Below, piece after piece: positions 1 to 64,000 of a stretch of 64,000 bases of DNA (position 1 is its first letter; each line of letters begins with the position of its first letter). A program made the translations under genes and the position numbers. This DNA is from Psococerastis gibbosa (Eukaryota; Arthropoda; Insecta; Psocodea; Psocidae). The DNA is taken from NCBI GenBank assembly GCA_963971405.1, contig OZ020488.1, forward strand, positions 25,191,089 through 25,255,088. The letters are read 5' to 3'. Below the pieces are notes generated by a model. It had not been told where the DNA came from, made no database searches, and worked only from the letters and a program-made list of their open reading frames with translations.

Positions 1-683
1 CAGTAGTCAGTGGCTACCTTGTTTCTCGAAGGTGACATACTGCTGGACTCATTACATTTGTCAGCCGGATATTCTATTCTGTTTTTAGCCCTCAACAAGT
101 GATATTTGCAGCATATACTGTAGGTAGCGTTGTATTCTCTTATTAAGTGGTTGTCCTCCTATTTGGCTTTGATGCTTGGGCTTATAATACGAGAGGGCAG
201 CCGGAAGTGCAATGCTTCCTAGCTAAATTTACAAGTCTGAAATTCTGAAGATGGCTTTATGGCTTTGGAATTCAGCCATTTGCACTTTTAAAATCATATG
301 TCTTTCAATAATTTACCTTCAAGCTATAGGCTATACTTTTGCTTGCTGTATTATTATATGTATACGTACTGTGCCTACTATTAGCTTATTAGACTTGTAT
401 CTGTGTGTGTCAATGGTAAGATTGTGCATTATCGCTCGTAGCCGGTGTAGGTTGACATCTAGGACGTCACCGATACAGTTTCAATCGGAGACAATAAATT
501 ATTGTCCGAAAAATCCATAGGGTCGTTGGCATTGCGCAAATTACCATTTGCCACTATAAGTGGACCTATGTAGGTCTATAAAAAACCATTCAGGACATTA
601 TTTTGGTTATTATTGGCACATAATGTACACCTGATAATCCTGACCACTTAACCACTTAACCTATTCCTTTTGTGGCACGGGTA
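1..683. other. No gene seen
   Basis: AT-rich sequence with no recognisable coding, RNA or repeat signal. An 89-codon open frame at 251-520 has low-complexity composition, no family resemblance and no splice context, so I do not call it. Confidence 0.6.
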
Positions 684-895
684 CCGCTTTTCCGGATCAG
701 GGATTTTAACGTTGTCGGATTTTGCCTCCAATTTAGGGGGGGGGGTCATCGGTCAGGTTCAGTTTAATATGACATTAAAAAAAATAACTATTTTTAATTC
801 CCACTGTAAACCCATTGTTATCTAGTGTAAGTTAATTTATTTGGGGGGGGGGGGTCCGGACCCTCTGAACCCCCCCTAAAATCCGCCCTTGGTTG
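684..895. repeat. Eroded G-run MITE, one recognisable end
   Basis: Two G runs (736-745 and 843-854) flank about 100 bp of AT-rich DNA. The right end reads, on the minus strand, CCAAGGGCGGATTTTAGGGG, close to the ends of the better preserved element at 3136-3304. No matching left terminus or target duplication is visible, so this is a remnant. Assignment to a hAT-like non-autonomous group is inferred from the shared end sequence. Confidence 0.45.
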
Positions 896-1223
896 TCAGT
901 AATGATGACATTAATTTATAAAAGTGTTACTTATTATCTTATTATACTGTACCTATAATATTGGCCCGATAAATGATAATGTTGAAATGTTTTGCACCGA
1001 ATGTAAAACATATGGTAATCTCCTTGCCATTTTATTATTCAAGTCTATCGTTTTCGAAGGAAGGATTCTTATCCTATTAGGTAGTTAATTAGCTACCATT
1101 TACCATCCTATATGGTTATGACCGTGAAGACCTGCGTTCCTTGGTCTAGTTTGGGTTATTGACCGTTATAGTGGAGTGGAAGCTAGTCCGACAAGATGTG
1201 GTTTTTATGAAGCAGCGAAATGC
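896..1223. other. No gene seen
   Basis: Unassigned AT-rich DNA between the G-run remnant and the first SINE2 copy. Confidence 0.55.
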
Positions 1224-1425
1224 TTTTTTTTTTTTTTTTTTTTTTTTTAAAGTTAATCGCATACAAAAAATTTAATGATTGTATCCGATTGACCTCTTCA
1301 GTCGCCTCTGTAAGTTAGTATCCGGGTACAGTTACGACACGTCTCCGATCGCATGACTTGTAGAGACTCGCACAAGTACAAGCGCGCAACCAACTTGCCG
1401 TCGAAGTCGATTTTTGACCCGTAGG
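1224..1425 (-). mobile_element. SINE2 copy 1
   Basis: A minus-strand retroposon ending in a 25-nt A tail (seen as T25 at 1224-1248). Its body matches four other copies in this window (about 13.95, 33.75, 42.25 and 45.5 kb), sharing the blocks GACTGAAGAGGTCAATCGGA and CTTGTACTTGTGCGAGTCT. The 5' part contains GGTGGTAGCG-like sequence in other copies, faintly like a tRNA A box, but no clear B box is present, so tRNA ancestry is uncertain. A short interspersed element of about 180 bp is the best description. Confidence 0.75.
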
Positions 1426-3135
1426 CCGTAGCAGTGTTAAGGCAGTAATATCTATATTGGACTCGGGAAGCTGTCGAGATTAGATGACTGTCACTAGCAT
1501 TGTACAAGTTCAACATTTTAGGCCTCTTTATTCCCTTTAGGTAAACGGCTTCGGGCACCCCCCCCCCCCTGATTTCACTTTATGACTTATCAGTTGGAGG
1601 GTGCTGCGCGGTTTCCCTTTTGGTGGCATCCCGTGCATAAGGATGAGCATGAGGCATAGCCATATCGTCTATAGAATCCAATTAAATAGCACAATTAGGT
1701 AATTGCCAGATAGGTAGGCATTGCTTTTGAATGGCTGTCAAATTGATACCTATCTTCCATATCTGCCTAAATATGAAGTAAGGTGAGTTAGCAGGAGAAT
1801 AGTTCGACCTACCATTTGTAAAGGTTGCATCCGAATCTTCAATGGCTATCTGGCATTAGGACGGATTCCAACTTCCCGCTTTGAGCTAATACATCAGCTT
1901 CTAAACCTGGGTCCCTCAGGGTCTTAAGAGTGCGAGGTATGTCATGTGGCTGGCATTCACCCTTGTCGCATGCTGTGTTTCCCACCGATGCACTTGGCAT
2001 TTTCTTAGCCTACTTTTTGGAATGCAGTTGGGTTGAACGATAAGACCGGCATGTCGTATGTGTCTTGTAGGTTACCGTTGGACTTGTTTCGATATCTCGA
2101 GCATGCGCAGCAAGACACGACAGCTTCATGTCCACCGCTGTCCTCTGGAGTTGTCTTTGGCCTGCCGGCAGATAAGGCCTGTTCGCCTAGTGGAGCTGGA
2201 ATTCGGAATTTTGTGTTGAATGCTTGCAATACTTAGAACATGGATTCAATGTAGATGGGAGTTCTATAAGTGTTACCGGGCGGTGGTATCGGTCCCGATT
2301 CGGGACTGGAAACAAGATGAAGTCCCGACTGCGAGACAGGGACTGGTACAAAGGATTCCGGGACTGCAGCCATTAAGTCCCGGCCCCGAAAATTCATTCA
2401 TATGAAATTGAAAAAATTCGTTAAGTCCTCCCAGAAACTACAATTCAAGTACTAAAGTATTAAAATGTAAAACATTTATTTTTACTTATTCTACTACTCA
2501 TTTATGGCTTTATTATCTACATTTTATGAGAAATTGGAAGACGTGGAGCTGAGGTGTCCGATTTTTTCTTAATGTAATTAATGCCCTTAACACGTCTCCT
2601 AAAATATACTAGGTACCCAAAAGTATTCGTGGGTTTATTGATGAATTGAAGATTTTTCAATTTTAAATTGCGCTAAACTTGACATTAACGGCAGATGGGC
2701 AGCCGGCGGTTGATGACCTTGGCCCGACTTCCGGTCCGCACTCTTAACTGCCCGCACATCATCGGCGTTGTACTTTTTGGCGCTCCATGTTTGTCGGCCA
2801 TTACAGTTACCACTACCAGCCGTACCAGGAGTCTATATTTGATCTAATTATAGCCTATCTTTAATAGCTTAATGCTTGTGCACATGAGGAAGTGGGTTGG
2901 GATGTAATTTAGTGTTAAACCCGTCCGTATATGGAGCTAAGGGGGTGTATGAGTTTTAATAATGAATATCATGTCACGTTCTGGCGCCACTGTAGGTAGC
3001 CTAATTTTATTTAACCTCTATACACATTGGGCGGATTATTAACCTCTGAGTAATTGCTCAGTGTAGAGTTGTAGGAGAGATAGGACATTCGCTTCAGGCC
3101 AAAAATATATTTTTGAATTTGTGGGGTCACCCATT
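1426..3135. other. No gene seen; C run and GTCCCG cluster
   Basis: Holds a C12 run (1558-1569) and, at about 2290-2385, several GTCCCG/CGGGAC words including one small hairpin. The overlapping short open frames at 2005-2405 on both strands look like chance frames in slightly GC-richer DNA. Confidence 0.5.
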
Positions 3136-3304
3136 CAGTGGCGGATCCACAGGGGGGTCATTACCCCCCTAAATGTGTAAATTCATAAGATACCTGGTTT
3201 AAAAAAAAAGATGGATAAAACTCAACTTTTCAACAAAAAAAGTACCTTTTGAACTCACAAAAAACTTTATGACCCCCCTAAATTTTCCGCTGGATCCGCC
3301 CTTG
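3136..3304. mobile_element. 169-bp hAT-like MITE
   Basis: Terminal inverted repeats CAGTGGCGGATCCA at the left and TGGATCCGCCCTTG at the right pair at 12 of 14 positions. Inside them are G and C runs that also face each other. The flanks CACCCATT (3128-3135) and CACCCACC (3305-3312) fit a decayed 8-bp target duplication, as hAT transposases make. There is no coding capacity, so it must have been moved in trans. Confidence 0.7.
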
Positions 3305-3312
3305 CACCCACC

Positions 3313-4669
3313 ACGTCTCCTATTACCAGCCATTGAAAATCGAAATAGGTGGCCCCAGAATTCAAAATAAAATTGTCGCGTATATCTTTTTTATATTGCT
3401 GGCCTTCCCAGTTCCCCGATGCACTTTTTTGAGCCCTTCCCCTCCCCTGGAAAACGTTCTGCGGGCGCCCTTGGTCTAGTGGCGTGCCTGATGATAGTCT
3501 GTTAAATTTATGAATAGTGGCTTAATCGTGAGAGCTATAGCAGAACAACAATGCGGTGGTCGGGGGACAATTGCTACTCAATCATCGAAGTACACCTCGA
3601 GGGTATCCACCTCACCAGTGATACTATCTCTGCTAAATAGGGAATAAATTATTCAATTCTGGAGTAAAATATTGTTTGTATTGTAGTAGTGGGTGCTTCA
3701 TTGCTTCTATACCTGGACTCACCTCCCATTACTCGAAGTTATCTGTTACATTCTTTGTTATGGACATCTTATGTTATAGTAGGCTTCTTATCAAGTGTTA
3801 ATTGAATGGATCCAGTTACTGGTTTAGTTTATAATGAGGTTGTGATAAGCGGTTGGCTTAAAGTATTGTAATGTTAGTTTTGTGGGCTCTTATTGATTTA
3901 TATTTCTGTTTTACTTTTATTTATTTTATAACAAATAAAATTAACATAAATTTATGTGCATTTATTTGCAAACCGGCCTGAACGTCCAATAACATGCAAA
4001 TTTTACGCAGAAAAGTTTTGTACAATTTAAATTCCTTCATGGTACAAATTAGCTTTACTAAGTTACATACAGTATACAGTAGACTGTAATTACAAAACTA
4101 TAGTGACAAAAAACATCCTGCATCCTGCAATCTGAATGGCCCCATGTTAAAATGTTCGGCAGATGCGTAAAACTTATTTTCCGCACTACCCTACAGCTGC
4201 AGCTGCGGTTAGATTTAGAACTAAGCTCAGTGTTAATTTCATTGCAACTTTTCGGTAGGGTGTTCACAGTTTTCTTGTCATCATTCATAACAAAAAAATA
4301 GGCAGAGCAGAAGCAGCCATAACAAAGGAAAGGAATGTGTGGACTGCTTTTCTTACCAGGCGTTTTTATAATTAAGTCATGTTATGTCATGCTAAATAAG
4401 CCCCATTTTATGGAGGTCTTAACCGGCTTGGACAATAAGAAAACAGAATAGAAAAGAATGCACTGTTGATCATTAAATGCCATGTAACCGGGTGTAAAAC
4501 TTAAACACCCTCCAATTACCTGTGTACCGACCGAGGAGTTTAAATAGCCCCGGCTCACATTAAAATACCCCTAAATAGGCCTAGTGTCTGCATCCTACAG
4601 TACATAAAAATAACGAATTTCTTCCTTAAAAGGTGCGTGAAGTTAAGGCTGTAGATGGGAATAATGTAA
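3313..4669. other. No gene seen
   Basis: AT-rich sequence without recognised repeats. The 76-codon minus-strand frame near 4058-4288 resembles nothing I know. Confidence 0.55.
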
Positions 4670-4742
4670 GTGCTGTAATTACAGCACGTTTTGATCATCA
4701 TATTGTTATGTAATATACTATAGTAATATATATTACTATAGT
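4670..4742. repeat. Two perfect short palindromes
   Basis: An 18-bp perfect palindrome, GTGCTGTAATTACAGCAC (4670-4687), is followed 29 bp later by a 26-bp perfect palindrome at 4717-4742 with arms ACTATAGTAATAT. Neither is flanked by target duplications. They may be small cruciform-prone sites or MITE relics. Confidence 0.7.
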
Positions 4743-4915
4743 CTAGCCTGCATACAATAGATCGAGTGGCAACCTTTGAAGAGATAAGTATTATGCAAAG
4801 CTAACAGTTTTTTTAAATCCTAGTAATTTTTTTGTTATTTTTTTAAAATAAATTTCGTAAACAGCATTGTGTATTCCTCACGTAGGAACCGACGTACCCC
4901 GGACTGTCCTACCGC

Positions 4916-5259
4916 AATGAGGCTCTGTAGGGACAGTTTTGGTCACTAGGTTCGCTGACGACAAACCGATATCCATATTATTCAAAATGGCCGCCGTTTG
5001 CATGTGAAAACTAAGCTCTCGGCATCTAATTAATTCTTTTAATATTTTTTATAATATTTTTACTATGCCTGGACCTTATTTCGCTGCATATAATTTAATA
5101 TATATATTCTGCATGATTTATAGAAAAATATCACTTTAAAATAATACGTAATTAAAAATCATTTTAAAAGAGTATTGAGGCTTATGGAAAAATCAACGCT
5201 TTGATATCATTGCAACTGGTGCTGCCATCTACAAAATGACGTCACAAATGAACCCCATT
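4916..5259 (+). mobile_element. TIR element H, copy 1
   Basis: About 344 bp that recurs in reverse orientation at 27115-27463 with strong similarity along its whole length. The ends are short inverted repeats, AATGAGGCTC against GAACCCCATT; the second copy has a perfect pair. No open frame spans it. No unambiguous target duplication is seen in either copy, so the superfamily is left open. Confidence 0.75.
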
Positions 5260-5359
5260 GTATAGGTATTATATTGTGGTATTGTTGTGAGGTTTTTCGC
5301 CCTTTACCTGTTCCTATCGCCCTACTGTATTATTGGTGAGCAAATTGGGGTTCACTTAA

Positions 5360-5755
5360 GAGGATATGCTACGTAGAAAATTGGCACCCCAAAATTCAAT
5401 ACTTTTCATTTTTAATTTAATTAACTCAGCAAGTTATTACAAATTTGGCGCATGGAAGTTGTAGAAGACTACTTTGTGCATCATATAATCGGGTATTTTT
5501 ACTTTTCGGTTTTGTAGTTGTTCCAAAAATCCCAGAATACGCGAAATTTTAGTCCTGTCCTGTCCGTTCTGGTATTTATGGAAGAACTAAGGTACCAAAA
5601 ATTTAATATTTCCTATTATATGTTACATGAAGTAGTCTTCTACAACTTCCATGAGCCAAATCTTTAATGACTTGCTTTGTTAATTAAATAAAAAAATAAA
5701 AAGTCAATAAAAACAACAAATTTTGGGGTCCTCATTTTCTACGTGGCATGTCCTC
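5360..5755. mobile_element. 396-bp palindromic MITE with TTAA flanks
   Basis: The two halves are imperfect inverted copies about 110 bp long; the left tip is GAGGATATGCTACGTAG and the right tip, reversed, is GAGGACATGCCACGTAG. The tetranucleotide TTAA sits directly outside both ends (5356-5359 and 5756-5759). TTAA duplication is typical of piggyBac-type transposases. The classic piggyBac terminal CCC is absent, so the family assignment is tentative, but the element itself is clear. Confidence 0.75.
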
Positions 5756-5812
5756 TTAATGCCATCTCTAAATTCTAAAATTCACATTCTTCATGAAATA
5801 AGTTTCTCTATT

Positions 5813-5892
5813 TCTTTCTCTCTCTCTCTCTCTGTCTCTCTCTCCCCCTCTCTCTCTCTCTCTCTCTCTCTCCCCCCCTCTCTCTCTCTCTT
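5813..5892. repeat. (CT)n microsatellite
   Basis: Eighty bases of CT repeat broken by short C runs and one TGT. The open frame read through it is a serine/leucine low-complexity artefact. Confidence 0.95.
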
Positions 5893-7657
5893 GCATTGGG
5901 CCCAAAATCAATGTTTATTGTATTTGTGGTAAAAGTAGGTTTCATGTGTATGTATACCTTTCACTTTTTCACTTTTTCACTCTTCCCTTTGGGCATCATT
6001 TCATTATAAGAAAATACATTTTTGAAGTTCATTGGGCCTGATCCACCAGCTCATTCTTGTTTCAAAAAATTCTGTATCAAACGTCCCATGCGTCTAGTGC
6101 TGTTAAAATTGATTGAGTGATGGTTGTTCGGTGAGCTTCAAAGCCTGGTTGACGGACAGGAAGCCCCCTGTAGAAGGACCACCGGCGATGCCCGTGTCTT
6201 ACTCCCATTTATCATTATGGAGATGCTGGAAAAGTTATTTGCGTTGAATACCAATAGTACCTAGTAGTGAAATTGCAAAATGCATTGGAAATCCTGGGGT
6301 TATGCATATTATTATACGCGTATAATTACTAATACCTATATATATATAGTTAATTTCCCAATGGCCCTGATTACGCACTCTAATATTTATTCGGTCCAAT
6401 ATTTATTTGATCGAAGAAATGTTCATGTTCAAATATACCATTTGAATCTGAATTTAGGGAGGTATATATGACAGTTCCCAATTTTTTTTATGGACTCAAA
6501 GTGATTGGATCGAAGATTGGAGCAATATTCCAGTGTGGAATAGGGGGTTTATCATTGAAACATTTTCCTTGAGTTTCTATTGTCACATCTGACCAAAGCT
6601 TGCAAACTTTGGGTGAAGTATACAGTGAAAATAGCAATGTGCAGCTATATTACTAATGCTTTTTTTAGCCTAAAATTCCTCCTGTTGTTTTGAAAGTTTG
6701 GTTACTTTGTAAGGGGTTCAGCGAAGCAGTGGTTACTGCGATAAATAGCAATGTATGTACGAGTAAATTCAGCTATGTCAATTAGGTCTGTTTATCCAGC
6801 CCGTGGCCCGGACTATTTTTTTTTGATTTAGGTCTTCCTATAAAATGTATTGGTCGGCTACAAACAGCTATATTAGGACGACTTCCCTTCCCACTCTCTC
6901 TTCCCTAGCAGCAATATCTGTAATTCTTGCCCTGAGATAAAGCATAATATTAATTGCTTATGGAGCCGACATTCAGCTGTATACTCTTCAGTTGTCAGTG
7001 ACGACAAATTGGTTGGGTTCCGCCAGAATGGGCTTGGTTTTACGACGACCGCCTCGCGCCAAATAAACCGACTGTGAACACGAAACGGTCATTGCCCACT
7101 ATAATGCGCTGGCGACCAGTTCTTCTTCAAACCATTGCATTCTTGGCTCGTGTGGTCTGCGTGTAAGCCTACATTAAAATTGTGCGGGAAACGTCTTTAT
7201 AGTGGGTCGACTCTTCACTGTTCCGTATAGCTTGGAACTGCATGCGATTCAATTGTGCAATAAAAATAAGTATGATTGAAATTCAAAGGGTGACGTTTAC
7301 TGTCAATGTCGTTTTTTATAAGTTAATTTGTATTTATTGTAACAGGTTAATAATCATAAATCAGTACTCACAGGTGACATCATAATGATGTGAGTTATTA
7401 TATATTTATTATTATACTATATTTATATTTATTATTATATGGGTATTATTATTTATTATATATTTTATTAGCTATTCAATTAGTCAATGTAGGCCCATGT
7501 AAATAGATACGCAATATATACGAGTACAAATCAAATTCAATAATCTCTATTTGAAAGAGACACATATTGTGTATCAAAATGCTCCGAAAATTTCTTCTGT
7601 TTGTTCTCACATTTTTGACAACTCGAAGACTGATATTTCATGTGATATTTGATTTTT
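5893..7657. other. No gene seen
   Basis: AT-rich DNA with short AT microsatellites near 7400-7460. No repeat shared with the rest of the window was noticed. Confidence 0.5.
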
Positions 7658-8496
7658 GCTTTCCAATTTATACGTAGTATAAGGAAAGCTTTGTGATGGT
7701 CGAAATTTTCGATTCCGAGATTTCAACGGATTTACACGTTTTGAGGTCTCAGGAAACAAAAAAAGTGGTTTTTACGAAATGTCTGTCTGTCGCTCTGTCT
7801 GTATGTCTGTCTGTATGTCTGTCTGGCTGTGCGTCGATTTCCAGGCAAACTACTCGGTCGATTATGATGAAATTTGGCATGTATTTCTTTTATTTTGGGC
7901 TAACTCAATTTGGGGGGGTTTTATTCTCAAAAAACTCCAAAAAACGTCTAAAAAAATTATTTCTCAAAAACGGCTCCAACGATTTCTGTTAAATTCACAT
8001 ATATTGTAGTCGTTATTAATGTTAACAAAATGCATGGGGTCACTTGCCCCTTGATAGTTTGCTTCTGGGGGTAAAAAAATAAAAATAGCTCAATTTACAT
8101 TAAGAATTACTAAAAAATAATTTATCTGCTAAACCTTTCGATCGGTGATTTCTACCTTCAGGCATGTTTTAGGTGTTAAATTGAGTAACGAAGCCGGACA
8201 GGTTGCTTTCTCAAAAAACTTTCTGGTTTGGTGGAAATTTTTTTTTTTTTTTGAAAAAATGATAGAAAATTCAGGGTCAAATGCATTGTGTGCCCTGCCA
8301 TTATTACTGTGTGGTAAGGTGTTGGTCTGACCTTTCTAGAATTTACCTCACCTCCAGTGACGTCAGGTAGACAACCCCCCCCAGATATCGAAAATTTAGC
8401 CATAGGAAAATTATTTACCACGAAATTACTAATTTTCTCTAACTACTAATTGATGAATTGGAAAGCATGTTCGAGTAAACTCGGACCGGTTCTTTA
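7658..8496 (+). mobile_element. Element C, copy 1 (full length)
   Basis: An 840-bp repeat also found at 50527-51209, 52466-53321 and 53678-54513. It starts with GCTTTCC, folds into a hairpin closed by GGAAAGC (7683-7689) around TATAC-GTA-GTATA, and ends with the inverse GGAAAGC at 8460-8466, followed by ATGTTCGAGT and GGACCGGTTCTTTA. An internal GTCTGT/GTATGT tract at about 7778-7825 is followed by a block ending in GATGAAATTTGGCATG, then by a block reading CTCAAAAACGGCTCCAACGA. Two short frames cross this part, but they consist of repeat translation. It is non-autonomous; the class is unknown to me. Confidence 0.8.
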
Positions 8497-8621
8497 CACT
8501 TATACGGCTTTTCCCCCTCACATCTATTGTCTCTCGGGGGCTCGTAGGCTACTAAAATAGTCCTGTAGGACTCGTAGTCGGTCAGTTCAGTTACATTTAC
8601 GGAAACTTGGTTCGATGACAT
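8497..8621 (-). other. Coding-like frame abutting element C
   Basis: A minus-strand frame opens with ATG at 8621 and runs about 41 codons through unique sequence before entering element C, where it ends at 8439. The unique part is not low complexity and contains the residues GEKPYKC, the string that links C2H2 zinc fingers. No zinc-finger Cys/His spacing follows it, because the frame passes into the repeat. It could be an exon truncated by the repeat or a coincidence. I lean to coincidence. Confidence 0.2.
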
Positions 8622-8639
8622 ACTAATAACTCATTGTTA

Positions 8640-9045
8640 AAATTAACTTTGTATAGTTTTACGAATAAAATTAAATTAAAAATTCACAACCGGTTTTAGC
8701 TCACGCCATCGTCAAGTGCGATTGAAAACAGATAAAACAAAAGATATGCAAGCTAAAACAAAATAAAACTCATTGTCAGGATAACACACAGCATCGCATA
8801 AAGTAAACAATTTAAATTGAACAATTAAACATTAACCAATGTAATAAACGCAAACTAAACAAACGCATACTAATAAGATGATTATTGTCTTCATCTGGCT
8901 CTACAGCCCTTGATGAGCTTTGGCTCGACAACACTTCTCCAGTCATCTCGGTTTTGTACAACTCTCCACCATCTACAGACTCCCAACTCGCGAAGGTCAG
9001 TTTCCAACTCATCCTTCCAGCGTTTTGAGGATATAATATGGTTAT
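8640..9045 (-). pseudogene. LINE reverse transcriptase C-terminal fragment and 3' tail
   Basis: On the minus strand, about 9040-8891 encodes KRWKDELETDL followed by GVCRWWRVVQNRDDW and RSVVEPKLIKGC. This is the tail found after the reverse-transcriptase domain in many invertebrate non-LTR retrotransposons (the RW..A.DR..W pattern). A stop follows, then an AT-rich tail that on the minus strand contains GATGGCGTGAGCTAAAACCG before reaching about 8640. The catalytic RT domain is missing, so this is a heavily 5'-truncated dead copy. The region just upstream (9087-9335) has no recognised RT sequence. Confidence 0.7.
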
Positions 9046-10379
9046 ACTGTAAAAATGCATGTAGCATGCAATACATACAATACAACTTAATCCAACCTAT
9101 AGGAAACAATCTGAATCATCGAAATCACACGACTCACACAGCTTTTCCTTTCTATACTACTGTACATACTCAACAACTTTCGGTCTCTTTTCAACCTTAC
9201 GTAGCCTGTGTTTTGTCTTTTGTCCATTGAAAACTCGAGAAGAGTTACCATTAATAACCCTCTGTGAGTGCTTGAGGCACACCTTTGACGCAGACATACC
9301 TTTGGCACTTCATCTTCAAACGTCTTATTTCTCATCTATTATCTCTGATGACCCTTTCTTGGTACCACTGCCTTGCACTTTTACTCATCCATATTGCTCT
9401 GTGACCACAAATTATTATTTATTTTTGTCATTTAATGATACCAAAGCTCATAAAAGTCCATAACGAAGTCATCCGGAGCTTAAATCATCCTTGGGAACGG
9501 GTAGGAGGCTTTTAATTGCGATTTTTTGTTGGTTATATCGTTGGAAGCAGTGAACAAACACAAAAATGAACGTTCTTATCAACGTAGGTAGTTGTTGCAG
9601 ATTGTGAAGTGGATACTGAATGAAAATGAAATGCGTGTTATTAAGCCGGTATTTCGTCATATCGGTTTGACACCTGACGAATGACCCGGGCACAAAGCAA
9701 ATGCAATGTTTGTTTTGCTACCTGACTTTCCCCTCGGTTGTGTCTCGCCGACTCGTTAAAAGTTACCGACATCCAGGACCAGACAGTCCGACTCCTTCTT
9801 CGTTGCCAATTTCCCCCCGTGTTCGGTTACACGTACCTGAGATGCATGTGCATTTCCTATGTGAGTGTCATAGTAACCGTAGTGACGAGTTGCCATTGAT
9901 AGGTGGGATTTTATCGGGATCACAGGGTCAGATCTAAGGGTGTCGTCTGAGGAGGGCGCAACAGGGCCCATGGTGAAATATGGTAAATTCCCGGAAGGAA
10001 GGGTCTATGGTTCAAGGGAAAAAATAATGAAAATATAATTATTAAGGTTTGGGGTACTCGGTCACGGAACTAACGGACATTATGGCGATGACTCTGAATT
10101 AGGGGTATCATCGGTCCTGCAATGCCTTTCAAGGGAGTTGGACGACGTAGTCACGATTTAAGAGTAACTAAGTTTGTGCTGTACCTCAGCCTAATTTCGG
10201 CTTAGCCAAGTAGGTAGTAATAATAATAATAAAAAATATTATTATTATTACATAAAAATTATTTAATGGGAGGCTTTAATCATTTCATGTGTCGTTTCTT
10301 CGTCCTTACGTCCCACTGATGGAGACTAACGCAATATCGATCTTATGAAGAAGGTGAAGGTGAGGAGCCACTACAACTG
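9046..10379. other. No gene seen
   Basis: Mixed-composition DNA with several 70-80-codon frames on both strands (for example 9701-9937). None matches a family I recognise. A 14-unit A/T hairpin of (TAA)/(TTA) repeats sits at about 10218-10250. Confidence 0.5.
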
Positions 10380-10945
10380 GAGCTGGCTGTATGCAATTCA
10401 TTGTTGATATCGATACGTTGAAGTAGCCTGTTCTTCTTTAAATGCTTGGAGACTACTGCTCTGAAAGGGGAAGTCGTGCTCTTGCCAAACCGCTGCCTCC
10501 AAGGCCGTAGCGAAGGGGGGGTTCAACCCCCCCCCCCCCCGAAATGAAATGGCTTGATACTAGATAGAATCGGATTTTGAGAGGAAAAATAAAAACTACT
10601 ATGTAATATCCAATGAAATTTCTGAAACACCCCCGCCGAAAAACAAATCCTGGCTACGGCCTTAACTGCCTCAGAGGTTCTTCTTAGGCCAGGAGCCCTC
10701 AGTCCCTTGGATGAAGAATACGATACTTTTCGTACCTTATCACATGGCCCAAGTGTGTTAGTTTCCGTTTCTTAACCGTTTGCAGCAACTAGGCTGCTGT
10801 ATCCATTCGTCTCAGGACCTCAGCATTAGGAACAAGATCTCTCCAGGATATGTGCAGCATTCGTCTGTACATCTACAATTCAAATGCACTGATTGTGTTC
10901 AACATAGCTTGGGTCAGCATCCATCCCTTCATACCATAGTAGCCT
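10380..10945 (-). pseudogene. LINE reverse transcriptase fragment, interrupted by a MITE
   Basis: Minus-strand translation from about 10945 gives YYGMKGWMLTQAMLNTISAFE, stop, MYRRMLHISWRDLVPNAEV, LRRM, then LLQTVKKRKLTHLGHVI. This matches the C-terminal part of non-LTR reverse transcriptases, where LYG.E.WTL, the YRRML.I.W segment and the R(K/R)L..LGH(V/I) segment occur in this order. Stops interrupt it. A 165-bp MITE (10501-10665) splits the fragment, and its remaining 3' part shares sequence with 28575-28680. It is a dead copy; catalytic motifs lie outside the retained piece. Confidence 0.75.
10501..10665. mobile_element. 165-bp MITE inside a LINE fragment
   Basis: The ends AAGGCCGTAGC and GCTACGGCCTTAA are inverted repeats. 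The flanks CTGCCTCC (10493-10500) and CTGCCTCA (10666-10673) match at seven of eight bases, which fits a hAT-type duplication. A G7 run and a C14 run (10527-10540) lie just inside the left end. No coding capacity. Confidence 0.65.
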
Positions 10946-11242
10946 ATATACCGTATATATAAGGTAGGTAGCCTTTCTTATTCATGATATAAAGTCTACT
11001 TTTTTTTTCACTCATCGCACGGTCATTTGGAACAAACCCTTAAACCTTCTGCTACTCATTTTATTTAATTAGAGGGAAGCCTGTTTGGTAGAGCTGCCAT
11101 GCGGCAAGACGTAAGCTGGCGATGGTGAATGGCCTCCAACAAATGTTAATACCCCCATCTCGGTAGTCGGTGATCCATTTAACTGGTTTACTGTATCATT
11201 TAATTAATAATAGAGGATGGGGGTACTCTGAGATTACTCTAT
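10946..11242. other. No gene seen
   Basis: AT-rich unassigned DNA between the LINE fragment and the composite MITE. Confidence 0.5.
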
Positions 11243-11556
11243 TAGGCGGCGATTCCACCGACCGGCTAGGGCTAAATACAAAAACGGTGACGTGGTAGCA
11301 GACATTCAAGACTTAAGTGGGGTTTCCACCGACCTCGCATTGCAGAATGCAAATGACATTGACGGAAATGTTTGTTTTTCTTTTTATAGAAATCTAAAAA
11401 AAATGTTTGTAATTAACATATCCCATGACGCCATTTTTTAATTTTAGTTTGTTTGTTTGTGATTTTACTGTACGATCATTGATCAATTTTAACTATGGCA
11501 TAGAGGAAAACAAACATTTCCGTCAATGTCATTTGCATTCTGCAATGCGAGGTCGG
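11243..11556 (+). mobile_element. Composite MITE B, copy 1 (3'-truncated)
   Basis: Matches the first 80% of the full copies at 44338-44725, 57333-57728 and 58879-59243. The outer arm begins GGCGGCGATTCCACCGACC after TTA, carries GTGACGTGGTAGCAGACATT, and is followed by the inner arm beginning at TTTCCACCGACCTCGCATT. The sequence stops at ATGCGAGGTCGG (11545-11556), so the right inner tip and right outer arm are missing. The frame 11425-11727 crosses this break and is not a gene. Confidence 0.8.
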
Positions 11557-12524
11557 CTCTTTTTTTGCCTTTTGGACGGACTCTCCGAAGACGCTGTTTA
11601 TGCTGCGACAGGTACTGTGGTAGGAGATTGGGTGGGTTGGTTGCTCCATGGTACATCCCTGTTTACTCTTAGTAGAGACCTTTTTGGCATTGAAAAAGTA
11701 CCCGATGAAAAGAGAACCAATCTTTGATGCTCAATCGGTTCTGGAGGGGTAAGAGGTTGTTGGATTGTCGCCTGATTAGACTACATGCCTGAGTATTCTG
11801 TTGCCATTTCCCGGCACATTTTCAATTGAGCCAATATAGTCATACTGATTAGCAGTTTCCGAATCATGGCATTGCTATGGACGATGTCGCCCACTAGGAA
11901 CATAATACCAGTTAGCTTAGCGGTCGCTTATTTTGAACGCACCCTTGATACCATGTCTGCATAGAGTTTTCCTGCTATGCTATTCTCATTATTTTATTAT
12001 TCAATTCAACATTGTCTAGCTGCGGCATGGCATAAGATCTAGGTAGCTTGCAGAAAGCAACATTACATCACTGTATTTACATTCCTCCTCCGTACATCAC
12101 ATGGTATTGCATTATGTTAGTTATCATCATTTTACATTGTAAACTCTCTGACTATTTGTAATTGAAAGTAAAACCGCCGTTCTCTTTGCGCAGTTGCGCT
12201 TATGCGGCCCTGTAAATGTCGGCTCCTTGTCATGGGAAATGGTATTTAGTCAGGGTTCTCCAGCTAGGTTTCGGTCCATTTACGAACGAACAAAAAATTT
12301 GATGATTTTAAAGAGCAAAAAATAAGGGATGGTGAGTTCAGTTGACTTCGGGGTTTTAATTTGTATTATTACTCGAACTTTATTTTTATGCTGGACCAAG
12401 TTATGTATTGTTATCAATCACTTACCTACCGTACGGTAATTGGGAAGAACAATTAATATGTGCCTTTATTAAATATGTGTTACCTGTTTAAAACAAACTC
12501 TGGCAACGACAGGATAGTGTTTTA
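11557..12524. other. No gene seen
   Basis: Unassigned sequence. The first 150 bp retain an open frame running out of the truncated MITE, without family resemblance. Confidence 0.5.
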
Positions 12525-12740
12525 TCGTAAATAAAATAAAATCCTGTGGAGAGGGACACGGTCCCACACTTTGTTAAGTCGAGCTACCATACATTACTGT
12601 ATCAAAGATAAGCAAGTCTGTGCTTGTCTGAGCTTTTCCATTAGAAATTGATAGTTGGCTGATGGTGTGGGACTGTGGGAGGAAATCAGTGAGTGAATCA
12701 GTTTGGCAATGGCTAGAAATTCATTAGGAAACAATGCCAA
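12525..12740 (+). repeat. Repeat I, copy 1
   Basis: About 215 bp similar, in reverse orientation, to 15640-15868. Shared blocks include GGTCCCACAC, GTTAAGTCGAGCTA, TCTGAGCTTT and GTGYGGGACTGTGG. Neither copy has a poly-A tail, clear inverted ends or coding capacity. It is probably an old interspersed repeat. Confidence 0.65.
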
Positions 12741-12850
12741 TAATATCCGAAAACTGTTGGCAGGCAAGGTTCAATGAGCCACACTACAAGTAAGCCTAAG
12801 CTTAAGCATAAAAAGCCCAACAATAATAATAACCTAATCTAAATAGAGGA

Positions 12851-12862
12851 GGGGGGGGGGGG
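12851..12862. repeat. G12 run
   Basis: Homopolymer of twelve G within AT-rich DNA, immediately upstream of a LINE fragment. Confidence 0.95.
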
Positions 12863-12888
12863 CATTGATTCTCTCAACGGCCCTGGTC

Positions 12889-13225
12889 TTACTTCAATAG
12901 TTTATCATGGAGAGACCATAACCAACGAAGACGTGCTCCTTAGAATAAAAGAAAAAATATCTAGTATTACCGCCAATTCAATAAGAAGAGCCAAATGTAT
13001 ATGAGGCACATTCTGAGACATGAAGGACTTCTCAAGAATATTATTGAGTGTATGCGGTCGAAGGCACCAATCCACGAGGACGACGAAGGAAGGAGTACCT
13101 GGACAATATCAAGTAGGACCTAGGATGCGACACCTACCTTGCACCTTGGAGAAGGAAATTGTAACATTCGCTGCAAACGAATCCATAGATTGAAACTCCA
13201 GAAGAAGATTTGGGTAAAGCATATG
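12889..13225 (+). pseudogene. LINE reverse transcriptase C-terminal fragment with frameshifts
   Basis: Three successive frames give one recognisable line: ISWRDH and ETITNEDVLLRIKEKI, then MRHILRHEGLLKNIIE, then VEGTNPRGRRRKEYLDNIK with DLGCDTYLAPWRRKL. The order matches the C-terminal third of many invertebrate non-LTR reverse transcriptases (W.DR.TN.EVL.R, GHILRHEGLL.TIIEG, GRPR.EY..QI..D.G). At least two frameshifts and one internal stop show that it is dead. The RT catalytic core is missing, so it is a 5'-truncated insertion. Confidence 0.8.
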
Positions 13226-13918
13226 CCTAATAACACCTTTAGCTGACTAGGCTACATTGTTTTTCATTTTATCATCCTTACAGCATACAATTTCCGTGAC
13301 ATTTCGTTGTTAATCGACATTTTTATTACTTGAATATGACATTTAACGACAAACTAAGCAGTGTCCCTTGCCTATTTTATCACCTTCGAGCCTTGGCGGC
13401 AAATACGTAGGTAATTTGCGGCCTGTTGACTTTTAACCCATTTCCGCATAATTTAAAAATGCGTTTCTGCTATAGACATTTGCATTGTCATGGCTGATTA
13501 GCATTTTCAATATTATTGTAAACAGCTTGCGTTTATTTCTCGTTTAACAATGATAATGTCATGACAGAACACTTCACAAATAGCAATCATTGTTTGAATT
13601 GGTTATTCAAGCGGCAATCATCTTGTCATGTGTGCCTATAGGTACTGTATATGCAACTGGACATTGAATAGTGATCAGTCAATATTATTATGTAATCGCC
13701 CTTCTTTATAACTACAATATTATATTTTTTCAAGGTCAGTGTATTATTCCCTTCTATTGTAATACCGTATAAATAAATAAATAAATTTCTTCTTAGATTA
13801 AGCAATCAATGCATAGTATGCAAGAGTATAAAATATTTCCTCTATAGTCATAGTGTAAAAATAGGGAACACTTAATCTTTAACAGGAAGCTGGCTGTTGA
13901 CATTGCTGGATCAATAAA
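13226..13918. other. No gene seen
   Basis: AT-rich DNA including a short (AAAT)n-like stretch near 13770-13785. Confidence 0.55.
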
Positions 13919-14570
13919 AGTTTTTTTTTGTTTAAAAAAAATGTTGTATGTACGAACAATTCAATGAATGTATCCGATTGTCGATTGACCTCCTCAGTCG
14001 CCTCTGTAGGTTAGTACTAGGGTTGCAAACTTTTTTTTTCTCGAAATAAAGTACAGTACATCTGACTTTTGAGAATGAAAATAAAGAGTACAGTATTTAG
14101 AAAAAGAGTACTTAGTATTTTTTACTGTTAAATGAGTCCTAATCATGCCGAAAATACACTTTAACATTGTATTGTAAATCAGGGCGGTTCGAACTACGAG
14201 CTATTTACTATTTAAAACAATATATGTTTGAGGTTTTCGCAGAATTCTTATTTTTTGAAAACCACTAAAAGCCTCTTCACACTGCAAATCTAAATCTAAA
14301 ATAAATAGCTAATTTCTAATTAAATTTATAAAAACCATAAAAAATATTTTTTTTCTTACATGTTACAGAAAAAAAGTATTTTTGCGTACTCTAAATGACC
14401 TTCAGTTTGTAGAGTACACATGCATGAAAAAGAATACAATACTCTGAAATAGAGTAAGTTGGCAACCCTAGTTAGTACCCGTGTTGAATTGCTACACGTC
14501 TCCGATCGCATGGTGTGTAGAGGCTCGCACTAGAACAAGAAGCAACCTGCTACCACCTGGACACCGAAGC
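13919..14570 (-). mobile_element. SINE2 copy 2, split by a hAT MITE
   Basis: The 3' half (13919-14017, with the A tail seen as a T-rich start) and the 5' half (14479-14570) together match the other SINE2 copies across GACTGAGGAGGTCAATCG and CTTGTTCTAGTGCGAGCCTC. They are separated by the 453-bp element at 14018-14470, which interrupts the block GGTTAGTACCC. The SINE is therefore older than the hAT insertion. Confidence 0.8.
14018..14470. mobile_element. 453-bp hAT MITE with exact 8-bp target duplication
   Basis: The ends TAGGGTTGCAAAC and GTTGGCAACCCTA are inverted repeats; subterminal sequence also mirrors (AAAGTAC and TACTCTGAAATAGAG motifs). GTTAGTAC flanks it on both sides (14010-14017 and 14471-14478), an exact 8-bp duplication of SINE2 sequence. 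TIRs of this form and 8-bp duplications are standard for hAT transposons. No transposase frame is present. Confidence 0.9.
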
Positions 14571-15639
14571 CGTTATTTTGATTTCAATCATCCATTGGTA
14601 GAGCCGTAGAGGACTAATTCATATACACAATATTACAAAGTGTTTTTCATTTTTGTTATAATTTTTCTATGAACTTTATAATTCAGTAAATTGCAGTTTC
14701 TTATCAATTCCCCGGAAAAATTGCTACCCCAAAACAAATCTGTAAAATTCCTCAAACAAATCTTTATAACTTGCAGTAAGTATTAAATGAAATAAAAAAT
14801 ATAAACCAACTTATTTTGGAGTGATCTAGGGGTGCAACGGCCAACGTCTTCTTAAGTAGAAATTTTTTAATCTTGCTACTTAAGCATCTTTGATTGTCCA
14901 GCTGTTGACTACTTGCAGGCCATGGGTAGGGTTTGATTAGATACAGTACATTATATACTGTAGTGCATTATGATTTTTAGCAGTGCTATTTCAACCAGTC
15001 AGCCAGAAGCCTCAGCATGTTAATATTTCAATGGACATACATGCGAACGTCGCGTCGTGATCCCCTCGCCTAAATATGCACGCACTCCCCTCCAAAACAG
15101 GTTCTTTTCATTTATTGTCCTTCCAACTTTCTGTTTCACCACCCGTTTGTCTATGTTTGTACTAGTAGCAGTCTCCGTGTTTGTCCCGCGACCATGCTGA
15201 CTGGTTCGCATCCCTTTCACTACAATAGTATTCGTGAGCGAACGTTGGGGCTAATGACGGGCATGCGGCATTGTATGTAAATACGAGGTGAGTCACTCGG
15301 ACCCACCGCCTTCGTGGTTCGTCCTTCGGCGACATCGCGTTCCCAGGCAGGCCATGGACCCCTGTAGCCCTGCACAACTACTATAGTGCTATGTTTCTTT
15401 CATGTAGCCTAGGTACTAACATAAGTTAAGGCCGTTTGGTTAGGTCAGTTTTTGTTTATTAATCCATACCTTTTGACTTTTATCATAGCATCAACGAAAC
15501 TGCTATACCTAATGATTGATAGGTACAATTTGCAAGGAAATCTACTAGGCATGTCAAGTGGAATTAGTAGAATTGGGCTATTTTTTGTATTAAACGTTTA
15601 TTTTGATACAAACAACTTACTGTACCTAGTATAAATTAT
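14571..15639. other. No gene called; CpG-richer patch
   Basis: AT-rich up to about 15030. The part at about 15040-15370 is richer in GC and CpG than its surroundings and carries minus-strand frames of 66 and 71 codons without recognised domains. It may be part of an old repeat, a promoter region or an unrecognised exon. I cannot decide from sequence alone. Confidence 0.35.
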
Positions 15640-15868
15640 AATGAATGCATCTAATTATCCAAATGGCCTCCATCTAGCCACCTCTGATGTCAACCCACAG
15701 TCCCGCACCAACAGCTAACTATTGTACAAAATTTTTAAATGACAAAGCTCAGAGATGCACATACATCATGCATGCTTACAATTGACATGGAAATAGTTGT
15801 TAGCTCGACTTAACCAAGTGTGGGACCATGTCCCCCTCCGGCCCCTCCCCTAGAATTTTATTTTTTGC
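15640..15868 (-). repeat. Repeat I, copy 2
   Basis: Reverse-orientation partner of 12525-12740, about 3 kb away, with the shared blocks GTGTGGGACC (here plus strand) and TAGCTCGACTTAAC. Its far end (15640-15690) resembles the conserved GAATGCATCYAATTA block of SINE2, so I may include a decayed SINE2 end. Confidence 0.6.
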
Positions 15869-16682
15869 ACTACGTACTTAGGGCTAATTCACAGGGTGAG
15901 GTGCCCCCTTAACATAGTGTTATGAGCACTATTTTACCAACCAGCATGTGACGGGAGAACTTAATTTATAAACCTAGAAAAGGCTTCTTCTGCATTTTCA
16001 GGAGATATCTTCAGTGGTAGCGTCGGCGCAGTGCCGGGCTTGAACTGTGGGGGCCCATGGCCCGGAATATTGTGGGGCTTGTCTAAGTCTAGGGTTGCAA
16101 AATAAGTAGTGAGAGTTGCGATTCTCTTTCTCTGTTACGCTTTTTAGACGAGTCTACCACGCGAAAACTCACGTTTTTCTCCCAAGATCTCAGAACCTAT
16201 TTCGATAAAACTTTTTGAATGTTTTTGTGAAAGAAAAACGTTTCAAAATTATACTAAAAAAATTTAAATGTGTGTTTGTGGGGGATTTTTTTGTGTGGGG
16301 GAGTGCAGCAGCTGTGACTCCATTGCGGTCTAGTAGACCTAGGAGGCCATTGACTACGTTACCCTAAAAAGTGGTGAAATTTGTGCTTTTGTGTCGAACC
16401 GAAACCATGCTCTGTCAATATCTCATTAGCGAATGGAACACTACGGCCCTTCGTTGACAGAAATCAGGTCGCTTAGGTTGGTAAATCGTCCGTTTTCCTT
16501 TGTTTTTCGATGGTGAGAGCTACCGTACAATTGTGGCTCGAAGACCTGTTCACCATGTTAAAAGATGAGCTGTTCTGCTCCCCAACATAACAAGAACTAG
16601 ATTGATAACGACGGCAAGTATGTTACTACTGCCATGTTCTCCTTAATCTGAGTTCGCTTAACTCGTAAAAGTACTACTATAG
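15869..16682. other. No gene seen; one hAT-like end
   Basis: At 16030-16085 the sequence CAGTGCCGGGCTTGAACTGT and a following GGGGGCCC block match the ends of the element at 27675-27954 and the solo end at 44246-44333. No partner end was found nearby. The rest is unassigned. Confidence 0.5.
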
Positions 16683-16925
16683 TTTTTTGTTTGTTTTCCA
16701 ACGCCTACTTTCAGTATTTCTTCTTTTAAGCTACCCTGTCAGCCTGGCGGGGGAGTGAGTCTGTTTATTAACTTGAGGCACCGTATGGGCAGACTCCTTC
16801 ACCTCGGGTAGAAGGGGAGTTGACTGACAGGGTGGACCTCCTGATTATATTGGATTCCGAACCACTTGGGGAACTTAGTAAAGTCACACGATTAATTAGG
16901 GGGTGACCAGGACTCGACACACGCA
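16683..16925 (-). repeat. Repeat G, partial copy
   Basis: Shares CAGCCTGGCGGGG, GCAGACTCCTTC, GACAGGGTGGACCTCCTGAT and TTCCGAACCACTTGGG with copies at 20178-20375, 48909-49225, 61283-61475 and, in part, 35500-35762. No terminal repeats or tail are visible. It begins with TTTGTTTTCCAACGCC at the 3' side of the element orientation. Confidence 0.75.
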
Positions 16926-18854
16926 CTCAGACTCACTAGTATAGTCTCAGTAATTAATTAATTAAATATATAATATAGCCTATGCATTGCTAATTTACGA
17001 TCTAACTTAGTTTCGTCGTTTTGGAGACTTATATAGTTTTGCTACTTTATATAATATTGCTTCTTTATGTAGTTTTGTACAATAGATATATCCTGGAGCT
17101 AGTAATACTATAAGGAAAATTGTCTCCTTACTAACTTTATAATAGTTTTAATAGCCTAAATTACGTCTCCATTAAAAAAATAGTAAAAATAATAATAATT
17201 ATAGCTTTGAAAATTTGAAAAACACTAGGCTACGTAAAGTTGATAAAAAATCTATTTTATTTTATATTCTAACCTCTTTTTTGTTATCTCGTGATCATCC
17301 TTACAAGGCATACAAATAAACGTAAAGAAGTATGAATAGAGACAGACGGAGAGAGGTATTGGCAGTTAATTTAATAGTTATTGGAGAGTGAGACAGAAGT
17401 GACCTCCCTGAAAGCAAACAGACACTAATTGAAGTCTTTACATTAGCAATTAAGTTGAGATGTTTTAGGTTTGGCTACCTACCATCTTACCAAGACCGTA
17501 GCAATTGCATACAAATGAATTTTTCTTTCTTTAAAGTACTTTCACTATTAACCATCATTACTTTCTTACATTTGACCATTCTACGATACCCCCATATTAG
17601 TTTAAGAATAATATTAGTATATACAGTATACCAGTCTTAAAAATTGTAGAGGACAGCGAAAATTGTAGGGACAGCGGCGAATATGTTGCAGGGTTGCATA
17701 TAGATGGACTACGTACAGGGTGATCAGGAGCAGTCGTACCACCCCTTACGCTACGTTATTATGGGGGATATTGAGATCTGGTAAGAAAACGTAAAATTGG
17801 GGTCAAACTTTTCTATCATCCTACATGCTCGTAGCTCTGCATAGACGTACTCAAGGTACCACTTCGGGGAGGAGGGGGGGGGGCATAGGCGGTATCTCGG
17901 AATTTTCGAATGTAAGCATGTGTCCTGTTGAGCATCAAATGAAAGCTCTTTTTAACACCTTTTATTTGACATATCACTTGTGTGCTTGAGGCTTAAGATA
18001 CACTTTAAATAATTTATGGTTACATTTCAAATGCCAACTTGTGTGGCTTTTATGAGATTATAGATTACATCATAAATGAAAGCTAAATTTTAGTACGCGA
18101 CTACCACTACATGCACAGTTCAAACCCTTCAGTGACATTCCAGCCATGATTGTCAATTTTTAAGGATTTAAACTTGACAAGACACTCAAACCAGTTCAAA
18201 ATTCAAAACAATGCCCGAACGAAGCGTTTTTTTTTTTGCCATTTACTTAATATTTAAAACCCTAAAAGTTTTTTTAAATTAATGGTTGAAAAATAAATAA
18301 ATTCTTTGCATTTTACTGTAATTACAGGATATTAACTTGATTATTTGTAGTGTCTCCGGAAGAGTTGAATTTTGGAAATTCGCTCACTCATCTTTTCCTC
18401 GTTCATTGTGTGGTAGAATTTCTTGCAGTATAAAATGATGATTTCAGTTGTATATCTGTGCTCTCTTCTTGAGTGAGGCAAACTTATCAGTTATTAGTGT
18501 AGGCTCTGTTCCGGGTGAATAAAATGTCCATTCATTGATATTTTAATGAGATTAATAGGATATGGAAGCATTTTCCTTTTCTGGAGCCGGCAGCAAACAA
18601 TGGATTATCACTGTGGGATTTATTTGATGACTTTGTCCGAGAACGATTACATTGTTTACTATAAGTACACCCTCCATTCCTTATTGTCACTTCTGATAAA
18701 ATGTAACTTGAGCGTTGTAAATTTATGTACAATACGTTGTAATAAATATTGCTGGTTACTGTGTGCTAAACGAAAGAGAAACCCAATTGAAATCAATAGG
18801 TACCGCGTTTGAATGATAATCGTATCGCATTGTTTGTCCCCAGTACGTTCTACA
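16926..18854. other. No gene seen
   Basis: AT-rich sequence with a G10 run (17874-17883). The frames near 18532-18812 overlap on opposite strands and have no recognised content. Confidence 0.5.
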
Positions 18855-18856
18855 TA

Positions 18857-19078
18857 TCGCTACTTCGGAAGAAAAAGACACAACTCAAAAATTGTCAATT
18901 TCGACGTAATAACGCTAAAATATTGTATATTTGTATATGTATTTTGCTAGAAAAAACGGCGTTAATGTAGTGTACGTTTACTTTCCGCGTGACGGCGAAA
19001 CTGTCAGGTAATTCATTATAAAAAACTTCTGTAAATTGATAGATTTAGAGTTGTGTCCTTTTTCTTCCAAAGTAGCGA
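18857..19078. mobile_element. 222-bp TA-flanked MITE
   Basis: Inverted ends of about 30 bp: TCGCTACTTCGGAAGAAAAA at the left, mirrored by TTTTTCTTCCAAAGTAGCGA at the right. TA lies directly outside both ends, as for Tc1/mariner targets. A and T just beyond also mirror, so the exact boundary could be two bases wider. No coding capacity; family assignment is inferred from TA only. Confidence 0.7.
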
Positions 19079-19080
19079 TA

Positions 19081-19502
19081 TCGTGTTCCTATAAAACATA
19101 ATGAAATGGGAAAATGCTGTATTTATGCGGCGCATGATATCAGTGTGCAATGCTGTGCGATACTACAATAAATACATTTTGCTGTTGATAATCACATCTG
19201 CAGCCGCAGCACGAACAGAAAAAGTTAAAGTACTTCGGGTTTATAGTTATTTGTAGGTTTATTTGACTTATGAACAAAGAGATAAGCTGTTGATTGGATT
19301 GTCAAGTCCCAACAGTCGATGTTTAGTATATAACGATGATCCCCAGTGTTAAAACTTATCTTAGTTAGTGAAATTTAGTTCTGTTCCGTTCAAACCTGGG
19401 AATAATTTATCCTTTATTGATTCTACGGCTTCTAAACTTATTGCCGTACACTTCGGCAATATTGCGTTTTGTAGTCAGACCTTAAAATTTACCATTTAAG
19501 TG
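19081..19502. other. No gene seen
   Basis: Unassigned AT-rich sequence. Confidence 0.5.
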
Positions 19503-19692
19503 TCTTAAAGCTGTAGTCCCCCAGCCCCCCCCCCCCTTGGTTACGGGCCTGGTACCAGTATTCTTTGTACATAAGTGTATATTGATTGACCTTTCTTAAT
19601 GTGCCTTAAGGCTGTAGTCCCCCAGCCCTCTCCCCCTTGGTTACGGGCCTGGTACCAGCATTCTTTATAAGTGTATATTGATTGACCTTTCT
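19503..19692. repeat. Imperfect tandem duplication, about 95-bp unit
   Basis: Copies at 19503-19594 and 19604-19692 share GCTGTAGTCCCCCAGCCC, TTGGTTACGGGCCTGGTACC and ATAAGTGTATATTGATTGAC. The first copy has a C12 run (19525-19536) where the second has a mixed C/T tract. The sequence GGCCCGTAACCAAGGGG on the minus strand looks like a MITE terminus, so a MITE end plus its flank may have been duplicated. Confidence 0.8.
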
Positions 19693-19985
19693 GTCTATTG
19701 CTACAATGCGTATTGAAGGAGCACGTGGCGAGATTGAAATTACCAGGTAAAGGTACCAACGAGTTGCCGATGACCTCGTACCTTGCATTGATTGTCCTCA
19801 CGATAATTAAATTACTGAGGCTGACCGTCAAATAGCCTACCTAATACCTACCGTACGATATCTCATCAAACACTCCCACCTTCATTCATGATCATTATGT
19901 TTCTATTCTATGTTGATTTGTTGAACTGCTCTGCTGTAGAAAGATTTGCTTTTGCACAAAGTGATCTATTTCTCTGGTCGTTTTC
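19693..19985. other. No gene seen
   Basis: Unassigned sequence before the nested SINE3/hAT block. Confidence 0.5.
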
Positions 19986-20017
19986 CAGTCGCTAGTGGAC
20001 TCCAGATTAGTCGAGTT

Positions 20018-20603
20018 CAGGGGTTCCCAAACTGTGGTCCATGGACCACGGGTGGTCCACGGACCAAAGTAAGGAATAAGAAAATAAACCAGCTGAGTTT
20101 ATGAGAATTTCATGTAAAATAAAGTATTAGTAGTTAATAACGACTTATGCCTCATATTTGGGCCCCGACTTGACTGTCCTATGCCAGCCCATAGGACAGT
20201 GGACCTCCTGATTATAGTGGATTCCGAACCACTTGGGAAACACAGTGAAGTCACACGATTAGTTCGGAGGTGACCAGGACAAGTCCTACCATGTTTCCCT
20301 ACCGGCACTGTGCACACGACCAAGTTATCTGCAGCTTTGAACCTGCTCTGGTCCGCTGGATTCAACATGGTATAGCTGCCGGCTAAAATAAAGTAAGTCT
20401 TGGCATTGAACTATAAAACCCAACCGATACCAGTCCTAAACATTTTATCAAATATTAGCACGTAATAAAATTGTAGGAACAAACTACTAGTACTTGATCT
20501 TGGTCCTAGAATTTGACGACTTTCCTGTCACAGGCATGGTGGTCCACGGAAAATCATGAAATAATCTAGTGGTCCACGGACAAAAAAAGGTTGGGAACCC
20601 CTA
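20018..20603. mobile_element. hAT element F, copy 1, carrying a repeat G fragment
   Basis: Ends CAGGGGTTCCCAAACTGTGG and GGTTGGGAACCCCTA are inverted repeats; subterminal GTGGTCCACGGAC occurs near both ends. GTCGAGTT (20010-20017) and GTCCAGTT (20604-20611) match at seven of eight positions, a decayed 8-bp target duplication. At 20178-20375 it contains a piece of repeat G, absent from the 325-bp relative at 26388-26712. No transposase is encoded. Confidence 0.8.
20178..20375 (-). repeat. Repeat G fragment inside the hAT element
   Basis: Shares GTGGACCTCCTGATTATAGT and TTCCGAACCACTTGGG with the 16.7-kb copy. On the minus strand it reads LNPADQSRFKAADNLVVC, which aligns in frame with LNPPERSLLKTAANLVVC in the 35.5-kb copy. 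Carriage by a DNA transposon may have helped spread this fragment. Confidence 0.7.
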
Positions 20604-20886
20604 GTCCAGTTGATAGAGAACTGTACTATGTAACGGAAATTAGAAGTTCGAGACTCAACTAAAGCGAAAAATTCCTGGGTCTGTTCAACTCTAATGGGTA
20701 GCTACTACCCCCCTTGACGGTAGGGAGAAATTTGGTTGCTGGGCATGTTGCTGACCACAAGATACCAAATACAGTAGTGGCGTAGAGAGACGGCCCTCTG
20801 CCAGTCCTCAGACCTTGGCCCTCAATGGGTTGTCGTGCCAAGGCGATTTTTTAGTAGACTACTCCAGGGACAATACCATTAGTCTG

Positions 20887-21066
20887 GACATGTAGAGTAG
20901 TGGTATGCACTTTGACTTTCACCCGAAAGGTTGTTGGTTCGAGTCCCACTCTTGCTACATCTTCTGGCCATGCTTCGGAGGGCATGTAAAACAGGCCTTC
21001 CTAGTTGAGGGTAAGAGAGGGCCTTATAGTCTTAACTCTGCTAGGTTGGCTTCATTATTTATTTAG
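20887..21066 (+). mobile_element. SINE1 copy 1 (tRNA-derived)
   Basis: Head: GACATGTAGAGTAGTGGTA with an A box, then GTTGGTTCGAGTCCCACTC with a canonical B box. Central domain: CCATGCTTCGGAGGGCATGT, which can form a short hairpin (CATGC/GCATG). Tail: CTTCCTAGTTGAG, GAGAGGGC, and CTAGGTTGGCTT before an AT-rich end. Other copies are at 46783-46973 and 62301-62495, with a split one near 42.2-42.5 kb. Transcription would be by RNA polymerase III from the internal boxes. Confidence 0.85.
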
Positions 21067-22901
21067 TGGTAAACTCTTTAAGCCATGTTTCCAGTAAACA
21101 TGCCTATGCCAATGGGATATCATTAAGATTGCCAATGTGGCAACAATATGTAACATAGAATAACTGACGGGCGAGGGTGAAGCCAAGTCCACATATACTA
21201 TTGACATTTAGGCTACCTACGCACTGTAAAGTAAGTACAAACTGTAATTATGTAGGCTATATCGTATTTGAATTTTGGTGTGCAATGTCACTCGAGAGTT
21301 TGCTAAGTTATTTTTTTTTTTTATAAATTCTTATGAGGCTGACCTTTAATTCGCCGATCCCACTCCTAACTGTGTCTACAGGTATGCATATAAATTTGAC
21401 CTATAAAACAATTTAAGACACACTAATGTTAATCACATTAAAAAAAAGCAGGACTTATACTATGTAGTGTTGCCAGAATATGAGTTCCCAGGGAAGCAGG
21501 TTTATTATTTTCACATCCGTTGAATTTCAAGCTGCATAGTATAGTAGTTGTAGAAAGCTGTTGCTACAGTATTTATTCTGGCGAACGTCTCGGCATATCC
21601 TATTCCCATGACAAGAACAAAGCAAGCATCCTTTGTTCTCTGTAACTGTTGAATATTTAGTCAATAGTCAATATTTACTGTACCGACTTTGTGTCACATG
21701 CAACACACGCATTATTATAATGCATCCCGTAGACTTTCCTCTTTTTCTGACAGTCCATGTATCTTGGCTTTGTGGCCAGCACCATGAAAATAGTACGTTA
21801 CTCTCGCGGTACCCAATTATTGCTCAAATTACTGTAGACTACCTACCTAAAAAACTCTTAAATCGCCTTTACTTTGATGTACATGTACATTTACATGTAC
21901 AGTTATTACGATGTACGACATAAAAAAAAGCTGCCGCAAGGGCTGGTGACTGTCTGCACACTTTTGGAATAAGCCTATTACACACTGCCAAGGGTATGCC
22001 CGAATTATAAACTTTTGAGACATGGAAAATTTTAGTGTACAAGTTGCCATTTTTGTGTAGTTAGCTAACTTGAGTACTTGACAGATGGAGAAATAGCTAG
22101 AAATCCTACTGATAGATTGAGACATTCCATTTAGTGCTAGAGATATAATGGAATATTGTAGATGATGGGTTTATTGCAAGTGACATTCTCATTTGTGCGC
22201 GTGTGGGTATTTTAACTTATGTGGTATTACATGACCACTACGCCCTCCCAACTGTGGGGCACATTCTTGTACATCTCCTTCATTGTCTGCTTGAACCATA
22301 TTAAAAAGACATTGGAACACGTATAATAACTAAAGAAGTTGACTTCGTGGCTTTTTTGCAGCAAGTAGTCGTACATTCACACATTGTAGTGTTTATTAGA
22401 ATTAACCTGTTGTATTATATGTTTTTACTGAGGCGGCCTATTGGCCAATAGATATAGCAACTTCTTGATTATTATTGTTTTGGCAACTAAACCTTTCTTG
22501 TGGGAAAACAATATGGGCAGTCTTAATTTTTCCACTACTATCCCCTGAGGGAAGGTACCCTGACCAACATCATTTTGGTCTATTTTTTTTGTCTTAGTCC
22601 TAAGGGATGAAAATATAGCTATAAACGTAATTTATAAAGACTGCATCCTAATGTTTTCTTCACCTCCACCTCCCTCATCCAAATTTCTGTTAGCTACAAA
22701 GAAATTACTGGCATTCCCTACAACTAATAAAATCGTAGAGGACATTTACCAATTGGGGTCATCAAGTGATTTAGAAAATGGCAACCATCCTTTTTCTATC
22801 AAAGCTATTTTTTCCAGTGTTTACCATTATGCCCGGCATGTACGTACACGTTACCTTTACAGCCTTCTTCTGTTGTCTCAAGGAGTCAGTTAGTAGGAAT
22901 C
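21067..22901. other. No gene seen
   Basis: Unassigned AT-rich DNA. Palindromic ACATGTACAT-type words occur at 21880-21900. Overlapping frames at 21633-21923 and 21847-22125 lie on opposite strands and are not called. Confidence 0.5.
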
Positions 22902-22909
22902 TTCTACAA

Positions 22910-23315
22910 CAGTGGTTCCTAACCGGTGGTCCACGAGACCCTGACAAAAGGTCCGCGGGAATGCCTTCAGTGACTTAGTTATTGCTATTAACAAGAACAT
23001 TAAGCCGAGAATACAATAACCTGTAAAACCATGCGTGCCAAAGTTTCACACTAACTTTGTCGTACATTAAAATCATACTGTAAGCTAAATTTACGGTAAT
23101 TAAATTGTAATTGTATTGTACTTGAAGAAAAAATAAAAATTATTTATTTAAAAATATATATATATATATACCATATATAGTGATATCCTTGAAAGCCTCT
23201 AATTCTTAAAAAAAAAAAAAAATAATAATAATAATAAAATGATGTAAGGGGTGGTCCGCAAAAATTGTCGGCATGCCGCATGAGTCCGCAGACCGTCACT
23301 GGTTGGGAACCACTG
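22910..23315. mobile_element. 406-bp hAT MITE F-like, copy 3, at the end of an open frame
   Basis: Ends CAGTGGTTCCTAACCGG and GGTTGGGAACCACTG are inverted repeats with GGTCCRCG subterminal motifs as in the other F elements. TTCTACAA (22902-22909) and TTCTACAT (23316-23323) match at seven of eight bases, fitting an 8-bp hAT duplication. An AT microsatellite and an A15 run lie inside. Without it, the adjoining minus-strand frame would reach a stop three codons past the insertion point. Confidence 0.85.
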
Positions 23316-23606
23316 TTCTACATCTACACTACAATCTTCTTGTTCTCTAATCTCTTCCAGTCCGGTCTGGACTCTGGTACTCCAAGCCACCAATATATTG
23401 ACCATGGACAAGATTTCGTGGGTTTTATTTTCCTCATAATGCAGTATTTGCGGAAGTACATGATCGGCTACGGTTCTCATGACGTTGTCACTACAGGGAC
23501 CTTGGAAATCGAAAATTTCATGCCAAACATGCCTCGTTGACAGGTTGATGGCGAAAGCGCACGGTCCGCACATAATTTTTGTCAGTTCAACTAATAGGGT
23601 TGTCAA
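23316..23606 (-). CDS. Possible terminal exon of an unrecognised gene
   Basis: About 97 codons are open on the minus strand in sequence that is more balanced in GC than the surrounding DNA. The frame is bounded upstream by CATTTAG (a plausible 3' splice acceptor that also contains an in-frame TAG), so the exon would start near 23602 rather than at an ATG. Residues such as CGPCAFAINLSTRHVWHEIF and LEEIREQEDCSVDVE are varied and not repeat-like. At 23316 the frame enters the hAT MITE and gains about 38 foreign residues. Removing the MITE and one duplication copy restores the short ending D-S-Y-stop. I do not recognise the family, and a chance frame or a fragment of an unknown mobile element remains possible. 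Confidence 0.35.
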
Positions 23607-25194
23607 TGCCCGCTAAATGCATGTCGAACACACGAGATGGATTGCCTCTGGCAACGTTAATTCTGATTAGTACGGGCTAATGGCGATTGACCTTTGAAAA
23701 TACTCATATTCATTGTGATATTTGAGTTATCTCAGCCCAGGGATGCTGGTATATAAATCAATTTTTAGGTTGAGACGGATACAGTTATTCAACGTGATGC
23801 CATAAATATGTCTATCTATGTTGCCACTATTAGTCCTCGTTGAAAACGCGTCTGCTGAGAAGTTGGTTTACATTTCATTCATGATTTTTACGTAGAAACT
23901 CAAACAGAAAAAGAATCACAGTGGTGGAGTAGCTTACGGTTACGCCACGCTTACCATATTATAACGCTTACATCCAGTTATATGGTACCTACCTATAGTA
24001 AGTATGGTTTACTAGGGGCACGCGCGGGATACTCCAGTTATATTCGTCCATAGAGTATAAGGTAATAAGAGCTTTTGTCGGATCCAGAGACCTAGACTAT
24101 ATATAGAGTGTAGAAACATAATGATATTCGTCATATAAATGATCCTTGTAAATTGCAGATTAAAATAAAAAATTCCATTCCGCCTCGCTTCTTACCTGTT
24201 ATGTATCCCAATAAATTAGAGGTTTAAAGCCTGACCCTATACCGATTTGGCAAGGTTGTCTGCGCCTTTATTGTTTAATTACTAGTTTACTTCATAATCT
24301 ATTGTTCTTTTGAATTTAAAAAAAATACCTGACCCTAGTAAGAACTAGACCTAGTACCTTGTTGGCCTTCGATTAATTCATATGGGATGGTTTATCGTTC
24401 AATGAACCTCCCTGACTGATTTGTGTGTCTTGTTCGCGACGTTATCTTTTTAAGCACCCCGATGAATTGAATGAGTCGCAAGATGGTTGCGCCTACACTT
24501 GTTCACAACCATAAATCTCTCTGCACAAGGTCATGAATTGCGATTTTATCCTTGAATGTTACCATCCACAAGACATACCAGTTTAGCCTTATTTTACTAA
24601 AACCACGTCTCTTTGTTATGATGACACAGTCACAGTAGATCGCCTAGGCACGATCAGTACGGCTGTAACATAGTGAAACGCCTTTTGAATTGTCAATCGG
24701 GACATGTGGACTGTATTATTCTCTCTCATTATTCCTTGTTTTTGGGCAAATACTCGTGTTATATCGTAGAATAACGAGCTATTGAGTTCTCTTCTTGAAA
24801 GCCGTAATATATTGTTAGTCACTTTTACCTATTACCATAAAAAAATCGTTGGCAATAGTCGCTGTTCTACTTAAATATGATTGCCTACTGTTCACTTTTT
24901 ATTGCGATTCCATTAAGATAAGATATTCACTGTTTCTCTTATACTTATAGGTGACAGTGATGTACTCGGATCATTGAAACTGAGCTACTGGGTTGCCTAT
25001 AACTAAGCCTACTCTTAACCATTTTACAATAATAATGCTATACAGCATTTACAAGGAATTTGGACGATAAGTTTCTGGCGGTTCCTCTGCTGTATACGTA
25101 TTCCACGGGACAAATGCAAGATCAAAAGCTCAGCAGTTGAATGATGCCAAATAGGTTTTCCAATCGAAATTCTTTTTTCTTGTCGCTCCAACAC
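23607..25194. other. No gene seen
   Basis: Unassigned AT-rich DNA with no shared repeat noticed. Confidence 0.5.
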
Positions 25195-25445
25195 AGGCAC
25201 GTAGGCAGGGGGAGGGGGGGGGGGGGTAAAGGATTCAAACCCCTCCACCCCGTATGTCGAACATATATTAAATAACATATTGGCACATTTTTTGTTTAAA
25301 AGTAATACAGGACAACAGGTTAAAATAGGCCAATAGGGGGGGGGGGGCCTCTAAAAATCGATACCTACGGGTTAATTGTAAGAGTGGACCGAAAGGCCCA
25401 AAATTCGCCCATATGGAAAATGAAGACAATTTTCTTTCTTTTTGC
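25195..25445. repeat. G-run MITE end and element C' fragment
   Basis: CAGGCACGTAGGCAGGGGG followed by G13 (25214-25226) and CAAACCCCTCC resembles a MITE terminus. A second G run (25336-25347) follows. On the minus strand, 25445-25375 reads TGTCTTCATTTTC and CGAATTTTGGGCCTTTCGG, shared with 53494-53545, where it abuts element C. I treat this as a remnant of a C-related repeat (C'). Confidence 0.55.
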
Positions 25446-25880
25446 TCCAACATATTATATGCAGCTCCTTTTATTGCTACAAATGCTTATTGAGGTACCT
25501 CAAAGGAGGCTATGGAAGGGTGCAAGGTGCTGGCAAACTTGTAGAAATATTGAGCAAATTATTTATCTTCATCGTTCTTTTGCAGGTAAGCCAACTTACA
25601 ACACGGTTCGATCATTACCAACGGGATTGGTAAGTGAACTTTTCGTTGCGACGTGATCTAACTGGGAAGTTGTGTTGAACTTTAATTATACTCGGGCCTA
25701 TAATAGGCTGTATAATTGCAAACTTTGCATAGGAATAATGAGGGCTTGTGCACTATCTGCCGCGGCAGTGTCGTCACGCAACCCATGCTTCAAAGGTTGT
25801 TGCACTCTGCATTCAAAATAATTATGGGGCCCATTGGTGACATTCTATTAATTTTGACGGCCTAAGCCTATCGACAAAAT
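25446..25880. other. No gene seen
   Basis: Overlapping plus-strand frames at 25384-25656 are short and partly repeat-derived; not called. Confidence 0.5.
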
Positions 25881-26000
25881 TTAGATGAGTTTTATCACCT
25901 CTATGGAATACAAATTATTCACAATAGTGTTTAGATGAGTTTTATCACCTCTATGGAATACAAATTATTCACAATAGTGTTGTGAATAATTTGTATTCCA
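25881..26000. repeat. 50-bp exact tandem duplication ending in a 20-bp perfect hairpin
   Basis: 25881-25930 and 25931-25980 are identical. The last part of the second copy, TGGAATACAAATTATTCACA (25954-25973), is followed by the 7-nt loop ATAGTGT and then by its exact reverse complement (25981-26000). The identity of the copies suggests a recent duplication or a foldback replication event. Confidence 0.95.
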
Positions 26001-26379
26001 TTGTATTGCGACAATGCACTAAATAATGCAACATGTACAGTATACTTACTGCCGGGGACGAGTATAATCGCACACGAGGATCTCTTATTAAAAGGGCGGA
26101 AGAACAAAAATTTCAAATGCATCAAGACATTATTCAAGATAACGAGAGCCCTCTAGACTATTTTTTTTCACACTCCCTTACATTGAAAATGCAACATAAC
26201 GCCCATTTCTACCGGACCAATAATTGATTGATGAAGTTACACTTTATGGCCACAACTCCATTCTTTAAAATTCCTAGTCGAGGAAAAGTTATGTACTGTA
26301 ATTGGTTTTGTAATTTACAACAGTTTCTAAAATTCATACTCAGCGTTTGGTTTTGCTAATTACAATAGGTATAGCCTTT
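26001..26379. other. No gene seen
   Basis: The 64-codon frame at 26033-26227 is not recognised. Confidence 0.5.
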
Positions 26380-26387
26380 GTTTACAG

Positions 26388-26712
26388 CAGGGGTTCCCAA
26401 ACTTTTTTGTCTGCAGACCACTAGATTATTTTATGATTTTCCGTGGACTACTATAGCTGCGACAGGAAAATTGTCAAATTGTAGGATGATTTGTGCCTAG
26501 AATTAGGTACATGCTAATTTTTTATTAAATGTTCAGGACTGCTGGTATCGGTTGGATTTTATAGTTCAGTGCCAAGACTTACTGTATTTTACTTCAAATT
26601 TCCGATATCTCATAGCTAATTTATTTTCTTATTTCTTACTTTGGTCCGTGAACCACCTGATATATGTCTGTGGACCACCGGTAGTCCATGGACCACAGTT
26701 TGGGAACCTCTG
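26388..26712. mobile_element. 325-bp hAT MITE F, copy 2
   Basis: Ends CAGGGGTTCCCAAACTTTTT and CACAGTTTGGGAACCTCTG are inverted repeats. GTTTACAG is present exactly at both sides (26380-26387 and 26713-26720), a perfect 8-bp target duplication. Orientation is opposite to copy 1 at 20018-20603, sharing TGGACCACCGGTAGTCCATG-type subterminal repeats and AATCCAACCGATACCAG-type interior. No coding capacity. Confidence 0.9.
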
Positions 26713-26720
26713 GTTTACAG

Positions 26721-27114
26721 TAATAACTTAAGTTCTCCATGGGTTGCAAGAGCCGTTGTGTATTCCAATATTTAAATACGAGTGTATCATACCTCGCTCG
26801 ATACCTTGAAAAGGGCGGTGACTTTGGAAGTTTATGCACGGAATATCTCAATATCATGATACGCGTAACATGCTTTCAACAATTATTATTGTTACCTACT
26901 TCTTATGGCGATGAGATATCCTTGAACTGATTTAAGTTTCATTGCCTTTGGTGGATATCCGGTGCTTTTTACTAATCTGTAAATATTGTCCCGCCCCGCC
27001 CCTGCTATTGCCCCTCACCTTGCTTATTATTATGGCTAAGCATAACAATACATTGTTTAGATTATATTGTCCTTGTCATAACTGAGCATTAACTTGTGAT
27101 TTATCGTAATGCTG
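26721..27114. other. No gene seen
   Basis: Unassigned sequence between two transposons. Confidence 0.5.
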
Positions 27115-27463
27115 AATGAGGTTCATTTGTGACGTCATTTTGTAGATGGCAGCACCAGTTGCAATGATATCAAAGCGTTGATTTTTCCATAAGCCTCAAT
27201 GATATTTTAAAATTATTTTATTTATGTATTATTTTAAAGTGATATTTTTCTATAAATCGTGGAGAATATATATATATATATTAAATTATATGCAGCGAAA
27301 TAAGGTCCAGGCATAGTAAAAATATTATAAAAAATATTGAAATAATTAATTAGATGCTAAGAGCTTAGTTTTCACATGCAAACGGCGGCCATTTTGAATA
27401 ATATGGATATCGGTTTGTCGTCACCGAACCTAGTGACAAAAACTGTCCCTACAGAACCTCATT
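27115..27463 (-). mobile_element. TIR element H, copy 2
   Basis: Reverse-orientation copy of 4916-5259. Perfect 10-bp inverted ends AATGAGGTTC/GAACCTCATT. Shared blocks include GGCGGCCATTTTGAATAATA, GGATATCGGTTTGTCG and GTAGATGGCAGCACCAGTTG. An internal (AT)n tract near 27268-27282 is longer here than in copy 1. Confidence 0.8.
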
Positions 27464-27674
27464 AATTTCAGGGCTTTGGGAAGGGCGGTGAGAAGAGGGG
27501 TGGTGGGGGGGGGGGGGGGTTAGACTGGCCACACTATGTACGTCCCTGTGTGTGTTTTTTTTATATTTATTCCAAGTTTAAAGATTTACTTCTCCCTTCT
27601 TCAATTGTTATTATTTTAAACGTGCTCTAAAAATATCTAACGGTTAAATTATGTTACTTTTTATATAATCCTCG
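27464..27674. repeat. G15 run with MITE-like end
   Basis: G15 at 27505-27519, then GTGTGGCCAG on the minus strand and CACTATGTACGTCCCTG, whose reverse (CAGGGACGTACATAGTG) resembles a MITE terminus. No matching partner found. Confidence 0.4.
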
Positions 27675-27954
27675 CAGTGCCCGGGTTGGCCTTGTGGGGG
27701 CCCTTTCTTATATTCTATATGTTCTTATGTTTATTTAGTCTTATATCCTTACACGAATATTCTACTATAATTTATCAAATAGACTCAGACTCAAAATAGA
27801 ATAGAGTCACGTTCGGCACGTTCCAATTTCCCGGCAAATATTTCGTTCGACAAGTTTATTTATTTGCTTTAGTTTTTTTAATCTATTGAGATATTGTATT
27901 TGGCGGATTTGGGGGGGGGGGGGCCTCCTGGCCCCATAGCCAAACCCGGCACTG
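27675..27954. mobile_element. 280-bp hAT-like MITE, CAGTGCC family
   Basis: Inverted ends CAGTGCCCGGGTTGGCC and GCCAAACCCGGCACTG, with GGGGGCCC and G13 (27911-27923) just inside. Flanks AATCCTCG and AATACACC match weakly, so the target duplication is eroded or misjudged. Solo ends of the same family lie at 16030-16085 and 44246-44333. The minus-strand frame at 27878-28105 merely reads across the right end. Confidence 0.65.
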
Positions 27955-28392
27955 AATACACCGAAATATAGGTACAGTTGGCGTGAATGTTGCTTCTCAT
28001 AGAGCAGATGGCATGGTAAATAGCCTGAAACAGCTGCCTTTCCTTCAGACCCTCCTTCTCAACATGTGGGGCCGTGAAATCATAGGGGTCGCGGGCGCTT
28101 AGCACTCGTAAAAGGATTCTTGGGATTTATTTTTGTTGTGGCTTCAATTTATGGAGGCCTCCCTCTTGGACAGATTTGTTAGTATAACAACAGTTGACGC
28201 AAATTCTGCTTTACGGTACTCATTATCCTGTGGTAAACTGGTAAAACTCAAGTAAAATATAAATTAAAAATAAAAGTTTTTATTGGACGTAGGTCTAATT
28301 TTTAGTATGGCCCATTGAATCTTGGGCCTGTCGACGACTACCATCGTTTTTCGACATTATTGTTATTGCTTCCTATTCGTGATGGGACAATT
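27955..28392. other. No gene seen
   Basis: Unassigned. Confidence 0.5.
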
Positions 28393-28453
28393 CCTTGATA
28401 CCCTACCCCTGGATGCGTCCTTGATACCCTACCCCTGGATGCGTCCTTGATAC
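28393..28453. repeat. 26-bp exact tandem repeat
   Basis: CCTTGATACCCTACCCCTGG plus ATGCGT occurs twice exactly (28393-28418, 28419-28444), followed by a 9-base partial third unit. Likely a small slippage duplication. Confidence 0.9.
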
Positions 28454-28574
28454 ATATCTCTTTGAGCATAGAAGGACAGGGGGCTCCCGGCAGGAGGAGA
28501 ACATCCTGACTGAAAAACCGGAGGCAGGGGCCCATAGGGAAAAGTGACAAAAACCGTAAACTGTATTTTAGAAA

Positions 28575-28685
28575 TATATTTGGATTTGATGACTTCTCTT
28601 TTTTGAGCAGCAGTCTCCAAGGTGCAAATTGCCATGATGATCACCAATCTTCGGTAGAAGAGGCATTTAAAGAAGAACGAAGAAG
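28575..28685 (+). pseudogene. LINE C-terminal fragment
   Basis: Plus-strand translation gives TSLF, stop, AAVSKVQIAMMITNLR, stop, KRHLKKNEED. LF..AV.K...A.MIANLR is the closing segment of many invertebrate LINE polyproteins. The nucleotide block GGAGACTGCTGCTC on the minus strand also occurs in the 10.4-kb LINE fragment. Too short and broken to be functional. Confidence 0.55.
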
Positions 28686-28689
28686 ACAT

Positions 28690-30094
28690 ATCCTATTCTG
28701 AAGTGCTAATTATCAATATAAAATATCAACTACAAAATTTTTCAATAAGAAATGTCACAATATCTTTGCCAGCTGATATTCTAGTACTAGCTCATATTAT
28801 TTGTCATTTGGTTTAATTTTTCCTCTGTCCACGTCGCTGCCCTGAATTCTTATTACCTACTGTTTGCGAACTAATTTGCATTATTACAATCAGTAGCACA
28901 GTCTTTAACATAATTTAGACGTTTACGTGCATTTGGTCACTCCGCACCAGTTCTTTAAGTTTAATGAAATGTCGTGCGGTAAACTAATTCTGACTTCTCT
29001 TCGACCTACTCGTAGCCTACACGTGTGGTCCTATTTCCACATTCTATCAGTGCAATAGAACTGCTTTTGTATCAATTGAATTACAATAACAACCGTATAT
29101 TGTATATACAAATTTCCTGAATAGAAAAGGTCGCTCTTATGTAAGAGCCGAATTACCGTAAAGCTTCCAAGTCAAAGAACTGATTGTTTCAAAAGTCACT
29201 GTCTCTTTTAATTTTTAGTAGCTGTCATAAAGCACAGCTGTGAGATATCAATGGGTCATAGAACTGGGTTGTTTTTAGGCTTGCATTGCAATAGGTCGGA
29301 TTAGATGGAATTAAGAGGGAAGCGTGGGCTGGAACGACCTTTTGACCCGAGGATGACCGCGCTGCATGCGCATCATGCACAGCTTCGAGCTACCATTGCC
29401 CTAGCTTTTCTTTATCGCCTTATTTATTGGCGCTTTCTTCAATCGGGACCCTGGGAACGATAAAAGAAAGTTAGGCTTATTGTACTTAAAAGACGTATGG
29501 TAAACATTATTTATTAGCAATGACAAATTATACGATTGAGATTGAGCATGAGATAGTGATATTGAGATTCTAATGCATAGAGTTGTAAATTTGTAATTGA
29601 AGTGCCATAGTACAAGAGATACTATACTAAAATAATACAATACTAGCATCACAAATTACGCGCCCGAAGTCGCATGTCCTGTGTGGTAAGACGAAATTGT
29701 CAGTATCAAAGTAAGTGCCAAGTTGAAGTTTTTCGTGAAATCATTTTTGGTCGTCCAGTCCAGGCTATTTACTATTGTAGGATAAGATTATCACTCGTGT
29801 TAAAAGAACTCCTATACATTAATATGGATAACTCCCCCTACGGCGAAAGCAAACAAAATTGTTCCAATAAAAAAATTAATTTGTGTAATAGGACCCGACC
29901 ACACACGCGGCTCCCATGCATCCTAATTTTGACGTATTTCTCAAGACTTCCGCACGTTTTATGAGAGGAGCACGTAAACATTCGTGCTCGTGATAACAGT
30001 GCATTATTCACCTTAGGCTTCAAGATGGCTCATCCAGTAGAACTGACGCGACAGGAATAGGCAAAGGAACTGATAATTCTGAATCGGACACTCT
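28690..30094. other. No gene seen
   Basis: Unassigned AT-rich DNA. Frames at 29401-30023 on both strands overlap and are not recognised. Confidence 0.5.
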
Positions 30095-30363
30095 GGTCCA
30101 GCTAACTCCAAAAATTAGACACACGACTATTGTGCGGGGTAAGAAATGTCTCACTTACATTACTGTAGGTAGGTTCTTATTGAAATATTTGCCCCCCCCC
30201 CTTCCCCTCGGAGGGTCTGACATCTGGCAGCTGGTCCAGCTAACTGCAAAAATTAAACAAATGACCATTGTACGGGGTAAGAAACGTCTCACTTACATTA
30301 CTGTAGGCAGACTCTTATTGAAATATTTACCCCCCTTCCCCTTGGAGGGTCTGACATCTGCGA
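30095..30363. repeat. Imperfect tandem duplication, about 135-bp unit
   Basis: Unit 1 (30095-30232) and unit 2 (30233-30363) share GGTCCAGCTAACT, CGGGGTAAGAAAYGTCTCAC, TTACATTACTGTAGG and GGAGGGTCTGACATCTG. Unit 1 carries C10 (30192-30201). The frame 30132-30473 simply reads through both units, and a third short echo, TCTGACATCTG, follows at about 30440. Confidence 0.85.
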
Positions 30364-30980
30364 CCACCCAACTATGCAGTTTGAAAATGGAAGAAACCTG
30401 GCAGGGGAAAACTTCAGTGAATAATGGTGCGACGTTTTATCTGACATCTGCCTGTTTCAACGAAAAAAGTTGAGATTTAGCAGACAGAAACAAAATTAAT
30501 GGAACCTGGAAATTAAGTAAGCTGCGTTTGAAAAAATTTGCGCGAAATAATTTGTTTGAACTCATTTTATATATTTAAAAAATAAATGATCAGCTGCCCG
30601 ATCATGGCGATTTGGGATTCTTATAAGACTTGGGCTTACGTGTGGCGATTTTTTTTAAAATCTTAACCTGGGATTAAAAATGTCGACAAGGTAATTTTAA
30701 AATGGAAAGTGCTATTCATATATTCAAAATAGTTTTGTTTACATTTTTAACCCCAAGAATAAGTTAATACGAAACGGCATAGTAGGCGTAGGCCCACGGG
30801 TTAAAAAAAAAAGTACCATATACTTCTGAATCTAAATAATCGGGCTGAATAGGTTTTTGGCTGGAGAGGAGCTCTTCGCTGTCAGTGAGGCCAAAGATCC
30901 ATCCTAACAGCCTAATGCTGCTGGAATTGTATTTATAATGTAAGTACTGTAAAAAATATTTATATGCTGTAGAAGTAGGC
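30364..30980. other. No gene seen
   Basis: Unassigned AT-rich DNA upstream of the TTA microsatellite. Confidence 0.5.
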
Positions 30981-31022
<42 letters not shown>

Positions 31023-31036
31023 GATAGATAGATATA
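30981..31036. repeat. (TAT)n microsatellite followed by (TAGA)n
   Basis: About 40 bases of ATT repeat, then TAGATAGATAGATATA, directly abutting the 5' truncation of the LINE. Another ATT tract (31810-31830) follows its poly-A, so the LINE sits inside an ATT-repeat locus. Confidence 0.9.
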
Positions 31037-31624
31037 GTTGAGGAGCATAAATATCTTGGTGTTTGGATTGATGGAAATTTTAACTGGCAGACACAAATTG
31101 ACTCAGTGTGTAAAAAGCTAAGATCGGCAAGTGGAGTACTACATAAATTGAAATATGGAGTTCCTTTGAAAGCTAGAAAGATGGTGTACCATGCATTAGT
31201 GGAATCAGTTATCAGTTATGGGATCACATCATGGGGACGTGATAATAACACTTACATACAAAAAATACAAAAAATACAAGATAGAATTATAACTAATATG
31301 TATTCGGAAAAATTTAACAAAAAATACAATGATACATTTTGGAAATATCAACATGCTGAATTATTAACGTGCAATAAAATCTTAAAATTTAAAATTATAA
31401 AACAAAATTATTTCGACGATAAATATAAAGCAGCGGACAAATCTAGATATACGAGGCAACAACAAAGGTTACAGATACCAATTACATACAATAAATATGG
31501 GGACAGGGAAAATAATGTGCTAATAAAAAAATTGTTCAACGAAATTCCCCAAGCTATAAAAAATGAAGAAAAAATTGGGAAAGCAAAACAAGTAATAAAA
31601 AAATGGTTGCTAGAGACTCAATAG
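31028..31624 (+). pseudogene. LINE reverse transcriptase C-terminal fragment, intact frame
   Basis: An uninterrupted 198-codon frame starts after an in-frame TAG at 31025 and ends with TAG at 31622. It begins VEEHKYLGVWIDGNFNWQ, the segment just after the RT catalytic core (KYLG..ID..L.W), continues with RSASGVLHKLKYGVPLKARK and YHALVESVISYGITSWG, then a lysine-rich tail with LQIPITYNKYG. The tail aligns with a second copy at 48240-48587. The YXDD catalytic motif lies upstream of the truncation, so this is not an active enzyme. Lack of stops suggests a fairly recent insertion. A start codon is not needed; the piece is the end of a polyprotein. Confidence 0.85.
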
Positions 31625-31809
31625 GCAAGACCTATTGAACCCACAATACCCTTAAAAAGTTGCAACATTTAGTGAAGAAGACGCCACCCCCGACAAGCGG
31701 AAGCTTTGGGGTGGTCGTGAATTGTAATTAGTCTATTTTTATTTTGAATTAATATAATCCCCTAGCTGGTGGAGTAACCAGTTATGAAAAAAAAAAAAAA
31801 AAAAAAAAA
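31625..31809 (+). mobile_element. LINE 3' untranslated tail with structured hairpin and poly-A
   Basis: Contains a hairpin at 31681-31718: ACG and CCACCCC pair with GGGGTGG and CGT (one bulged T), enclosing an inner AAGC/GCTT stem capped by GGAA, a GNRA-type loop. Near the end, GTAACCAGTTATG precedes an A22 tail. The second LINE copy has the same loop and a related terminal motif. In characterised LINEs a 3' hairpin can be recognised by the encoded reverse transcriptase; that role here is inferred. Confidence 0.8.
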
Positions 31810-31831
31810 TTATTATTATTATTATTATTTC

Positions 31832-32348
31832 TACATATTCATATTTTCTATATTCTCATTACAATAGCTCAATGGGTGTGTGCGTGGGCTATGTCTTTAA
31901 TCCTATAGTTATATCCTTATATTGTAGTTATTCAGGCGGCATGATGCAACCCAAATCCTCGACATCTGACTTTAATTCTATTGAAACAATGAGTGCATTA
32001 CCTGATGTTTCTTATTGTTGTCGAATGTGTCCAATGCATGTTGGTAATGGCTCCCCTTAGGGGTTCTCCCGCCTATTCTCTTTTGATTAATCGCCAGCTG
32101 CCCTCCCACCTGCGGAGAGGGGATGAGCTCACAGGGTTCCAGACAGTCGCCATCTTATTAACGTTTTTTTTTCTTCGGAAAAGAGACTCCCGATCTTAAT
32201 ATAAACTTATGGGGTTTTGGTCCACTGTTGATAAGATCTACCGCGTGCATTTAACAACCCAAAACTATATGAATCGCAAAGCTATAGATTCATATCTGTA
32301 CCTCCCTAGATACCTGTACATACCTTCAGGCGCCAATTTTTAATGCTG
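31832..32348. other. No gene seen
   Basis: Unassigned; small overlapping frames only. Confidence 0.5.
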
Positions 32349-32573
32349 TTTTCGGAACATTTTTGTATGATATTAGAGCAGCAGTATGATGAAATTGACC
32401 TCCATACTACAGCATACTGTACTATGTTTCTTTGGCTTGGCCCTTTTTTGCAATTTTCGGAACATTTGCGTATGATATTATAGGGATATGAGCAGTATGA
32501 TACAATTGACCTATTTAAATATAACAGTACACTGTACTATGTTTCTGTGGCTTGGCCCTCTTTTACAATTTTC
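32349..32573. repeat. Imperfect tandem duplication, about 110-bp unit
   Basis: Both units begin TTTTCGGAACATTT and share GTATGATATTA, GCAGTATGAT, AATTGACCT, CTGTACTATGTTTCT and TGGCTTGGCCC. Divergence of the units points to an old duplication. Confidence 0.85.
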
Positions 32574-32760
32574 TCTTCAATCCTCAATGTCTCCCAAGTT
32601 GGTGTCCGCTAGACCGCTACCTATTGAAAAAATAATTTTTATTATTTATTTTATTTTTACTTCAGTTTAGTGGCTGTTTTTTTGTCACACTTTTTGCATG
32701 ACTAGCCGCTTGCTTGCTATGCTTTTAGTTTTAATGAATAGGTGCTTACTTTACTTTATT

Positions 32761-32930
32761 CATTATATTGCAGTATTATATGGTGTATATAACACTGACA
32801 TTAAATTAACTTTGGTTGAAGAGGTAACCTCTTATTTAACATATTACATGGAGGTTACCTCTTCAAACAAAGTATATTTAATGTCAGTGTTATGTATACT
32901 GTATACAACATATAATACTTCAATATAATG
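32761..32930. mobile_element. 170-bp near-perfect palindrome (foldback MITE)
   Basis: Arms of about 75 bp: CATTATATTG, AACACTGACATTAAAT and GAAGAGGTAACCTC on the left are mirrored on the right, with a spacer of roughly 20 bp. Transcribed, it would form a long hairpin. No clear target duplication. It may be a miniature transposon or a small-RNA precursor-like locus. Confidence 0.8.
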
Positions 32931-33068
32931 TGTAAAGCATCGCCTTTATGGCATTAAGTATAAGTTTACAGATATGTCGGTTAGATAGTTGTGTAGCTGT
33001 GCTAACCTGTCTAACATTACGAATCATGTCGATTCGAGCATATGTAAGTATCAGTTCTGTTCTTGTGC

Positions 33069-33141
33069 GGGCTTGTGGTCCAGCGGTTAAGACGACGCCC
33101 CGGTTAGGCGTAGATCATGGGTTCGAATCCCGCCAAGCCCA
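33069..33141 (+). tRNA. tRNA-like gene, anticodon GGT (Thr)
   Basis: All arms fit: acceptor GGGCTTG/CAAGCCC (7 bp), D arm with GTC/GAC around AGCGGTTA, anticodon stem ACGCC/GGCGT with loop CCGGTTA, variable AGATC, and T arm ATGGG/CCCGC around TTCGAAT; discriminator A at 33141. The B box GGTTCGAATCC is canonical, and TTTTT at 33143-33147 is an RNA polymerase III terminator. The loop places GGT as anticodon (reads ACC, threonine). Two features are odd: position 33 is C instead of U, and position 37 is T instead of a purine. It could therefore be a pseudogene or a SINE founder. No intron or CCA is encoded. Confidence 0.6.
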
Positions 33142-33199
33142 GTTTTTCTATATCCTCTAATTTCGGTTATTACATTACTTTACTTTACTTTTCTTTAAC

Positions 33200-33545
33200 G
33201 GCGCCTTATACCTCCCACGGGGTCGGCGGGACGGATCTTCATCTTCCAGGTGTTCATTCGGCGAGAGACCGAGGGTCCTGAGGTCTTCCCTTACTTTCGT
33301 TTCAAGGGACATCCTCGGTTGCCCTATAGGTCTTGTACCCTACACCGTATAGTCCCTCACACTTCTCTTCCTATCGTATGGCCCCACCACGCCAGTCTTC
33401 GTTCCCTGACTTTGTCGGTGATAGGTGCTACTTGCATCTCTACCCGGATGTCCTCGTTTCTCCTCCTGCCTTGTCAATTTGTAACCCAGACGGCCAGGCA
33501 GTAACGAAATTTTCGCATCTCAGCCCCATGCAGCAGTTGCTCTTT
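33200..33545 (-). pseudogene. LINE reverse transcriptase C-terminal fragment
   Basis: The minus strand reads GAEMRKFRYCLAVWVTN, then VAPITDKVRERRLAWWGHTI and GRE, an in-frame stop, then GQPRMSLETKVREDLRTLGL. VAPI.(D/E)K.RE.RL.W.GH and the following VR.DL..LGL are hallmarks of the RT C-terminus of many non-LTR retrotransposons. The catalytic part is missing and at least one stop interrupts it. The plus-strand frames at 33250-33617 are shadows of this fragment. Confidence 0.8.
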
Positions 33546-33728
33546 GTCCTTCCACAATGGCCAGCACTCTTAGTTTTAATAAATAGAAAAGTAAATCGAA
33601 AATACGAAATGCTCTAATAAATGACCAGACGGGCAATTCCTGTCACTCGTGCGCCATACCGTCAACAATTTAACATGTTATCTCCGTAAGTCTGGCAATA
33701 TCAGGTAAATAACCCGGTCTCAAGATTG

Positions 33729-33925
33729 TTTTTTTTTAAACGTTAAATTGCTTACAAACAATTTAATGAATGCATCCAATTAACCTCTTCAATCGCCTCA
33801 CTAAGTAACCTAATAGGTACTTGTGTCGAGTTACGACACGTCTCCGACCGCAAGGTGTGTAGAGACTCGCACAAGTACAAGCACACTACCACCTTGCCAC
33901 CAAAGTCGTATATAACTGTATATAT
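33729..33925 (-). mobile_element. SINE2 copy 3
   Basis: A-tail side at 33729-33745 (T-rich on plus strand), body with GATTGAAGAGGTTAATTGGA and CTTGTACTTGTGCGAGTCTC on the minus strand, head near GGTGGTAGTGTGC. It has no insertion at the site where copy 2 carries its hAT MITE, confirming the empty-site sequence. Confidence 0.8.
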
Positions 33926-34829
33926 TCAATGCATGTAAGTAGGTAGGCCTAACAAAATTGTAATTTATCGTCGTATGCGCGAGCCCTGCCTGTGTCATAA
34001 AATACTTGACTGAAACAAAATGTTTTCTTTTTATTTGCGATTTGCTTGTTTCTGATTTCACAACGGTGGGACCCCCAGAGGACTGAGGAGCGTGGGTGTC
34101 GCTGTGACAAATGACGGCATGGTCTCCATGCTGCCCTCCCTTACTTGGCTTGTGGATTTACGAGTATGATCTGCTGTACAATGCTTCAGAAGTACTTTCG
34201 ATTTGTTGCAGTAAAGTACAACAACTGTCATCTAGGCGTTGCCGATTGTTGTCTTGTTCGAAGTTACTTATTAGTTATTGCATTAGTCTAGCTAGGTATT
34301 TATTAACATGCTTCATTTCATCTTCTATTGTACAATAGAGTGGTGCTGTGAAATTGGTTAAATGTTCACTTTCTTGTCTTTAGGTAGGTATATGCTGTAT
34401 ACATTCAAGTCCCGTGATTCTATTATGCAGTTTATAAAATCGAAATGCCCTATACTGTAGTATTGTATACGCACATTGGCACCGATTTGGCAAAATTTTT
34501 AGGGGTTCTTGGACATAACAAAATATTTTAGCTTTAATATAATTATAGTATTTTCTTAATTAATATGCTATTGCTGGGGGGGGGGGGGGAATTTAGAGCA
34601 ACTATACAGTGCTAGGCTATCATGGTATATATATATATATATATGCATTTGATTGAATTTTGTCTGCAAGATATTTAGGAGATGGTCAGACCCTTCCCCT
34701 TTTAAATTGGGAGCGTCTGGCGTCTGAGCACCATACAAGTTGGCGCCACTGCAATACCCGCTATGTTCTGACTGGAAGCTCAATTTGTTGATTATACGAG
34801 CTTGTGCCGTCGAGTTTTCCGACTTATGT
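33926..34829. other. No gene seen; microsatellite and G14
   Basis: G14 at 34576-34589 and (TA)n at about 34626-34644. The remainder is unassigned. Confidence 0.5.
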
Positions 34830-35278
34830 AAAGCAGAGTGTTTGCCAGGCGGCAGGCAATGGCAATGAGACTACCCTATGAAACCCCCCCATTTCCTGCG
34901 GCCTTACTGTTATACCAGGTCCATGCCTTAAATTCGGTCCAGGCGTGGCTGCGTTTAGTGCGTTGTGAATGGAACATTGCACAACTGCCGGGGCCCCTCC
35001 CACTACGCATCCCGGGCCCACGCTGCGCCGTGCCGCGCTTGCTCTCAACTCTCAAGGTGATGCCGCGCGAATATATTAACCTGATCATGCGCATGCGCTT
35101 TGTTTGGCGATCATGTGTTTGTGGGCGCCCCCGGTTGTCATCTCCTTTGTCCTGTTGCATTGTACTCGAATTATTGTTGTCATAAGATGTGTCCGCGCAG
35201 TTTGCTCCGCTCCTTCCCTAGGACTAATCGCATGTTCCACCTCCTCCGTCTTGTGTGGCAACTAGGCTTAATTAGGCT
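34830..35278. other. GC- and CpG-rich patch
   Basis: Markedly richer in GC and CpG than the rest of the window, with GCGCATGCGC-like words and overlapping frames on both strands (34838-35185, 34876-35160). No domain is recognised. It could be an unmethylated promoter-like region, a repeat of recent origin or an unrecognised exon. Confidence 0.4.
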
Positions 35279-35762
35279 TTGGGGAAATTCAAGTGGGCAG
35301 CTCACTATGGGGTATCCCACTTCATCGAACCGCAATATTGTAAAAAAGTCCAGCAGGGAGGGGCAGACTCTACAGCGGGGTCCATAACGCAGAGAGAAAT
35401 TAATGGAAACTGCCGTTCAACATTTCATAGGACAGAAATTATGGTAGGAAATGAAAGGTGTTCTATGAAAGCCTACTTGATATTACAAGCCCAATCTGTC
35501 AACGGCCATACCAAGTTGAATCCACCGGAACGAAGCCTGTTAAAAACTGCAGCAAACTTAGTAGTGTGCGCAGCGTTGGCAGGGGAACATGGTGGGACTA
35601 ACACTCTTAGACAGTCAAAAGGCGTGTCGAGTCCTGTTTACAGGTTACACCGTCAGTCAACTCCACTTCTTCAGGTGTAGGGGTCTGCCCCTATGGTGCC
35701 TCAAGTTAAGAAATAGACTCATCCCCCCCCCCCCCCCCCCGCGCCAGCAGGCTGACAGGGTA
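35279..35762 (+). repeat. Repeat G, longest copy, with open frame
   Basis: The frame 35279-35680 (133 codons) includes LNPPERSLLKTAANLVVC and AGEHGGT, which recur in frame in the 20.2-kb copy and in part at 49.2 kb (NLVLGTGLAGEPGG on the minus strand). The later part (35640-35762) shares GTCTGCCCCTA, CAAGTTAAGAAA and GGCTGACAGGGT with the other G copies; C18 (35723-35740) is an expansion at a shared C run. A once coding, now repetitive sequence is possible, but I cannot name it. Confidence 0.55.
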
Positions 35763-38090
35763 ACATCTACAAGACCCTTAATGGTGCGCCCTACCTTGTC
35801 TCATCATTTCATCACAATTTCATGTCAATAGTGGAATGGGAAGAAAAACGTTTGTAGCATAAATAATAAAATAATAATGGAAAACGTACCAGAACAAAGT
35901 GAACAACAGAAGCGGCATGTAATTTTCTTGAACTTTTATTAAGCCATACTTAAGTACAACAGACAGTTGATCAATTTTAGATACATCTTGAGTTGTATTA
36001 AAGATAAGGCTGAAATACTGGGATGATTTGATTTCAGATATAAGTTTTTTTTAGCACAAACCTGGAACTGGGAGCCGAAGTGCGCCCCCCAGCAACCGCA
36101 CCGCGGGGGAAGGGGAAGGAAGAAAAAAACAACAAGCCCAATCTTATTACTGAAATGAGCTTTGAAGCGGATACTCGGCTACTTCAAGTCAACAGAGACA
36201 CAACGTAATTTCTCTATGGACTTGGGTGAGAGCAGGTCTCCCAGGAGGATGATGGAGTGGCGTACACCTTATAGGGACCTAATGGCTGGAGCAAACTTGC
36301 GACCACACAGGCCACGCCGCCAATTATTCTTTACGAGAGCAAAAACTATTCAGGCAGCCAACTTTCAAAGCAACCTCCGTGTCTTTTGTTCATACGCACT
36401 GCTGGTTGAATGGAGATGCATACAAACAAGTTTGGTTAATTATTATTGGAGCACCTGTGAAAATATGCGTGTAACAACCGTGCCAATTTGCCATGCTTCT
36501 ATTCACTGACGATTTAATTATTTTCTTGTGTGTACCTACTTAGGGCTAATAAGTTTAAATACCTACCTACTCTATACTTACCGCTTTCTCAGTATACTTA
36601 CTCTATATAAAACTTGTCTTTAAACTCTTGTCTTGTCTCAGCCAATTGTACGTAACAGAGAAAAGAAAATATAGTAATTTGTCTGTGTTATAGTTATAGT
36701 ATTGACACAGTACCTATTAGTAAATTTGCAGTTGGTAACGGCAGGATTAGGCTATCGTATAGAACGCAAATATTTTATAATATAATATAATAACATATTA
36801 TGTTATGGTGGCTATAGTCATGGATTTATAACCATGTCAAGTATTTGGTGACTTTGATGGGAGTTGCTGGACGTTTACTGGTAAATGACCGTCGTCAAAA
36901 GTTTTGGAAAAATTTAATAAATATATTTCTGCTGGACATCAGTATTGAAAATGAAATCGGGCAGACAACTGGGGCAAGTCATGATTACTGGTCAAAGGCA
37001 TGTATGAAAATAAAATATGAGGTTTGCGACAGAGGACCATTCTGTGTGTAATGATGTCTAGGACGAAAAGAAGCCCTGAGTAGTGAGTTCAAATGAGATC
37101 ATAATATATTCAGGAGAACCGGACTTCATGTGTTCGTCTTTCATGATTTAGTATAGGCTTACACAGTGTGCTTATCTCAAAATTTCAACTTAAATTTGAC
37201 AATAGGTAGGTGCTCACATTGCTCTACCAAAAAATTAAAATTTGTCAGCTCTCATTGGTTCAATCTTACATTTAATTTGGACCTGGTTGACTAACAAGTC
37301 CAAAAATTACCCCAAATAAACTTCGGCGCTATTGATTGTAGCCAGGCTTTATTTCCTCGGTGGGGGACTAAAAAAATAATTCTTCGGCTTACAACCGCTT
37401 CCCTTGCCACCCGTTCGCCTTACTAAGCGTGAGAATGCTTCAGAGTGCGTCATTTTCTCATCCATCTCTGGACTTTTCTACTAGATCCTGCTATATCGTA
37501 TCTCCTTGTACGTCTACCTCTGTATGGCAGGAGGTGCGGAGAAAAGTAAAGTGATGAGACACTGATAAAGCGATACGTCGTATATTGTAGAATCATTGAC
37601 TGAATGACATCTTGTTTCGCCAGAATTGGAATCCGATCCAAAAAACAAGGTACATTTTACACGGCAGGTATTGCCCTACTTAACATTGCCTCACTGTCTA
37701 GTTGGAATGCCACAAGATGTCGTTGTCAACGAGATCACTTTCATAAATTGATTGAAGCGTTCATTTAACCTGACGAGCCATTTTTTGTCTATTGGTATTT
37801 TTTTGACAATACCGGTACGAGTTGATTTCAGAGTTATAAATATAATTCGCAATTATAAAATTACCAAAAGACTCCGCACACCGATTGATGTTGGCTAACA
37901 TGAGTCAGTGTCGAAATTAAATCAGGAAATTCAAGATTTAAGAAGATACTGTCCCATTTTCTCATTAGCATTTTATAATTTTCTGGTCTAGTTCCCTTCA
38001 GGCAGTTGTTATATTTATCTAATAATAAGGCTAAATATAAGGCGGGGCCTAGGCGAAAGACATAATATTACAATAGGTAGTGTCAAGTGT
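35763..38090. other. No gene seen
   Basis: Unassigned. A 115-codon frame at 36162-36509 and a 68-codon frame at 36845-37051 have no recognised motif. Confidence 0.5.
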
Positions 38091-38505
38091 GATAAAAAAT
38101 AAAATATAAAATAATAGTTAAAAACACTAAAAACACGCTTTTAAAGAAAATTCAACTAAAAAATTGAAAATAAAATTTAACCAATTTGGATTAAGAATAA
38201 GCTTAGTGTAAATAAGAAATAAATGTAGCCTCTATTATTGTTAAAAAAACGTGGGGATCAGATTTAATTTAAAGTGCTATTTAAGATATTAGGCTATCAA
38301 AGTGATGATCATATCTATCAATAAAATGTTTATAACTATTGACACTATGCACCCCACGCTTTTTTACAATAATACAGCCTACATGTATTTCTTATTTACA
38401 CTAAGCTTATTCTTAATCCAAATTTGTTAAATTTTATTTTCAATTTTTTAGTTGAATTTTCTTTAAAAGCGTGTTTTTAGTTATTTAACTATTTTTATTT
38501 TTCAC
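38091..38505. repeat. Large inverted repeat, arms about 160 bp
   Basis: Left arm 38091-38256 and right arm 38352-38505 mirror each other through TAAAAACACGCTTTTAAAGA, TTAAGAATAAGCTTAGTGTA and ACGTGGGG, around a spacer of about 95 bp. Divergence between the arms is modest. A short echo, CTTTTTAGTTGAATTTTCT, follows the right arm. It is either a foldback transposon or a locus whose transcript would be double-stranded. Confidence 0.85.
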
Positions 38506-38523
38506 TTTTTAGTTGAATTTTCT

Positions 38524-40487
38524 ATGTTATTGTTGATAACGTCTAATATGTAACAGGACTATAATATAATATAATATTATTATGTTAACGAATGTTTTTT
38601 TGCTAAACAAGATCCCCTGGTAACATCCTCCCGACGTGGCCCTTGGTTGCCATGACAGTAGACGCCACACTTTCATGCAAAGCATACGGAAAGAAATTTA
38701 ATAATTTTTATTAGCGAATTTAATCAGGATAATCGGATATTGTAATTGCATTATTGCATTGTCATCGGTCTTTGACAGGTGTGCAAAGTTTGAATTAAAT
38801 CTGATCGTTCAAAGTAGGGCAAAATCGAGCCCAAAGGAGTCGGTTACAAACATACAGGTGAAACGAATAAAAGCGTTATAAAACTAATATCAGATACTTA
38901 GCTAGTGGACTTACAGCGGTATTTATTATAAATCTTATTCTTATAACAGTACGTTAAATATTATTTCCGTTACTATACGTCCTTAAATGTACCTACATTC
39001 AATGCCTCAATGGGGGTATAAATGCGGAGATTTCAAAATATTTTTTAAACAAATTGAGAAATTAATTAAGTCCTCCCTTGAAAAAGAGGAATTTCCTTAA
39101 AATGTTTTAGATACTTTTTCGAACATCTATACATTTTAGGTGGGTGGTCAAATAAAGTGATATCAAAGACAAATAATGAGAGAAATTATTAGAAGGTGGG
39201 AAGGTTATCTTTACCAAAATCTAATAGTAGGCTCCACCCTGCCTACAAATACAGGTTATTGGCCTCATAGTGCCTAATCCCAGCACTCATGCGGTATACC
39301 TGTAATCCACATAAATTTATTGCCGTTTCTTATCTCTTGTGTCGTCTTTCTTCCTCGTCCTCCATAAAAAAAATCTTGGCATATTACATTATATTTCTGC
39401 CCTCATGTATACTTTTGGATGAAGCCATAATAGTTTGGTTGCCTTTCTCCGTAAACTAATAAAAGTTGATTTGTGTTTTTATAGGCTAGTTAAGTTGCAG
39501 TTGTTATACTGAGCTAGGTGCATTGTTATTATTTTCAGCCATGGGCCCATGCTTCTCTTTTATAGTCTGTCATCACACGATAAAATCTTCATGTTATTAT
39601 GAGTATGTTACATGCAGATAATTTTTTCCTCAAATAGCGCTAGAAAATCTCTTTGGCTCTTCAGTGTTTCAGTCAGTCTGATAGAAAAGTTGTATTGCCT
39701 CTTGTTGGCCACTGTTTAAGCTATATTCATTTTCAAATTGCTTCTGCACCTTTAAAAAGTCAGAGAAGGCGTTGAATGTGCCAAAATAAAATGTTACAGA
39801 TTTTAAAATTGAAATAAGTAATTAAGAAATACCTACCGTAAGTATAGGCAATATTTTCAATGACATTTTTTGCTGAAATTCACAAACATCTTAGGCATGT
39901 ATTGTATTTCACTGTTTTATATTGAAATTTGAAACTCAATGACTTTTAGATGGCTGATAGTATATAGGTACTAATAATGTACCAATGGAATGGTCCTAGA
40001 CCTACCTATATGTTGCCCAATGCCAATAAGGTAACCTAACGCTAACCTAGCCAACGACCCCACCATGGTTCGTCAGACATTATTGATATTATTACCGTAT
40101 GAATTTTTTGCCATTGGCACTATGCTCCACGTCCTACAATCGATAATGGACAAACTGAGACCCATTGACACAATGTGACAGGTGTCATAACTTAGCCAAG
40201 TGCGCGGGTACGAGTTATTATGGCTAATATACTGATTCACTTCAAAAATCCATTGTGCGGACGAAAAGAAAAGTAAATTTTACTTCATTTAATGCAGAAC
40301 TAGATGATAGCTAGCTCCAAGCCTCCAAAGTTCATATTTAAACTTCAATAGATTTAAAACCTTATGCCTATTGCCTAGAATTACACAATGTATTTTTATC
40401 TTTGAGAACAATATTCACTATGAGCTTAAAAAAAAACCTTTGCAATGCATTGGGGAAGGGGCTATTGTTGGTAACATTTTTGAATAG
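38524..40487. other. No gene seen
   Basis: AT-rich and without shared repeats. Confidence 0.5.
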
Positions 40488-40677
40488 GATCGTCCGCGGA
40501 AGAGGAAATGCCAAGCCCTTTTCTGACCCCTCGCATTACAATGCGGACTTATCAGACTACCATCAATCCAGAGCAGCCTCTTGTACCACTGCGCACACTC
40601 TCACCATATCTCAGCTTTATGGACCTATTGGCCATAGGGAATGAGCGAAAGCGACAAGTGTTCTTGACTAGTTTTTG
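40488..40677 (+). CDS. Possible exon resembling a Cys-loop receptor N-terminal exon
   Basis: A frame open from the acceptor-like TTTTTGAATAG (ending about 40489) to the donor-like AAA|GTGAAA at about 40676 encodes YQTTINPEQPLVPL, then LSFMDLLAIGNERKRQ and VFLTSFWIK. In nicotinic and 5-HT3-type subunits the corresponding exon ends soon after E..Q.(L/F)T...W(L/I).(Q/K), with the intron at this place. The spacing from INP to the Q is within one or two residues of the usual IRP-to-Q distance. No following W.D exon was recognised nearby. Resemblance is weak; chance is a serious alternative. The two longer frames starting at 40402 and 40508 include this segment. Confidence 0.25.
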
Positions 40678-40689
40678 GATAAAAGTGAA

Positions 40690-42165
40690 AAAGACTCCTT
40701 CTATCGTTGCATTTGTATCGGCAATAGTAAAGCAAAGGTGGTTTGTTTTCACTTCACACCTTTTATGGGAATTAAGGTCCCCCACGTTATCCTTTGACCC
40801 CTGTCTCTGCTCATTGTTAGTTTCCGTTTTAAGTCCCTTTTTAGCTCTTAACTGTCTTCGATAACCGAGCTGAAACCCATTTACGACTCCTCGGTTTTTA
40901 ACAAAGTTTCATTTGTTGATTAGATGGTATAGTTGATTGGGGTGCGGCCACTGCAGCATAGTTGCAGAGTTCCGTTAGCCAATTTAAACTTACAATATTA
41001 CAAGTAGATGCGTCTTTTTCAGCGTAAATTATGTTTTATGGTTATGGCTGTATAGGGATTCCATCTTTTGTGGCTGTGAAATTTTTGATGGTTATATAGA
41101 CTTCTGTGAAACGCAATTAACATACTTGATGTGTACTGTTTATGAACCTTGTGTTCTTTGTGTAAACACTGGCCATGCATTTAGGCTTATGCGGTACTTC
41201 ACTGCTTTTGAAATGGTTTCCGCAATTTGAACCGAATGACAGTTTCTACTGGCTCGTTCATTACTATTTATTGCACGAAAGTTTCATTGTTGTACGTATC
41301 TATGTTGACATGTACAATGATAAAGTTACGATATTGGGATCCAATAATGAAGACACATTTCTATTCTGTTTGCGTATAAGAACCTGCTGAGGGAATGGCT
41401 AATGCCGCTATTCAGAACCGTGCGAGGTCTGGATATCAAAATAGTGCATTGCAAGTATACTGTATCGACTTTTATTATTATATAGTAACAGTTGCAGTAT
41501 CGTATGTATCGTATGTTAAATTAGTATTTCTAGTTAAGTTTTTTATAGGATCCACTTAGCTGATTTGAAAGCTAGCCAGCTAGTCAACGTATTAATATGT
41601 TGCTGGGTTCAAAGTATTTTACGTTTCGCAGGAATTTTTTAACATGCCGAAAACGACATAAATGCTAAAAAAAGGACAATTTTATATTAGACATTTAGAC
41701 CTACTGTGTGTTAAATATCTGACCTTGACCTGACGTGACCTATACTATTTTACACTTGCCCCCTGGTTGCAGGTTCTAAAGCCGAGAATGTAGGCAGGAC
41801 GTATAGCAAACAAAGTGAGCATTGTATTGTAAACAGCTGCCCCGGTCGTTTCCTCATTCAATATTCTTCTCCATGACTATACATAGCTTGTTTGTCTGCT
41901 ACTTCCAACTTTTTAGTTTGCCGCTAAATAATGATAATAATACAAAGTGGGTGCTACTAAACATTTTGCTTTCACTTCTTGTAGAAAATAGGTACAGTAG
42001 TTATTAAAACTGTTGTTGGCGGGATGGCTTTCTAAGACTCACAACCGTAGGAGGTGGTGGTAGATAGTTTTTCAATTCATTTTCCCTGAAATTTGGTAGG
42101 AAAATTAGGTTTGTTCAGCTAAAATTTTAGATGTAGATCGTCAATGGCTATGTCTATACATCCAT
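40690..42165. other. No gene seen
   Basis: I looked for a continuation of the possible receptor exon and found none that I trust. AT-rich, unassigned. Confidence 0.45.
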
Positions 42166-42220
42166 GTATATACTGCCAATAGCTGATACGAAACGCGTTT
42201 TGTCGTAGATGGTGAATAAA

Positions 42221-42515
42221 TCCTACACTTCCTACATTCATACATCGGCTTCGATGGCAAGGTGGTAGCGTGCTTGTACTTGTGCGAGTCTGCGCGCCAT
42301 GCGTGTCGTAGCTCAGCACAAGTATTAATTTACTCATTGAGGCGACTGAAGAGGTCAATCGGATACATTCATTAAATTGTTTGCATGCGATTAACCTTAA
42401 AAAAAATAAAAAAATAAGTCTGGCCATGCTTCGGAAGGCATGTAAAGCAGACGGTCCCGGGTCTTTCTAGTTGAGTGTAAGAGAGGGCTAGAACTCTGCT
42501 AGGTTGGCTTAGTAA
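42221..42515 (+). mobile_element. SINE1 copy split by a SINE2 insertion
   Basis: TCCTACACTTCCTACATT (42221-42238) matches the end of the SINE1 head exactly as seen in the 46.8-kb copy. SINE1 then resumes at TGGCCATGCTTCGGAAGGCA (42420 on) and runs to CTAGGTTGGCTTAGTAAT. The interval is a SINE2 (42242-42418). The 5' head upstream of 42221 is badly eroded. SINE2 is thus the younger insertion here. Confidence 0.75.
42242..42418 (+). mobile_element. SINE2 copy 4 (nested)
   Basis: The only plus-strand SINE2: GGCTTCGATGGCAAGGTGGT head, GTGCTTGTACTTGTGCGAGT, GACTGAAGAGGTCAATCGGA and AAATTGTTTGCATGCGATTA, then an A-rich tail with one T interruption. A block around GATCGGAGAC, present in other copies, is deleted. 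Confidence 0.85.
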
Positions 42516-43763
42516 TAGAACAAAAAGTCTTTATTTATTTATTTATTTAAATCATTATTATGCAATTGAGGACAATTGTCAGCACAACACGCTGGAAGAA
42601 CTTTTGTAGAATATTATCAAGTCCAGCAATTTCAGTTTCATGGTGGCAAATGCGAAGAAGTTTGTTCATGTATCCCACCAAGAAACATAATCAAAACAAA
42701 TCCATCTACAAAAACATTGGTACCCATATATCTAGGTAGTTCCATTAATCGACTGAAAATTCTTGAGGAAAAAAAGGTAACAAAAAGCAGGCAAAAAGAT
42801 AAATATATATAGGTAGTAGTACACTACTACTAGTAGTACTGGAAATCCATTGGGGGCCGTAACATCCTATAAAAGAAGATTCACCCACATAAGGAGCCCC
42901 AAGGTGATGGATACCCATTTTATAAATTACTTAGCCTACGTACCGACCGTATTATTATATTGAAGAATACAGGCTACATATTTGGATCTTTTGTCGTTTC
43001 CTTTCGAACTTTCAGTGAGAGTATTCGACCTTTGAAGGTCGCTTATAGGCTACCTGTAATTTTCCCTAGCACCTATTATGGTTTGAGAAGGTAAAAGGCG
43101 CATGCCCTTTTAAAAAGGAACTACGGCAATCTCATTCTATCATTAATAGCAGTATTACATTGTGATAAAAATGACGTCAAAATGTTACCTATTTCATTAG
43201 AGACGCCGACGCCTCCCTAATTCCAGGACGAAAGTATAGAGAGAGTATCTCTTATTGCAGTCACCCCACGTATGACCTTGGTCAACCTTACGAACGCGAA
43301 AGGACCAGTTCAAATTTGAGCCGTCATCTTTGGTTAATTATGAGGCAGACTGCTACACAGACAGGCATTGCGTGGGGGCGAAATGGGCGCAACTACAACA
43401 AGGACCAAGATTTGCAGAGGTATACAATAGGGCCGACGTAAATGCGACTGCTTATTAACGTATGACTGTATACTGTGTAGTACTGTGACGCCCACAAGTT
43501 TGTTTTCTTGGCTTTCCTCAATAATCCGGTTGGTCATTGTTAGTTATGAACACGGCTTGTGAAATTTAGAGCATGACAACTGTGGGGGAAAGTGCGGGGC
43601 TGTACTGTGATTTGTAGTTTTAATTTACTAATGTGTTCGTACGAGTATTGTGTCAAGTCGCGGCTTTGTGATGGGATCAGCCCCAGCTGTTTGCGGTTCT
43701 GCTTAGCTCAAGTGGCATCTGGTGGCTCGGTTGCAAAATAAAAGCTCCTGTAATTCTTAGTAC
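42516..43763. other. No gene seen
   Basis: Unassigned; frames at 42576-42812 and 43334-43537 are not recognised. Confidence 0.5.
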
Positions 43764-43766
43764 TAA

Positions 43767-43986
43767 GACGGCTATTCCACCGACGTGGATTTTGAATGTG
43801 AATGTGTCATGACGTGGTAGCAGACATCATTCATAAGTCTCTACCATATTATAACTTAATTTATAATAGATAAGTTAAGTATCTACATAATAGTCTCCTT
43901 AAAATATGGCAGAGACTTATTAATGATGCCTGCTACCACGTCATGACACATTCACATTCAAAATCCACGTCGGTGGAATAGCCGCC
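43767..43986. mobile_element. MITE A: 220-bp PIF/Harbinger-like palindromic element
   Basis: Left tip GACGGCTATTCCACCGACGT, right tip reversed GGCGGCTATTCCACCGACGT; arms of about 100 bp with GACGTGGTAGCAGACAT inside, and a spacer of about 30 bp. TAA lies outside both ends (43764-43766, 43987-43989). A 3-bp TWA duplication and a G/C-rich tip are typical of PIF/Harbinger. Its arm is related to the outer arm of composite MITE B. Confidence 0.85.
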
Positions 43987-44245
43987 TAAGGGCCATTATC
44001 AATTCCAGGTCTAGCGTTGAACGTTCAAGCGCGCATACAGTGCCTGCACGTAATCCTGCATGGATCAAGTTGTGCATTGTTTTCCAGAACCAAAGGTCCC
44101 ACCGCAGTTTGTATTAGGTCTCTGTGCAAAATTTAGTAAAGAGGAAGGTTCATCAAGATTTGATGGAAACCGCCCTACTCTATTCTATTCTATTTTGCAT
44201 CCTGTGGCTCTAATATACTAGTATGATAGTGGAATATTTGTGTAG
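43987..44245. other. No gene seen
   Basis: Unassigned spacer between MITE A and the solo hAT-like end. Confidence 0.5.
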
Positions 44246-44333
44246 GGGTACAAGACTTTTCAGCCCGAGAAATGGCCCCCACACAATTCCGGTCCAGAGG
44301 CCCCCACAAGGCCAAACCCGGCACTGCACTCTA
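44246..44333 (-). repeat. Solo end of the CAGTGCC hAT-like family
   Basis: On the minus strand: CAGTGCCGGGTTTGGCCTTG followed by GGGGGCC blocks, as in 27675-27954. It abuts composite MITE B, with no partner end recognised. Confidence 0.6.
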
Positions 44334-44337
44334 CTAA

Positions 44338-44725
44338 GGCGCATATTCCACCGACCTGCTAGTGCTAAAAACAAATACGGTGACGTGGTAGCAGACATTC
44401 AAGACTTAGGTGAAGTTTCCACCGACCTCGCATTACAGAATGCAAATGACATTGACGGAAATTAGAATTTTTCTTTTTATAGAAATCTATTAAAATGTTT
44501 GTACTTAACATATCCCATGACGCCATTTTTTAATTTTAGTTTGTTTGTTTGTGATTTTACTGTATGATCATTGATCAATTTTAACTATAGCATAGAGGAA
44601 AACAAACATTTCCGTCAATGTCATTTGCATGCTGCAATGCGAGGTCGGTGGAAACCCCGCCTAAGTCTTGAATGTCTGCTACCACCATTTGTATTTAGCA
44701 CTAGCAGGTAGGTGGAATAAGCGCC
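44338..44725. mobile_element. Composite MITE B, copy 2 (full length)
   Basis: 388 bp with TAA at both ends (44335-44337, 44726-44728). Outer tips: GGCGCATATTCCACCGACC and its mirror GGTGGAATAAGCGCC. About 70 bp in from each tip, after AGACTTA, a second tip-like sequence (TTTCCACCGACCTCGCATT, mirrored at 44637-44656) begins an inner palindrome with ACATTGACGGAAAT arms. The outer arms alone would join as AAGACTTAAGTCTT, so the inner unit looks inserted at TA in the middle of an older, MITE A-like palindrome. Confidence 0.85.
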
Positions 44726-44728
44726 TAA

Positions 44729-45499
44729 AGGAAAGGTGCTCGGTCTGATCCATAGGAGGATTGAAGACGGACGATAGTCAGCAGGAAATTCTGCGTGTAA
44801 TAAATAGTCTTTTAAGTGTCGCTTCATTTTTGATATTTTTTTTTCCATTCATATACGACAATAGAATGCTACAGTCCTACGCTCATCGCTTTTATCATAA
44901 TCTGCGCGACAGTGACCACCAAGTGTCCGGGCAAGTGGGTCAAGAGCTCGTCTATCGGCTTATGGTGATCCAGAGTTAGATAATCCTCACATGTGTCCAC
45001 ATTAAGTGGACAAAAGATGGTTGTACCCCGGTCTGGAGACCTGCATAATGAGATTGGAAGTGGAATTTAGGCGCGGTAGCCGTGTTGACAGTGTCTGTTA
45101 ACAGATCTCAGGTGCATTTTGTCTTGTGTGTTGCATTTGTTGATATCCTTGGACAACTTGCTTGTCATGACTTTAAAAGCACTTCAGGGTCGTTGTGCGT
45201 TACTTAATGCTTTCATTTTTTCCACTCTGCCTTTTTTGGTATCTTTAGTTTAATCGTATAAGCCCAAAATTATGATAATTTGTGAGACCTTCATTTGCGT
45301 AATGAGTGACTCCTCTTCTAAAGCTTCTCTTCCATTCATTCACGATAAAGTTGAATTTTGTCGCTCAATCCAAGGGCGGCTAATAAATATGAATATTTTA
45401 GGCGACGCATGCGGCTCTTTGGCTAATTGGGTGTTGCTCTTCCCTATATTACTGCTCCGTACTGAATGTTTTTTCTTTTGTAAAATAAAGGTTGGTCAC
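44729..45499. other. No gene seen
   Basis: Unassigned. The frame 45272-45565 runs into SINE2 and is not called. Confidence 0.5.
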
Positions 45500-45645
45500 A
45501 TACAGGTGTATAAACAATTTAATGAATGCATTCGATTGACCTCTTCAGTCGCCTCTGTAGGTTAGTACCCGCGATCAGTTACGACACGCCTCCGATTGCA
45601 TGGGGTGTAGAGACGAGCACAAGTAGAAGCACGCAAATTTCGAAA
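45500..45645 (-). mobile_element. SINE2 copy 5
   Basis: Minus-strand body with GACTGAAGAGGTCAATCGAA and CTTGTGCTCGTCTC; the poly-A tail is short or lost, and the head is truncated near CGTGCTTCTACTTG. Confidence 0.8.
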
Positions 45646-45694
45646 TTTGGCTGCTAAAATAGGTTACCGACCTCTCTGCTAGGCCTCGTTAGGT

Positions 45695-45925
45695 ACATAC
45701 AACTTAGTGAGGGTCCTGAGGACGGGCAGACGACCCTCTCACTTGACCATAGATATTGTGGGATGTTGTGGTCAGCCGCGTGCCTGGCAGCCGGGTTACC
45801 TCTGCCGGCGATAAAGTACCTATTAGGGGTGGGTGGACCCAGGCCAAGTGGAGCTTTCTTCCTTCTAGTCTAGGGCCTTGACCTTCCATTTCGTAATCTA
45901 GTTCTCTATCAACAGGACTATTCCT
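45695..45925 (-). mobile_element. SINE3 copy 2 (uninterrupted)
   Basis: On the minus strand the head reads CCTGTTGATAGAGAACTAGA, followed by a degenerate B-box area (GGTCAAGGCCCTAGACT). The body shares CCTGGGTC, GGCTGACCACAA, GAGAGGG and CGTCTGCC with the 20.6-kb copy. Alignment to that split copy shows where the hAT element F inserted. Confidence 0.65.
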
Positions 45926-46037
45926 GACCATTTGTAAAATAGCTAAACCGAATTCCGGATTTCCGATGATAATACTATATAATTTGATATATTATAACAT
46001 TGGCAATGGGATATGTGCGTAGCTTACAAGTTAAGGC

Positions 46038-46203
46038 CATGGACGGATATAGGGGGGGGGGGCAAGGGGGTAGCTCCCCCCCAAAATGGGTAAATGTATT
46101 GTAAATTAATTTATTACGCTCTGATTTAGTCGATCCTACATATATTTTTCCTATTTTCACCCACAACTCCCCCCCCCCCCCAAATGGGCTGGATCCATCC
46201 CTG
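46038..46203. mobile_element. 166-bp hAT MITE with exact target duplication
   Basis: Ends CATGGACGGATATAG and CTGGATCCATCCCTG are imperfect inverted repeats; G11 (46052-46062) and C13 (46169-46181) lie just inside. GTTAAGGC is exact on both sides (46030-46037 and 46204-46211). The 8-bp duplication supports hAT-type mobilisation. The minus-strand frame crossing it is not a gene. Confidence 0.85.
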
Positions 46204-46211
46204 GTTAAGGC

Positions 46212-46782
46212 AAGAGCACGTCGCTTCAATTGGTCTATTGTATATTATTGGCGATGTTCACTGAATTCGGCACTAACTCCGGAAATATCCATTTGAATAC
46301 CGGATATGGGCTGTCTGTTGCCTGTGATGTTAACACAGTCAAGCTCATTTGTTTCACCAGTGTTAGCGAGCGGGATCTAACGAAATACGGGTTTCTCGTA
46401 TTATCTACCTGCTGCTGCAATAAAATGACATTTATAAATGGGGGGGGGGGGGCTGAACCTGAACAGTGAACCTCTCTTGCATTTAGGCTGACATCCCCCG
46501 GATGCAGCCATATTTTTTAGAGGGGGCTACCACAAAGTTTTTACATAGGCATTTTTTGAAACATATACACGAATTAATAGTGGGGGTTTAGCCTGCATAT
46601 TATTTTGAGAGCAATTTTTTTGGCAATTTCCTTCAAAATTGGTCGTGCACCTAAACTTGTTTTTGAAGACGAATGCAGCTTACAGAGCTGTAGTCTCAAC
46701 CTTTTACTACACTTAAATATCACAGTCATATTACCTTTTAAGCCATTTTCCCGAGGTTTAGGGCCCCCTACCCCCAGGTCGA
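46212..46782. other. No gene seen; G13 run
   Basis: G13 at 46440-46452. Frames on both strands at 46574-46867 overlap and run into SINE1. Confidence 0.5.
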
Positions 46783-46973
46783 GACATGTAGAGTAGTGGT
46801 AAGGACTCTGACTTTCACCTGAAACGTTGTTGGTTCGAGTCCTACACTTCCTACATTTTATGGCCATGCTTCGGAAGGCATATTAAGCGGGCGGTCCCGA
46901 GCCTTCCTAGTTGAGTGTAAGAGAGGGCTTTATAGCCCTAACTCCGCTAGGTTGGCTTAGTAATAAAAAAAAA
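46783..46973 (+). mobile_element. SINE1 copy 2
   Basis: A box in ATGTAGAGTAGTGGTAAGGA, B box GGTTCGAGTCC, central CCATGCTTCGGAAGGCAT. Near the 3' end AGGGCT-TTAT-AGCCCT (46924-46939) is a perfect 6-bp hairpin, kept in the 62.3-kb copy. It ends with CTAGGTTGGCTTAGTAAT and a short A9 tail. Confidence 0.9.
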
Positions 46974-48221
46974 GCCCTAAAGGTCAGGTGTATATAGTTT
47001 CTGTTTGACAACGTACTAAGCAGAAGATATTCGAGTCAATATTTGGATAATAGTGTGAATAGCCGTTATCACTGTTGTATTTTATAACAGATAACTGATA
47101 ACTAATATTCTCTCATGTGAGGCCATTATAATTTTAACCTGAATACTTCGATGTGTGATATGCGTGCTTACGAGTGCTTTAGGTTAGTCTGGACATCCGG
47201 TGCAAGCGATTTCGCATGAATACAGGCAAATGCAAAAAATTGCAATTTATATTGCAGCATGAATTTGAAAATTTCGTATCGCACGAAATCATTTGTAGTG
47301 AACATCCAATAATGCAGCATAGTGAATGTATTGATTCCGTACTATACTTTTAATACTCGTAGTAGCCTACAATTTAATTTAATTGCGCATTATTACTTTT
47401 GTTGCAACTAACAACTGGCGCCGGTCCATTAGTATTGTATAATTAATATCCCTTGTCATTATTAGTATTAGTAGCCTGCATGTTTGACTTAACGTCTGAT
47501 TAGGTACTGGCGCCGTTTGTACGATACCGTAATTAACCCGTGATAGCCGACAGCAAGTGGTCTTCATGAACCTAGATAACTAATGTAACGTAACCAGCAG
47601 CGAAAGAGCTAAATACTGAAAAGAAACGTAATATGGAAATGCAAGCGCCCATAGTCCCGTGCGCTCATAAGATAACTCCAGCTGAGCAGCAGGGTTTCCT
47701 AACCGCGACCGTTCATTATGCATTTTTGAGAGAAAATCGGAGGGGAAATGCCATAAAGCTGTAAAAAATCAAATGTCACGTGAAAGAGTTCTGGCAAAGA
47801 AGGATGAAAAAGCAAGATATTTTCAAATATGTAGTGAAGAGGACTTCGCCAGCAGGATTGGTCCCATACCCCAGCAATCGCCGCGATTTTAGTAACCCTG
47901 AAAATTGTAGTTATCAAATATAATAACAGGTTGGATATGACATTGAACCTAAATCAGCTGACTTTGTTTTACTCAAATTTATTTAAACAATTTTCAATTT
48001 TAGATGCTTATCAATTTACCGATTGCACACTATAAAATAGGCAGAGGGACCGCATATTATGTAACTTAATAAGTCTTACTTTATACAGGTACCTTAATTT
48101 TTATATACTGTTTTCTGCACCTTGCCTGCACGTGCAAAATGGCTGCACAATGGCAAGGGACCCAAAGAAAAAAAACTTTGTGTATAAACTTATGTAACTG
48201 AATTTATTTTGGGAATTAAAC
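46974..48221. other. No gene seen
   Basis: Unassigned AT-rich DNA. Confidence 0.5.
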
Positions 48222-48239
48222 TATTATTATTATTATAAA

Positions 48240-48587
48240 ATGATAAAATTTAAAAATATAGACGAAAAATACAGCTTTCTAGATGTACCACCAATAGGAA
48301 AACTGTACAAATATCTTATAATAAAGAATAACTATTTTAAGTATGTAAGCAAAATTGCTGGAAACACACAGAATAAGAGGCAACTGAGAAATGAAGACAC
48401 ATTGAGACAAAATATTCCTATAACACATATTAAGTACGGCAGTCGCCTCAATGAAACAGTTTTACCAGAGATATTTAACAAATTGTCACTTAAACTAAAA
48501 GAATTGAACAAAATAAGGAAAAAAAAAAGATATAAAAAAATACTTAATTTCAAATGCAGACTATTAGCCATTTTATTATACATATAA
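48240..48587 (+). pseudogene. LINE C-terminal fragment, second subfamily
   Basis: A 115-codon frame following an ATT microsatellite (48222-48237). Residues KLYKYLIIKNNYFKYVSK, LRQNIPITHIKYGSRLNE, and FNKLSLKLKE align with KILKFKIIKQNYFDDKYK, LQIPITYNKYGDRENN and FNEIPQAIKN of the 31-kb copy, at low identity. It is therefore a distinct subfamily of the same LINE. The insertion is more strongly 5'-truncated, with no catalytic motif. The opposite-strand frame 48332-48583 is a shadow. Confidence 0.75.
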
Positions 48588-48857
48588 TTATATATATATA
48601 TTTTTATATTATGTATAAAAAATTTATTATATATATAACAATATCATCCTTCAGAATTCAGAAGGATCTCATTCATTGCCAGAAGGCTAGAGTGAGTACT
48701 CTATAATGGTTTATTATTATTAATTATATTTTATATCTTGCAGTGCCACTGCACTAAGATCGCTCGATAAGCGGAAGCTTGAGCGTGATATTGTTAACTA
48801 ATAACAAATTGTTTTTTCTCAATATATGCACCTTGTCCAGGGTTACTGGTCATGGAA
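48588..48857 (+). mobile_element. LINE 3' tail, second subfamily, with the same hairpin
   Basis: Contains an AT-rich spacer, then CGCTC (48761-48765), GAT, AAGC-GGAA-GCTT (48769-48780) and GAGCG (48781-48785). The loop and inner stem are identical to the 31.7-kb copy, while the outer stem differs at paired positions. The end GGGTTACTGGTCATGG precedes A6 and a GTGAA repeat. Confidence 0.8.
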
Positions 48858-48908
48858 AAAAGTGAAGTGAAGTGAATAGCCTATCGATCGCAGAGCTGAA
48901 TCATAGAG

Positions 48909-49225
48909 ATTAGTTTGTTTTCCAATGCCTGCTTTCAGCATTTCTGCGCTTTAAGAAATCTTGTCAGCCTGGCGGGGGGATTGAGTCGGTTTCTTAACTT
49001 GAGCCACCCTGAGGGCAGACTCCTTCCTCTTCGGGAGATGGGGAGTTGACTGACAGGGTGGACCTCCTGATTATAGTGGGTTCTGAACATGAACATAGTA
49101 AATCATCACAATTAATTCAGAAAGACTCGGCACGAACTTAGAACTGACTGCAGTCTCATGTCCCTCCAGGTTCCCCTGCCAACCCTGTGCCCAGAACCAA
49201 GTTTGATCGTAGTGCCCTCAATGAA
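48909..49225 (-). repeat. Repeat G, copy
   Basis: Shares TTGTTTTCCAATGCCTGCTT, CAGCCTGGCGGGG, GCAGACTCCTTCC and GACAGGGTGGACCTCCTGAT with other G copies. Its far end, read on the minus strand, gives AACTTGGTTCTGGGCACAGG, related to the LVVC segment in the 20.2- and 35.5-kb copies but with a stop after 16 codons. Confidence 0.75.
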
Positions 49226-50526
49226 TAGAAGAAATCTACAATTTCTTTTCTTCTACAATTTGATACATTGTATGGGGAACAGCAGTGTTACTGAAGGCGT
49301 AAATCGTTGAGAAGTAAAGCTCTTGAGCATTTTTATAAATGATAGACCTATGTGCCTGTTTTTATCACCGATTTTTCACAATTATTGAACGTGGTTTGTA
49401 AAACATAACGGACCGTGAAGTTGTCGGGAGGAAGGAGTCCAAAAACTGTGACCAATTGTTGTAAGTGAAGGTCACATACCATATATACAAATGTAGAGGA
49501 GTATTTCTACTAAAGGACGTGACATTTTTGTCTGCTTCACAATGGGTAGGTACTCCCTACGAGAAATTTCATTTGCTTCAAAAAGGTATGTGAGGGGCAT
49601 CGGATTTGCTCATAATGCCTTCACATGGCCTTATTCGATAAGAATAGGTTTATACTGCAAAAGAGGATCATATTCATACCTACTGTATAGGCTGCCCCGA
49701 CCTACTCTTGTGTTGATTTATTAGCCCCATTATACTGAGGTAAAGTGTCGTGCCTTAAGTTTCTCCTTGTTAGTTTTCCTAATATGGTGTAGCCTTGAAT
49801 TGAGTGGCGTTTCCACATTTGCGGCGCCCCCCTCGTAATTGGACAACGAATTTCTGGTAAAGGTGACAGTCCGCACTTTCTTCTATTTTGCATCCATTTC
49901 AGGACATGGCGCGGCTTATCTTTAAATATACCTCTACATTAATTACCTAGGTAGCTGAGATGTTTGTCAATGGAATTGTAAAATGTCAAGGTCTCTGTTG
50001 GGCCCAGAGGCGGGCAAGATGGGCATCCGCAGCGCACGCACTTAAGAGGCAAAAGGTTGTGATCGAGATAGACTTTTACTTTTATATTTGTAAAGGGGGC
50101 CCAGCACGGGACTTGTTCATTTGTAATATTGTAAGTTATGTAATTGTTGTTGTTTTAATTTAATTAATTTTAATTTGAAAATTTGAATTGAAATCTCTGT
50201 AGCTTAAGTATTTAACTTAATAAAAATGTAAACCAAAAGATCATGTTTGTATGTTCTCGCCATTAGCTAAATACCGTCAAAATAAGGCGATTAAGATTTA
50301 CAGAGCCAAGGTCAAATGTGCAGAATTTACTGCGCCGGAGTTCTGTTGTTCATTTGTTTTTTATTTGCGATTTTCTTTTATCTTGTAGGAACCCTATAAA
50401 CTCAGTGACATTTCCTTCGACCATCTTTGCCATCCTTAGACATTTCCGCCTACGTTTCACCGTTATCAACCTTACTTAGGTTAGGCACCATTTATTCTAT
50501 TTTATTATCTTTGGTTTAAAATTCAT
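49226..50526. other. No gene seen
   Basis: Unassigned; frames at 49542-49893 and 49960-50163 are not recognised. Confidence 0.5.
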
Positions 50527-51209
50527 AAATTCTAGATAGGTCAGACCAACACATTACCACACAGCAATACTGGCAGGGCACGCATTGCATTTAATCGTGA
50601 ATTTTCTATAATTTTTTCAAAAAAACATTTTTTTTTACAGAACCAAATACTTTTCTGGGAAAGCAACCTGTCTGGTTACGTTACTCAATTTAACACCTAA
50701 AACATACCTGAAGGTAGAAATCATCGATAGAAAGGTTTCGCAGAAAAATTATTTTTTAGTCATTTTTCATTAAAATTTAGTTATTTTTATTTTTTTACCC
50801 CCAGAAGCAACCTATCAAGGGGCAAGCGACCCCCCCGAATTTCGTTAACATTAATAACGACAACAATATATGTGAATTTAAAAGAAATCGTTTGAGCCGT
50901 TTTTGAGAAATAATTTTTTTAGACGTTTTTTTGGAGTTTTTTGAGAATAAAACCCCCCCAAATTAAGTTAGCCCCAAATAAAAAAAATTGTTCGAGGTAT
51001 GATTTTTGTGAACCTACATGCCGAATTTCATCAAAATCGACCGAGTAGTTTGCCCGGAAATCGACGCACAGACAGACAGACAGACATTTCGTAAAACCAC
51101 TTTTCTTGGTTCCTGGGACCTTAAAACGTGTAAATCCGTTGAAATCTCGGAATCGAAAATTTCGACCGTCACAAAGCTTTCCTTATACTACGTATAAATT
51201 GGAAAGCAA
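50527..51209 (-). mobile_element. Element C, copy 2 (lacks the GGACCGG end)
   Basis: Minus-strand copy with the hairpin end intact (CTTTCCTTATACTACG at 51177-51192), the GACAGACAGACAG tract and the CAAAAACGGCTC block (minus strand). It is truncated at TCTAGATAGGTCAGACC, so the other tip is missing. Confidence 0.8.
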
Positions 51210-52465
51210 AAATGTTGAGGAATAGGAGGAAAATGTTTACCTCAAATAGCGATCAGTGGTTTTGTAGGTTAGGCATGCAGTTGACAAACGCCAAAATACA
51301 ATATGCCTCTACTTCTTTCTTCAGCGTCTTGCCCTTTTGCTCCTACTTTTTAATCTTATAGCAACATTTCTGCTTTGAATTTTGAAACGATGCAGCTATT
51401 TTTAGCCTGATAATTTTTACAAATAAGGTTTGCGTTTTGTCCAGGCAACATGACACAATTTGTCTTATTGATTTCAATTCAAATCAATTATTATTGTATC
51501 TCTAGTACCGTACTACACTCCAGAATTATTGTAGCATTAATTTATAATCTGTTTTTCTACCATAATGCTGGCGTTTCCCCAAGCTTTGGTCACGTGTGAC
51601 TTAAACAAACAAAATCTTAGTGTTTTAGCAAAACTTGTAATAACTACTATATGCCCTAACTAGAATTGGTAAAACCCAAATAATCGTTAAAAAATTAACT
51701 TTGTCTAAGAAACCCACTGGTGTTAGTGTTGAACCCAAGTTTTTGTTTGTTTATTATTGAAATACCACGAAGTCACGACTTTTTATTTATTTAATAACTT
51801 ATTTTTTTTTTAACTTTTTTTAATAATTGTATCTATGCCATCGTCTCCATTACTTTTCGAACCAATGAACGTGCCTACAGTATATAGGCTATACTGTATA
51901 TATAGCCCCCAAATTACAATGTAAAATGTACAGTATCACTAGCGTTACTACAAGAATTATAGCATAGGTGCAAGCCTACAAAATATTCAAATTACGGTAT
52001 GCATCGTATTACTTCACCTGTTAAACGTTGTGAGCTCAATTTTATGGAAGGCGTTTCCTTCCTTCGGCTTGTGCTGAGTAAGTGCAAGACCTTGTGGTTG
52101 GTGCAGTGACCCAGATTCATATAATTTGCTTTGTCACTTAACATTAGTAGGAAGTTACCGTTGAATGTGCGTACGTACACCGTGACGGTGTAGTTTCAAG
52201 AGTACATTAAATTAAGTATTTTAGGGAACTGCCCATTTTATATGGTGAGATAATCCAGGATTGACCTTTGCAATTTTTTATTATGATTATGGAACGGTGA
52301 AATTATATCAGAGACCCTTAATTTAGAAACAACCACAAAATGCAATTATAAGCTACACTCGTAGATCTATAGTCACGCACAGTATAACTATACTCAATGT
52401 CGTATGTTTCATGGCCCTCCCGTGACGTTGTGACCATCGCATTTTGTGGCCTATTATCCTTATTT
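51210..52465. other. No gene seen
   Basis: Unassigned. Confidence 0.5.
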
Positions 52466-53321
52466 TTGCTTTCCAATTTATACGTAGTATAAGGAAAGCT
52501 TTGTGATGGTCGAAATTTTCGATTCCGAGATTTCAACGGATTTACACGTTTTGAGGTCCCAGGAACCCAAAAAAGTGGTTTTTACAAAATGTCTGTCTGT
52601 CGGTCTGTCTGTCTGTTCGTCGATTTCCGGGCAAACTACTCGGTCGATTTTGATGAAATTCGGCATGTAGGTTCACAAAAATCATACCTCGGGACCATTT
52701 TTTTTTTTTTTGGGCTAACTCAATTTGGGGGGGTTTTATTTTCAAAAAACTCCAAAAAAACGTCTAAAAAAATTATTTCTCAAAAACGGCTCCAACGATT
52801 TCTTTTAAATTCTCGTAGATTGTAGTCGTTATTAATGTTGACAAAATGCGGGGGGTCGCTTGCCCCTTGATAGTTTGCTTCTGGGGGTAAAAAAATAAAA
52901 ATAACTAAATTTTAATGAAAAAATGACTAAAAAATGCGAAACCTTTCTATCGATGATTTCTAACTTCAACCATGTTTTAGGTGTTAAATTGAGTAACGAA
53001 ACCGGATAGGTTGCTTTCCCAAAAAAAATATTTGGTTTTGCCCAAAAAATTATTTTTTGAAAAAAATGATAGAAAATTCGCGCTCAAATGCATTGCATGC
53101 CCTGCCATTATTGCTGTGTGGTAATTAATGTGTTTGTTTGACCTATCGAGAATTTACCTCACTTCCAGTGACGTCAGGTGGACAACCCCCCCCCCCCCCC
53201 CCCCGAGATATCGGAAATTTAACCATAGGAAAAATATTTGCCATAAAATTACTAATTTTCTCTATCGAATAATTTTGATAAATTGGAAAGCATGTTCGAG
53301 TGAACTCGGACCGGTTCTTTA
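52466..53321 (+). mobile_element. Element C, copy 3 (full length)
   Basis: Both tips present: TTGCTTTCCAATTTATACG hairpin at the left, ATAAATTGGAAAGCATG and GGACCGGTTCTTTA at the right. C19 (53186-53204) expands a C run that is shorter in copy 1. Faces copy 4 in inverted orientation across a 360-bp spacer. Confidence 0.85.
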
Positions 53322-53489
53322 ATATTGCGCTCGTATCTTCTGAATTTATAATGTCATGTGCGTATATATTTAACACTACAGCATCTTTAACTATAAGCTC
53401 GTTATTATGGCTGCAGTTTGATGACGCTAGTTTAGTTCTATAGTAACTAACACAATTTTTTGAAAAAAAAAAAGAAAGAAGAAATAAAA

Positions 53490-53677
53490 TTGTCTTCATT
53501 TTCTATATCGGCGAATTTTGGGCCTTTCGGCCCACTCTTACAGAGAACCTATTGACCAATTGAATGGATTTTTTTATTGCTATATAAAATTTTTTTTTTT
53601 AATAGCTGAAATGTGAACAATCCTCCACTAGGTCCCTTCCCCCTTAATAGTTTGGTTCTGGGGGTAAGAAAATAAAA
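53490..53677 (+). repeat. Element C' and a chimeric C fragment
   Basis: TGTCTTCATTTTC and CGAATTTTGGGCCTTTCGGC match 25375-25445 (reversed). Further on, CCCTTAATAGTTTGGTTCTG with GGGGTAAGAAAATAAA resembles the internal TTGATAGTTTGCTTCTGGGG block of C, but in plus orientation, joined to the start of minus-strand copy 4. This indicates a rearranged or template-switched C element. Confidence 0.55.
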
Positions 53678-54513
53678 GAATCGGTCCGAGTTTACTCGAA
53701 CATGCTTTCCAATTTATCGATTAATAGAGAGATAAAATAATTAATTTCATGGTAAATAATTTTCCTATGGTTAAATTTCGGATATCACGGGGGGGGGGGG
53801 CGGTCATCCACAAATTCTAGATAGGTCAGACCAACACATTACCACACAGCAATAATGGCAGGGCACGCAATGTATTTGAGCGTGAATTTGCTTTCATTTT
53901 TTCAAAAAAAAAAAAACAATTTTTGCACAAAATCCAATTGTTTTTTGGGAAAGCAAACTGTCCGGTTTCGTTACTCAATTTAACACCTAAAACAGGCCTG
54001 AAGTTAGAAATCATCGGAAGAAAAGTTTCGCAGAAAAATTATTTTTTAGTCATTTTTCATGAAAATGTAGTTATTTTTCTTTTTTTACCCCCAGAAGCAA
54101 ACTATCAAGGGGCAAGCGACCCCCCGAATTTTATCAACATTAATAACGATTACAATATATATGAATTTAAAAGAAATCGTTGGAGCCGTTTTTGAGAAAT
54201 ATTTTTTTTAGACGTTTTTTTGAAGTTTTTTGAGAATAGAACCCCCCCAAATTGATTTAGCCAAAAATAAAAAAAAATGATACCAAGACATGACTTTTAT
54301 AAATCTACATGCCAAATTTCATTCAAATCCACCGAGTAGTTTGTCCAGAAATCGATGAACAGACAGACAGAGCGACAGACAGACAGGCATTTCGTAAAAA
54401 CCACTTTTTTGGGTTCCTAGAACCTCAAAACGTGTAAATCCGTTGAAATCTCAGAATCGAAATTTTCGACCATCACGAAGCTTTCCTTATACTACGTATA
54501 AATTGGAAAGCAA
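53678..54513 (-). mobile_element. Element C, copy 4 (full length)
   Basis: Minus-strand copy from CGGTCCGAGTTTACTCGAAC to the hairpin tip TACGTATAAATTGGAAAGC. G12 at 53789-53800. With copy 3 it forms a large inverted pair. Confidence 0.85.
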
Positions 54514-57332
54514 TAATACTAACAAATGACCGAAACATTGTTTTGGCAATGTTTCCATCTTATCGCATTGTTCCCCTTTATATTTTATGATTTTAGATTC
54601 CATTTTAGTGCACTGCTGCATCGGGCCAATGCCTATTACCCATCTTTTTACTTTCTCTTAGGCTACTATTTCACTTTTCGTTTTTTCTCTTTTTAATGAT
54701 TTATACACCAAGCCAGTGCCATCCATTTTGTTGCTGTGCCGACGATAAAAAAGGATCAACTGTGGTTGGATAAGCACATAGTCGACTTCTGTTGGTTACT
54801 ATGCCTGGATCCAGTTTGCCTTATCACAGGTGAATTGGTGTCAAGACTGTTGCTTGGTCCGGATTAAGGAATCATAATCCCAGGTGTTTTAGGTGTAAAG
54901 TTATAGCCACATTTCGTTTTATGACTTGTTGTAGTAGCGCCACTTTCGGTTCAAGACCATATTTTATGAGCTAAGGCTTCGTTTTAGCCACAAATCATTG
55001 CTACATTCATTCAGGGTGGCCCATTTTATTTACTTTTTAATGCTGAGAAAACAAATAGTTGAAGGTGAAATCCGGGTTGGTATTCGATATCTGATTCTTA
55101 CTGTTCTCCGTATAGATATTCATTAAACAAAGAGTATAAGGCCTATAACTGTTGAGGATTTAACTAAAGAAGTATAAGTAACTAGCCAGGTATCTACTTA
55201 ATTTTACTTTTTTCAGCTTAATTAGTCTGCCATAATCATATTGTTTCTTATCCAAGCACCTCCAGGCCCCTATAAATTCATTCATAGTTGCAGTATATAT
55301 TACTATTAAAAAAATTACAATATATCAATGCTTCAACGAATATTTCTGCATAAATTATACGATATTTCTACTTGAAAGAAAATGCATTTCCAAATTTACC
55401 TAGTTCCAATTGCATTAAATGCAAATTTTGGTGTTTGTAAGCCTACGAGGGTCTGTGCCATAGCTATAGATCTCTAGGTAGCCGTCAGGATATTTCAGTG
55501 TGGTATAGGCTTTGAAAGGTTATAACACCCACGCACAAACTCTGAATGTTGACATGTAGGCTACATGTGATACAATTGTTTTAAAAATGGTTGTTAAGTA
55601 AAAGTGGTCAGTTTCTCTTATAACAGTATCTAGTAAGTTGCTTCTTGCTTCAACAATCTATGAACTACAGTAAGTAGTAGTAGTAGAAGAATGCACTGTT
55701 TCTGAAGGACAATAGAGATTAAATTTAGTTGAACTTGGCCCTCATTGTCGGTTAAGTCGTGATGTCCTTGCACACTAACGATCTCATTTTGCTCAGATTG
55801 TATAACTGATCCTTTTTTCTCAGTCCTTATGCCAATAATGGAATGGTATGCAATAAACTAGTATGATAATTCCTGTGTTTTCTCCGTATAATTGATTAAG
55901 ACAGCGACGACCGATGGAGGTAGGTTGGCTGTCAGAGGAACCGATCCCATTTTGAACAGTTTAACTTCGAAATTAAGTACGATACATGAGGAGCCGTGGG
56001 CTGCCAGTATGATGATTTGACTTATCTCCCTTGGCAATGACCTGGTGGTCTCCACTTGTGTCCATAACGTTTGCTTACGTATGACCCAGTGTAGATAAGC
56101 TTTTATTAGTTTTCCGCTATATCTCGCAATGCTATTAATCATTGATTCTTCTCAGTTCTCTGTCAAGTAAAGAACTAAATAAATCATTAGTAACGTCATC
56201 GAGTAACGCAACCAGTAGTCAAAGCTGTTGATTTTCTTTATGGACTTGACTCGACGAAAGAATGAATTTTATAAATTTTGACCAGACATTTATCCCTCAA
56301 GTATAATAATTCTTTGACCATTACGAGGATGCATCTGCATATGCTCATTATAATCAATTTTGTTTTCATTATTATAGACATTTGTATACTTGTGCTCGTA
56401 TATTCTTGTATACGCATGACACTTGTGCATTTCGTACAGTGTAGACGTGAAGACATTTTGATTGATTACAAACTGCGTCTTGACCTTGACGAATCCCAAG
56501 GATTTTAAATATGGCATCCATATTGTATTCATATAACGTATTGTATAATGATCAATAAATCTTTCCTGCTTCGATCATAATAAGATAAGAAAAAGATTTT
56601 ATAACTTTGGATGAATAAATGGTTACGGGACGCAATTATGATTATTTATTAAACTGCGATTCGTTTAGTTGTGTAGCTAGCTCACAATTTTATATTTGAT
56701 TAATTAATTATATTTAGTTGTCGATTAAAAAAATATTGGTACGTTTAATTTGTACTACCAAAGAGATATTGGCTACTACAGTACATTAATGTGATACTAC
56801 TATACAGGTCCATAAATTGAACTATAATGTAGGCTAACTTCTCAAGGCTGGCAACAATATTTCTTTTAATTATGTGCACAGCCCTTATAGTGTACATGTT
56901 TTGCGCTATACATATTTTCCAACCTGTCCACCTCTTTATATGGTGCCATCACACCTGTTAATTTTTAATTGTTTCTATTGCATGACACTGGGGCGATTTA
57001 TGCCAGTTATCTGAATAATAACCTAAAAATCGGTCGGCTAGACGGATAATTACTACCTATAGATTTATGAATTATTGCGATAAACGGGTTTTTGAGTTGA
57101 TAGTGAATGATAGTTATTTCGTCATCCGGATCAGGCCGATAACATAGAAGAATACATTGCAGGAGTGAAAAGCAGTTTCCAATATTAAAAATGTTAAGCC
57201 CGCAATTGGATCAGCATGACTGCCCCTTTCCGAATGAACCAATGAGGAGGCTGTTTACAAACACGGACAATTCCAAGTTGTAGAATTTTTCAGGAGAGCG
57301 GATTTTCTGTTGAAAATTGCATTAAGTTTTAA
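54514..57332. other. No gene called
   Basis: AT-rich DNA. A 94-codon minus-strand frame at 55858-56142 has balanced composition (for example REISQIIILAAHGSSC) but no family I recognise and no clear splice sites, so it is left as unproven. Overlapping frames at 56238-56532 are low complexity. Confidence 0.4.
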
Positions 57333-57728
57333 GGTGCCCATTCCATTGACCGGCTAGGGCTATTTCCAAAAACGGTGACGTGGTAGCAGACATTCAAGAC
57401 TTAGGTGGCGTTTCCACCGACCTCGCATTGCAGAATTGACGGAAATGTTTATTTGCCTCTATGCCATAGTTAAAATTGATCAATGATCATACAATAAAAT
57501 CACAAACAAACAAAAAAAAAAAATTAAAAAATGGCTTCATGGGATATGTTAATTACAAACATTTCAATAGATTTCTATAAAAAGAAAAACAAACATTTCC
57601 GGCAATGTCATTTGCAATCTGCAATGCGAGGTCGGTGGAAACGCTACCTAAGTCTTGAGTGTCTGCTACCACGTCACCGTTGTTGGAAATAGCCCTAGCC
57701 GGTCAATGGAATGGGCGCCATAGCTAAA
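57333..57728. mobile_element. Composite MITE B, copy 3 (full length)
   Basis: Outer tips GGTGCCCATTCCATTGACC and GGTCAATGGAATGGGCGCC, a tip variant shared with copy 4 rather than copy 2. The inner unit lies in inverted orientation relative to copy 2 at its centre (TTGATCAATGATCATACAAT). The left inner arm has a short deletion around TGCAAATGACA. Junctions at AGACTTAGGTGG and CTACCTAAGTCTT are the same as in the other copies. Confidence 0.85.
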
Positions 57729-58878
57729 CCTAGACTTCTCAGCGCTTCTGTGCGCAATCTGGCTGCATTTGTCACTTTATTTTACATCGTACAGGTGGAC
57801 ATTAAAAGTTTCTGCAAGGTCGGATCAAAACCCCATTTTTTTGAATAAATGGAGATGTCCGCGTTTGTAACCAAGCTCCTCCAATGTCAATCACGGCAGT
57901 ATGCATGATATTTTCAATGGGGGGGGGGGGGGGGGGTGCTTGGAAAGATTTTTTATAATAATAATAATTATTAATTCGTGTATTTTTCATAAATTTTACT
58001 ATTTTATTTTGTTAGTGTAGACTCCTTTAACCTTCGAAGTGCGTGTTAAATGATAAGGAGCAACTTCTCAGCAGTCAGCTAGCTACATTCATACTCTTAC
58101 GTGACATTTTTGGGTTATTGTATAGCCTGTAATATAATTTGACGGCAAATTTTTGTCGTTCTTAGGTCTTCAGGTAAAATTCAGGGCAGACATTGTCAAT
58201 TCATTTTTAGAACAACTATCGGTCCGAATTAGATCTTTATAAGATTTTTCTGATGGTAGGTATGATGAAGTTAACTCCATCGCTTCGCCACGGAAATTGT
58301 TTGGTATTTATTTCGTTCTCAGTCAAGAACCGTAGAAAATTGTCTCCCCGAGTGTTTTTCGGTGCCCCTGGAGCTTTGGTGTCTCGCCTTGCCAACAGCA
58401 TCGTCAATTTCAGTCACCATAATAAAATTATTCTATATCTATATCTTTTCACCACCGATAATTTGTACGGTAACATAGCACTCTTCGAGATTCCATAGAA
58501 TGCTTAAGTTAACTGTGATTTTGAGCAGTTTATAAACTTTCTTATGGTTTTTATTATATGTTTTTATTCTATCTAGGCCCTAGTAGTAAATCAATCATTT
58601 CTTATTTCGCTGTTGATTAATGGTCAGTTATGTCGCTGTTTTTTTGGACCGCCATAAGACGTTACTGCTGCTTAGAGTGTCTCACTTGAGTTTTTACTTT
58701 TTTACTCATATGGTCAACATCACCCGTATGCTGTTTATATTATTAACTAGGTCTTTTAGAAAGTTTGTATAGTAGAGCAAGGTATTGATAGCTGGGACCG
58801 AATGTCATGGGTCCTGACCCTTGCCTCCACATGCTCTTATCTCTCAACATTCCTTGACCATCTGCTAGTCAGCGATAA
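57729..58878. other. No gene seen; G18 run
   Basis: G18 at 57919-57936, with a (TAA)-rich stretch after it. The 81-codon frame at 58253-58498 is not recognised. Confidence 0.5.
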
Positions 58879-59243
58879 GGCACCCATTCCATCGACCGGC
58901 TAGGGCTATTTACAAAAACGGTAGCAGACATTCAAGACTTAGGTGGAGTTTCCACCGACCTCGCATTGCAGAATGCAAATGACATTGACGGAAATAAGAA
59001 TTTTTCTTTTTATAGAAATCTATTAAAATGTTTGTACTTACCCATGACGCCATTTTTTAATTTTAGTTTGTTTGTTTGTGATTTTACTGTATGATCATTG
59101 ATCAATTTTAACTATGGCATAGAGGAAAATAAACATTTCCGTCAATTCTGCAATGCGAAGTCGGTGGAAACGCCACCTAAGTCTTCAATGTCTGCTACCA
59201 CCGTTTTTGGAAATAGCCCCAGCCGGTCATTAGAATGGGCCCC
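58879..59243. mobile_element. Composite MITE B, copy 4 (full length)
   Basis: Outer tips GGCACCCATTCCATCGACCG and, reversed, GGGGCCCATTCTAATGACCG. Small deletions remove GTGAC in the left outer arm and ATGTCATTTG in the right inner arm. The same inner/outer junctions recur. Left flank TAA, right flank TTA, so the duplication is not exact here. Confidence 0.85.
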
Positions 59244-61282
59244 TTAGAAGTAATATACAATACATAATTGCCTCCTTGGTAGCTTTGTGCTTTCACACAC
59301 AATGATAAATATCTTTTTTATTTTTACGTTAACAAAATAATAACGTAAATTTGGAGTAAAACGAAGATAAATTTCGTTATGTATATGGTAAGAAGTAATA
59401 CTGCAGCGGGCGGACCGTGCCAAATAATGAATTACTTATTCTGGGGTTAAAAATGTCACGAAAATATTTTTTGATTGTAGAGTGAGAGAAAGAGAATTCT
59501 AAAATAGTTTGCTTAGATTTTTAACCTCGGAATAAGTTGCCGGTATTATTAAACGGCATAGTAGGGTTGATGTGATAGTGACAACTTCCAAAGTACGTTT
59601 ACCAAAATTGTCAAGTATCTTATTATTGCTTTTGTTTATGCGAATCAGCCTATAGATTTCACATCATAATAATATGGTAATCATACGGCATGTATTAAAA
59701 TAATAAAATATGTACGTCATCAATTAATAAGCGCAGGGAACTAAACTCTTGAAGATTTCTAAATTATTTATTCCCGTAGAGCGTAGTAAAGGATTAAGGA
59801 GCCTATTGAAATTCCCCCATGGTGCCGTATTGCTTCAACACATCAACAGATGTACTGTGAGTGAAACTGCTTAAGCGTACCTACTTAATGAAGTATTGTC
59901 ATGAAATGCGTGCATGATCATTCGTATTTCGCTGGCATTGTAATTGCCAACTAATGCCCGAACAATATTTTATTTCTGGTACAATATAAGTAGGCTATAA
60001 AATAACGCCAAAAAAACGGTAATAGTAACAAATATTTTGGTTTGTTAATATTATTTTGTTAAGGAAGATAACGGTTTCCTAGCAATTTTTGGATACTCTC
60101 GCCATGTTTCGTTTTCACGAGATAAACCCTACATTGGGTGCTCTCGCCGCTTAAATTAGTTCCAAATAACGCTTATTTATTAGTATATATTATAGCCTTT
60201 TCGTCCAATCAGAATGAATGTTCTGAGAACTGCCGTACCTCATAAACAAGTTGAACTAAGAGGTATATCTTAAATTTAAATTATTATACTGATAGGCGTC
60301 TGCCTAATCTGTATTTAACTTATTTATTAAATTAAATCAAAAATGTAAACCAACCTATTTTGTCCAATGGACCAATGGTGGTCAGAGTTGAGAAAGAAAT
60401 AGTTATTTGCTGAAAACTGACGGAGCAACAACGAACCCAGGTCACACGTGCGTAGAGACCAGTAACTCATGTAATACATTACTTCTCAATAGCTTATCAT
60501 AGAAACATCCGTAATCGAGAAATTGCAATATATTTTTTATACTACGCCCTATAAAATATCAGAGGATGCATAATTACTCTTACTAAACGTAGAAACTTAA
60601 TTTACGAGTAGGCTGCCTTATTCCAGGGCATAAATCATGTTTTAATTTTCTACTGTAGGCTAATACAATATTATTTATAAGTCATGTAATGAATGCTCCG
60701 TTGATTGATCTGTTGTTACAAAATTTAATTAAATACAAACTATAGTGCCCACTCAGCTCCTATCGTAATGAATATCATGTAATATCTAATGAGTTGATTA
60801 ATATTGTATACCATAATACATTTTGACATCTTTTTGCGCAAATTCTTTGCAAGTTTCACTAGCGAGGTCAGTGTTTGAAAGTGCACAGTGTCAATCAATG
60901 GAAACACACACCTAGCTGGTCGACTTTTTTATTCATTTTGACGCCAGCACTGGGCATTGCCGATTAATTTAGCCTATCGGCCAATGAAGACCGCTTTTTA
61001 TTTAATTCTCCTTCTGCGGAGCATTTGAAAAAAAAGTGAAACCCTGTCTTATGATTTTTTTACGATGAACGTCGAGCCCCTCGCGGGGCAAATCAGACAC
61101 CAATAATATCAGTTTTTGAACAAAATAATAATTTCACAAGAGATATCATCGATTGTACAGCTACCAAAAATGAACGTCACATAGCCAGTTAGAAGTTGTT
61201 GCAGAATGTTATGTGGCCGTAACTAACTTCGATCGGCAACAGTTTTTGAATTCCTTCCTCCGAACACCCTCCTATCCATTAT
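59244..61282. other. No gene seen
   Basis: AT-rich, no repeat shared with the window noticed. Confidence 0.5.
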
Positions 61283-61475
61283 TCAAGTGGTTCCTCTATA
61301 ATCAGGAGGTCCACCCTGTCTGTAAATTCCCCTTCTTCCTGAGGTGAAGATGCATAGGAGTCTGCCCCATAGGAGTATTAAGTTAACAAACTCACTCCCC
61401 TCGCCAGGCTGACAGGGTTGCCTAAAGCGCAGAAATGCTGAAAGTAGCCGTTGGAAAACAAACAAACCATCCATT
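61283..61475 (+). repeat. Repeat G, copy
   Basis: Carries ATAATCAGGAGGTCCACCCT, GGAGTCTGCCC, CGCCAGGCTGACAGGG and CAGAAATGCTGAAAGTAG before CGTTGGAAAACAAACAAAC, i.e. the 3' half of G in element orientation. Confidence 0.75.
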
Positions 61476-62300
61476 ATTTTTTTAGAAATCAGTAATTTTA
61501 ATTTAGTAATTTAGTAATTCTGGCAATTGGAGTTAAAGGCGGGCACATACCCGTATCATGTGTATATAGTATATATCAAAATGTAAGTATATGATGTTTT
61601 TTGTAGCTCTATTACCATCGATATTTCATGTGACATTTGATTTTATTGACCTGTAAGCCTCTTAAGTTACATAAATGATTTTTAGACAAAACTACAATTA
61701 CTCAATAATGGTGGATTCTGCAATGACCGACTCCATACATCTAAACTTTTGTATGAATTTTTGTATGTAAACCTGTATGGTTCGAAGAATTTATCCATTA
61801 ATAAATGATGTAAAAAATTGTCTGCACCCCCCCCCCCTTCCCCACGAATTCAAAACCTGGGCACAGCCTTGCCTTATTCCCCTAAAAAGTTCACTATAAA
61901 TTGTCGAATCTGCTTGAATCAACTTTCCTGTAACACTTACCGGTCAAAATAACCTTGAACAAAGCCTGTATATTTGTTTAAAAGTGGTAAAAATAATGTC
62001 TAAATATGCTATGAAGCCCATTCAGTCAAAAATTAAAAACATAACAACACACATGCCACAAATTTGGTAAAAATAGTGAAAAATTGAATAAAAATGCCCC
62101 CGCTCACCGTATAACACGATTGAGTTTGTGGAGCAATTTGCCGGCCAAAACGGATATTTGCTATACTGAAATGAATGAAATGAAAAACGGCTTTATATTA
62201 GGCGAGCTTTAGCCCCGAAGGGCTACTCTACCAGCTAACTGAGGAATATCGGTGATTGGGTACATAGAACGAACAAGAAACGTTATAGAGAGCTTGCCAG
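61476..62300. other. No gene seen; C11 run
   Basis: C11 at 61827-61837. A block TTAGGCGAGCTTTAGCCCCG (62200-62219) looks repeat-like but has no second copy here. Confidence 0.5.
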
Positions 62301-62495
62301 GACATGTAGAGTAGCGGCACAGACTCCGAGTTTCACCTGAAAGGGTTTTGGCTCGAGACTTCGAGTCCCACACTTGCTTCATTTTCTGACCATGCTTCGG
62401 AGGGCATGTAAAGCAGGCGGTCCCGGGTCTTCCTAGTTGAGTGTAAGAGAGGGCTTTATAGCCCTAACTCCGCTCGGTTGAGTTAGTAACTGAAC
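62301..62495 (+). mobile_element. SINE1 copy 3
   Basis: GACATGTAGAGTAGCGGCAC head; the B-box area is locally duplicated (GGCTCGAGACTTCGAGTCCC). Central CCATGCTTCGGAGGGCATGT and the AGGGCT-TTAT-AGCCCT hairpin are intact. It ends near GTTGAGTTAGTAACTG. Confidence 0.85.
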
Positions 62496-63957
62496 AAAGT
62501 CAATATTACAATCCGCCCTAATGTGTACTACTTCGTTTTGACGTAGCTTACTTACTTGCTAATAACAACGCATTCATTCTTTACTAGGTCTACTATATTA
62601 TTATACCATTTCAAAGTTCTTTTCATTGTTATAGTTTTGTTAGCGTGTACCCATAATAAGCTGTCTTCTATCAGGCTTGATACAAACTAGGTCGAACCCT
62701 GATGAAAGCAGATTCTCCAGCCATATCTCCCGTAGAATCTCTGGGGAAGCTGTTAGCGAGGCTGCCGTGGGTGGCCGTGTACTCAGGTTGACCCCATCTT
62801 CGCTAATGCAGTCACTAATTCATGAGTCGTTAATTAAGGTACAGTACAGCGTACCTATAAGCTCCAGGTGTTTATCAATGCACGTGAGCTTTCCCCAGGT
62901 ACGATACCTTCTGATGTCCACTCATTAAGACATTAGCTATAGATACGCTAAAAAACAGCCATCTCACTAATAAATTAGTAGTTGCGTCATGTACCTACTC
63001 TCGCCTCTGATGACTAATTCTTAATGAGACTGTTGTGAGTATTCTTATACGGCAGAATATGACAAATGTAATTTGATTTAAATCGGCTGGTTGATTGATG
63101 AGAACTTTATTTTCTGACAATCTGCCTATTGCACTATATTGCAATGATCCAGCATCAGTAGGCTACGTGGCTATACTACGGCCGTATTGGCTAGTTTCAG
63201 TTTCAATTAATGTGATTGAATGAAAAAAAAATTATTTCCTAACTTTACCCATACAATACAATATCCATGTATGAAAAAAAGTTTTTCCCTATCGGCTATG
63301 AACTGATTTTCATTTAATGAATAATCTACGTTAAGATTATATTACGGAAATAAACTGGACATGCTAATTGCTAAGCCAGCAAATATAAACTTGATTGCTA
63401 CCCTTTCTTTACGAATTAAGGTGATTCTTGTGCCCGATTTCGGCTTAAGTTTCACTTATTTATTTGGCATGGGAATTTATGACAAACATTCTTAAAAATG
63501 CCAGCAACATAAACTGTTATCTTTTTCTGCCACTCTCTGACTCATGAAAAGTCTTGAAAATTGTGGTGGTGACTGCAAGCCTAATGGGATTTTTGTCGAT
63601 TTCTTCCTAAAACAGTTTTTATAACATATCACAGTCTACCTGACAAACACACACACAAAAATACAAGTTATAGCCATTTACTAGTACATCATCAGTCACA
63701 AGGCATTGGCCTGTGTGTGGGTTAACGGTTGGTTAGATTGTTGTCATATTGGCATAATGGATACAGGATAATCCAATGCCCAACGTGATTGGCGCGGCGC
63801 ATCCCCATACTTATCTTATTGAGAGAGGTGCATAGTATCACTTGCGTGTATTATCCAACGCTCTGATTGGTGGGGTGTAATTGCTATAATTGCTATAAGT
63901 TAAGTCGCCATGTTTGATTTTTATACGAAAGTTCCTCACTTCTACCTTGTTGTTTCA
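62496..63957. other. No gene seen; probable intron or upstream region
   Basis: AT-rich DNA leading to the splice acceptor at 63957-63958. The 83-codon frame at 62677-62928 is not recognised. If the exon call is right, this stretch is intron. Confidence 0.45.
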
Positions 63958-63958
63958 G

Positions 63959-64000
63959 GTAGACCAGATGCGGTCGCAATGAAGCCGCCACCGTGGGATG
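63959..64000 (+). CDS. Start of an exon running out of the window
   Basis: A strong 3' splice signal, CTTCTACCTTGTTGTTTCAG, ends at 63958. The following 42 bases are GC-rich, unlike the DNA before them. One frame is open and contains ATG at 63979 with G at -3, reading RPDAVA-M-KPPPWD. This could be the first coding exon, with GTAGACCAG... as 5' untranslated sequence or an in-frame continuation. A proline-rich start with PPPW recalls the N-termini of some proteins, such as peroxin-13, but seven residues cannot identify a family. Confidence 0.45.

Follow-up and report, generated by a model that had tools for sequence, protein, structure and literature searches.

The window, a 64-kb stretch of DNA from the psocid Psococerastis gibbosa, carries two 5′-truncated LINE copies on the forward strand, each with two predicted hairpins in its 3′ tail. 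The first copy, of a family that we call A, spans 31028..31788 (+); its 5′ end was placed by alignment to a longer copy (L035), and its protein has matches elsewhere in the genome. A (TTA)n repeat (31000..31021, +) lies just 5′ of the truncation point. The C-terminal end of ORF2 (31106..31624, +) has no Pfam match when taken alone, and its counterpart in the longer copy overlaps the end of the frame with the RVT_1 domain. The upstream hairpin, HP1 (31681..31718, +), consists of the outer stem ACG.CCACCCC / GGGGTGG.t.CGT, an internal loop CGAC/T, the inner stem AAGC/GCTT, and a GGAA loop. An AATATA motif (31751..31756, +), recognized in the tail alignment, directly precedes the terminal hairpin, HP2 (31759..31788, +), which reads CCCCTAGCTGGT[GGAGTA]ACCAGTTATGAA and is followed by an A-tract; its outermost pairs have decayed in this copy. 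A further (TTA)n, read from the sequence, follows the A-tract at 31810..31829 (+).

Similarly, a copy of family B occupies 48245..48876 (+), as aligned to a longer copy (L051), and ends in GTGAA repeats, an end that was read from the sequence. On its 5′ side, the sequence and the truncation-point alignment place a (TTA)n at 48222..48236 (+). The open frame with the C-terminal end of ORF2 (48240..48587, +), whose first codons precede the truncation point, has longer relatives in L036 and L051. HP1 of this copy (48761..48785, +) comprises the outer stem CGCTC/GAGCG, a GAT bulge, the inner stem AAGC/GCTT, and a GGAA loop. HP2 (48831..48855, +), which reads CCTTGTCCAG[GGTTA]CTGGTCATGG and contains mismatches in this copy, is again preceded by AATATA (48821..48826, +; sequence and tail alignment), a motif present before HP2 in most of the aligned tails of families A–D. 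Pfam gave no match for either of the two short window ORFs. Rfam returned for the two tails only matches far below the gathering scores, with no family that fits, and for the whole window a tRNA gene (33069-33141) as the sole match. The window also contains a 114-nt repeat in two copies that are 86% identical (16749-16862 and 48975-49088), the second of which lies approximately 100 nt past the family B tail.

The original prediction started from the inner stem and loop shared by the two upstream hairpins, and its coordinates, letters, and outer arms for both proved correct on re-reading. The exact core AAGC-GGAA-GCTT occurs twice in the window, at 31695-31706 and 48769-48780. With up to two mismatches to AAGCGGAAGCTT, four matches were found against a shuffle mean of 4.29, so only the exact core stands out in the window. 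In the 409-Mb genome, AAGCGGAAGCTT has 785 exact occurrences, and the pattern read backwards, used as a control, has 20. Sorting by eye of the 51 core matches in the examined loci assigned 13 to family A and 35 to family B and left 3 as unrelated; the window copy at 31.7 kb belongs to A and that at 48.8 kb to B. The low protein identity claimed for the two window fragments was also confirmed (33% over 85 aa). In comparison with shuffled sequences, the first window hairpin has a folding z of −3.5 (1/200 as stable) and the second a z of −1.7 (12/200); the minimum-energy fold of a family B copy (−10.9 kcal/mol) has an outer stem slightly unlike the one originally drawn (−10.4). The claim that three of five outer pairs are doubly changed depends on the register: in the column alignment, the innermost C-G pair of B lies opposite an unpaired C/U of A, which leaves four shared pairs, two of them changed on both sides. 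Collectively, the shared LINE-tail hairpin is real and broader than had been stated.

To define the families, we used their proteins and 3′ regions. The long family A copy (L035) carries an ORF1 with Baculo_FP_2nd (PHD below the cut-off), an Exo_endo_phos-type match, and RVT_1. The RVT_1 match has E = 8e-27 in A (L035) and 2e-31 in B (L036), and the RT domains of the two families are 44% identical. The Exo_endo_phos match of family A (L035; E = 4.2e-5, 23.9 bits) falls below the cut-off of 24.5, in a frame that is broken in this copy, and a segment of B related to the A endonuclease region is 40% identical; an APE-type endonuclease in family A is likely. A genome search with the family A C-terminus, in which 150 of 3813 candidates were scored, placed 7 of these 150 in 991-aa open frames. 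Families C and D were obtained from the 3′ regions of two protein groups that are 52% identical to A, with five A-like 3′ regions alongside. Their HP1 sequences are TGTCCC-AAAT-AAGC-GCTA-GCTT-G-GGGATG (C) and GCCCCC-GAC-AAGTT-GATT-AACTT-GGGGGC (D). A covariance model built from 27 A–D tails and run on 44 sequence loci gave 77 matches up to E = 1, training copies among them. Inspection of these matches revealed family E, with the HP1 GAATcCTGC-CAC-AAGCCTC-CCTTAT-GGGGCTT-ACAT-GCAGtATTC. The C-terminal frame of E (L127, with the tail after it) shares 29-32% identity with those of A, B, and C across 78-97 aa, and family E is a separate LINE. Exact genomic cores number 867 for C, 385 for D, and 206 for E, with 0 for each reversed control. 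HP1 has the same position in the tail in C, D, and E as in A/B, and the hairpin comparison spans five lineages, all from one genome. A further candidate, C′, represented by a single copy in L020 with the HP1 loop UUAU, is not counted as a family because its core was found once in the genome. Frame 1389-6551 on the reverse complement of L037 is a 1721-aa open frame that we take to resemble a Pao/BEL-type LTR retrotransposon polyprotein.

Based on the comparison of families, HP1 has two conserved parts, the AAG/CUU base of the stem and a 5′-side bulge of 3-4 nt, and the outer stem is variable. Bulge and loop are separated by 4 bp in A, by 4-5 bp in B–D depending on the register, and by 7 bp in E. 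The GGAA loop occurs only in A and B, and because the loops of C, D, and E differ, the GNRA loop that had been proposed as the common signature is not shared. With a hand-set register and a pair table for A–E, all six outer positions comparable in at least three families are doubly changed, one of the six being a mismatch in E, and of the four inner positions one is doubly changed and three are invariant. The covariation test of HP1 covered the A–D tails (26 distinct rows, 10 pairs). In these tails, 91.8% of cells pair, compared with 36.9-49.2% when the partners are slid by one column; the covariation score of 0.267 exceeds both that of slid partners (≤0.069) and that of shuffles (0.130, sd 0.018), none of 500 of which reach it. 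Four pairs are doubly changed, a count that is not above shuffles (reached by 187/500). The shuffled sets also contain more of the further pair types (500/500 reach the observed value). Collectively, the retention of HP1 in five families, the double changes at all six outer positions, and a covariation score well above that of slid partners bear out the predicted selected RNA structure in LINE 3′ tails.

Shuffled flanks match the observed HP1 outer stem 59 times per 20000 for A, 453 for B, 1260 for C, and 552 for D; because single families are weak evidence by this measure, the case for HP1 rests on the family comparison. Moreover, A, C, and D have in common C-rich/G-rich outer stems that can cross-pair in part, which makes B and E the strongest sources of compensatory evidence. 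The 3′ arm of B pairs with the 5′ arms of the others at no more than one position and its 5′ arm at no more than three. In well-kept copies of A–E, the fold z of HP1 is −3.2, −2.2, −1.6, −3.2, and −1.9, respectively, and that of the linker is +1.2, 0.0, −1.0, −0.4, and +0.2. Taken alone, HP1 of B, C, and E exceeds shuffles in stability by a modest margin, with 29 (B), 68 (C), and 42 (E) per 1000 shuffles as stable. In the tail alignment, the hairpins align and the linkers align poorly.

The terminal HP2 was missing from the original prediction. HP2 is found in all five families, just 5′ of the A-rich end. Its pairs were counted in a hand-set register because the MAFFT alignment of HP2 departed from the structure, and in this register 8 of 11 stem positions are doubly changed among A–D. 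The fold z of HP2 in well-kept copies of A–E is −6.4, −5.1, −6.5, −3.4, and −1.9, respectively. HP2 covaries more strongly than HP1. Its loops are GGAGUA (A and D), GGUUA (B), GGAAUA (C), and GGGUA (E), which conform to GG(N)NUA, none of them being identical to GGAUA. Among the copies folded, the stem is unbroken in A, in C, and in B copies with GGACAAGG; it has a U-U mismatch in another part of B, the copies with GGTCAAGG, and bulges in D and E. The tail hairpin of UnaL2 combines a GGAUA loop with one unpaired C and a U-U mismatch (PMC5135761, PMC2653535). Its loop is the probable site read by the UnaL2 RT. By analogy, HP2 is likelier than HP1 to correspond to the experimentally known LINE recognition hairpins; because of its UnaL2-like loop and terminal place, we regard it as the probable counterpart and HP1 as an addition. 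A transposon-like insert with the ends CAGCCTGATCGAGG / CCTCGATCAGGCTG lies within HP2 in three tails, two of family A and one of family B (L021 1577-1745, 169 bp; L056 reverse complement 1572-1712, 141 bp; L057 reverse complement 3600-3884, 285 bp). An insert with the same ends (L048 563-731, 169 bp) lies at the midpoint of a perfect palindrome.

In each of the seven copies measured, HP1 and HP2 are 49-68 nt apart, and this spacing is steadier than the distance from the stop codon to HP1. The latter is 67 nt in A (two copies), 205-211 nt in B (two), 169 nt in E (one), and 72 nt in C (one); a second C copy, with 300 nt from stop to HP1, was set aside from the 67-211 range, its first core being mutated and skipped. 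In the tails with paired pattern matches, 30-60 nt separate the HP1 pattern from the HP2 pattern, with the exception of a single mispaired row (113 nt). The predicted architecture is HP1 approximately 50-70 nt upstream of HP2, with an A-rich tail after HP2. Two composite tails were found: in L065, an A-type HP1 precedes the first part of a D-type HP2, and in L125, the HP1 of E passes directly into the 3′ UTR of C. Six copies (L004, L018, L054, L055, L060, and L061) have their 5′ truncation only a few bases from the inner stem of HP1, as would be expected if cDNA synthesis frequently stopped near it, in a sample that is biased because the copies were found via the AAGC core.

To characterize the insertion sites, we examined both flanks. 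At the 5′ junction, (TTA)4 lies within 40 nt 5′ of the truncation in 24 of 47 A/B copies and is absent in 23, counting copies with the truncation placed inside the locus and excluding rows that run off the locus end. On the 3′ flank, within 70 nt past HP2 of A–D tails, the TTA orientation occurs in 19 of 64 and the TAA orientation in 1 of 64; this count covers tails with at least 60 nt of flank and excludes C-type rows that had four or more errors, most of which represent the opposite strand of the palindrome. In random 70-nt windows from these loci, the two orientations occur at 0.8-0.9%, a control that matches the 70-nt test and not the 40-nt one. Furthermore, an E copy (L126) is flanked on either side by (TTA)n. 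The copies also cluster. On contig 1, 31 of 232 listed core places have a core from a different family no more than 1 kb away, compared with a random mean of 1.4 and a maximum of 8 in 500 trials; these places are exact cores (84 A/B, 88 C, 37 D, and 23 E), a few of the A/B ones being unrelated. Nesting is seen directly in some loci, such as L035, where A, C, C, and B tails stand in series. Segmental duplication may be behind some of the clustering, and L005 and L006 are alike throughout.

A comparison with SINE tails had also been suggested, and it yielded no sharing: in the one tRNA-derived SINE family examined, the copies seen terminate in (ATTT)n, and the HP1/HP2 tail was not found. In the window, tRNA-like SINE repeats with such (ATTT)n ends in the copies seen lie at 20882-21033, 42419-42489, 46778-46972, and 62301-62498, and a tRNA-derived SINE is inserted in the B tail at L019 and L029. 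A scan of genome_contigs gave 52 stretches, which were rejected as chance from the listing alone, the titles being those of bacteria and archaea. A scan of viral_contigs with the core and flanks gave three stretches, and the protein scan of viral_contigs gave no relative.

These features suggest how the tail may function. It is likely that the two-hairpin 3′ tail, common to at least five non-LTR retrotransposon families, is read by the element's own ORF2 protein for target-primed reverse transcription. The protein would bind the tail of its own RNA, and this binding would mark the correct template and set the RNA 3′ end on the nicked target. HP2 would act as a general docking hairpin and HP1 as an added contact, a division of labour that is putative. 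In this scheme, recognition of the hairpin tail by the RT is what we infer from known LINEs.

An alternative, which we consider unlikely, is that HP2 would be the sole RT recognition hairpin and that HP1 would be selected for binding of the ORF1 protein or a host factor, or for RNA stability or export. Such an arrangement would suit the position of HP2 at the 3′ terminus, its stronger covariation, its GG(N)NUA loop, which resembles that of the single UnaL2 hairpin, and the variation of HP1 loops between families. However, the spacing between HP1 and HP2 is steadier than that between HP1 and the ORF, and the asymmetric bulge of HP1, 4-7 bp from the loop, is near the 4-6 bp given for the asymmetric bulge of LINE 3′ hairpins (PMC5135761).

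Common ancestry of the tails, or their exchange between LINE families, could also make them similar with no selection on the structure. The composite tails of L065 (A HP1 with the start of D HP2) and L125 (E HP1 into the C 3′ UTR) speak for exchange; nevertheless, this explanation is very improbable, since the hairpins align where the linkers align poorly, the outer stems differ by paired changes, and sliding the partners by one column cuts pairing from 91.8% to 36.9-49.2%. We give even less credence to the palindromes acting as DNA, either as a cruciform or as an insertion target. The 141-285 bp transposon-like insert inside HP2 in three tails would agree with such a role, but the hairpins lie at the 3′ ends of retroelement transcripts, the bulge of HP1 is one-sided, and the loop letters of HP2 are kept.

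Recognition of the two-hairpin tail by the ORF2 protein would bear on how a LINE protein chooses its own RNA, which has been worked out for few elements; the L2-clade cases consulted hinge on one hairpin. Here, five families in one genome show opposite conservation, in that the stem of HP2 varies and its loop is kept, and the stem base of HP1 is kept and its loop varies. The occurrence of this pattern among the elements of a single host makes between-family swap experiments possible. Many copies lie in (TTA)n repeats and near one another. We tentatively raise the possibility, doubtful as it is, of a two-part identity code, in which the near-constant HP2 loop would be read by all and HP1, with its fixed stem base and bulge and its differing loops, would prevent cross-copying between co-resident families that all aim at (TTA)n and nest in each other's tails.

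In the titles and abstract openings of the literature searched, we met neither a two-hairpin LINE tail nor a (TTA)n-targeting APE LINE, which does not prove their absence. Many A/B copies sit in (TTA)n, similar to Dong of Bombyx mori (R4 lineage), which sits in TAA repeats (PMC3774820). R4-clade elements have a restriction-like endonuclease (PMC4640811). In contrast, an APE-type match upstream of the RT in family A falls slightly short of the Pfam cut-off, and the 245-aa C-terminal segment gave no match in a general Pfam run, as distinct from a restriction-like-endonuclease search. A conserved 3′ UTR hairpin also occurs in amniote CR1, whose 3′ UTR has been suggested to be RT-recognized (PMC4316615). 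Instead of the CR1 hairpin plus octamer, the elements here have a tail rich in A or in GTGAA/GAAA, and (TTA)n surrounds many of the copies.

The closest resemblance is to the stringent tails of the L2 clade. In ZfL2, the ORF2 protein contacts the tail hairpin through a region that lies between EN and RT, and the loop sets the specificity; W344 is needed for tail binding and W325 is not, and the tail-binding region also has the conserved P324 and E341 (ZfL2-2 numbers; PMC4176376). In the corresponding region, families A and B carry a pair of tryptophans with the 19-residue spacing of W325/W344, and T and F at the places of P324 and E341, as compared by spacing only. UnaL2 of eel and ZfL2-1/ZfL2-2 of zebrafish differ from the tails here in several respects: the latter have a second, upstream hairpin, in which the stem base is conserved and the loop differs between most families; the HP2 stem is unbroken in the folded copies of A, of C, and of B with GGACAAGG; counterparts of P324 and E341 are absent in A/B by spacing; and no partner SINE was seen. 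Like these stringent tails, the tails here have a terminal hairpin with a GGAUA-like loop and short repeats after it, and family B copies with GGTCAAGG share with UnaL2 a U-U mismatch in the HP2 stem. The mark of the stringent type, a 3′ UTR hairpin near the 3′ end kept by compensatory change, is present in these families. Collectively, the tail is best read as a putative two-hairpin form of the known stringent LINE 3′ tail.
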